From the NCBI GenBank assembly GCA_021648725.1, contig JAKISF010000032.1, positions 1 through 35,692 on the forward strand: a stretch of DNA of 35,692 nt, in the 5' to 3' direction. Shown piece by piece: positions 1 to 35,692 of the stretch. The notes beneath the pieces were generated by a model, which saw only the letters and a program-made list of their open reading frames with translations, did not search any database and was not told the DNA's origin. Within the stretch, counting starts at the first letter, position 1. The number at the start of each line of letters is the position of its first letter. The position numbers were made by a program, and so were the translations under genes. Source of the stretch: Bacteroidales bacterium (GTDB lineage Bacteria > Bacteroidota > Bacteroidia > Bacteroidales > JAADGE01).

Positions 1-121
1 ACTTACCCCCTATATATACCGTAAAAATAAATACTATTTTTAAAAAGCAAAATTTCAAAGAACTTTTTATTATATTTTTCTTATTTTTACACAGTTATGA
101 TTAATCCTTAACTAAACGACA

Positions 122-155
122 TTGATATATAAATACTTAAGTTGCTATATATCAA
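122..155. repeat. AT-rich inverted repeat downstream of parC
   Basis: A perfect 10-base inverted repeat, TTGATATATA and TATATATCAA, is separated by 14 bases. It begins 12 bases beyond the parC stop codon. It could end transcription of the parE-parC operon, but the stem is almost all A/T and no U tract follows on the minus strand. The rest of 1-166 shows nothing I recognise. Confidence 0.3.
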
Positions 156-166
156 AGCAATTTCCT

Positions 167-2815
167 TTATAAATCTAATTTAATTTGATTTCCGTCTTTA
201 TCTGTTTTAACAACCTCAAATTCAGGTTCTTTATTGTCTGTTTTATTATTATACGTCTTTTTTTCTGATAAAGTTTCATTATTTAAGACATTTTCATCTT
301 TTTCTTGTATAAGCTCTGTTATTTTCTTTACGGAATAAGTTGTTAACCGCTTACCTCTGGCTTTATAGCTTTTTTCAGAAATAAATTCTGCAGCCTCAAT
401 AATTTCATTCGGTCTGTCGTTATTTTTTCCGCCGAAATGAATTTCAAATTTAGCATTCAATTCATCAGAAATTGAAATTAAACGAGAATTTTTATGTTCC
501 CCGATAAAAGATGAGACACCGTTAATACCTTCAAATTTAAAACGTTTTAAGTAGTTATATTTTTGTTCGCCTTCATAAAAAACAGCAGTCCAAACTTTAT
601 CGGGATTGTATTTTTCTATTTTCAGAACTCCTGTTTCAAAATGGTTTAAAAGTTCATAAGTTTTAATTTGAAATTTTCCTGAATCGTAAACAACCAATAT
701 CTTATCATCTGCAATAAATTCTCCGAGGTACTCTCCTCTTCCGTCGGCATTTAGTTTTAAAACTTCATGGTCGAACCAAATTTTTCTTCCGCCGAGTGTT
801 GAAACTCCCTCTTCTTTTAATACAACTTTTTGAACACCGTATTTTGTTGCAATATTTCCCATAGAACTTCTTCCTTTTATTGCAAGTTCTGAGAAATCGA
901 TTTCTATCATTTTGTTTTTAAGCCTCTTACGAGGTCTGTGGGTTATTTTTACGGTTTCTGCTTCACCGTTAGGATTTGCAGTAAACCAAATTACTTTTGA
1001 GCCTTTTTCACCCTTTGTTAAATTGTATTCTTTATCTCGAATAATACTTTTAACATTAAATCTTTTCATGTAATAGTATCCGGATTTTCCGTCAAAATAT
1101 ATAGCATTATAAACTGTTCTGTCATCATCTTTTCTCCAAACGTCAATATGAATAACGCCTTCGCCTATATAAAACTTTTCTTCAACTTGTTTCACAAAAT
1201 AAGTTCCGTCTTTTCTGAAAATAATAACAAGGTCAATATCGGAGCAGTCTGCAACAAAATCATCTTGTCGCAAAGACATTCCGGCAAAACCGTCTTTATA
1301 GTTTACATATAGTTTTTTATTGCGAACAACAACTTTTCGAGCTTTAATTTCTTCAAAATTTCTTAATTCGGTTCTGCGTTCTCTTTCTTTTCCGTGTTTT
1401 TTCTTAATATTTTTGAAATAATCAATTGTATAATTTATGATATTTGCCAAATTATTTTTTACGATTTCAATTTCGTCAAGAATTGCTTGCAAATGCTCTT
1501 CTGCTTCAATTGAAGAGAATTTAAGAATTCTTCTCATTCTTATTTCAAATAATCTTTTAACATCTTCATCGGTTATTTCTCTGATAAATTTCTTAACAAA
1601 AGGTTTTAATCGTTTGTGAATATGTTTAATTACGGTTTCATAATCTTTTCCTTGCTCATATTCTTTATCTTTATAAATACGTTCTTCAATAAATATTTTT
1701 TCCAAAGAAGATAAATGCCAAGATTCTTCAAGTTCGGCTTTTCTTATTTCAAGTTCTTGTTTTAAAAGATTTAAAGTATTATCGGTTGAATGTCTTAAAA
1801 TTTCCGAAACACCTACAAATCTCGGTTTATCTCCTATAATTAAAGTTGTATTCGGTGAAATTGAAACTTCGCAATCTGTTACGGCATAAAGTGCATCAAT
1901 CATTTTATCGGAAGAAACTCCCGACGGAAGATGTACTAATATTTCAACTTTATCGGAAGTATTATCTTCAATTTTTTTGATTTTTATTTTACCTTTATCA
2001 TTGGCATAAACAATTGATTCAATAAGAGAAGTTGTTGTTTTCCCGACAGGTAATTCGTTAATTACAAGCGTTTTAGAATCTTGCTTACTTATTTTTGCTC
2101 TTACTCTTACTTTTCCGCCTCTCATTCCGTCGTTATAATCGGAAACGTCAGCCATTCCTCCGGTTAAAAAGTCGGGCAACAATTCAAAAGGTTTACCTTT
2201 CAAATAATTTATTGCTGCATCAATAACTTCATTAAAGTTATGCGACAATATTTTTGATGCCAATCCTACGGCAATACCTTCAACGCCTTGCACCAAAAGT
2301 AAAGGGAACTTAACGGGCAAGTGAACAGGTTCTTTATTTCTTCCGTCGTAAGACGGTCGCCAAACAGTAGTTTTGGGGTTAAAAACAACATCTAAAGCAA
2401 ATTTTGAAAGTCGAGCTTCAATGTATCTCGGTGCGGCTGCTCTGTCGCCGGTTAAAGTATTTCCCCAGTTACCTTGTGTATCAATTAAAAGTTCTTTTTG
2501 CCCGAGTTGCACCAAAGCATCACCGATTGAAGCGTCTCCGTGCGGATGAAACTGCATTGTATGACCGATAATATTTGCAACTTTGTTGTAGCGTCCGTCA
2601 TCCATTCGTTTCATTGAATGCAAAATACGTTTTTGAACAGGTTTCAGTCCGTCGGAAATATGCGGAACTGCACGTTCTAAAATAACATAAGATGCATAAT
2701 CAAGAAACCATTTTTTATACATTCCGGAAATGTATTTTACTTTATACTCCTGTTCTTCAACAATTTCTTGGTTGCTTGTTAATTCGTCTTCTTGTGTTTT
2801 ATCTTTTTCGGGCAT
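167..2815 (-). CDS. parC: DNA topoisomerase IV subunit A (ParC)
   Basis: This is the breakage-reunion subunit of a type IIA topoisomerase, which separates linked daughter chromosomes together with ParE. The 882-residue length fits Bacteroidota ParC. The winged-helix region carries the HPHGD motif (about residues 90-94) and the active-site tyrosine in AAAPRYIEARL (Tyr131). The tower and coiled-coil region runs to about 490, followed by a degenerate beta-pinwheel C-terminal domain and a polar tail. The sequence FHPHGDASIGDA replaces the usual GyrA Ser83 with Ala; as far as I recall this is normal for ParC in this phylum. It is the last gene of an apparent parE, lipoprotein, parC operon and starts 28 bases after the lipoprotein gene. 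GyrA is the alternative, but pairing with a ParE of about 610 residues and the divergent N-terminus favour ParC. Confidence 0.93.
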   Translation of the reverse strand: MPEKDKTQEDELTSNQEIVEEQEYKVKYISGMYKKWFLDYASYVILERAVPHISDGLKPVQKRILHSMKRMDDGRYNKVANIIGHTMQFHPHGDASIGDALVQLGQKELLIDTQGNWGNTLTGDRAAAPRYIEARLSKFALDVVFNPKTTVWRPSYDGRNKEPVHLPVKFPLLLVQGVEGIAVGLASKILSHNFNEVIDAAINYLKGKPFELLPDFLTGGMADVSDYNDGMRGGKVRVRAKISKQDSKTLVINELPVGKTTTSLIESIVYANDKGKIKIKKIEDNTSDKVEILVHLPSGVSSDKMIDALYAVTDCEVSISPNTTLIIGDKPRFVGVSEILRHSTDNTLNLLKQELEIRKAELEESWHLSSLEKIFIEERIYKDKEYEQGKDYETVIKHIHKRLKPFVKKFIREITDEDVKRLFEIRMRRILKFSSIEAEEHLQAILDEIEIVKNNLANIINYTIDYFKNIKKKHGKERERRTELRNFEEIKARKVVVRNKKLYVNYKDGFAGMSLRQDDFVADCSDIDLVIIFRKDGTYFVKQVEEKFYIGEGVIHIDVWRKDDDRTVYNAIYFDGKSGYYYMKRFNVKSIIRDKEYNLTKGEKGSKVIWFTANPNGEAETVKITHRPRKRLKNKMIEIDFSELAIKGRSSMGNIATKYGVQKVVLKEEGVSTLGGRKIWFDHEVLKLNADGRGEYLGEFIADDKILVVYDSGKFQIKTYELLNHFETGVLKIEKYNPDKVWTAVFYEGEQKYNYLKRFKFEGINGVSSFIGEHKNSRLISISDELNAKFEIHFGGKNNDRPNEIIEAAEFISEKSYKARGKRLTTYSVKKITELIQEKDENVLNNETLSEKKTYNNKTDNKEPEFEVVKTDKDGNQIKLDL

Positions 2816-2843
2816 TTGTTAAAATATAAATTATATTGTTGTT

Positions 2844-3812
2844 TTATCGTTTTGTTCTTTTTCCGAGTAAATAACAGCTCAATGAATCAATTGCATCAAT
2901 TGTATCATTATCAATTAGTTGGAATGAGTTATATTCAGCACCGTAAATAATTTTATTTTTAAAAAAGATTTTTGAATTATCTTTTGAATAGTTTTTTCCG
3001 AAAGCTGAAAAAGTATTTCTGTCGGCATTTTCAATAACCTTATTTTTATAATAAATATTAAAATTATCTTTTGAATAATATTTTTCATTCAGAATTGTAA
3101 AAGATTCGGTAAAGGCATCAAAAACATTCAAAAAATCGGGTTCTCCTATATTTTTTTCTGTATCAATGCAATACACATTCCTTTTGTCTTTATAATATTT
3201 TAATGAACTCAGGTGCATATCATCTTCGATGCCGATAAATGTATTTGCGTCAGAATCAGGTATTTTTAAAAGAACTGTATCGTTATTCATATAAATATTT
3301 TTTCCGTCAGTTGAAAAATAGCCGTCAATAACTTCAAAGTTTGTAACATCATTTATTCCGAAAACTTCTTTGCCTTTATACCAAATTCGTTCGTTATCTT
3401 TTGCATAAAAATTATTTAATATTTTAAAGTGTTCTTTTACTGCGTTTACCAATAAATTTTGTTTATAGAAAACATTATTTTTATCATTAGAATATGAATT
3501 ATTCAAAACTTTAAAGGTAAAAGGGTCTGCTCCTGATATTTTATATTGTTTGTACCAAATCGACATTTTATCTTTTGCCCAAACATCCGAAAAACATCGT
3601 CCGTCATTCGAACTGTCTGAAATAACTTCAAAATTTTCTGCATTTGCAGATTTTAACTCAACAGTATCGATTATTCCGGTTGCTGTTTTATCAAGAAACT
3701 TAATAGCCTGATTTTCTTGAATATAACAATGACCTATTTTTTTTATCTTCTCTTTTTCACACGAAAAAATACTTAGTATTATTCCTGTTATTATGAGATA
3801 TCTTAATTTCAT
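2844..3812 (-). CDS. DKNYY-repeat lipoprotein
   Basis: A 322-residue predicted lipoprotein of unknown function. The N-terminus has a hydrophobic signal ending in the lipobox-like IFSC (Cys18). The body is built of repeated units in which a short strand is followed by a K/N-rich turn and aromatic residues, for example YSNDKNNVFYK, YAKDNERIWYKG, YYSKDNFNIYYKN and YSKDNSKIFFKN. These are the hallmark of the DKNYY family. Repeats are spread over roughly residues 70-300. The gene lies between parE (16 bases upstream) and parC (28 bases downstream), all on the minus strand, so it is probably co-transcribed with topoisomerase IV. That placement suggests shared transcription, not necessarily shared function, since an envelope protein is unlikely to touch chromosomal DNA. 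Confidence 0.85.
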   Translation of the reverse strand: MKLRYLIITGIILSIFSCEKEKIKKIGHCYIQENQAIKFLDKTATGIIDTVELKSANAENFEVISDSSNDGRCFSDVWAKDKMSIWYKQYKISGADPFTFKVLNNSYSNDKNNVFYKQNLLVNAVKEHFKILNNFYAKDNERIWYKGKEVFGINDVTNFEVIDGYFSTDGKNIYMNNDTVLLKIPDSDANTFIGIEDDMHLSSLKYYKDKRNVYCIDTEKNIGEPDFLNVFDAFTESFTILNEKYYSKDNFNIYYKNKVIENADRNTFSAFGKNYSKDNSKIFFKNKIIYGAEYNSFQLIDNDTIDAIDSLSCYLLGKRTKR

Positions 3813-3828
3813 TATAAAGTTGTAATTA

Positions 3829-5664
3829 TTATAATACTTCTTCTTCGTCTCTTAAATTTTCTATTATAAATTGTTGGCGTTCTTGTGTGTTTTTTCCCAT
3901 ATAAAAATCGAGCATTTCAGAAATTGATTCTTCTTTATTAATGATTACAGGGTCTAAGCGTATATCTTCTCCGATAAAATATTTAAACTCGTTGGGTGAT
4001 ATCTCCCCCAGCCCTTTAAATCTTGTTATTTCAGGGTTTTTACCGAGCTTTTTCATTGCTTTTTCTTTTTCTTCTTCCGAATAGCAATAATATGTGTCTT
4101 TTTTATTTCTTACTCTGAATAAAGGTGTTTGAAGAATATGTAAATGTCCGTTTTTTATAACATCGGGAAAAAACTTCAGGAAAAAAGTAATTAATAAAAG
4201 TCTGATGTGCATTCCGTCAACATCGGCATCAGTTGCAATTACTATATTATTATATCTGAGTCCTTCCATGCCGTCTTCAATATTAAGAGCGGCTTGGATA
4301 AGATTGAATTCTTCATTTTCATAAACAATTTTTTTTGATTTACCGTAAGTATTTAAAGGCTTTCCTTTTAAGCTGAAAACAGCTTGCGTGTTTACATTTC
4401 TGGATTTGGTAATTGAACCGCTTGCAGAATCTCCTTCCGTAATAAAAATTGTGGATTTTTCTGCATCATCCTTTTTTGTATTATAATGTGTACGGCAATC
4501 TCTGAGTTTTTTATTATGAACTTTAACAGTTTTTGCTCTTTTTCGTGCTAATTGTTTAATTCCGGATATTTCTTTACGTTCTTTTTCAGCTTCTTGGATT
4601 TTTTTCCAAAGTTCTTCCGAAACTTCGTTGTTTTGATGAAGATAGAGTTCTAATTCTTTCGTAACAAAATCCATTATAAAAGAACGAACCGTAAGACCGT
4701 CGGGAGCAATATTTTTTGAACCGAGTTTTGTTTTTGTTTGTGATTCGAAAACAGGTTCTTCAACTTTTATACTTACTGCCGCAACAATTCCGGTTCTTAT
4801 ATCGGAGAAATCAACATTTTTTTTATAATAATCTCTGATTGTTTTAACAATTGCTTCACGAAATGCCAACAAATGTGTTCCGCCTTGTGTTGTATTTTGC
4901 CCGTTAACAAAAGTATAATACTCTTCACCGTATTGATTTGCATGAGTTAATGCTATTTCAATGTCTTCTCCTTTTAAATGAATAATCGGGTATCTTCTTT
5001 GCTCTTCTTTAATGTTATCGGAAAGTAAGTCGAGCAATCCGTTTTTGGAATAATATGATTTTTCGTTAAAAGTTAAAGTTAAACCTGAATTAAGGTAAAC
5101 ATAATTTTTCATCATTAGATCGATAAAATCCTCTAAATAATGATATTCTTTAAACAGCTCATTATCAGGCCTGAATATTATTTCCGTACCGTTTTTTTTA
5201 GTCGTTTTTTTAATTTCTTTATCTTCGATTACATTACCTGCAGAATAATGAATTTCTTTTACTTCTCCTTCTCGAAACGAACGAATAATAAACTTAACGG
5301 AAAGAGCATTAACAGCTTTTATCCCGACTCCGTTCAATCCTACCGTCTTTTTAAAAACTTTGGAATCATATTTTGCCCCGGTATTCATTTTAGAAGAAAC
5401 ATCAAGAACTTTTGACAGAGGAATTCCTCTGCCATAATCACGAATTGAAATTTCTCCTTGTTCGGCTTTAATTTCTATCTTTTTTCCGTGTCCCATCATA
5501 AATTCATCAACTGAATTATCAAGAACTTCTTTTAAAAGCACATAAATACCGTCATCTTGAGAAGAACCGTCACCTAACTTCCCTATGTACATTCCGGGGC
5601 GTTTTCGAATATGTTCTTTCCACTCTAATGTTTTAATTGTATCTTCCGAATAAACTGCTGACAT
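3829..5664 (-). CDS. parE: DNA topoisomerase IV subunit B (ParE)
   Basis: ATPase subunit of topoisomerase IV, partner of ParC. It is 611 residues, shorter than many GyrB and typical for ParE of this phylum. The GHKL ATP site is complete: E46 and N50 in [13 protein letters not shown]76/G78/G80 in IRDYGRGIP, a glycine-rich lid around 109-116 (GLNGVGIK) and QTKTKLGS at 309-316. The TOPRIM domain has E410-G-D (TEGDSASGS) and DADVDG (D479, D481, D483) for metal binding. The C-terminus has the conserved RFKGLGE motif. It is the first gene of the operon. The 301 bases upstream presumably hold the promoter, although I found no full -33/-7 match there. Confidence 0.95.
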
Positions 5665-5965
5665 ATAATTATTACATTGTTAATTTATTGAATTATTATA
5701 AAATATGCATTTATGCAGGAAATGTACCCCGGTAAATTAAATGCACACTTGTTCAGTCTGCGAAATAGATAATATTTTAAAAAAGATACAAATGAAAGTT
5801 TTAACAATTTGAAAGAATTGTATTTATTTTAATAGTATTAACAGATTTAATACTTCCGAATAATTATTATAATATACTAATTATCAGATAAAAGACAATA
5901 CAATTCACAATAATATGTAATTCCTTTATTACGCTTTCTTTATTGTTAATAAATACAAAAACAGC
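5665..5965. other. 301-base intergenic region upstream of parE
   Basis: No gene, RNA or repeat is recognisable in this gap between the VWA-like gene and parE, both on the minus strand. It is mostly A/T, apart from a slightly richer patch around 5725-5765. It should contain the parE operon promoter and the 3' end of the upstream transcript. A search for CAAAnnTA (the minus-strand form of the phylum's -7 box) found no match, so the promoter is divergent or was missed by eye. Confidence 0.5.
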
Positions 5966-8044
5966 TTAATATGCCCCGCGGAATTTACGCATAAACCATT
6001 CGCCGGTAAGCAATGCTGTAAGCAAAAAGAAAATAATTTTAAAATTGATTAAACTTTCTGTTTTCTTCTCACTATATGCAACAGGTACAATATTTTCATT
6101 TTTTTGGACAGACTCAAGTAATTTACTTATTTCTTTTGGATAGAAAAGTTTTCCTCCTGTATTTTCAGAAATTTTATATAAAATATTATGATCAGCAATT
6201 GTATTCTCAGCTTCAATATTTAAGGGGACTACAGAAAAAATACCTTCTTTCTTGTATCTTTTGCCTTTAATAATTGTTTCGGCTTTCCAAGAATAATCTC
6301 CGCTCGGTAATTTGCCTATATCTATTTTATATGATTTGCCTGATTTCTCAAAAATATAATCTTTAATTTGTTTTGCAGAATCCGAAATTTGAATATTTAC
6401 ATCCCCTGCATTAACTAATTCAAAATTTTTGTCATAAACCTCTGCTTTAATTACAATTTCTTGATTTTCAGGAATTATTTTTTCTGCAATAATCTTAAAC
6501 CTTTCTTTTGTTTCTTTTTGAGTAAGATATTGCACAATCTTGTTAATCAGCTCATTAAAAAGGTAGTGATTTTGATTGCTCTTATAATCGAAGATACGCC
6601 AACGCCAAATTCCTTCACCTGTAATTACCGCAGTTTTCTTGCCTCCGGTTGCAGAATTAAATACAATCAGAGGGAAGCCTGTATCAATATTTCTTACTTT
6701 TCTGCTGAACAATATTTGTGCATCTCCGCTTGTTTTATAATTACCGAAAGCCGATAACATAGGAGGTGCGTTTAAACTGATTGTTTCAATATCTGGATTA
6801 ACCTCAAATAAAGTAAAATTTTGGTTTAATTTACCTTTTACTTCATCGGCAGAATTTGCGTATGCTCCTGTTGTCAGTCCGGTATTTAAATTATCAAATT
6901 TTTGTAAGGAACTTTGGCTTCCGAGAATATATAAAACCGGAATATTTGATTGCTTAATTTGTGAAATAACTGCTGTACCCGAATTATATTTTGAAGGTAA
7001 TTGATGTAAAATTATTAAATTATATGCATAAACAGGTTTATTAAATTTATTTGCAAGGAAAAAATCAGTTTCAAAATTTTGATTAAGTTCCAAAGCTTGC
7101 CTTATTGCAGAAATATCAGGATGCGGAGAGTTGGCAAGAATTAATATTTTTTGTTTGCTGTCAACAACTTCCGTTATAACTTGTTTACTGTTATTTTTAA
7201 AATTTACTTCTTCAAGTTCTTTCAGCTTAATTTTTAATTTATGAAACCCTAATTTATCGGCTTTTATTTCAAAATTATAGTTTTTAAAAAAATCATTATT
7301 GTTTATTGTAAATTTTTGTATTTTTATCAGTTTTCCGTTATCGAAGATTTGAATTTCGCTTTGTTTACCTTTTAATTTCTTAGCTTTTACACTTATTTGA
7401 AGAGGGTATGTATTTTTCAAAAATGCAATTTTATTATTTTTTACTTTTGTAAGAATTAAATCTTCTTTTATACTCGTATCGCCCAATGCAATAGTATATA
7501 TCGGAAAATTAATATCGTTTATTTCATAAGCAGGATTTGTACCTTTGTTGTATATTCCGTCGCTTGCAAGTATCACGGCACCTATATTTCTGTGATAGTA
7601 TTTGTTTTTTATATCTGAAATCAGTTCGGCAATATCTGTTTGTTTTTCCGAAAAGCTGAAACTGTCAGTTTGTTTTATTTTTTCCCCGAAAGTATAAGTT
7701 TTAAATATGTAATTATTTTGCTTTTCATTAAAGAAATTTGAAATATTTTTACTGAACATCTTTATATTTCCCTTGTCGGAATTTACTGATTCTGAGTTAT
7801 CTTGTGCATAAACAATAATTGGTTGCTCAATAATTTTACCCAAAGATTTTAATACGGGAGAAAGCAACAAAAATGATATAATACTTACGGACAAGAATCT
7901 TAAAGCAAACATAAAGTTGCGAATAAGTTTAGAGGCTTCGGCAAATTTTTTATCCTTTCTGTATAACAACCAAGCGAATAAAAATCCGGCTGCAAAGCAA
8001 AAAATTATAAACCATAAAGGATATTCTGTTATTAATGATGACAT
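5966..8044 (-). CDS. VWA-like membrane protein of the BatA/amidotransferase-like family
   Basis: A 692-residue inner-membrane protein. Two hydrophobic segments lie at about 10-28 and 45-66 and a third near the C-terminus (about 667-685). The large middle part should therefore be outside the cytoplasm. After the second membrane segment comes a von Willebrand A-like domain. It has a recognisable metal-site motif D-N-S-E-S (82-86) and a later ASDG, but is otherwise divergent. The centre (about 300-510) resembles the class I amidotransferase-like fold found in such proteins. A beta-sandwich region follows (about 520-640). Proteins of this build are common beside or within Bat/MoxR clusters in Bacteroidota; here the Bat genes are about 7 kb away on the other strand. 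The biochemical role is unknown. It has no close operon partner: fabG ends 83 bases upstream behind a terminator. Confidence 0.7.
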   Translation of the reverse strand: MSSLITEYPLWFIIFCFAAGFLFAWLLYRKDKKFAEASKLIRNFMFALRFLSVSIISFLLLSPVLKSLGKIIEQPIIVYAQDNSESVNSDKGNIKMFSKNISNFFNEKQNNYIFKTYTFGEKIKQTDSFSFSEKQTDIAELISDIKNKYYHRNIGAVILASDGIYNKGTNPAYEINDINFPIYTIALGDTSIKEDLILTKVKNNKIAFLKNTYPLQISVKAKKLKGKQSEIQIFDNGKLIKIQKFTINNNDFFKNYNFEIKADKLGFHKLKIKLKELEEVNFKNNSKQVITEVVDSKQKILILANSPHPDISAIRQALELNQNFETDFFLANKFNKPVYAYNLIILHQLPSKYNSGTAVISQIKQSNIPVLYILGSQSSLQKFDNLNTGLTTGAYANSADEVKGKLNQNFTLFEVNPDIETISLNAPPMLSAFGNYKTSGDAQILFSRKVRNIDTGFPLIVFNSATGGKKTAVITGEGIWRWRIFDYKSNQNHYLFNELINKIVQYLTQKETKERFKIIAEKIIPENQEIVIKAEVYDKNFELVNAGDVNIQISDSAKQIKDYIFEKSGKSYKIDIGKLPSGDYSWKAETIIKGKRYKKEGIFSVVPLNIEAENTIADHNILYKISENTGGKLFYPKEISKLLESVQKNENIVPVAYSEKKTESLINFKIIFFLLTALLTGEWFMRKFRGAY

Positions 8045-8059
8045 ATATTTATATAACGA

Positions 8060-8098
8060 ATAAAAAACGACTTTAATACAAAAGTAAAAAAGCCGTTT
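8060..8098 (-). terminator. Rho-independent terminator of fabG
   Basis: Arms at 8065-8074 and 8089-8098 form a 10-bp stem when read on the minus strand (AAACGGCUUU with AAAGUCGUUU, one G-U pair). A run of U residues follows towards 8060. On the plus strand one pair is lost and no U tract follows, so it is oriented to end fabG transcripts. Confidence 0.7.
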
Positions 8099-8127
8099 GA
8101 ATATTTATCTTTTTTCAATAATATTTT

Positions 8128-8874
8128 CTATGTATTCATTGCTCCGCAAACATTAATAACTTGTCCGCTTACATAAGACGATAAATCGGAAGCAAGGAAG
8201 ATACATGCGTTTGCAACATCCTCAGGAGTTCCGCCGCGTTTTAAAGGAATGGTTTTAATCCATTCTTCACGTGCTTTTTCAGGAATTTGAGCCGTCATTT
8301 CAGTAACAATAAATCCGGGAGCAATTGCATTACTTCTTATATTACGTGCACCAAGTTCTTTAGCGATTGATTTTGTAAAACCGATGATTCCTGCTTTTGA
8401 TGCCGAATAATTTGACTGACCTGCATTTCCGCTTACACCTACAACCGAACTCATATTAACGATTGAACCTGAACGTTGTTTCAACATGGTTTTTTGAACT
8501 GCTTTAGTCATGTTAAAAACAGATTTTAAGTTCACGTTTAAAACTAAATCCCATTGTTCTTCGGTCATTCTCATTAATAATGTATCACGAGTAATACCGG
8601 CATTATTGATTAATGCATCAACACGCCCGAATTCTGCAACAATCTCATCCACAGTTCTTTGAGCATCATCAAAATCGGCTGCATTTGATGCGTAAGCTTT
8701 TGCTTTTACACCATATTCTGTAAGTTCTTTTTCAACAGCTTCTGTATTTTCGTCTAATTTTAAATCCGTAAAGGCAACATCAGCTCCGTGTTTTGCAAAT
8801 TCTATTGCTATTGATTTTCCGATGCCTCTTGCCGCACCGGTTATAACTGCAACTTTTCCGTCTAATAATTTCAT
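8128..8874 (-). CDS. fabG: 3-oxoacyl-[acyl-carrier-protein] reductase (FabG)
   Basis: NADPH-dependent short-chain dehydrogenase that reduces 3-oxoacyl-ACP to 3-hydroxyacyl-ACP in fatty-acid elongation. At 248 residues it is full length. The cofactor motif TGAARGIG (12-19), NNAG (90-93) and the catalytic Ser143, Tyr156 and Lys160 (in SVVG and GQSNYSASK) are all present and closely match E. coli FabG. It stands alone as a transcription unit, with a strong promoter at 8909-8939 and a terminator at 8060-8098. Many short-chain dehydrogenases share this fold. The match to FabG around the active site (MSSVVGVSGNAGQSNY) makes another substrate less likely. Confidence 0.9.
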   Translation of the reverse strand: MKLLDGKVAVITGAARGIGKSIAIEFAKHGADVAFTDLKLDENTEAVEKELTEYGVKAKAYASNAADFDDAQRTVDEIVAEFGRVDALINNAGITRDTLLMRMTEEQWDLVLNVNLKSVFNMTKAVQKTMLKQRSGSIVNMSSVVGVSGNAGQSNYSASKAGIIGFTKSIAKELGARNIRSNAIAPGFIVTEMTAQIPEKAREEWIKTIPLKRGGTPEDVANACIFLASDLSSYVSGQVINVCGAMNT

Positions 8875-8908
8875 ATTTTATTATTTTAATTTTCTGTTTT
8901 ATAACAGA

Positions 8909-8939
8909 CAAAAATATAATTTAAAATGAAGTTTTCAAA
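8909..8939 (-). promoter_or_regulatory. Bacteroidota-type promoter of fabG
   Basis: On the minus strand a -33 TTTG (8936-8939) is followed after 19 bases by a -7 TATTTTTG (8909-8916), a full match to TTTG-N19-TAnnTTTG. Transcription would begin near 8902, leaving a leader of about 28 bases before the fabG ATG. The -33 box lies directly beside the stop codon of the upstream dehydrogenase gene. Confidence 0.75.
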
Positions 8940-8940
8940 A

Positions 8941-9888
8941 TTAACACAAATCAATTTCATTTCCTTTTTCTGCAATAAATAAGCGGATATTGTTACTTAT
9001 TCCCGCAACCAACCGTTGCCTTGCTTCAACAGACGTCCATGCTATATGCGGCGTAATTATAATATTAGGTGCTTTAAACAGAATATTATTATCTTTCGGA
9101 GGTTCTTGCGTTAACACATCAACAGCTGCATAGGCTATTTCTTTGTTAACAAGTGCTTCGTATAAATCATTTTCATTTACAATCCCTCCCCTTGCGGCAT
9201 TAATAAGAATTGCTGTTTTTTTCATCAATTTTAATTCCTTTTCGGAAATAAGATTTTTTGTTTTATCGGTTAAAGGTGTATGAATTGTAAGAATATCAGA
9301 TTGTTGCAAAATTTTGTCAAATGATAATCGATCGGATGATTGCTTTGGATTAATAAAACTTTCAGATATTAAAATATTCATTCCGAAAGCTTTTCCGATT
9401 TCAGCTACACGTTTCCCGATAGTACCGTAACCGATAATACCGAGATTTTTTCCTTTCAGTTCGATAAACGGATGTTGCAACATTGTAAAAACCGAAGATT
9501 TTTGCCAAAGACCGTTTTTAATATCATGTGCAACATTTACCGTTGAGTTCATAACAGTCAAAATATACCCGAAAACGGTTTGAGCAACAGACTCCGTAGA
9601 ATATCCTTTTACATTTGTTACAACAATGTTTCGCTTTTTTGCTTCTTCAATATCAATATTATTATATCCGGTTGCGGCAACACAAATAAGTTTCAGTTTT
9701 TTTGCGGCATTCATTTCATCTTTGCCTATAAGAACCTTGTTTGTGATAATAATTTCGGCATTTTTTATTCTTTCTAATACTTCATTTTCGGAAGTCGTAT
9801 TATAAGAAGTTAAATCAGCCTGATTTTCAATAGCTTGTAATGAAACATCATTACCTATTGTTGCTTTGTCCAGTAAAATTATTTTCAT
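8941..9888 (-). CDS. D-2-hydroxyacid dehydrogenase (glycerate dehydrogenase-like)
   Basis: NAD-dependent oxidoreductase of the D-isomer 2-hydroxyacid family, 315 residues. The nucleotide-binding motif G-Y-G-T-I-G is at 153-158. Catalytic residues are Arg233 (INAARGGIV), Glu262 (DVLTQEPP) and His281 (IITPHIAW). The segment AATGYNNIDIEEAK and GYSTESVAQ resemble glycerate/hydroxypyruvate reductases, so serine-glyoxylate or glycerate metabolism is the likely setting, but the substrate cannot be fixed from sequence. The ATG overlaps the stop of the upstream acyl-CoA synthetase by four bases (ATGA), implying translational coupling. Confidence 0.85.
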   Translation of the reverse strand: MKIILLDKATIGNDVSLQAIENQADLTSYNTTSENEVLERIKNAEIIITNKVLIGKDEMNAAKKLKLICVAATGYNNIDIEEAKKRNIVVTNVKGYSTESVAQTVFGYILTVMNSTVNVAHDIKNGLWQKSSVFTMLQHPFIELKGKNLGIIGYGTIGKRVAEIGKAFGMNILISESFINPKQSSDRLSFDKILQQSDILTIHTPLTDKTKNLISEKELKLMKKTAILINAARGGIVNENDLYEALVNKEIAYAAVDVLTQEPPKDNNILFKAPNIIITPHIAWTSVEARQRLVAGISNNIRLFIAEKGNEIDLC

Positions 9889-11942
9889 TTTTTTATTCTT
9901 ATTCTTGCATCAACAGCAATTACATCTGTTGCAGTTCCCAAAAGCGGATTTAAATCCGTTTCAATAATTTCGGGAGCTGCCTCGAGTAATGCAGAAAGAC
10001 GTATTATTATATCAATAAACTTTTCTTGATTTATACCTTCTTGTCCTCTTGTTCCTTCAATTAATTTATATGATTTCAGGGATTTTATCATTTTTTCGGC
10101 TTCCTGTTTTGATACAGGTGAAAGTACCGAAGAAATATCTTTAAAAACTTCGATAAAAATACCGCCCATACCTGCTAAAACCAAATGTCCGAATTTGTCT
10201 TCATATTTTGCTCCTGCAAATAATTCTGTTCCGCTGAGCATCGGTTGCATTAAAATAGCTGTTGTATCTTTTATTTTAATCATTCTGTTAAATTCCGATG
10301 TTAATTGCTCTTCATTTTTAACATTTAAAACAACACCTCCGACATCAGATTTATGAACAGGTCCTACAACTTTCAGAACAACGGGAAAAGCAATCTTTTT
10401 AACTTTTTGCAATGCATCTTCCAAAGTTTCGGCAACAAATTCTTTTGCTCGGTTTATTCCGGCTGCATCAAGCAAATTCTGAACTTTTTCGGGTTCTAAA
10501 TATCCGTCTTCTGAAGTTTCAATAATGTTTCGGATTGTATTTGTATCAACTTCGGGAAGTTGAATATTCTCATTTGCCGGTTTATCGGTAAAATATACTT
10601 TTGATAAAGCATTTCCGAGAAGAACTTCTTCCGGAAAGAAAACTCTGTTTTTTGAAATAAAATCTTTTATTTCTTCTTTTGCTTCATTTAAAGACGGCAA
10701 AACAGGATAAATCGGTTTTTTGCATTTTTGCATTTTTTCATTTATAACATCGTAAGCATCGAAAACTTTGCTTAACCCGGGTGTTCCGAAAATAACAGCC
10801 ATTGCGTCAATTTCTTCAAAATTATTTTCACAAGCATCAATAATGTTGTCTAATTGTTCTGCCGTTCCGGTTGCCAAAAAATCAATCGGATTTGCAACGG
10901 ATGAACCGGGATATAGTTTTTCTAAAAGTTCATCTGCTTTTTTGCCTTTTATTTGCGGAATATTTAACCCCCCTTTTTCAAGTGCATCGGTTAACATTAC
11001 CGCAGGACCTCCGGCATGTGTTATTATTGCAATATTTTTTCCTTTTAATTCGGGGAGCATAAAAACTGAAGCAACAGTTATGAGTTCTTGTCTTCCGTAG
11101 CAACGAACAATTCCTGCTTTTTTAAAAAGTGTATCAACTGCGACATCAGAACTTGCCAAAGCTCCTGTGTGTGAGGATGCTGCACGACTTCCGGCATCTG
11201 AACTTCCGGATTTAACAGCAGCAATTTTGCAACCTTTCCTGATTAAAGAACTTGCATGTTTTAAAAGTTTTTGAGGTTTATCAATTTGTTCCAAGTATAA
11301 AAGTTTAACTTTTGGGCTGATACCTTCCTCATAAGTATTGTCCATATACTCTAAAACTTCCTCTACACCTGTTTGAGCACTGTTTCCTACGGAAAAAACA
11401 TTTGCAAACCTTAATCCGTTGGGAATTCCGAGTTCCATAATAAATACGGCTGTTGCACCCGAACCTGAGATAAAATCAACGCCTTGCGAATCTAATTTGG
11501 GAATAGGAGAAGTAAAAACACCGTGATAATTCGGTGTTAAAACACCTATACCGTTCGGACCGATTAACACACCATTAACATTATTAATTATATTTACGAT
11601 TTCTTGTTCAATTAATGCACCTTCCTCACTTGTTTCAGAAAACCCTGCCGAAAGTATTATGAATGCTTTTGTGTTTTTAGTTTCTGCAAGGATTTTTATT
11701 GAATCGGTACAAAATTTGGCTGCAATTGCTAGTATTGCCAAATCTGTTTGAGGTAAATCGTTAACATCTTTATATGATTTTATTCCTTGAACTTCTTCTT
11801 GTTTAGGGTTTGCAACATATAATTTTCCTTTATAGTTGCCTTTAATAATGTTATATAAAACTTTGCCTCCGGGTTTATGAATATCATCAGAACCTCCGAT
11901 TACAGCAATACTTTGAGGATTTAATAATTGTTGATTTATCAT
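9885..11942 (-). CDS. ADP-forming acetate/acyl-CoA synthetase, alpha-beta fusion
   Basis: Converts acyl-CoA, ADP and phosphate to the free acid, CoA and ATP (or the reverse), giving substrate-level ATP in fermenting cells. The 685-residue chain joins both subunits. The alpha part (about 1-460) has a CoA-binding fold beginning NPQSIAVIGGS, the succinyl-CoA-ligase-like region, and the phosphohistidine His258 in SSHTGALA. The beta part (about 470-685) is an ATP-grasp domain with FPVVLKVVGPVHKSDVGGV and GAKYEDKFGHLVLAG. The neighbouring 2-hydroxyacid dehydrogenase overlaps it, so the two probably act in one organic-acid pathway. A protein-lysine acetyltransferase domain, fused in some relatives, is absent. 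The acyl substrate is not resolved. Confidence 0.88.
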   Translation of the reverse strand: MINQQLLNPQSIAVIGGSDDIHKPGGKVLYNIIKGNYKGKLYVANPKQEEVQGIKSYKDVNDLPQTDLAILAIAAKFCTDSIKILAETKNTKAFIILSAGFSETSEEGALIEQEIVNIINNVNGVLIGPNGIGVLTPNYHGVFTSPIPKLDSQGVDFISGSGATAVFIMELGIPNGLRFANVFSVGNSAQTGVEEVLEYMDNTYEEGISPKVKLLYLEQIDKPQKLLKHASSLIRKGCKIAAVKSGSSDAGSRAASSHTGALASSDVAVDTLFKKAGIVRCYGRQELITVASVFMLPELKGKNIAIITHAGGPAVMLTDALEKGGLNIPQIKGKKADELLEKLYPGSSVANPIDFLATGTAEQLDNIIDACENNFEEIDAMAVIFGTPGLSKVFDAYDVINEKMQKCKKPIYPVLPSLNEAKEEIKDFISKNRVFFPEEVLLGNALSKVYFTDKPANENIQLPEVDTNTIRNIIETSEDGYLEPEKVQNLLDAAGINRAKEFVAETLEDALQKVKKIAFPVVLKVVGPVHKSDVGGVVLNVKNEEQLTSEFNRMIKIKDTTAILMQPMLSGTELFAGAKYEDKFGHLVLAGMGGIFIEVFKDISSVLSPVSKQEAEKMIKSLKSYKLIEGTRGQEGINQEKFIDIIIRLSALLEAAPEIIETDLNPLLGTATDVIAVDARIRIKK

Positions 11943-12016
11943 ATTAAGTTTATATTACTTTATAGATTTAACAAAAGTAAAAAAAGCAATTATGTTTTAC
12001 TATGATATTTTAAAAT

Positions 12017-12052
12017 AAAAAAAGACAGTCTGAGAAAGACCGTCTTTTTTTT
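12017..12052 (-). terminator. Rho-independent terminator of the C1 peptidase gene
   Basis: Arms 12017-12030 and 12038-12051 form a 14-bp stem around the loop TGAGAAA. On the minus strand the core GACGGUC/GACUGUC pairs fully through one G-U, while the plus strand has an A-C mismatch. The stem is flanked by an A run and a U run. It lies just beyond the peptidase stop and is one of the strongest hairpins in the window. Confidence 0.8.
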
Positions 12053-12066
12053 ATAGAAATAATATT

Positions 12067-13710
12067 TTAGTTATTTGTTTTTTTACCTTGATTTTTATTT
12101 GTTCTTAAAAATGCTTCGGCTTTTCGTTGAATGTCTCCTGTAATAAGTCTGTCTTTAATTAAGGCTTGAATTTCATTTGTTGTATAAGTATTCAAGTTAA
12201 AGTTTGTTCTTACAGTTTGCATCGGAGAGTCATCTCCTTTTTGAGGATTCATATTTTTTAAATAACTTTTTGAAGCCGGTGCTTCCGTCATTACTCCATT
12301 AACGAAAGTAAGAGGTCCGCCCTGTGTGTCAGTAAGATAAAAATAGTTATTTGATTCATCAAATTCTGAAATTACATCATATCCGTCAGCAATTGTAACT
12401 AAATAATATTCACCGTTAACAGTTGTGGGTATTGAATAAGGCCAACTAAATCTTGCTGTTGAAGGGTCTGCAGCATCCCAATATACCGCTGCGGCAACAC
12501 TTTGCCCTGAAAGAACATTAACATAATTCCACCAATTACCTATTCCGTCTCCGTTTGCACCTAAGTCTCCGTTTTCTCCTAAATTTCCGTAATCATCAGA
12601 GTAATAATCGTAAAGTAATATTCCGTAGTCGTTCGCATCAAAAGCATTATAATAAATAAGTAGTATATTCCAGTCTGTTACAGCATCGACTTGATTTGTT
12701 CCGGAATTAAATACATTATATTTAGCTATTCTGTTAACACCTCCGTCATCAATATCTACATACTCCCACGCCATTAGGTCGTATCCGGAATTTATATCAC
12801 CGTTATCTACTTGATTGTCATTATTTGTATCAGGGTCAGATTGAATATTAGTTGCAACAAATGTACAAAATGCAAAATCACCGCTTACAAAAAAGTTATA
12901 ATCAATCCAAATGTAACCGTTATCTCCCCATGTCGGTCCCCAAGAGTTAAATACTCTGAATGCACCGTTTGTACCTTTGTTATCATCATAGCCGCAAAGT
13001 ACCATTGCGTGATAAGCATTAGGGCCGGAATATCCGTATGTATCCGAATAATGAACGTCACTACTGTTAAAAGACATAAAGTTATCCCCTAGTTTTGCAC
13101 CGAAAGATAATAATCTTTTTTGGGATAAGTATTGTTTAATTGTGTTAATATCAACTTCAACTTCTCTGTAACTTTGAATTTTGTGATTTACTGCAACATT
13201 ATTTTCAGATGAAGAAGGAGAGCTTGAACAATCTCCTAAATTAGTATAAGGTGAAGTTGAAACATCAGAGATACCTGTGCTTAATAATACATCATAAGCC
13301 GGTTCAAAACCTGTACCGCTACAGTCTGCACCTTTACTTGCACTTGGAATAGACCAAAATAAAAATCTCGGACTGTATTTTTGGCTTTCGGTAAAAGATG
13401 TTCTTCCTTCTCCTTTTGCATCCATATATGATTTATGTCCGTATCCCACAGCCCATGCTACACATGTTCCGTATTGACCTTGGTCTCCTACCGGCGGAAG
13501 GTAAGAAGACAAATCAATGCTTGAAGGTAAATTTCCCGAGCCAAAGTTTATATCATCTTCAATATTTGATAAATCATCACCGTTACCACCGAGACCAAAC
13601 CACCCCAATCCATTACTGAAATCAGGATTTTCAGGATCGCAACTCGGAAAAAATAAAACAGCACCGAAGATAAAGCTTCCTGCTATTAAAATTGAAATTA
13701 ATTTTTTCAT
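12067..13710 (-). CDS. Papain-like (C1 family) cysteine peptidase lipoprotein
   Basis: A 547-residue secreted protein with a signal ending in the lipobox FPSC (Cys24), so it is probably anchored in the outer membrane. A glycine/aspartate-rich linker (25-60) leads into a papain-type domain (about 60-290). The oxyanion Gln77 and nucleophile Cys83 are in DQGQYGTCVAWA, the catalytic His234 in AYHAMVLCGYDD, and Asn255 in FNSWGPTWGDNGY. All four catalytic positions are kept, so it should be active. There is no classic propeptide of cathepsin type. The C-terminal half (about 310-470) looks like a CARDB-type beta-sandwich (ISEFDESNNYFYLT), and a charged tail follows. It is a single-gene unit with its own terminator. 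Self-contained extracellular proteolysis is inferred; substrates are unknown. Confidence 0.85.
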   Translation of the reverse strand: MKKLISILIAGSFIFGAVLFFPSCDPENPDFSNGLGWFGLGGNGDDLSNIEDDINFGSGNLPSSIDLSSYLPPVGDQGQYGTCVAWAVGYGHKSYMDAKGEGRTSFTESQKYSPRFLFWSIPSASKGADCSGTGFEPAYDVLLSTGISDVSTSPYTNLGDCSSSPSSSENNVAVNHKIQSYREVEVDINTIKQYLSQKRLLSFGAKLGDNFMSFNSSDVHYSDTYGYSGPNAYHAMVLCGYDDNKGTNGAFRVFNSWGPTWGDNGYIWIDYNFFVSGDFAFCTFVATNIQSDPDTNNDNQVDNGDINSGYDLMAWEYVDIDDGGVNRIAKYNVFNSGTNQVDAVTDWNILLIYYNAFDANDYGILLYDYYSDDYGNLGENGDLGANGDGIGNWWNYVNVLSGQSVAAAVYWDAADPSTARFSWPYSIPTTVNGEYYLVTIADGYDVISEFDESNNYFYLTDTQGGPLTFVNGVMTEAPASKSYLKNMNPQKGDDSPMQTVRTNFNLNTYTTNEIQALIKDRLITGDIQRKAEAFLRTNKNQGKKTNN

Positions 13711-13822
13711 ATTATATAAGGTTTAAAAGTTAAAAATTATGTTTAATTCAGTAAAAATAGTAATATTTTTCGTAACAACGCCGATATTAGTTGAGTTTTT
13801 CCGTTTTACTTCATTAAATTAA

Positions 13823-14782
13823 TCATTTTTCGACAATTATGTACTTCGTATTTTCAATAATATAATCGCTTCCTTTTTTTATATTACAGTTAAACTTTTC
13901 AGGGTCTGAAATATAAAAAACACTGTTCTTAAAAGTAAAAACTCCGATTATCTCAGAATTATTGTATGTTGTTTTTCCGAAAAAAACACAATCTTTAAAT
14001 TCTGATATAAAATTAAACTTTGTTTTGATAAATTCTGTTCTTCCTCTGAAAACTGAGTTATTGAAATTTACTTTTTTAATAAATTCAGAATAATTAAAAA
14101 AAACATCATCAAAGAACTTAACATTTGTAAAGTCTGCATTTTTGTTAAATTTACTTGCTCCGAAATGAACAGGGTTATTAAATTTAGATAATTGGAACAA
14201 AACATTATCGTCAAAAATTGTTTCAAAAAAATTCATATCCCCGTTTGCAAACATTAAATTAAACATTGCAGCTTTTTGAAAATGAACTTTTGAAAAATAA
14301 TTCTTTTTAAAATTAAAAGCACAAGCTTCAAATGAAACAAACTCTTGAAATTCTGATTCAGAAAAATTTACAAGTTCGTTAAAATCTGAAGACGTAAAGT
14401 TTACCGTATCTTGAAAAGTACATGAAATAAAAGTAACATTTTTATTAAAGTTTGATACTTTGTATATTTCATTTTCTTGTTTTCGTGCAATAACTTTTCC
14501 TTTAAACGTGCAGTTATGAAACAAAATTGACGAGTTTATATGATATTTCTGTAAAAAAGGTGTTTCCAAATTAAAATCCTCAGAATTCAAAAAATTAATA
14601 TCTCCTATAATTGTTGCATCTTTATATACAATATTTTCTTCGTTTCTTATTTTTTTATTTATTTCGGAAGCATTTATTATCTTATTTCTTGCTTCTTGGT
14701 TAACAGTATTTTGCTTTTCTTTGTTTTTACAAGAATAAAACAGTAAAAATACGAATAATACTAAAACAATTTCTTTTTTCAT
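13823..14782 (-). CDS. Pentapeptide-repeat lipoprotein
   Basis: A 319-residue protein with a lipobox YSC (Cys18) and long runs of pentapeptide-type repeats with Phe at the central position every five residues. Examples are VTFISCTFQDTVNF, VSFEACAFNF, VHFGASKF, VNFNNSVFRGRTEF and FTFKNSVFY. The repeats span about 60-300 and should form a right-handed quadrilateral beta-helix. The first 20-55 residues after the signal are charged. It follows the class II aldolase gene after two bases, so the two are probably co-transcribed. Envelope-anchored pentapeptide proteins have no established single role. It is not a gyrase-protecting Qnr-type protein, because it carries an export signal. Confidence 0.8.
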   Translation of the reverse strand: MKKEIVLVLFVFLLFYSCKNKEKQNTVNQEARNKIINASEINKKIRNEENIVYKDATIIGDINFLNSEDFNLETPFLQKYHINSSILFHNCTFKGKVIARKQENEIYKVSNFNKNVTFISCTFQDTVNFTSSDFNELVNFSESEFQEFVSFEACAFNFKKNYFSKVHFQKAAMFNLMFANGDMNFFETIFDDNVLFQLSKFNNPVHFGASKFNKNADFTNVKFFDDVFFNYSEFIKKVNFNNSVFRGRTEFIKTKFNFISEFKDCVFFGKTTYNNSEIIGVFTFKNSVFYISDPEKFNCNIKKGSDYIIENTKYIIVEK

Positions 14783-14784
14783 TT

Positions 14785-15372
14785 TTATTTATTTGATAAT
14801 AAACTTAATACAAATGTTCCGGCTTCTTCCTGTGTTTTCCCTACAGAAATAAATCCGTGATTTTTTAAGATTACAAAGTTATATTTTTTTAACGTATTCA
14901 AAGTATCTTCGGCTAATTCAATTGTGCCGTAGGGTAATTCTGTTTTTGTTTCGGGAAAACCGTTTTCTTTTGCTCGTTTCATAATATGCTTTGAATGTCC
15001 GTGAAAAACAGCATTAATATCCGATCTGTTTTTATAAATTAAACCATGCATTAAAGTTTCGGAAGACGGTGCTTTTAAACCGTTTGCAACAACTGTATTT
15101 TTGTTAATATTACAGGAAATAACCTCAGAAAAATCAGTATGTAACATAGAATGATTTAACGCTGTTCTACCGGCAGTTATAATAAAAACATCGGAATTCA
15201 GTTTTGTTCTGAAACTTAAATTACCCGAAGAGCCCCCGGGATAAAGAGGAGCAAAATCATATCTGTTAAATATACCGCACCATTTTTTTAACAGCACGAT
15301 ATGAGGATGCAACGAAATCCGTTTCATTTTCTGAATATAAAAAAACTTAGTTCCGGTATAAATTTCTGCCAT
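14785..15372 (-). CDS. Class II aldolase/adducin family protein
   Basis: A metal-dependent aldolase/epimerase-like enzyme of 195 residues. Features of the family are GGSSGNLSFR (46-55), Glu105 in PSSETLMHG, the zinc ligands His124 and His126 in VFHGHS, and His172 in LKNHGFISVG. The set of metal ligands and the acidic catalytic residue is complete, so an active lyase or epimerase is likely. The substrate (a sugar phosphate such as fuculose- or ribulose-phosphate, or methylthioribulose phosphate) is not clear. The first 18 or so residues are extra relative to the core. A start at the internal Met16 is possible and would leave the aldolase fold intact. It lies upstream of the pentapeptide lipoprotein and is divergent from the Bat cluster. 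Confidence 0.8.
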   Translation of the reverse strand: MAEIYTGTKFFYIQKMKRISLHPHIVLLKKWCGIFNRYDFAPLYPGGSSGNLSFRTKLNSDVFIITAGRTALNHSMLHTDFSEVISCNINKNTVVANGLKAPSSETLMHGLIYKNRSDINAVFHGHSKHIMKRAKENGFPETKTELPYGTIELAEDTLNTLKKYNFVILKNHGFISVGKTQEEAGTFVLSLLSNK

Positions 15373-15404
15373 TAAATAAATTTTTAATAAAAGTATATCT
15401 ATTT

Positions 15405-15437
15405 TTTGGAATATTACAGTTCATAATTTTATTTTTG
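15405..15437 (+). promoter_or_regulatory. Bacteroidota-type promoter of the Bat cluster
   Basis: A -33 TTTG (15405-15408) and a -7 TATTTTTG (15430-15437) are 21 bases apart, matching TTTG-N19-21-TAnnTTTG. The ATG of the first Bat gene follows 19 bases after the -7 box, so the leader would be about 12 bases. No comparable promoter could be found for the divergent aldolase gene. Confidence 0.7.
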
Positions 15438-15456
15438 CTTAAATTTTTATTTAAAC

Positions 15457-16419
15457 ATGCAAAAACAGTTTATATATATATTATTTATTTTGCTCCCTAA
15501 TTTGTTGTTTTCACAAGCAGCAATACTGGAAAAAGATAAAATTATAATCGGAGACCAAATTACATTCAGCCTTCAAATTGATAAAAATAAGGGAAAAGAT
15601 ATTCAATTTCCGGTGTTTGAAAATAATATTATTGAAGGTATCGAAATAATTGAACATTCTGACATTGAATCTGTTGATAAAGGAAAAAGACTTCGCCAAT
15701 CCTATATCATTACTTCTTTTGATGATTCTTTATTTTTAATAAAACCGTTTAAGTTTATTGTTGACGGAAAAGAACTTGAAACAAATCCATTAAGATTACA
15801 AGTTTCAAATTATCAACCGGATTCTGCATTTATCAGTAAAATTGATACTACACAACAAATTCCGATAGCAGATATTAAACCTCCTTTGGAAACTCCTATG
15901 ACTTTTAAAGAGTTTTTTAAACGTTTTTGGATTTATATTTTAATTATTCTGATTGGAATTGCATCTTTTCTTATAATTAAACATATCATCAAAAAAAGAA
16001 AAGCAAACCAACCGATTTTTGCAAAACCGAAACCTAAAATTCCGGCACATATTCCGGCTTTAAAGAAATTGGAGACTTTGAAACAAGAGGAACTTCATAA
16101 AAAAAATGATTTAAAACCGTTTTACACAAAACTAAGCACAATTATCAGAACATATATCGAAGACAGGTTTAAAATTTCAGCTTTAGAATCAATTACAAGT
16201 GAAATAATCAATGATTTTAAACAAACTGAATTTGCAACGGATGATATAAACAGCAAATTGAAAGATTTATTATCATTATCAGATACAGTTAAATTTGCAA
16301 AAAACAAACCCGATGATTACAGAAATGAAATGATGATTGAATATGCTTTTTCTTTTGTGAATCATACAAAGGAGATTGAAGTTACAAAAGAAGAACTTAA
16401 AACTGAAAATAAAGACTAA
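15457..16419 (+). CDS. BatD/DUF4381-like membrane protein
   Basis: A 320-residue protein with an N-terminal signal (1-19, ending LLFSQA). An extracytoplasmic beta-sandwich region (about 20-125) resembles the start of BatD proteins. One membrane segment follows (about 152-174), then a cytoplasmic tail of about 145 residues with a helical DUF4381-like domain (FYTKLSTIIRTYIEDRF). In Bacteroidota this family sits directly before batA and is thought to belong to the membrane VWA (Bat, aerotolerance) complex. The gene is first in the operon and ends two bases before the next start. Function is inferred from family and context only. Confidence 0.75.
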   Translation: MQKQFIYILFILLPNLLFSQAAILEKDKIIIGDQITFSLQIDKNKGKDIQFPVFENNIIEGIEIIEHSDIESVDKGKRLRQSYIITSFDDSLFLIKPFKFIVDGKELETNPLRLQVSNYQPDSAFISKIDTTQQIPIADIKPPLETPMTFKEFFKRFWIYILIILIGIASFLIIKHIIKKRKANQPIFAKPKPKIPAHIPALKKLETLKQEELHKKNDLKPFYTKLSTIIRTYIEDRFKISALESITSEIINDFKQTEFATDDINSKLKDLLSLSDTVKFAKNKPDDYRNEMMIEYAFSFVNHTKEIEVTKEELKTENKD

Positions 16420-16421
16420 TT

Positions 16422-17402
16422 ATGACCTATGCACATCCGCAATATTTATGGTTTTTACTCAGATTAATACCTTTATTATTATGGTATATCCTAAAAAAAA
16501 GAAAATCTCAAGCAAGTATTCGGTTTTCTTCAACGGAAGTTTTTAAAACGTATAAAAAACCTTTACGTCAATATTTACGTCATGTTTTATTTTTGATACG
16601 AATGATTATTATTGTATTATTAATCATTATTTTGGCTCGTCCTCAAACAGAAAAAACAAATGAAAAAGTAACAGAAGGAATTGATATAGTCATTGCTTTG
16701 GATATTTCGGGAAGTATGTTGGCTCAGGATTTTAAACCGAATCGTTTGGAAGCATCAAAAGATATAGCGGTTGAATTTATCACGAAACAAGAGTTTGACC
16801 GTATCGGTTTGGTAGTTTTCAGCGGAGAAAGTTTTACACAATGCCCCGTAACCCTTGATCATGCCGTTTTAATTAATATGTTTAAAGATATTAAGCAAGG
16901 TTTAATTGAAGACGGAACAGCAATCGGCTACGGACTGGCAACAGCAGTTAATAATTTAAAAGACAGCAAATCAAAAAGCAAAATTGTGATTCTGTTAACC
17001 GACGGTGAAAATAATGCCGGCAACATTGACCCGATGACCGCAGCCGATTTAGCAGCCAAGTTCGGTATTAAAGTGTATACAGTCGGTGTCGGGAAAAATG
17101 GTTTTGCTGACATGCCTGTCCAAACCATTTTTGGGCAGCAATTGCAACAGGTTGAAGTTAAGATTGATGAGGAAACACTCAAAACAATTTCTAAAAAGAC
17201 GGACGGGAGATATTTTAGAGCAACGGATAATAATTCATTAAAACTGATTTATGAAGAAATTAATAAACTTGAAAAAGATAAAATAAAGGAAAAGCTTGAA
17301 AAATACAGAGATGAAGAATTTATGAAATTCTTATTTCCGGCTTTATTATTATTAATTTCAGAAATGCTGTTAAGACTTTTTGTATTTAGAAATATTCCGT
17401 AA
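16422..17402 (+). CDS. batA: BatA-like VWA domain membrane protein
   Basis: A 326-residue protein. Two N-terminal hydrophobic segments (about 8-24 and 54-72) precede a von Willebrand A domain (about 85-265) with a complete metal-ion site: D94-I-S96-G-S98 (ALDISGSM), a middle threonine in EDGTAIGYGLA and LLTDGENN. A C-terminal membrane segment follows (about 302-320). This is the classic BatA/BatB layout, with the VWA domain between membrane anchors. Bat proteins were linked to oxygen tolerance in Bacteroides fragilis. A general role as membrane scaffold or chaperone partner of MoxR ATPases is suggested, but no moxR lies in this window. The gene lies two bases after the upstream one and 21 bases before the next. 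Confidence 0.85.
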   Translation: MTYAHPQYLWFLLRLIPLLLWYILKKRKSQASIRFSSTEVFKTYKKPLRQYLRHVLFLIRMIIIVLLIIILARPQTEKTNEKVTEGIDIVIALDISGSMLAQDFKPNRLEASKDIAVEFITKQEFDRIGLVVFSGESFTQCPVTLDHAVLINMFKDIKQGLIEDGTAIGYGLATAVNNLKDSKSKSKIVILLTDGENNAGNIDPMTAADLAAKFGIKVYTVGVGKNGFADMPVQTIFGQQLQQVEVKIDEETLKTISKKTDGRYFRATDNNSLKLIYEEINKLEKDKIKEKLEKYRDEEFMKFLFPALLLLISEMLLRLFVFRNIP

Positions 17403-17423
17403 AAACTTAAATAAACAACGACA

Positions 17424-18446
17424 ATGAATTTGTTTCAATTTAAAAATCCTGAAAATTTATGGCTCATAATCATTATTCCGCTGATAATCGGATTATATAT
17501 TTTTGCTCAATATTTAAAAAACAAACAAATTAAACAATTAGGAAACAAAGATTTAGTTCTGAAATTAACTCCTGATTTCTCAAAATATCGTATTATCTTT
17601 AAATTTACTGTATTACTGTTTGCTGTTTTTTTTATAATTATTGCTTTAGCACGTCCGCAATCAGTCAGTAAAGTAAAAACCGATGCCGGAAAGAACCGAG
17701 AAATAATAATAGCCCTTGATGTTTCAAACAGTATGTTGGCAGAAGATATAAAACCAAACAGGCTCGGAAGAGCAAAGCAAATGATATCAGATATTTTTCA
17801 TAATAACCCGGCTGACAGAATCGGCTTAATTGTATTTGCGGGCGATGCTTTTGTTCAAATTCCGGTTACTTCAAGCTTTGCTTCGGTTGATGTATTTTTG
17901 TCTTCGATTGATACAGAAACAGTTCCCGTACAAGGAACTAACATCACAAAAGCCATAGAAATGTCAGTAGCAATGTTTGATGAAACAGAAAACAGTGAAA
18001 AGCTGATATTAATATTGACCGACGGAGAAAATCATGAACAAAAAGCCATTGAGGCTGCAAAAAAAGCACATGAAAAAGGAATAATTATTTCAACCGTAGG
18101 TGTAGGTAAAAAATTTGCAGTTCCTATTCCCGACAGAAATACCGGTAATTATAAGAAAGACAAAAACAATAAAGTAGTTCTTACAAAATTAAATAACCTT
18201 ATTCTTACACAAATTGCTAATGCCGGAGGCGGTAAATATTTTGAAACCGGAAATTTCTTTACAGACATTGAAAAAATTCAAAAACAAATAGACGGACTTG
18301 GAAAAACAAACGGAAAAACTGAAATAGAAGAATATGCAGACCTTTTTCCGTATTTTATTTTTATAGCATTAATTCTCTTGGTTTTAGAATTTATATTTCT
18401 TGAGCGCAGAAATCATAAATTGTCGAATTTGAGTATTTTTAAATAG
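17424..18446 (+). CDS. batB: BatB-like VWA domain membrane protein
   Basis: Paralogue of the preceding gene, 340 residues. It has membrane segments at about 12-30 and 57-76, a VWA domain (about 92-290) with D99-V-S101-N-S103 and LILTDGENHEQKA, and a C-terminal membrane segment (about 310-328). The insertion around PDRNTGNYKKDKNNK is usual in BatB, which helps separate it from BatA. The stop codon TAG is followed directly by the ATG of the sensor kinase with no spacer. In known clusters the next genes are batC (TPR) and batD; neither is found here. Confidence 0.85.
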   Translation: MNLFQFKNPENLWLIIIIPLIIGLYIFAQYLKNKQIKQLGNKDLVLKLTPDFSKYRIIFKFTVLLFAVFFIIIALARPQSVSKVKTDAGKNREIIIALDVSNSMLAEDIKPNRLGRAKQMISDIFHNNPADRIGLIVFAGDAFVQIPVTSSFASVDVFLSSIDTETVPVQGTNITKAIEMSVAMFDETENSEKLILILTDGENHEQKAIEAAKKAHEKGIIISTVGVGKKFAVPIPDRNTGNYKKDKNNKVVLTKLNNLILTQIANAGGGKYFETGNFFTDIEKIQKQIDGLGKTNGKTEIEEYADLFPYFIFIALILLVLEFIFLERRNHKLSNLSIFK

Positions 18447-20612
18447 ATGACGGTTATACCGAGAATTATGAGAACTATTTCAAGACAACTATTCTTAATA
18501 TTATTCGGGTTATTATTTTCTGTATCAATTTATTCACAAAATAAAATTGACAGTTTAAAGAATGTTTTGAATTCTGAAATTTCTGATACCTCTAAAATTA
18601 GTACGCTTAAAGCACTTTCAACAGTATTTCTTAAAATAAATAAGGATACAGCAGTTTATTATGCTTTAAAAGCTTATGCTTTAGCTGTAAAGACCAAAGT
18701 GATAGATATCGTTGCTTCGGCAGCTTGTAATCTTGCCGATGTTTATTATTACAAAGATGAATTAAATTATGCGATTAATTATTATAAAATTGCTGCAGAA
18801 TATGAAAAAAAGATTCATGGTGAAATTTCTGACGAATATGCAGCAAGGTTAGGAGATATCGGTTATTGTTTTTTTAAACTCGGGATATATGATATTTCTG
18901 TTTCATACTTTGAAAAGTCATTAGAAATTGTTAGAAAAACTAAGAATCTTGATGAAGTATATACAAACATTAACAATATCGGACTGGTATATCATACTTG
19001 GGGTGAATATGATAAAGCAATAATTGCTTTATCGGAAGTTCTAGAGTTTGATTTAAAACAAAATAATTATATAAATATTTCTTCTTCGTATAACAATATC
19101 GGTAAAATATATGAAACTTGGGGTATATACAAACAAGCCACAGATTATTATACAAAAGCTTTAGATTATTCAAAAAAAACTAATAATTTATCACAAATTG
19201 CTGTGCGTTACAGTAATCTCGGAATGGTTTCCTTCAAACTTGGGAACTTCGACTTGGCATCGGAGTATTTAATCAAAGCAATTGAATTAGACCTTAAAGA
19301 GGGAAACCTTGTAAAAGTTGCTGTTCGACAAAACGAGTTGGGAAGAATTATAGCAGCAAAGGGAGATTATAAACTTGCTGTTGATTATAATATGAAAGCT
19401 CTGAACACCTTTAGAAAAGCAGGCATACAAAGCTCACAATCAATAGTTTATAAAGACCTGGGGGATATTTATAGAAAAATGAAACAATATTCTTTGTCTG
19501 AAACCAATTATCTTGCAGCTGTTAATATTTCAAAAGAAATTGGTTCAATAGATAATGAGCTGTATGCTTATAAAGGGCTGTCAGAATTATTTAAAATTAC
19601 CGGGCATTTTCAAAAATCATTACTTTACTACATGAAATATGACAGTCTTAGTACGATTATCTTTAATAAAGAAAATAACAAACAAATCTTAGCTTTTGAT
19701 ATAAAATATGAAACCGAGAAAAAAGAAAAAGAAATTGAACTTTTAAAAAATGAAGCCATAATTAAAGATGTTAAACTAAGCAGAAGCAAAATAGTATGGA
19801 TTTCATTGCTTGTCATTTCTGTTTTACTCATCAGCATTGCTATTATCTTGATTAAAAGAAATAAATTAAAAACTGAGATTAATAAAATTCTGAAGGAAAA
19901 AAATAAGCAATTAAATATTTTGAATGCAACGAAAACAAAATTTTTTGCTATTATTTCTCATGATTTATTAAATCCGCTTTCGGCGATTCATACTTTAACA
20001 AATGCAATTGAAACCTCTTTTAATAATATTGACAAAGATCAATTACTTGACTTTATAAAAGAACTAAATAAATCATCGGAACAGACCTATTTATTGCTTC
20101 AAAATTTATTGGCTTGGGCATCTTTAAATAACGGAAGGATGAAATATATACCTGAATATGTTAATTTAAATATTCCGGCAAATGAAGTGATCTCAGTTTT
20201 ACAAATAAATGCAGATGAAAAAAAGATAAGTATTAATACTGATATTCCTGACAATATAGTTGCTTTTATAGATAAGTTAATGATATCAACAGTATTACGA
20301 AATTTAGTTTCAAATGCAATTAAGTTTTCTTCCGAAAAATCATTGATAACTGTTTTTGCTAAAGTAGAAGATAAAATGATAATAATTAGTGTTAAAGATA
20401 ACGGGGTCGGAATGAGCAAAAAAGATGTTTCGAAATTATTCCGAATTGATGTTGAGAGTAATGCTGTCGGCAATCATCCGGAAAAAGGAACCGGTCTTGG
20501 TTTAATTTTATGTAAAGAACTGACAGAAAAATGCGGAGGCAAAATTTGGGCAAAAAGTGAACTTAATAAAGGTAGCGAATTTATATTTACAGTTCCGAGA
20601 AAAAAACAGTAA
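18447..20612 (+). CDS. TPR-repeat sensor histidine kinase
   Basis: A 721-residue membrane sensor. A signal or uncleaved anchor at about 9-30 is followed by tetratricopeptide repeats (about 45-400). A membrane segment comes next (about 449-469), then a short coiled coil and the kinase core. The phospho-acceptor is His505 (FFAIISHDLLNPL). The ATP-binding domain has Asn623 (LVSNAIKFS), D651-N-G (DNGVGMS) and GTGLGL (681-686). The TPRs should lie in the periplasm. Such kinases pair with LuxR-type regulators, and one follows eight bases later. The start at the base after batB is kept because it gives a reasonable signal; an internal Met8 would also work. The ligand is unknown. Its place where batC (also a TPR protein) normally sits is notable. 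Confidence 0.88.
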   Translation: MTVIPRIMRTISRQLFLILFGLLFSVSIYSQNKIDSLKNVLNSEISDTSKISTLKALSTVFLKINKDTAVYYALKAYALAVKTKVIDIVASAACNLADVYYYKDELNYAINYYKIAAEYEKKIHGEISDEYAARLGDIGYCFFKLGIYDISVSYFEKSLEIVRKTKNLDEVYTNINNIGLVYHTWGEYDKAIIALSEVLEFDLKQNNYINISSSYNNIGKIYETWGIYKQATDYYTKALDYSKKTNNLSQIAVRYSNLGMVSFKLGNFDLASEYLIKAIELDLKEGNLVKVAVRQNELGRIIAAKGDYKLAVDYNMKALNTFRKAGIQSSQSIVYKDLGDIYRKMKQYSLSETNYLAAVNISKEIGSIDNELYAYKGLSELFKITGHFQKSLLYYMKYDSLSTIIFNKENNKQILAFDIKYETEKKEKEIELLKNEAIIKDVKLSRSKIVWISLLVISVLLISIAIILIKRNKLKTEINKILKEKNKQLNILNATKTKFFAIISHDLLNPLSAIHTLTNAIETSFNNIDKDQLLDFIKELNKSSEQTYLLLQNLLAWASLNNGRMKYIPEYVNLNIPANEVISVLQINADEKKISINTDIPDNIVAFIDKLMISTVLRNLVSNAIKFSSEKSLITVFAKVEDKMIIISVKDNGVGMSKKDVSKLFRIDVESNAVGNHPEKGTGLGLILCKELTEKCGGKIWAKSELNKGSEFIFTVPRKKQ

Positions 20613-20620
20613 ATTTGTGC

Positions 20621-21271
20621 ATGAACAAAATCAAAGTTTTTATTGTTGATGACCATAAAATAGTTCGCAATGGACTCTTTGCTATGCTTATTGCTAATAA
20701 AGAAATCGAAGTTATCGGTGAAGCCGGAAACGGAGAGGAACTTTTTAAAAGTCTAAATAATAATATTCCCGATGTTATTTTGCTGGATATATCAATGCCG
20801 GGGATTTCAGGTGTTGAAATCAGTAAAATCCTCTCAGATAAATATCCCCAAATTCAAATACTGATTATTTCAATGAATACAGATGAAAGAACTATTTTAT
20901 CTGCTTTAAAAGTCGGCATTAAAGGTTTTTTGCCGAAAGATACCTCCAAAGAAGAGTTGATAAAAGCAATTATTTCTGTTAATATCGGTAATGAATACTT
21001 CGGAACAGAAATTTCTCAAATTATTTATAAAAACTATATTGAAAGTATAAATCCGGGATCAAAGCAAAATAAGCTTGAAATAACTGAACGAGAAATTGAG
21101 GTTATCAGATATATTTCTGACGGATTGTCTTATAAAGAAATCGGAACAAAAATGTTTATCAGTCCCAGAACTGTTGAAACCCACAGAAACAATATCCTTT
21201 CCAAATTAAAACTGAGAACCAATATCGATTTGGTTAAATATGCAGTTAAAAACGAAATTATCAACCTTTAA
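20621..21271 (+). CDS. LuxR/NarL-family response regulator
   Basis: Cytoplasmic transcription regulator of about 216 residues. The receiver domain has the acidic pair Asp10-Asp11 (IVDDHK), the phospho-acceptor Asp56 (VILLDISMPG) and Lys106 (GFLPKDT). The C-terminal LuxR helix-turn-helix (about 150-212) has ITEREIEVIRYISDGLSYKEIG and SPRTVETHRNNILSKL. The start is placed at the ATG eight bases after the kinase stop. A TTG two codons earlier (20615) is in frame but less likely. It is the cognate partner of the TPR kinase by adjacency. Targets are unknown; the Bat genes upstream and the DUF6150/beta-helix unit downstream are natural candidates. Confidence 0.92.
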   Translation: MNKIKVFIVDDHKIVRNGLFAMLIANKEIEVIGEAGNGEELFKSLNNNIPDVILLDISMPGISGVEISKILSDKYPQIQILIISMNTDERTILSALKVGIKGFLPKDTSKEELIKAIISVNIGNEYFGTEISQIIYKNYIESINPGSKQNKLEITEREIEVIRYISDGLSYKEIGTKMFISPRTVETHRNNILSKLKLRTNIDLVKYAVKNEIINL

Positions 21272-21332
21272 AATAATTATTTAAAAAAGTTTCTAAGTGA
21301 TTTCCCCTACTGTAATTTCAGGGAATTAACTG

Positions 21333-21364
21333 ATTGATAAGTCTTCGAAACTCATCTACATTTG
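21333..21364 (+). promoter_or_regulatory. Bacteroidota-type promoter before the DUF6150 gene
   Basis: TTG at 21334-21336 and a -7 TACATTTG at 21357-21364 are 20 bases apart. Transcription would begin near 21371, giving a leader of about 43 bases. An imperfect hairpin (TTCCC with GGGAA, about 21301-21325) lies just upstream of the -33 box and may be an end signal for the regulator gene or a binding site. Confidence 0.65.
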
Positions 21365-21413
21365 TCATGTGTCAGATAATTCTTATTTTAGTATTAATCC
21401 TTAAAAAATAAAA

Positions 21414-21689
21414 ATGCCTAAACTATTTAGAACAGACATTCAATCGGAAGCAGATGTGAAAGTTTTTATCAGTGATATTCGCTCAGAAGCAGATATTGTA
21501 GTATATGAAACTCAAAATGAGTGGGAAGCCACAGAAAAACAAATTTGGTGCTATACAAATATTCAAAGTGATGCAGATAAAATCATATTTTTTGCAAGCG
21601 GTGTATGGGATGCAGATATTGTAATTTTTAAAACTGATATTCAGTCAGATGCAGAAATAGTTAACAGTTCAAAAACAGATTTACTTTAA
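21414..21689 (+). CDS. DUF6150 small repeat protein
   Basis: A 91-residue protein without signal peptide. It is made of about six units of 11-15 residues with the pattern x-A-D-x-x-V/I-x-x: TDIQSEADVKVFIS, DIRSEADIVVYET, QNEWEATEKQIWCYT, NIQSDADKIIFFAS, GVWDADIVIFKT and DIQSDAEIV. This is the pattern of the DUF6150 family, probably a small beta-rich fold. Function is unknown. It has its own promoter and is followed after 36 bases by the beta-helix protein gene, with which it is probably co-transcribed. Confidence 0.7.
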   Translation: MPKLFRTDIQSEADVKVFISDIRSEADIVVYETQNEWEATEKQIWCYTNIQSDADKIIFFASGVWDADIVIFKTDIQSDAEIVNSSKTDLL

Positions 21690-21725
21690 TATTTTTAATT
21701 CAAATAATACCAAAAATCTCTAAAA

Positions 21726-23171
21726 ATGAAAACAAACAAATTAATACTGTTATTATCAGTGCTGTTTATATTTACATTTCAAACAGCAATGACATCACAA
21801 ATTAGTGTAAACAGCTTAAAAAATAAAGCAAAATCATTTAAAACAAAATCAAACTCTGAAACGAATTCGAGCTCTGTTTCAAATACAAGTTCAAACTCTA
21901 CAACAGAAAGTAAAAATGAAACGGTTTCAACAAATAATTCAGGAACAGCTAAGATAATTTATGTTTCAAAATCCGGGAGTAATAAAAATGACGGAACTAA
22001 AAGTTCGCCCTTAAAGAATATCGATAAAGCCGTACAAAAAGCTATGCCCGGAGATAAAATTTATATTGCCGAAGGCATATATAACGGAACCTTCGGTGTC
22101 GGATATATTGAAACGGATAAACCATTAAAACTGTACGGAAGTTGGGATTCCGATTTTACCGGACAAGACATTATAAATCATCCGTCAATTTTTCAACCGG
22201 ATAATGCTCGCGGCGGAAAAGGTCGTAAAGCTCTTTTACGATTTACAAAAGAAGTTGACGGTACATTCATCGACAATATTGTATGGGATATGGGCGAACG
22301 AAATTGTTACGATTTAAAAGACGGTTTTGTAGAAGGTGTAGAAGGCGGAAGAATACGCCGGTCATCAGAACCATTAGCCGGAAAAAATAGTACGGTTGAA
22401 GAGCCTTGTATTTCAATACGTTCCGGAACATTAGGCGGTGATGTATGCATTCAAAATTGTGTGTTTGTAAACGGAGCAAGTTTCGGAATTCAAGCAGCAC
22501 ATAAAAGCGGATTATTTAAAGTCTTAAATAATGTTTTTGTTGCCAATCGTATGGCAGCTGTCGAAATATTCGGAACTTGTGCCGGAAGTAAGGAGAAAGC
22601 AAATATGGTTGCCTGCGGTGATGTTGAAATTGCAAATAATACCGTTCTTTTTACATGGAGTCGGTTAAAAGATTTCGGTGATATGGGCTACGGAATCAGA
22701 ATTATGACCAAATTGAAATATAACATTCATCATAATATTATAGGAGCTAACATTATGGGCGGAATTGATAATTCAAGGTTTTGCAAAGATGAATATGTGA
22801 AAATTGATAATAACATCTTTTTCGGTAATAAAGGCGGTGATTTAGAATATTATCCTGCAAGCAATGTGGAGTTAAAGTTGAATGTTGATGAATTTGAAGA
22901 TCTTGAATTTGAATCCGTCAGTAATAATAAAAGTGTAGCACCGCCATTGTCTGTAAATCAAGCGTATTTAAAAGGTTTTTTTAAAGCAAGTTACAGTGAA
23001 ACGACTAACTATGATCCTAATTCAGCCGAAAATCAATGGGCAAGAGCATTGGGCATGAACCAACAAGGCACAATGTCATCAAAAGTATCAATGTTCATGA
23101 ATAAATATCCTTGGAAAGAAACATTACAATTATTCGGAATGAGCAAAGAAGCAGGTGCTCAGAAACCATAA
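21726..23171 (+). CDS. Secreted right-handed beta-helix (DUF1565-like) protein
   Basis: A 481-residue exported protein. A signal at 1-24 (ending MTSQ) and a Ser/Asn/Thr-rich low-complexity linker (about 37-76) lead to a parallel beta-helix domain. It opens with IYVSKSGSNKNDGTKSSPLKNIDKAVQKAMPGDKIYI in overlapping form (about 78-115), the start signature of DUF1565. Coils such as VCIQNCVFVNGA, FKVLNNVFVANR and VEIANNTVLF follow to about 370. The C-terminus (380-481) has no family I can name. Proteins of this type bind or cut polysaccharides, but no catalytic residues can be named here. It is the last gene before the terminator at 23197. Confidence 0.8.
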   Translation: MKTNKLILLLSVLFIFTFQTAMTSQISVNSLKNKAKSFKTKSNSETNSSSVSNTSSNSTTESKNETVSTNNSGTAKIIYVSKSGSNKNDGTKSSPLKNIDKAVQKAMPGDKIYIAEGIYNGTFGVGYIETDKPLKLYGSWDSDFTGQDIINHPSIFQPDNARGGKGRKALLRFTKEVDGTFIDNIVWDMGERNCYDLKDGFVEGVEGGRIRRSSEPLAGKNSTVEEPCISIRSGTLGGDVCIQNCVFVNGASFGIQAAHKSGLFKVLNNVFVANRMAAVEIFGTCAGSKEKANMVACGDVEIANNTVLFTWSRLKDFGDMGYGIRIMTKLKYNIHHNIIGANIMGGIDNSRFCKDEYVKIDNNIFFGNKGGDLEYYPASNVELKLNVDEFEDLEFESVSNNKSVAPPLSVNQAYLKGFFKASYSETTNYDPNSAENQWARALGMNQQGTMSSKVSMFMNKYPWKETLQLFGMSKEAGAQKP

Positions 23172-23196
23172 TTTAAACAGTTTTTAAATATGAGTG

Positions 23197-23230
23197 AAAA
23201 CCGATAATTTATTTTATCGGTTTTTCTTTT
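23197..23230 (+). terminator. Rho-independent terminator after the beta-helix gene
   Basis: An 11-bp perfect stem, AAAACCGATAA (23197-23207) and TTATCGGTTTT (23214-23224), closes a six-base loop and is followed by a T-rich run. The preceding A run means it could also act on the minus strand, but no minus-strand gene abuts it. Confidence 0.85.
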
Positions 23231-23255
23231 TGCAGAGATTATTTATATTTGAAGC

Positions 23256-23909
23256 ATGAACAACCAAGAACTTATTAAACAAACAATATCTTTCGTAAAA
23301 CAAAGCTTATCAGAAGCCGAAGGCTCACACGATTGGTGGCATATATACCGAGTTTGGAAAAGTACACAACAGATTTTAAAGACAGAAAAAGCAAATCTGT
23401 TAATTTGTGAACTTGCAGCTTTATTGCATGATATTGCCGATCATAAATTTCATAACGGAGATGAAACAATCGGGCCAAAAAAAGCAAGAGAATTCTTGAC
23501 TTCTTTGAAACTTGGTGATGAAACGATTGAAAGTGTGGTAAAAATTATTGAAAATATTTCTTTTCTCGGCGGACATAATAAAAGTAATTATTTCTCACAG
23601 GAACTTGCTGTTGTTCAGGATGCTGACCGATTAGATGCCATCGGAGCAATCGGAATTGCAAGAACATTCAGTTACGGAGCTTATAAAAAAAGAGAAATAT
23701 ACAATCCGGAAATTAAACCGAATTTAAAAATGAGTAAAGACGAATATAAAAACAGCACAGCTCCTACAATTAATCATTTCTACGAAAAATTATTACTTTT
23801 GAAAGATAAAATGAATACCGAAACCGGAAAAAAAATAGCCGAAAAGCGGCATAACTTTATGCTTCAATATCTTGATAATTTTTATAACGAGTGGGAAGGA
23901 AATGTGTAA
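23256..23909 (+). CDS. HD-domain metal-dependent phosphohydrolase
   Basis: A 217-residue cytoplasmic protein of the HD superfamily (YedJ-like). Metal ligands are visible in order: His25 (SHDWWHIYRV), His58-Asp59 (ALLHDIADHKF) and Asp122 or Asp124 (VVQDADRLDAIGA). Helices between fit the all-alpha HD fold. The family hydrolyses phosphate esters of nucleotides or similar small molecules; the exact substrate is unknown. The ATG lies just five bases after a TATATTTG box (23244-23251), which would give a nearly leaderless message, but no -33 box at proper distance was found. The zinc-ribbon gene follows after 18 bases and is probably co-transcribed. Confidence 0.85.
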   Translation: MNNQELIKQTISFVKQSLSEAEGSHDWWHIYRVWKSTQQILKTEKANLLICELAALLHDIADHKFHNGDETIGPKKAREFLTSLKLGDETIESVVKIIENISFLGGHNKSNYFSQELAVVQDADRLDAIGAIGIARTFSYGAYKKREIYNPEIKPNLKMSKDEYKNSTAPTINHFYEKLLLLKDKMNTETGKKIAEKRHNFMLQYLDNFYNEWEGNV

Positions 23910-23927
23910 TTTAAGGATTAATTAAAT

Positions 23928-24419
23928 ATGAAATGTAAGTATTGCCAAGCAGATAATAAAGAAGGACGAGACAGATGTTTTTCTTGTAATGCTCCTTTGC
24001 CGAAACGCTCAAAATTAACCGATAAGGACAAAGAAAGTTTAAAAAATTATATAAGCAGTGTTGAAAATATGCTGATAACTGCACAAAGCAATGAGGACGG
24101 AAAAGTTGCAATGGTACTTATTTTAACCGTATTACTTTGGATTGTTATCGGTGTATTAATGTTTATTTATTTAAATATTCACTTTATTTTCACAATTCTG
24201 ATAATGCTTATAATCGGCTTTGTATTTTTTATGGTTTTCGGTCTTAATATGGATAAAATTTCATATAATGCAATGAAGAAAGAATTTCACGGCAAAATAA
24301 AAGATGACATTAAAGATTATCTGAAAGCCATGCATTTCACAATTTCTGATTTTGAAACAGTTGCAGGAGATTTTTTAAAAGAAGACTCTCCATTAAACAA
24401 CTTTTTAACCGATTTGTAA
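23928..24419 (+). CDS. Zinc-ribbon membrane protein of unknown function
   Basis: A 163-residue protein with an N-terminal zinc ribbon formed by Cys3, Cys6, Cys17 and Cys20 (CKYC, CFSC). A charged helix (30-55) and two membrane segments (about 61-82 and 85-106) follow, then a cytoplasmic tail of about 55 residues. The paired membrane helices form a hairpin with the zinc ribbon on the cytoplasmic side. No catalytic motif is seen. It lies 18 bases after the HD gene. The promoter of the acyl-CoA synthetase overlaps its last codons. Confidence 0.7.
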   Translation: MKCKYCQADNKEGRDRCFSCNAPLPKRSKLTDKDKESLKNYISSVENMLITAQSNEDGKVAMVLILTVLLWIVIGVLMFIYLNIHFIFTILIMLIIGFVFFMVFGLNMDKISYNAMKKEFHGKIKDDIKDYLKAMHFTISDFETVAGDFLKEDSPLNNFLTDL

Positions 24420-24445
24420 ATAACTATTAATTATAACTATATTTG
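24413..24445 (+). promoter_or_regulatory. Bacteroidota-type promoter of the acyl-CoA synthetase gene
   Basis: TTTG at 24413-24416 and TATATTTG at 24438-24445 are 21 bases apart, a full match to the phylum pattern. The -33 box overlaps the end of the zinc-ribbon gene. Transcription would begin near 24452, about 29 bases before the ATG. Confidence 0.7.
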
Positions 24446-24480
24446 AAAAATAAATATTAAAATTTATTAAACTCTTTAAG

Positions 24481-26274
24481 ATGATAAAAATTGAAAAACC
24501 CGATAATCTCGTCGATCATTTTGAAATCGCAACCGAAAAATTTAAAAATAATAAACTCTTCGGTACAAAAAATAAACAAACCGGTGAGTATGAGTGGATC
24601 ACATATGACGATGTTCGAAAAAAAGTTGATGACTTCAGAGGCGGATTGGCATCTTTAAACATTCAAAAAGGCGACGGAGTAGCTATCATTGCCAATAACA
24701 GAACTGAATGGGCTGTGGCTGCATTTGCAACATACGGTTTGGGTGCTCGATTTATTCCGATGTACGAAAATGAAATTTTAAGAACTTGGCAATACATTAC
24801 AAACGATGCAGACATAAAGTTTTTATTGGTTTCAAACAAAGCTATTTATGAGCAAGTAAAACATTTTAAAGATGAAATTAAGTCTTTAGAGTATATATAC
24901 ATTATTGAAGACGACAGTGAGCTGAGTATGCAACATCTTGAAAAAGTCGGTAAAGAAAATCCTGTTGCTTCCGTTAAACCTGATGTTAATGATATTGCTG
25001 CTTTAATTTATACCTCCGGAACAACCGGTGAACCGAAAGGTGTTTTATTAACACACGGAAATTTTATTTCAAATGCAAGAGCAGGAAACAGAAGATACAG
25101 TAAATTGTTTAATGAAAATTCAAGAAGCTTGTCTATTCTTCCGTGGGCTCATAGTTACGGTCAAACAGCCGAAGTATATAATTGGTTTTTTACCGGAGGT
25201 TCAATCGGCTTTATGGAAAGTGTTGAAACTTTGGCAGAAGACTTACTGAAAGTTAAACCTACCTTTTTAATTGCTGTTCCGCGTGTTTTTAACAAAATTT
25301 ACGACGGTATTCATGCAAAAATGAATGAAGAAGGCGGTATCAAAAAGAAATTGTTTGATATGTCTCTTAAAGCAGCAAAAGAATATCGTGAGCAAAACGG
25401 AAAAGTCAGTTTAGGAACAAAATTAAAATTAAAAATCGGAAATAAATTGGTCTTCTCAAAGATACATGCAAAATTCGGCGGAAAATTGGAAGCATCAATT
25501 ACGGCAAGTGCAAAAATGAACAATGAAATTTCCTTTTTCTTTCATGATATCGGCTTACCGGTTTACGATTGCTATGGTTTAAGTGAAACCTCACCGGCAG
25601 TTACAATGAGCAGCCCGGAACTTAACAAATCCGGAAGTGTAGGTACAACTGTTGAATTTGTTGAAGTCAGAATTGATAAATCAATGATGAATGATGAGAG
25701 TGACGAAGGTGAAATTCAAGTAAAAGGACCCAATATAATGGTCGGATACCATAACAAACCGGAAGCCACAAAACAAGTTTTTACAAAAGACGGTTGGTTT
25801 AAAACCGGCGATATAGGAAAAATTGATGAAGACAGTTATGTTTATATTACAGGAAGAATTAAAGAACAATTTAAATTAGAAAACGGTAAATATGTGTTCC
25901 CGGCAGCTATTGAAGAAGATATTCGATTATTGCCTTATATTGAAAATGCAATGATTTTCGGAGACGGAAAACCGTATAATGTATGCATTGTTATTCCGGA
26001 TTGTTCTGTTCTGGAAAAAACAGCCGAAATTCTAAAACTTAAAACCGAAGTTAATAAGTTGGTACATCTGCCTCTTGTACAAGAATTTATGGCTATTGAA
26101 ATTCGTAAAAGTTTAAAAGACAAATACGGAAATTATGAAATACCCAAAAAGTTTATTTTTACGGATGAAGACTTCACAATAGAAAACGGAATGCTCACTC
26201 AAACCTTAAAACTTAAACGAAGAGTGGTAATTGAAAAATACAAAGGACAAATTGAAATGCTTTATAAAACTTAG
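24481..26274 (+). CDS. Long-chain acyl-CoA synthetase (AMP-forming)
   Basis: Activates fatty acids to acyl-CoA through an acyl-adenylate, a peripheral membrane enzyme of lipid uptake and remodelling. It has 597 residues, typical of bacterial long-chain ligases. The ATP-binding loop YTSGTTGEPKG is at 177-187, the adenylate motif YGLSETSPAV near 365-375, and the hinge region reads TGDIGKIDEDSYVYITGR. The catalytic lysine region near the C-terminus is present (LTQTLKLKRR). It is a single-gene unit with its own promoter. It converges on the TonB receptor gene with only three bases between stop codons, so the two transcripts must overlap at their 3' ends. Confidence 0.9.
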   Translation: MIKIEKPDNLVDHFEIATEKFKNNKLFGTKNKQTGEYEWITYDDVRKKVDDFRGGLASLNIQKGDGVAIIANNRTEWAVAAFATYGLGARFIPMYENEILRTWQYITNDADIKFLLVSNKAIYEQVKHFKDEIKSLEYIYIIEDDSELSMQHLEKVGKENPVASVKPDVNDIAALIYTSGTTGEPKGVLLTHGNFISNARAGNRRYSKLFNENSRSLSILPWAHSYGQTAEVYNWFFTGGSIGFMESVETLAEDLLKVKPTFLIAVPRVFNKIYDGIHAKMNEEGGIKKKLFDMSLKAAKEYREQNGKVSLGTKLKLKIGNKLVFSKIHAKFGGKLEASITASAKMNNEISFFFHDIGLPVYDCYGLSETSPAVTMSSPELNKSGSVGTTVEFVEVRIDKSMMNDESDEGEIQVKGPNIMVGYHNKPEATKQVFTKDGWFKTGDIGKIDEDSYVYITGRIKEQFKLENGKYVFPAAIEEDIRLLPYIENAMIFGDGKPYNVCIVIPDCSVLEKTAEILKLKTEVNKLVHLPLVQEFMAIEIRKSLKDKYGNYEIPKKFIFTDEDFTIENGMLTQTLKLKRRVVIEKYKGQIEMLYKT

Positions 26275-26277
26275 ATA

Positions 26278-28572
26278 CTAAAAATCAATATTTATTTTTA
26301 CCGTAATATTTCTTCTGTTTTGCGGAAGTTTTGAAGCATAATATATTCCGTTTGCACTTCTTACACCGGGATGAAAATATTCTGTATCTAAAATATTATT
26401 AACTAAAATTTCAGCCGAAATACCTTTATAAATATTATAAGAAATTGCATTATTCAAAACAAAATAAGCATCAATTTTATTTAAAGGGTTGTTTGATACT
26501 GTTGTTTCCTTTCCGGTAGGTTTTTTACCCGACCAATTTGCTCGCAAATTAATATTCAATTTATCAAAAAATAATGCATTTATTCCGAAATTCAAATGAT
26601 GGCTTGAAATATCTCCTATTCTTGTTTTTTTTCCGGTAATATTATATGGCTTCGTAAAAGTGTAATTAATGTATGTCGAATAATTTGAATAGTTAAAATA
26701 CAAATTACTCTGTAAACCTTTAATGTTTACATTCCCTATAGCTTGATGTTGGGTAGTCGTTACCAAATTTCCGCCGTCATCAACAAAGCTTACGTCAACA
26801 GTTCCTATTGCACCCGTATAATAAGAGTTGTAAGCAACAAAATCAATAAAAAAATAATTATTTGCTTTCCAACTGAAACTATATTCTGAATTTTTTACTT
26901 TTTCGGGCTTCAAATTAGGATTATCTAATAATCTTCCCGGTGTTGTGCTGTATTTTGTCCAATAACCGGCATCCATAAATGCCTCTGAATAAATAGCTTT
27001 AAATACAAAATTTAAAGGAGACCAAACAATTGCTGCTTTAGGGTTAAAAACGGTTCCGTATCCTCCGGTTAATCTTATTTTGTTATTATCAACCCTGCCT
27101 CCCAATATAAAATTAAAGTTTTTAAACGGTGAATACCCTGCTTGCATAAAAAAGCCGAAATCTCTGCTGAAATAATGATTTCCGCCTTTTGAATTATCTA
27201 AATAAGCTGTTTCTTCAGGATTTTCAGTTTCTCCGAATAAATAAGCTCCTTGAATATGACTTACTCTGAACTCAATTCCGGTTATCAAATTAAAGTTATC
27301 ATGCGGTGTGTATTCTAATCTTAATTCAGATCTTAATTGTTGCGAGTAAGTTTGCCACCATGTTCTTGTCCAATTCGGAACCTGAATTGAATCAACAGGC
27401 AATAAAAATATATTTCCGTCGGTAGTATCAGCTATATCAACAAGCTTATATTCTTTATTAAAATACCCTTTGTAATATAATTCTTCACATTCACCTGTTA
27501 GTTGATGAACTTTGAAATTTGAAAAATTGGTCAAGGATAATTTATCTGAAAACTTTTTCTCATATTTTGTGTAAAAAAAAGTGTTTTTAGGAATCCAGCT
27601 GGCTCCGTTTGAAGGACCTAATTCGAAATTATCTCTGTACCAAGCTCCATATCCCTCATCACGCTTAAAACTCTGAAAACCGAGTGTAAAATCATAAATT
27701 TTTAACTTTCCGTAAAAAAGATAATCCTTTGTTTGATTACTGTACTCAGGCTTTATCCCGTTCAAAACAGAAGAATTATAATACATTGCATTATCTAAAT
27801 CCATTGCCTTTTGTGCAACAGTATCATTTGTTATTCCTAAAATCTCTTTATAATAATTTATATCATAAGCTCCTAAATCATAATCCCAGTCAGGGTAATT
27901 TGATAAATCTTGTTCGTCTGAATTAAAAATTCTTCCTGTTAAAATTAAAGAAACATCTTTTGTTCCCACAGCTATGCTCAAATCAGCAAATCGAGTATTC
28001 CAAGTTCCGTATCCGAATTGAGATTTCAGTCCTATTTTTCTGTCTTTTGAAATAATTTGCTCTGCTGTTTTTGTAACAATATTAATTACTCCCAAAAATG
28101 CATTAGCTCCGTATATAGTTGCGGCAGGTCCGTATACTATTTCAACTCTTTCAATATTACTTAAAGGATATTGTCTTGAAAGCCAAACACTGTTACTCCA
28201 AAGATCGTTTTCCTCAACTCCGTCAATCATTAATACAGTTTTTTCAGTATTCTTTGTACGATACCCTCTTTGATAAATTTGAGAATAATGAGTTCCGTTC
28301 CCGCGAGAAATATCAAAACCCGGTAAATCATGAAATAATTGTTCCAAATCAACATATCCTCTGCGTTTAATCTCTTCTTTTGTAATAACAATAACTGTTT
28401 GCGGAGTTTCTAACAGTTTTTCAGGCTTTTTTGAAACCGATGAAATTTTCAACTCTAACAATTCTTCAAGAGACATAGAAAACAAATTATTCTTAATTGT
28501 ATCATTTTGTGAATACAGTTTTCCTAAGCTGATAATAAAAACAAGAATCAAATATATTATTCTCATAATCAA
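26278..28572 (-). CDS. TonB-dependent outer-membrane receptor
   Basis: A 764-residue beta-barrel receptor. A signal peptide (about 1-21, ending KLYSQ) is followed by a short segment LFSMSLEELLELKISSVSKKPEKL. The plug domain comes next (about 50-170; VIVITKEEIKRRGYVDLEQLF, VLMIDGVEE, VYGPAATIYGANAFLGVINIVTK in parts). The 22-strand barrel ends in the expected aromatic residue (VKINIDF). There is no carboxypeptidase-like N-terminal domain and no SusD partner, so it is not a classical SusC. The SLEELL...SVSKK start resembles receptors found beside YfiR-domain proteins, and one lies divergently 120 bases away. The ligand could be a vitamin, siderophore or other small compound. Confidence 0.9.
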   Translation of the reverse strand: MIMRIIYLILVFIISLGKLYSQNDTIKNNLFSMSLEELLELKISSVSKKPEKLLETPQTVIVITKEEIKRRGYVDLEQLFHDLPGFDISRGNGTHYSQIYQRGYRTKNTEKTVLMIDGVEENDLWSNSVWLSRQYPLSNIERVEIVYGPAATIYGANAFLGVINIVTKTAEQIISKDRKIGLKSQFGYGTWNTRFADLSIAVGTKDVSLILTGRIFNSDEQDLSNYPDWDYDLGAYDINYYKEILGITNDTVAQKAMDLDNAMYYNSSVLNGIKPEYSNQTKDYLFYGKLKIYDFTLGFQSFKRDEGYGAWYRDNFELGPSNGASWIPKNTFFYTKYEKKFSDKLSLTNFSNFKVHQLTGECEELYYKGYFNKEYKLVDIADTTDGNIFLLPVDSIQVPNWTRTWWQTYSQQLRSELRLEYTPHDNFNLITGIEFRVSHIQGAYLFGETENPEETAYLDNSKGGNHYFSRDFGFFMQAGYSPFKNFNFILGGRVDNNKIRLTGGYGTVFNPKAAIVWSPLNFVFKAIYSEAFMDAGYWTKYSTTPGRLLDNPNLKPEKVKNSEYSFSWKANNYFFIDFVAYNSYYTGAIGTVDVSFVDDGGNLVTTTQHQAIGNVNIKGLQSNLYFNYSNYSTYINYTFTKPYNITGKKTRIGDISSHHLNFGINALFFDKLNINLRANWSGKKPTGKETTVSNNPLNKIDAYFVLNNAISYNIYKGISAEILVNNILDTEYFHPGVRSANGIYYASKLPQNRRNITVKINIDF

Positions 28573-28692
28573 AGAAGTTTTACATTTAAGATTGTAGTTT
28601 AAAAAATAATTTGTAACTTCGAAATATTAAAAAACTTGTATTTAAGCATTGAATGTACTAAGATAATAACTATTTTCTTAATATTATAGATT

Positions 28693-30618
28693 TTGACTAA
28701 ATTTCTTCGAACATATATATTTTCAACAATACTGTTAATATCTGCCAACAATTTTTCTTATGCACAGGTTTACTCTGATTCTGAAATTAAGTCAGGGTTT
28801 ATATATCAATTCGGATTAAATATAAGGTGGGAAAACGAAAATAATATAAAAAAATTTAAAATTGCCGTTTACGGAAATGATAACTCAATTTTACCTTATT
28901 TGGAACAATTATCACAAACTAAAACCTTAAAAAATAAACCGATAGAGATTCTGCAAATTAATAACATCAGAGCACTTCTTAAATATAAGCCTCATATTAT
29001 TTATGTTAATGAATCAAAAAATTATGAGTTAAATTCAATTCTTAATCGCATTAAAGGAAAAAATATACTTGTAATAAGTAACAATCTACGTCTGCAGAGG
29101 CTTATAATGATAAATTTTGTTTATTCGCAAGATAAAACAATATATTTTGAAATTAATAAAAAAAATATATCTGAACAAAACTTAGAAATTTTACCGAAAC
29201 TTCTTTTGCTCGGCGGTTCAGAAATTGACATTAAAGAACTTTACAAAGAACAAGAAGTTAAATTAAAAGAAGAAAAAGAAAAAGTTGAAATCTTAAAAAA
29301 AGAATTAGAAAGACAAAAAAAATTAATTCATGAGCTTAATAACGAAATTGAAATAAAATTAATTGAGCTCAAAAATCAAAAGAATGAAATATTAGTTCAA
29401 TATGAAAAAATTAAAAATCAAAAAGAAACATTATCAAAAGTAGAAAATGATATTAATAAACAAAAATTGTTATTGTTGTCAAAAACAAATGAACTAATAC
29501 GTAAACAGATAAAAATTAACAAGATAGAAGCGGCTATTAAAGAGCAAAATCAAAAAGTAAAAGAAGGAAAAGAAATATTAGAAAACTTAACAACAGAAAT
29601 AGTTAATAAGCAAAAAGAAATTAATAACCAAGAAGAAGAATTAAACATTAAGTCAATAAAAATTGACAAGCAGCAAAACCTATTAATACTTGCCGGAATA
29701 ATTGTATTTATCATACTTGTTTTATCAATATTATTATTAAAAAGCAGAAAATCAAAGCAAATAATTAACAGAAAATTAATATACAAAAATATTGAGGTAG
29801 TTAATAAAAACAAACAGATTCAAAAGCAAGCCGATGAACTCAGAAAACACAGAAACCAACTTGAACTGCTTGTAGAAGAAAGAACTTTAGATCTCCAAAA
29901 AGCCAAAGAAAAAGCAGAAGAGTCAGACAGATTAAAATCAGCATTTTTAGCAAATATGTCTCATGAAATCCGAACACCTATGAATGCAATAATCGGATTC
30001 TCAAATTTGCTTAACAGAAAGAAATTTAATAAAAAAAAGAGAGCTGAATTAGTTTCTTACATTATTAAAAGCAGCGATACTCTTTTACATCTTATAAATG
30101 ATATTATTGATATATCAAAAATAGAAGCCGGGCAAATGACAATTAATAAAGATGACTTTTTTATTGATGAAATATTTGAGGATTTAACTGTATTCTATAA
30201 AGAAAAAATTACTCTTTTAAAAGATATCGAATTCAAAATAATTAAGAATAATAAAATAAATTCTAAAATATATACAGATAAACACAGACTTCAACAAGTT
30301 TTAATAAATCTTATCAATAATGCCTTAAAATTTACAGAGAAAGGATTTGTTGAAATTGGATATAAGTATTCTTCCGATAAAAATAATATTGTTTTCTATG
30401 TAAAAGATTCCGGAATCGGCATAATAGAACAACATCAGAATAAAATATTTAACAGGTTTACAAAACTTGAAAAAGAAAGTGAAAAATTATATCGAGGTGC
30501 CGGACTTGGATTATCAATCAGTAAAAATATTGTTAAATTATTGGGCGGAGAAATATGGCTTAAGTCAGAATCAAATAAAGGCTCAACATTTTATTTCAGT
30601 ATTCCTTTAAATTCCTGA
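28693..30618 (+). CDS. YfiR-domain sensor histidine kinase
   Basis: A 641-residue membrane kinase. A signal peptide (1-24, ending FSYA) precedes a periplasmic YfiR/DUF4154 domain (about 25-175; [34 protein letters not shown]). A long Lys/Glu-rich coiled coil (about 180-328) leads to one membrane helix (about 329-350). The kinase core follows, with His424 ([16 protein letters not shown]), Asn543 (LINNALKFT), Asp572 (KDSGIGI) and GAGLGLS (602-608). No receiver domain is fused. The start is TTG, since a stop lies two codons upstream and no ATG precedes the signal peptide. The divergent TonB receptor is the likely sensory partner; no regulator gene is next to it. Confidence 0.88.
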
Positions 30619-30717
30619 AAATTTCAGCAAAATTAGAATACAGCAACCATCCCAACATTGTAAATTTTTAACTAATTTAAATTGTTAAAAAAAAGTTAGT
30701 AAACTTATCAAGTCCGG

Positions 30718-30748
30718 TTGCACTTTACAAACTTAAGTCATACTTTTG
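30718..30748 (+). promoter_or_regulatory. Bacteroidota-type promoter of purM
   Basis: TTG (30718-30720) and TACTTTTG (30741-30748) are separated by 20 bases, one of the clearest matches to the phylum's promoter in the window. Transcription would begin near 30755, giving a leader of about 26 bases. No purine riboswitch or operator was recognised. Confidence 0.75.
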
Positions 30749-30780
30749 CACTTTCTTTATTCATAGTTTTAAAATAACTT

Positions 30781-31854
30781 ATGCAAAAAAAGAGCGGGCT
30801 TGATATTGAGCTCGGAAACAAAGCCTCAAAAATCGCCTACGAATATGCGATTGAGACTTTCCAAAACAGAAACGGAAAGAGAGGAGCCGTCGCCTCTAAA
30901 TCAAAAGGCGGATTTTCAAACCTTTTAATTTTCGGAAAAGAACGTATCGGCATCGGGTCCGACGGCATAGGCACAAAAGCCGAACTTGCCGAACGCACCG
31001 GCATTTATGATACTCTCGGTTACGACCTCGTAGCAATGGTTGCCGACGACCTCGCCGCAATGGGCTTTGAACCGACAAATCTTTCTAATGTTATAGATGT
31101 TGATTATATAGACGCTGAAATTATTGACGAATTAATGAAAGGTTTGCGAGATGCCTGTAACTTTGCCGGAATAACGATTACCGGCGGAGAAATTGCCGAA
31201 CTCGGCAACAGAATCGGCGGTTACGGAGAAAAAATGCACTTCAATTGGAGTTCTACGGCGATAGGTATTTTGCCCGAGAATTTAGAAGAAGCAATAGACG
31301 GCAGCAACATAAAACCCGGACAAAAAATATTTGCTTTAAAAAGCAGAGGGTTCAGAAGTAACGGTTTTTCTTCAATACGCAGAATTTTATCCGAAAATTT
31401 CGGAAACGAATGGCATAATGAAGCCTATGATGATAAAAATACTTGGGGAGAAAAAATGCTGACACCTTCATTAATTTATTCACCTTTAATTAATGAGATT
31501 ATTAAATCCGGAACAGAATTAACAGGAGTTGTGCATATAACAGGCGGCGGAGTTTTTGATAATTTACGAAGAGCATTAAAATTAAACAATGTAGGTGCAA
31601 AATTGAATAACTTATTCGAGCCTTTGCCTGAAATGATTGAAATTCAGCAAATCGGAAAAGTAAGCAATGAAGATGCCTGCTTGTGGTGGAATATGGGCAA
31701 CGGAATGCTGTTAGCGGCAGACGAAAAAGAAGCCGATAATATTTTACAAAAAGCAAAACAAATGAATTACGAATGTCGAATTGCCGGCACAGTTACCGCC
31801 GGCAGCAATATACAAGTCGAATTTCCGACTTGTAAAATGAGAAAAGAATATTAA
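30781..31854 (+). CDS. purM: Phosphoribosylformylglycinamidine cyclo-ligase (AIR synthase)
   Basis: Catalyses ATP-dependent ring closure of formylglycinamidine ribonucleotide to AIR, step five of purine synthesis. It has 357 residues, typical of PurM. Motifs in order are SGLDIELGNKA at the start, GSDGIGTKAELA (nucleotide and metal binding, about 59-70), LGYDLVAMVADDLAAMGFEP (about 79-98), ITGGEIAEL (about 133-141) and VHITGGGVFDNLRRAL (about 252-267). It is somewhat divergent from E. coli PurM, lacking the usual PGxY..DYDxAG stretch after GGE. Its first third is much richer in G+C than its neighbours, with many GCC and CTC codons. It has its own promoter and a terminator overlapping the stop codon, so purL behind it is not simply co-transcribed. 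Confidence 0.87.
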   Translation: MQKKSGLDIELGNKASKIAYEYAIETFQNRNGKRGAVASKSKGGFSNLLIFGKERIGIGSDGIGTKAELAERTGIYDTLGYDLVAMVADDLAAMGFEPTNLSNVIDVDYIDAEIIDELMKGLRDACNFAGITITGGEIAELGNRIGGYGEKMHFNWSSTAIGILPENLEEAIDGSNIKPGQKIFALKSRGFRSNGFSSIRRILSENFGNEWHNEAYDDKNTWGEKMLTPSLIYSPLINEIIKSGTELTGVVHITGGGVFDNLRRALKLNNVGAKLNNLFEPLPEMIEIQQIGKVSNEDACLWWNMGNGMLLAADEKEADNILQKAKQMNYECRIAGTVTAGSNIQVEFPTCKMRKEY

Positions 31855-31884
31855 AAAGTTTGTCCCACACGGCAGACTTTTTTT
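31853..31884 (+). terminator. Rho-independent terminator of purM
   Basis: Arms AAAAAGTTTG (31853-31862) and CAGACTTTTT (31873-31882) pair over 10 bp with one U-G, closing a ten-base loop, and a T run follows. The hairpin begins inside the purM stop codon. Confidence 0.75.
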
Positions 31885-31907
31885 ATGAAATAATTATTAA
31901 AAAAAGA

Positions 31908-31956
31908 ACCATTAAGGCATTAAGAAAAACTTAACTATCCTTAACTTCTTAATGGT
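31908..31956. repeat. Palindromic repeat copy A (before purL)
   Basis: A 49-base element that opens with ACCATTAAG and closes with its exact complement CTTAATGGT. Inside it has GC-ATTAAG on the left and two CTTAAC units on the right. It lacks the third left-hand ATTAAG seen in copy C. The closing arm supplies an in-frame ATG at 31952 ahead of purL. No direct target repeats are evident at its ends. Confidence 0.85.
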
Positions 31957-31969
31957 AAAAAATAAAACA

Positions 31970-34963
31970 ATGAACAGCATTCAAACACACATAAAACCGG
32001 AATACAAAGACACAAAAGGCATCAGCATACAAAATAAATGTAAAAAACAACTTCAAATTGAAACCGGAGAAATAAAAACCTCAAAATTATACACCGTCGA
32101 TTACGAAATTACCGATGATAATCTTATAAAATTTGCCGAAAATTGTCTGAAAAATAAAATTGCCGATGAAGTTCTTATTAATAAGGTGTATGATAACGAA
32201 AAATATAACAGTTTAATCGCTGTTGCACAACTTCCCGGTGTAACCGACGATATAGGAGTTTCGGCACAAACGGCACTGGCGGATTTTCTGAACCGCAAAA
32301 TTGACATAAATGTTCAGCATATTTTCACGCAAGATATTTTTTATATTGAAAATAAACTTTCCGAAAATGAATTGATGCTTATTGCAAAATCATTTCTCGG
32401 GAACCCGCTTATAAATCATATTCAGGTATTTACAAAAGAAAATAACAGCTTTAATTTTACACCTTATGTTCCCAAAGTTGAAATGCAAATTGACGAAACA
32501 GTTGAAGAAATTGATTTGGATATTTCAGATGAAGAACTTATAGAACTCTCGGAAGATAAAATTTTGGCTTTAAGTCTTGAAGAAATGAAAACAATTCGCA
32601 ATTATTTTAAAGACGAAGAAGTTATTGCCGAAAGAAAAAAAACAGGTCTTTCCGAAAAAATGACAGATATTGAACTCGAAGTTTTTGCACAAACCTGGTC
32701 GGAACATTGTAAACATAAAGAATTTAATGCCGAAATTACTTATGAAGATAAAACAACCGGCGAAAAGAAGATAATAAATTCACTTTTCAAAACTTACATA
32801 AAAGGTTCAACAGATATTATTCAAGAACACTTGAAAAGTAATGATAATCACTGGCTTATAAAAGTTTTTGACGATAATGCAGGAACTGTTCGTGCCACAA
32901 AAGACAAACTTTTTGTTTGGAAAGTCGAAACACATAACTCTCCCTCGGCACTCGACCCTTACGGCGGTGCAATTACTGGTATCCTCGGTGTAAACCGCGA
33001 TATTATGGGAACAGGCATAGGCGGTGCCGAACTTTTATTCAATACAAATGTTCTTTGCTTCGGACCTCCGAATTACGATAAAAAATTATTAAAAGGACAA
33101 CTTCATCCTCGCAGAATTATGGAAGGCGTGGTTGACGGTATTGAAGACGGCGGCAATAAATCCGGAATTCCCACTGTAAACGGCTCCGTTGTTTTTGATG
33201 ATCGATTTGCAGGCAAACCTTTGGTCTTTTGCGGAACAGGCGGAATAATGCCCGATAATTATCTCGGCAGAAATTCTTGGGAAAAGCCTATTGATGTAGA
33301 TGACCGAATTATTATGGCAGGAGGCAGAGTAGGTAAAGACGGTATTCACGGAGCAACTTTTTCGTCAACTGAGATAAATGAGAAGTCGCCGCAATCCGCC
33401 GTGCAAATAGGCAGTCCTATTACGCAAAAAAAACTGTCTGATTTTATGATAGTTGCAGCCCGAAAAGGTCTCATAAAAAGCAGCACCGATAACGGAGCAG
33501 GCGGTTTGTCGTCATCGGTAGGCGAACTTGCAGAGATTACAAACGGAGCAGTTGTAAATCTTGAAAAAGTACCTTTAAAATATTCCGGTTTAAAATCTTG
33601 GGAAATTTTTGTTTCCGAGTCACAGGAGCGAATGACAATTGTTGTCGAACCGGATAAAAAAGACGAATTTTTCAAACTTGCCGAAAATATGGAAGTTGAA
33701 GTTACCGATATAGGATACTTCACAAATTCAGGTTTTCTTGATATTCGTTTTAACGGAAAAATTATTCATTACATAGATTTGAATTTTTTACACAACGGTG
33801 TTCCGCAAAAGAAAATGGTTGCAGAATGGCAAGCCCCTAAACTGCAAGAGCCTGAAAATATTAAAATTGAAGATTACGAAAATGTACTTTTAAGACTTCT
33901 GTCAAGTTTAAATATAAGTTCTCGCGAAAATATTATTCGCAAATACGACCACGAAGTTAAAGGAAAATCAATTATAAAACCCTTAATGGGCGAAAAAGGA
34001 ACAAGCCCGCAAGATGCAGGCGTTATGCGTTTGGAACACGACAGTTTTGAAGGCATAGCCGTTTCAAACGGAATTATGCCGAAATTCGGCGATATTGATG
34101 CTTACGAAATGTCGGCGGGTTCTTTCGATGAAGCTGTTCGTCAGATAATTGCCGTAGGCGGAACTTTGCCTAATACCAAGAAAAACGATGATGTTTTTTG
34201 GACGGTAAATGATAATTTCAGCGTTCCGGATAGTTTATATCATCCCGAAAAAAATCCTGACGGAAAAGAGAAGTTAGCTAAACTTGTTCAAATGTGTGAA
34301 GCTCTTTACAATATGTCAACTTTCTATGATATTCCGATGACTTCCGGTAAAGACAGTATGAAAAACGATTTTAAAGCCGAAGGCGTAAAAATTTCAGTGC
34401 CTCCTACAATAGTTTATTCTATGGTTTCCAAGATTAAAGATGTAAGAAAAACTGTAACTTCCGATTTTAAAGCCGAAGGCGATTTAATTTATCAAGTAGG
34501 AAAAACTTACAATGAACTCGGAGCATCGGAATTCTACAAACTTTACGGAGAACTCGGAGCAAATGTTCCGAAAGTAAGAAAAGAAGAGGCGAAAGACACA
34601 TATTTAAAAATGATGCAGGCAAATGAACAAGATTTAATTTCATCAGCACACGATATTTCGGATGGCGGAATGCTTACAGCTTTGGCGGAATGTCTTATCG
34701 GAACCGATTTCGGAGCAAAAATCACAATAGATAATTTAGGCGAGTTAGGTGCAAATGCAAAACTTTTTGCTGAAAGTCATTCCAGATTTATAGTAAGCAT
34801 AAAACCCGAAAACAAAGAACAATTTGAAAATATTTTTAAAGAAAAAGCACATTATCTCGGAAAAGTTGCAAATAAAAAAGTTATGGAAGTATTTGACAAT
34901 AAAACAATTATAATAGAAAGTGATTTGGCAGAAATGGAAAATGCTTGGAATGTTGAATTATGA
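31970..34963 (+). CDS. purL: Phosphoribosylformylglycinamidine synthase, synthase part without glutaminase domain
   Basis: ATP-dependent amidation of FGAR to FGAM, step four of purine synthesis. The chain of about 997 residues is between small PurL (about 740) and the full E. coli type (about 1295). The first 170 residues look like PurS-type alpha-beta units (YTVDYEITDDNLIKFAEN). The linker with WSEHCKHKEF (about 243) and two AIR-synthase-type halves follow: ETHNSPSALDPYGGAITG (about 319-336), DNGAGGLSSSVGELAE, SGKDSMKND and ISDGGMLTALAECLIG. It stops after the second half; no class I amidotransferase domain (with its GVCNG-type cysteine) is present. Ammonia must come from a separate PurQ, not seen in the window. 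The start is set at 31970, because the earlier in-frame ATG (31952) lies in repeat copy A. Confidence 0.87.
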   Translation: MNSIQTHIKPEYKDTKGISIQNKCKKQLQIETGEIKTSKLYTVDYEITDDNLIKFAENCLKNKIADEVLINKVYDNEKYNSLIAVAQLPGVTDDIGVSAQTALADFLNRKIDINVQHIFTQDIFYIENKLSENELMLIAKSFLGNPLINHIQVFTKENNSFNFTPYVPKVEMQIDETVEEIDLDISDEELIELSEDKILALSLEEMKTIRNYFKDEEVIAERKKTGLSEKMTDIELEVFAQTWSEHCKHKEFNAEITYEDKTTGEKKIINSLFKTYIKGSTDIIQEHLKSNDNHWLIKVFDDNAGTVRATKDKLFVWKVETHNSPSALDPYGGAITGILGVNRDIMGTGIGGAELLFNTNVLCFGPPNYDKKLLKGQLHPRRIMEGVVDGIEDGGNKSGIPTVNGSVVFDDRFAGKPLVFCGTGGIMPDNYLGRNSWEKPIDVDDRIIMAGGRVGKDGIHGATFSSTEINEKSPQSAVQIGSPITQKKLSDFMIVAARKGLIKSSTDNGAGGLSSSVGELAEITNGAVVNLEKVPLKYSGLKSWEIFVSESQERMTIVVEPDKKDEFFKLAENMEVEVTDIGYFTNSGFLDIRFNGKIIHYIDLNFLHNGVPQKKMVAEWQAPKLQEPENIKIEDYENVLLRLLSSLNISSRENIIRKYDHEVKGKSIIKPLMGEKGTSPQDAGVMRLEHDSFEGIAVSNGIMPKFGDIDAYEMSAGSFDEAVRQIIAVGGTLPNTKKNDDVFWTVNDNFSVPDSLYHPEKNPDGKEKLAKLVQMCEALYNMSTFYDIPMTSGKDSMKNDFKAEGVKISVPPTIVYSMVSKIKDVRKTVTSDFKAEGDLIYQVGKTYNELGASEFYKLYGELGANVPKVRKEEAKDTYLKMMQANEQDLISSAHDISDGGMLTALAECLIGTDFGAKITIDNLGELGANAKLFAESHSRFIVSIKPENKEQFENIFKEKAHYLGKVANKKVMEVFDNKTIIIESDLAEMENAWNVEL

Positions 34964-34971
34964 ATTTATAA

Positions 34972-35029
34972 ACCATTAAGGCATTAAGTAATATTAAAAA
35001 AACTTAACTAATCTTAACTTCTTACCGGT
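34972..35029. repeat. Palindromic repeat copy B (before the GxxExxY gene)
   Basis: A 58-base element beginning nine bases after the purL stop. The left side reads ACCATTAAG-GC-ATTAAG-TAAT-ATTAA and the right side CTTAAC-TAAT-CTTAAC-TT-CTTACCGGT. Inner units and their spacing match copy C. The right outer arm differs (CTTACCGGT instead of CTTAATGGT), so the outermost stem is partly broken. The GxxExxY start follows 14 bases later. Confidence 0.85.
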
Positions 35030-35043
35030 TAAAAAATAAAAAA

Positions 35044-35448
35044 ATGACGAAAAAAGAAGTAACACAATTATCATACGATATTGTAGGCTGTGCAATTGAA
35101 GTCCATAAAGAATTAGGACCCGGACTTTTAGAAAGTGTATACGAAAAATGTTTACGCAGGGAACTTGAATTAAAAGGCTACAAAGTAAAACAACAAGTCA
35201 ATGTGCCGGTTGAATATAAAGGATTAAGTTTAGATGTTGATTTAAGATTAGATTTGCTCGTAAACAATACAATAATCGTAGAATTAAAAGCAATCGAAAA
35301 TATTCTGCCTGTTCACGAGGCACAACTTCTCACATATATGAAGTTATTAAAAAAACCGCAAGGGTTGTTAATTAATTTCTTTACGGATAATATTACAACG
35401 TCAATGAAACCTTTTGTAAATGAATATTTTAAAGAATTAGAAGATTGA
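35044..35448 (+). CDS. GxxExxY protein (PD-(D/E)XK nuclease-like)
   Basis: A 134-residue protein of the GxxExxY family. The naming motif is G27-L-L-E30-S-V-Y33 in LGPGLLESVYEKCL. A PD-(D/E)XK-type site is visible: Asp70 (LRLDLLVNN), Glu80-x-Lys82 (IIVELKAIE), and Gln94 in HEAQLLTYM. All presumed metal-binding residues are intact, so a nuclease activity on DNA or RNA is possible but has not been shown here. It is bracketed by repeat copies B (14 bases before) and C (seven bases after), and copy D with a broken IS end follows. It has no functional tie to purL. The gene with its flanking palindromes looks like an inserted unit. Confidence 0.88.
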   Translation: MTKKEVTQLSYDIVGCAIEVHKELGPGLLESVYEKCLRRELELKGYKVKQQVNVPVEYKGLSLDVDLRLDLLVNNTIIVELKAIENILPVHEAQLLTYMKLLKKPQGLLINFFTDNITTSMKPFVNEYFKELED

Positions 35449-35455
35449 ATAAATA

Positions 35456-35516
35456 ACCATTAAGGCATTAAGTTTCATTAAGATAAAAACTTAACCATTC
35501 TTAACTTCTTAATGGT
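35456..35516. repeat. Palindromic repeat copy C (after the GxxExxY gene), most complete
   Basis: A 61-base element with three left units and three right units: ACCATTAAG-GC-ATTAAG-TTTC-ATTAAG, loop ATAAAAA, then CTTAAC-CATT-CTTAAC-TT-CTTAATGGT. Spacers of two and four bases are mirrored as four and two, so the strand folds into a ladder of three short stems with symmetric internal loops. The outer nine pairs are perfect. Confidence 0.88.
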
Positions 35517-35542
35517 AAAAAAATGAAAACGAAAACATATAA

Positions 35543-35568
35543 ACCATTAAGGCATTAAGTAATATTAT
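35543..35568. repeat. Palindromic repeat copy D, cut by the insertion element
   Basis: Starts ACCATTAAG-GC-ATTAAG-TAAT-ATTA exactly as the left side of copy B, then departs into unrelated sequence (TAATACTCCCC). The whole right half is missing. It begins 26 bases after copy C. Confidence 0.75.
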
Positions 35569-35692
35569 AATACTCCCCAATTTTAGGACAGCAAGTTAAG
35601 GTGGAAAATTGAGATAAAAAATTTTAATTTTACCCCTTAAAAAAGCAGTATAAAATGAGTAAAAAAAGAAAACAATTTCAGGCATCATTTAA
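35569..35692 (+). mobile_element. Left end of an insertion sequence, probably IS3 family (partial)
   Basis: From about 35569 the sequence leaves the repeat and enters TACTCCCCAATTTTAGGACA, which looks like a terminal inverted repeat. An 80-base leader and the start of a transposase reading frame follow. The right end lies outside the window, so the inverted repeat and target duplication cannot be confirmed. Family assignment rests on the transposase N-terminus only. Confidence 0.5.
35655..35692 (+). CDS. Transposase OrfA-like, N-terminus only (partial)
   Basis: An ATG at 35655 opens a frame reading MSKKRKQFQASF that runs off the window end. The Lys/Arg-rich start followed by F-x-A-x-F resembles IS3-family OrfA proteins (helix-turn-helix DNA-binding subunit). 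Only twelve codons are visible, so this is a tentative call. Confidence 0.45.
   Translation, partial: MSKKRKQFQASF

Follow-up and report, generated by a model that had tools for sequence, protein, structure and literature searches.

GxxExxY nuclease genes are associated across their phylum with hairpins of short repeated words that track the protein

Genes for GxxExxY proteins, small members of the PD-(D/E)XK nuclease family, and hairpins built of short repeated words are associated across the phylum, and across genera the hairpin word follows the GxxExxY protein and not the genome. Hairpins alone, and hairpins together with the gene, are present in some orthologous gaps and absent from others, and in two genomes the near-exact copies of a word-hairpin are found in the same cluster as a nuclease gene with that word. 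The explanation preferred here, to which about an even chance is given, is a nuclease-hairpin unit that would work like a REP element with its RAYT, carried out by an unrelated enzyme. The comparison with REP and RAYT had been drawn in an earlier note on this DNA, and it is apt as logic, although the fold of the enzyme differs.

The window, that is the whole stretch of DNA analysed (35,692 nucleotides), is the entire contig C32 of a genome of 3.24 Mb in 66 contigs. Towards its end, all on the forward strand, lie purM (30781..31854; AIR synthase domains), which forms the left part of a purine cluster, and purL (31979..34963; FGAR amidotransferase domains, start codon chosen within the ORF 31952-34963), upstream of the unit. 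The GxxExxY gene (35044..35448) encodes a protein of 134 aa of the PD-(D/E)XK nuclease family. It is bracketed by hairpin copy B (34972..35029, +; fold -8.5 kcal/mol with flanks), which ends 14 bases 5' of the start codon, and copy C (35456..35516, +; -16.1 kcal/mol with flanks), which starts 7 bases 3' of the stop, confirming to the base what the earlier note had described; the distance from B to C is 484 bases. The two further copies that it had listed were also found, with exact arms. Copy A (31908..31956, +; -12.9 kcal/mol with flanks) lies between purM and purL with no adjoining nuclease gene, and copy D, of which the left part is at 35543..35567 (+), is broken by an insertion. The inserted DNA is probably the start of an insertion-sequence-like element (35568..35692, +), which runs off the contig end. 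ATTAAGTAATATTA adjoins the insert of copy D at both contig ends (C32 and C48), and the right arm of D is probably C48:155-171, beside purQ; this presumed half ends 17 bases 5' of purQ. Four exact matches to the arm CCATTAAGGCATTAAG are found in the window, at 31909 (A), 34973 (B), 35457 (C) and 35544 (D), and with up to three mismatches there are 6 matches against 0.38 expected, a number reached in none of 100 shuffles. The spacer between C and D (window 35517-35542) holds a tiny reading frame that ends in the next left arm; a similar one is seen in congener G002, not in congener G012.

In the whole 3.24-Mb genome the left arm as a 17-mer, ACCATTAAGGCATTAAG, has five copies at 0-1 mismatch, namely the four in the window and a fifth (E, C48:8220) between purD and purN. 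When up to three mismatches are allowed, 17 matches are found genome-wide against 22 for a reversed-pattern control. As this is no excess, the case for the repeat rests on the near-exact copies. These are not scattered, and all belong to one purine-biosynthesis cluster, of which domain searches give the order purM-A-purL-B-GxxExxY-C-D-purQ-purH-IVP-purCE-...-purD-E-purN-purF; the last gene matched a glutamine amidotransferase domain alone, and purF is our reading of it. That C48 follows C32 is inferred from the same gene order in two congeners. An even spread over intergenic regions, which the earlier note had named as evidence against its proposal, was thus not found. The arm was rejected as a genome-wide repeat of this genome, its near-exact copies being in one cluster only, and a known Rfam RNA was also rejected, the three matches up to E 1 being all under the gathering scores.

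Fourteen genomes of the genus, including the window genome (G000), were compared at the purine-gene gaps where contigs allowed, with purH located in 12 genomes, purQ in 10 and purM in 9. The earlier note had supposed that gene and palindromes move or are maintained together; in the orthologous clusters the unit is present, absent or elsewhere among the congeners. A close GxxExxY orthologue (92-93% identical) is found in only two of the 13 congeners. In G012 it occupies the purL/purQ gap, as in the window. In G002 it occupies purH/purCE instead, preceded by a CATTAAG hairpin and followed by a shorter one. Two genomes of the genus thus have the unit at purL/purQ, and a third has it at purH/purCE. 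The purL/purQ gap of G002 holds two tandem hairpins with a spacer of 27-28 bases and no gene. This pair resembles C, spacer and D of the window, which thus differs there by about one hairpin-plus-gene step.

The purM/purL gap also varies. It is 63 bases long in G001 and 83-110 bases in G006, G010, G011 and G012, and no word hairpin was seen by eye in these five. G000 and G002 have a CATTAAG hairpin in this gap; G004 has a CACAAAG hairpin whose end is at about the same position before purL, and G008 has two long hairpins with a DUF559 nuclease gene between them. No clear target-site duplication was seen by eye when the purM/purL gaps with and without a hairpin were compared, nor was any movement seen. 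G004 also carries a different GxxExxY gene at purH/purCE, amid CACAAAG hairpins. With up to two mismatches its CACAAAG pattern has 8 matches genome-wide, of which two form the arms of a single hairpin; every one of the 8 falls in the purine cluster, which here includes the purM/purL gap. At 3 mismatches two more appear on other contigs, and a reversed control gives 12 against these 10 in total. In both G003 and G004, CATTAAG hairpins are kept without a matching nuclease. The simplest account of this turnover is gain, loss and rewriting of hairpins from species to species, with the gene or without it.

Other genes occupy the same cluster. IVP genes lie in other purine gaps of G000, G009 and G011, and an ORF6N-domain gene (L272:949-1467) lies inside a hairpin GACGCTGAT...ATCAGCGTC in the purQ/purH gap of G008. 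Genes for Y1 transposases are found before purD in the clusters of G000 (L021:6436-6921) and G004 (L045:7643-8101), and in the purH/purCE gap of G013 (L274:1483-1887), with several hairpin-like repeats around it. A single ORF within the purine cluster (L021:5192-6397) combines Porphyromonas-type peptidyl-arginine deiminase and DUF6508 domains.

GxxExxY genes are present in 59 of 118 sampled genomes of the phylum, taken here to be Bacteroidota, often several per genome. Among the matches listed of a set of 35, nearly all of them from relatives, hairpins of many sequences lie beside the genes, built of words of about seven bases that fit the motif CRYNRAK. The other two GxxExxY genes of the window genome have the words CACGAAT and CGCAAAG. 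The earlier claim that gene and palindromes belong together thus holds in the window and in the phylum, with many hairpin sequences and not one repeat. Its picture of a gene between two hairpin copies applies to the window; elsewhere the gene is often inside a single hairpin, with the arms just up- and downstream (e.g. L314, L298, L328, L348).

The association was measured on three sets of loci, and the CRYNRAK motif was fixed before the second (the phylum sample) and the third (the fresh set) were fetched. In a flank-similarity test, comparing the 150 bases upstream with the 150 downstream at a threshold score of at least 20, 24 of 44 GxxExxY genes of the first set passed, against 14 among the 370 other ORFs of these loci, several of the high-scoring controls adjoining a GxxExxY gene or hairpins and one (L230:4930) being an IVP gene by position. 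The 44 include one duplicate (L022 is the same as L206) and two loci chosen by their hairpin (L143, L146); without these three, 23 of 41 pass. The phylum sample gave 10/25 against 2/52 controls, and the fresh set 13/38 against 2/105. Scorable genes numbered 25 from 29 loci in the phylum sample (two of them in tandem on L318) and 38 from 40 in the fresh set, the unscored ones having a 150-base flank, complete ORF or match missing. In the window genome the CACGAAT gene is bracketed (flank score 55) and the CGCAAAG gene is below the threshold (12.5).

A motif test, asking for at least two sense CRYNRAK words upstream and at least two antisense words downstream, was passed by 13 of the 41 genes in the set from which the motif came (5/358 controls), by 12/25 in the phylum sample (0/52 controls; p 1.3e-8) and by 10/38 in the fresh set (1/105 controls; p 5e-11). 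At least one word on each side was found for 26/41, 18/25 and 21/38 genes in the three sets. Hairpins at GxxExxY genes therefore exceed those at neighbouring genes on all three locus sets, and about half of the GxxExxY genes, or more, fail each threshold used. The possibility raised in the earlier note, that relatives have GxxExxY genes with no such repeat nearby, is borne out for the window repeat itself, which they generally lack; about half or more, depending on the measure, have hairpin words of their own.

Spacing between the words is mostly 8-11 bases (110 of the 140 spacings not exceeding 30 bases, and 62/83 in the fresh set). Control flanks have the same tendency (68/117 at 8-11 bases), which we attribute to neighbouring genes sharing the same hairpins. 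When the two flanks of a gene were paired with each other as a duplex, the pairing ranked in the top tenth for 26/41 and 12/25 GxxExxY genes, for 14/26 IVP genes and for 12/60 controls (the first 60 of 101), a control figure itself above the 6 expected. On one locus of genome G131 two GxxExxY genes stand in tandem with the same flanking words (L318:743-1162 and 1483-1902), possibly by recent duplication of a unit.

Two other kinds of small gene were seen in comparable surroundings. IVP or four-helix genes (L236-L265; L021:2725-3069) are often inside inverted repeats of other words, such as GTAAGTA, ATTACGA and TAATGAACAATG. They occur in up to 15 copies per genome, and 9 of 26 reach a flank score of 20 against 3/49 controls; their loci have the inverted repeats without the CRYNRAK motif (0.15 and 0.12 words). 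DUF559 nuclease genes (L375:2795-3175; L381-L397, the gene of L395 being the same as that of L375) are bracketed by repeats, which in G008 are long C/G-rich hairpins, CCCCCTAACCCCC...GGGGGTTAGGGGG. With the compared flanks widened 15 bases into the gene, stand-alone DUF559 genes score at least 20 in 5 of 8 cases against 0/26 controls.

The window protein matches PF13366 (PDDEXK_3; E 3.8e-41, 140.6 bits, cut-off 22) and TIGR04256 (GxxExxY; E 3.6e-43, 146.6 bits, cut-off 35). Across an alignment of 30 family members, residues E30, D70, E80, K82, Q94 and Y98 do not vary. The E, D and ExK with QxxxY are motifs of the RecB/Cas4 type, and this set with QxxxY presumably marks DNA nucleases. An AlphaFold2 model built from eight sequences (pLDDT 94.7, pTM 0.88) had as its best Foldseek match in the PDB 4ic1 (SSO0001, a Cas4; E 1.5e-3, TM by query 0.57); lambda exonuclease and LHK-Exo came next and tRNA-splicing endonucleases lower, none of these folds reaching E 0.001. 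The Pfam Cas_Cas4 match is under its cut-off (17.2 bits against 22.7), and in PADLOC at E up to 0.1 GxxExxY was matched by the Cas4 and Cas4b models only. Searches up to E 1 gave no solved homologue by sequence and, in Pfam, no Y1 transposase family in the flanked gene. Viral contigs yielded no close relatives of the window protein and four distant ones with the family alignment. Conserved residues and modelled fold together make a DNA nuclease the likelier guess for GxxExxY.

In the preferred explanation GxxExxY, as a small RecB/Cas4-like nuclease, would read the word of about seven nucleotides that recurs in the arms of its own, imperfect hairpin. It would be catalytically active and would take as substrate the folded hairpin, as DNA rather than RNA, nicking or cutting it either in single strand during replication or as a cruciform. 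Repair or copying would then place hairpins, with or without the gene, in other intergenic sites, which within this genus would be chiefly nearby in the same cluster. A wider version, held more tentatively and a little below an even chance, is that these are selfish units spread through the phylum, that the words amount to a readable protein-to-DNA code, and that the gaps are contested with IVP, DUF559 and ORF6N units, each with its own hairpin type.

The main rival is a role in RNA processing. Hairpins in the polycistronic mRNA would be sites of processing, stability or attenuation, and GxxExxY would bind or cut its own word and so regulate itself and its neighbours. Consistent with this, 81 of 97 GxxExxY genes point the same way as both of their neighbours, against 347/492 for all ORFs on the loci (p 0.0018 against the rest; the 97 are those of 104 GxxExxY genes with an ORF on both sides, and the 492 include GxxExxY genes). 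The hairpins also stand close before start codons and within operons, and the CATTAAG copies read in the purine clusters are oriented as transcription. However, the conserved residues are those of the RecB/Cas4 set with QxxxY, which we take as the mark of a DNA nuclease, and lambda exonuclease and LHK-Exo are among the best folds, tRNA-splicing endonucleases ranking below them. An RNA-level unit alone also leaves unexplained the congener gaps that have no hairpin, a changed word or other genes. This reading is considered unlikely, with something over a fifth of the probability.

How the word relates to the protein was assessed on 106 flank sets of GxxExxY genes, of which the 78 with at least four words and a distinct protein were used and 28 were left out. 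The more alike two proteins are, the more alike are their words (rho 0.36 over 2,841 pairs from different genera; 0 of 2,000 permutations), the word cosine between genera going from 0.03 below 30% identity to 0.63 at 70-80% (19 pairs). Different GxxExxY genes within one genome have a word similarity of 0.145 (53 pairs), hardly above the 0.129 between genomes. The non-word 7-mers of the same flanks have no such identity trend (rho -0.05; 0.02 at 45-80% identity), rising slightly in the closest pairs (0.134 at 70-80%, 0.350 above 80%), which argues against mere linkage. The simplest account of the co-variation is that the protein reads the word; a hairpin that merely regulates the gene could produce it as well. 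On the tree, 15 changes are counted at word position 2 against 24.3 in shuffles, indicating that related proteins share words. Among residue-base pairs, T10 goes with G at word position 5 in 22 of 23 cases and N97 with T at position 7 in 18 of 18. The independent pairs that are supported are too few (three for word position 2) to establish a residue-by-base link, and thus no residue-base code is claimed as shown.

The association was also approached from the hairpin. A scan for the CATTAAG hairpin gave at least 120 stretches, and 30 genomes were picked by hand from those behind the 80 loci listed. Five of these 120 stretches hold a GxxExxY gene, in each case with a hairpin directly adjoining, and 115 are without one. 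All 30 genomes have some GxxExxY gene. In 14 there is one at 65-80% identity to the window protein, and in 16 there is none at or above 65%. Two of the 14 were picked with the hairpin beside a GxxExxY gene; the other 12 are among the 28 genomes whose hairpin stretch held none. All 14 genes at or above 65% identity have at least one CATTAAG in their flanks, whereas for the 13 scorable best matches at 38-55% identity (3 more were unscorable) CATTAAG is not among the four commonest words, the number compared per locus. The phylum sample has no protein at or above 65% identity among its 63 GxxExxY, and at least one flanking CATTAAG is found in 4 of these and two in none; its member on L342, 63% identical to the window protein, has CACTAAG as its commonest word.

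Most of the 30 genomes are Flavobacterium, and thus shared ancestry contributes to this split. The same result was obtained in Runella, Pedobacter, Terrimonas and a Bacteroidales MAG. The CATTAAG-type GxxExxY gene of that MAG lies between cytochrome b and Rieske genes, and that of L143 beside an alpha-2-macroglobulin gene; together with the purine locus, one nuclease clade with one word is therefore found in three neighbourhoods. The hairpins without a nuclease can be relics, or copies made in trans by analogy with REPs, and they also fit a hairpin that needs no nuclease. CATTAAG hairpins were seen on two loci (L087, L129) of a MAG named Candidatus Nitrotoga, by transfer or from misbinned contigs.

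A second rival is that slippage and gene conversion in AT-rich intergenic DNA produce such hairpins generally, and that GxxExxY genes settle there without using them. The many genomes with CATTAAG hairpins away from any GxxExxY gene would be expected in that case, as would the neighbouring genes, among the top controls, that also adjoin such hairpins. Slippage does not, however, predict co-variation of word and protein across genera with the other 7-mers of the flanks unlinked, nor the CATTAAG split between proteins at least 65% identical and those at 38-55%, and we regard it as improbable.

A true REP/RAYT system would have a Y1 (HUH) transposase moving the hairpins, with GxxExxY as a passenger caught between copies. 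In its favour is the presence of a Y1 transposase gene in the purine clusters of G000, G004 and G013. The Y1 protein of G000 has, however, the sequence YILNQKEHH, near the YIKNQKEHH of subclass 1.2, which in the part of PMC6006769 consulted is listed without such structures. Furthermore, the hairpin base is without the GT[AG]G foot, and the word goes with the GxxExxY protein rather than with the genome. This reading is considered slightly more improbable still. Equally doubtful is a toxin-antitoxin or guardian pair kept by addiction, in which the repeats, as RNA or DNA, would bind and restrain the nuclease as repeat RNAs do in type III toxin-antitoxin pairs: a nuclease beside co-varying repeats would fit, but the repeats are palindromic, lie on both sides and also stand alone elsewhere, and the PADLOC matches at E up to 0.1 are Cas4 and Cas4b models only.

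The nuclease-hairpin unit would have consequences beyond this locus. A hairpin word for each GxxExxY makes the function testable, as the flanks give the predicted substrate wherever a copy has word-hairpins. If the enzyme reads the word, the family would be a natural collection of compact nucleases whose recognition words differ and can be predicted. Such units could explain many of the odd intergenic inverted repeats of the phylum, and they would be an independent parallel to REP/RAYT biology.

In the open-access literature, as far as its available text goes, GxxExxY appears in passing mentions with no function given, and among titles and the starts of abstracts in PMC (preprints being outside this scope) no pairing of GxxExxY with hairpins is described. 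The GxxExxY gene and its hairpin are filed here as a system of its own, putatively REPtron-like in its working, since two REP features (the enzyme and the GT[AG]G foot) are lacking, it is not an rRNA intervening sequence, and the pairing is undescribed in the literature searched. The intervening sequences of 23S rRNA carry the gene of the IVP four-helix protein, in rRNA. GxxExxY shares with them a small gene inside a hairpin, and IVP genes (PF05635/TIGR02436) also lie inside word-built inverted repeats in some relatives, in the same purine gaps; it differs from them in its protein, in its words and in its place between protein-coding genes. The Cas4, RecB and lambda-exonuclease branch is approached through the invariant E, D, ExK and QxxxY, the weak Cas4 profile matches and 4ic1 as the best fold, although GxxExxY has only 134 aa and a best Foldseek E of 1.5e-3. 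With free-standing homing endonucleases the unit shares a nuclease gene that some close relatives have in a given gap and others lack; it differs in that hairpins flank the GxxExxY gene and also occur alone.

The TAACTGA heptamer repeats, which occur in some Bacteroidetes among others, are also seven-base words just upstream of start codons; they differ in being nearly all direct repeats of one word, and the abstract of PMC4679880 mentions no nuclease gene with them. The closest comparison is with REPtrons. GxxExxY is a PD-(D/E)XK enzyme and not HUH/Y1. PMC6006769 gives GT[AG]G at the hairpin foot as the criterion for REP and RAYT; the feet of the GxxExxY hairpins read AACCATTAAG, and neither A, B, C and E at their bases nor D at its left foot have GT[AG]G. 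Unlike in REPtrons, the arms are built of repeated words of about seven nucleotides, the gene is often inside the hairpin, and the near-exact copies of the window genome are confined to one cluster. In Flavobacterium and some other genomes, hairpins are found apart from the gene. In the sections of PMC8266576 and PMC6006769 consulted, enzyme and repeat are said to have co-evolved in REP/TnpAREP systems. As in the REPtrons of these two sources, a small nuclease gene is flanked by imperfect palindromes, each enzyme has its own repeat family, and the repeats are also found alone between genes.
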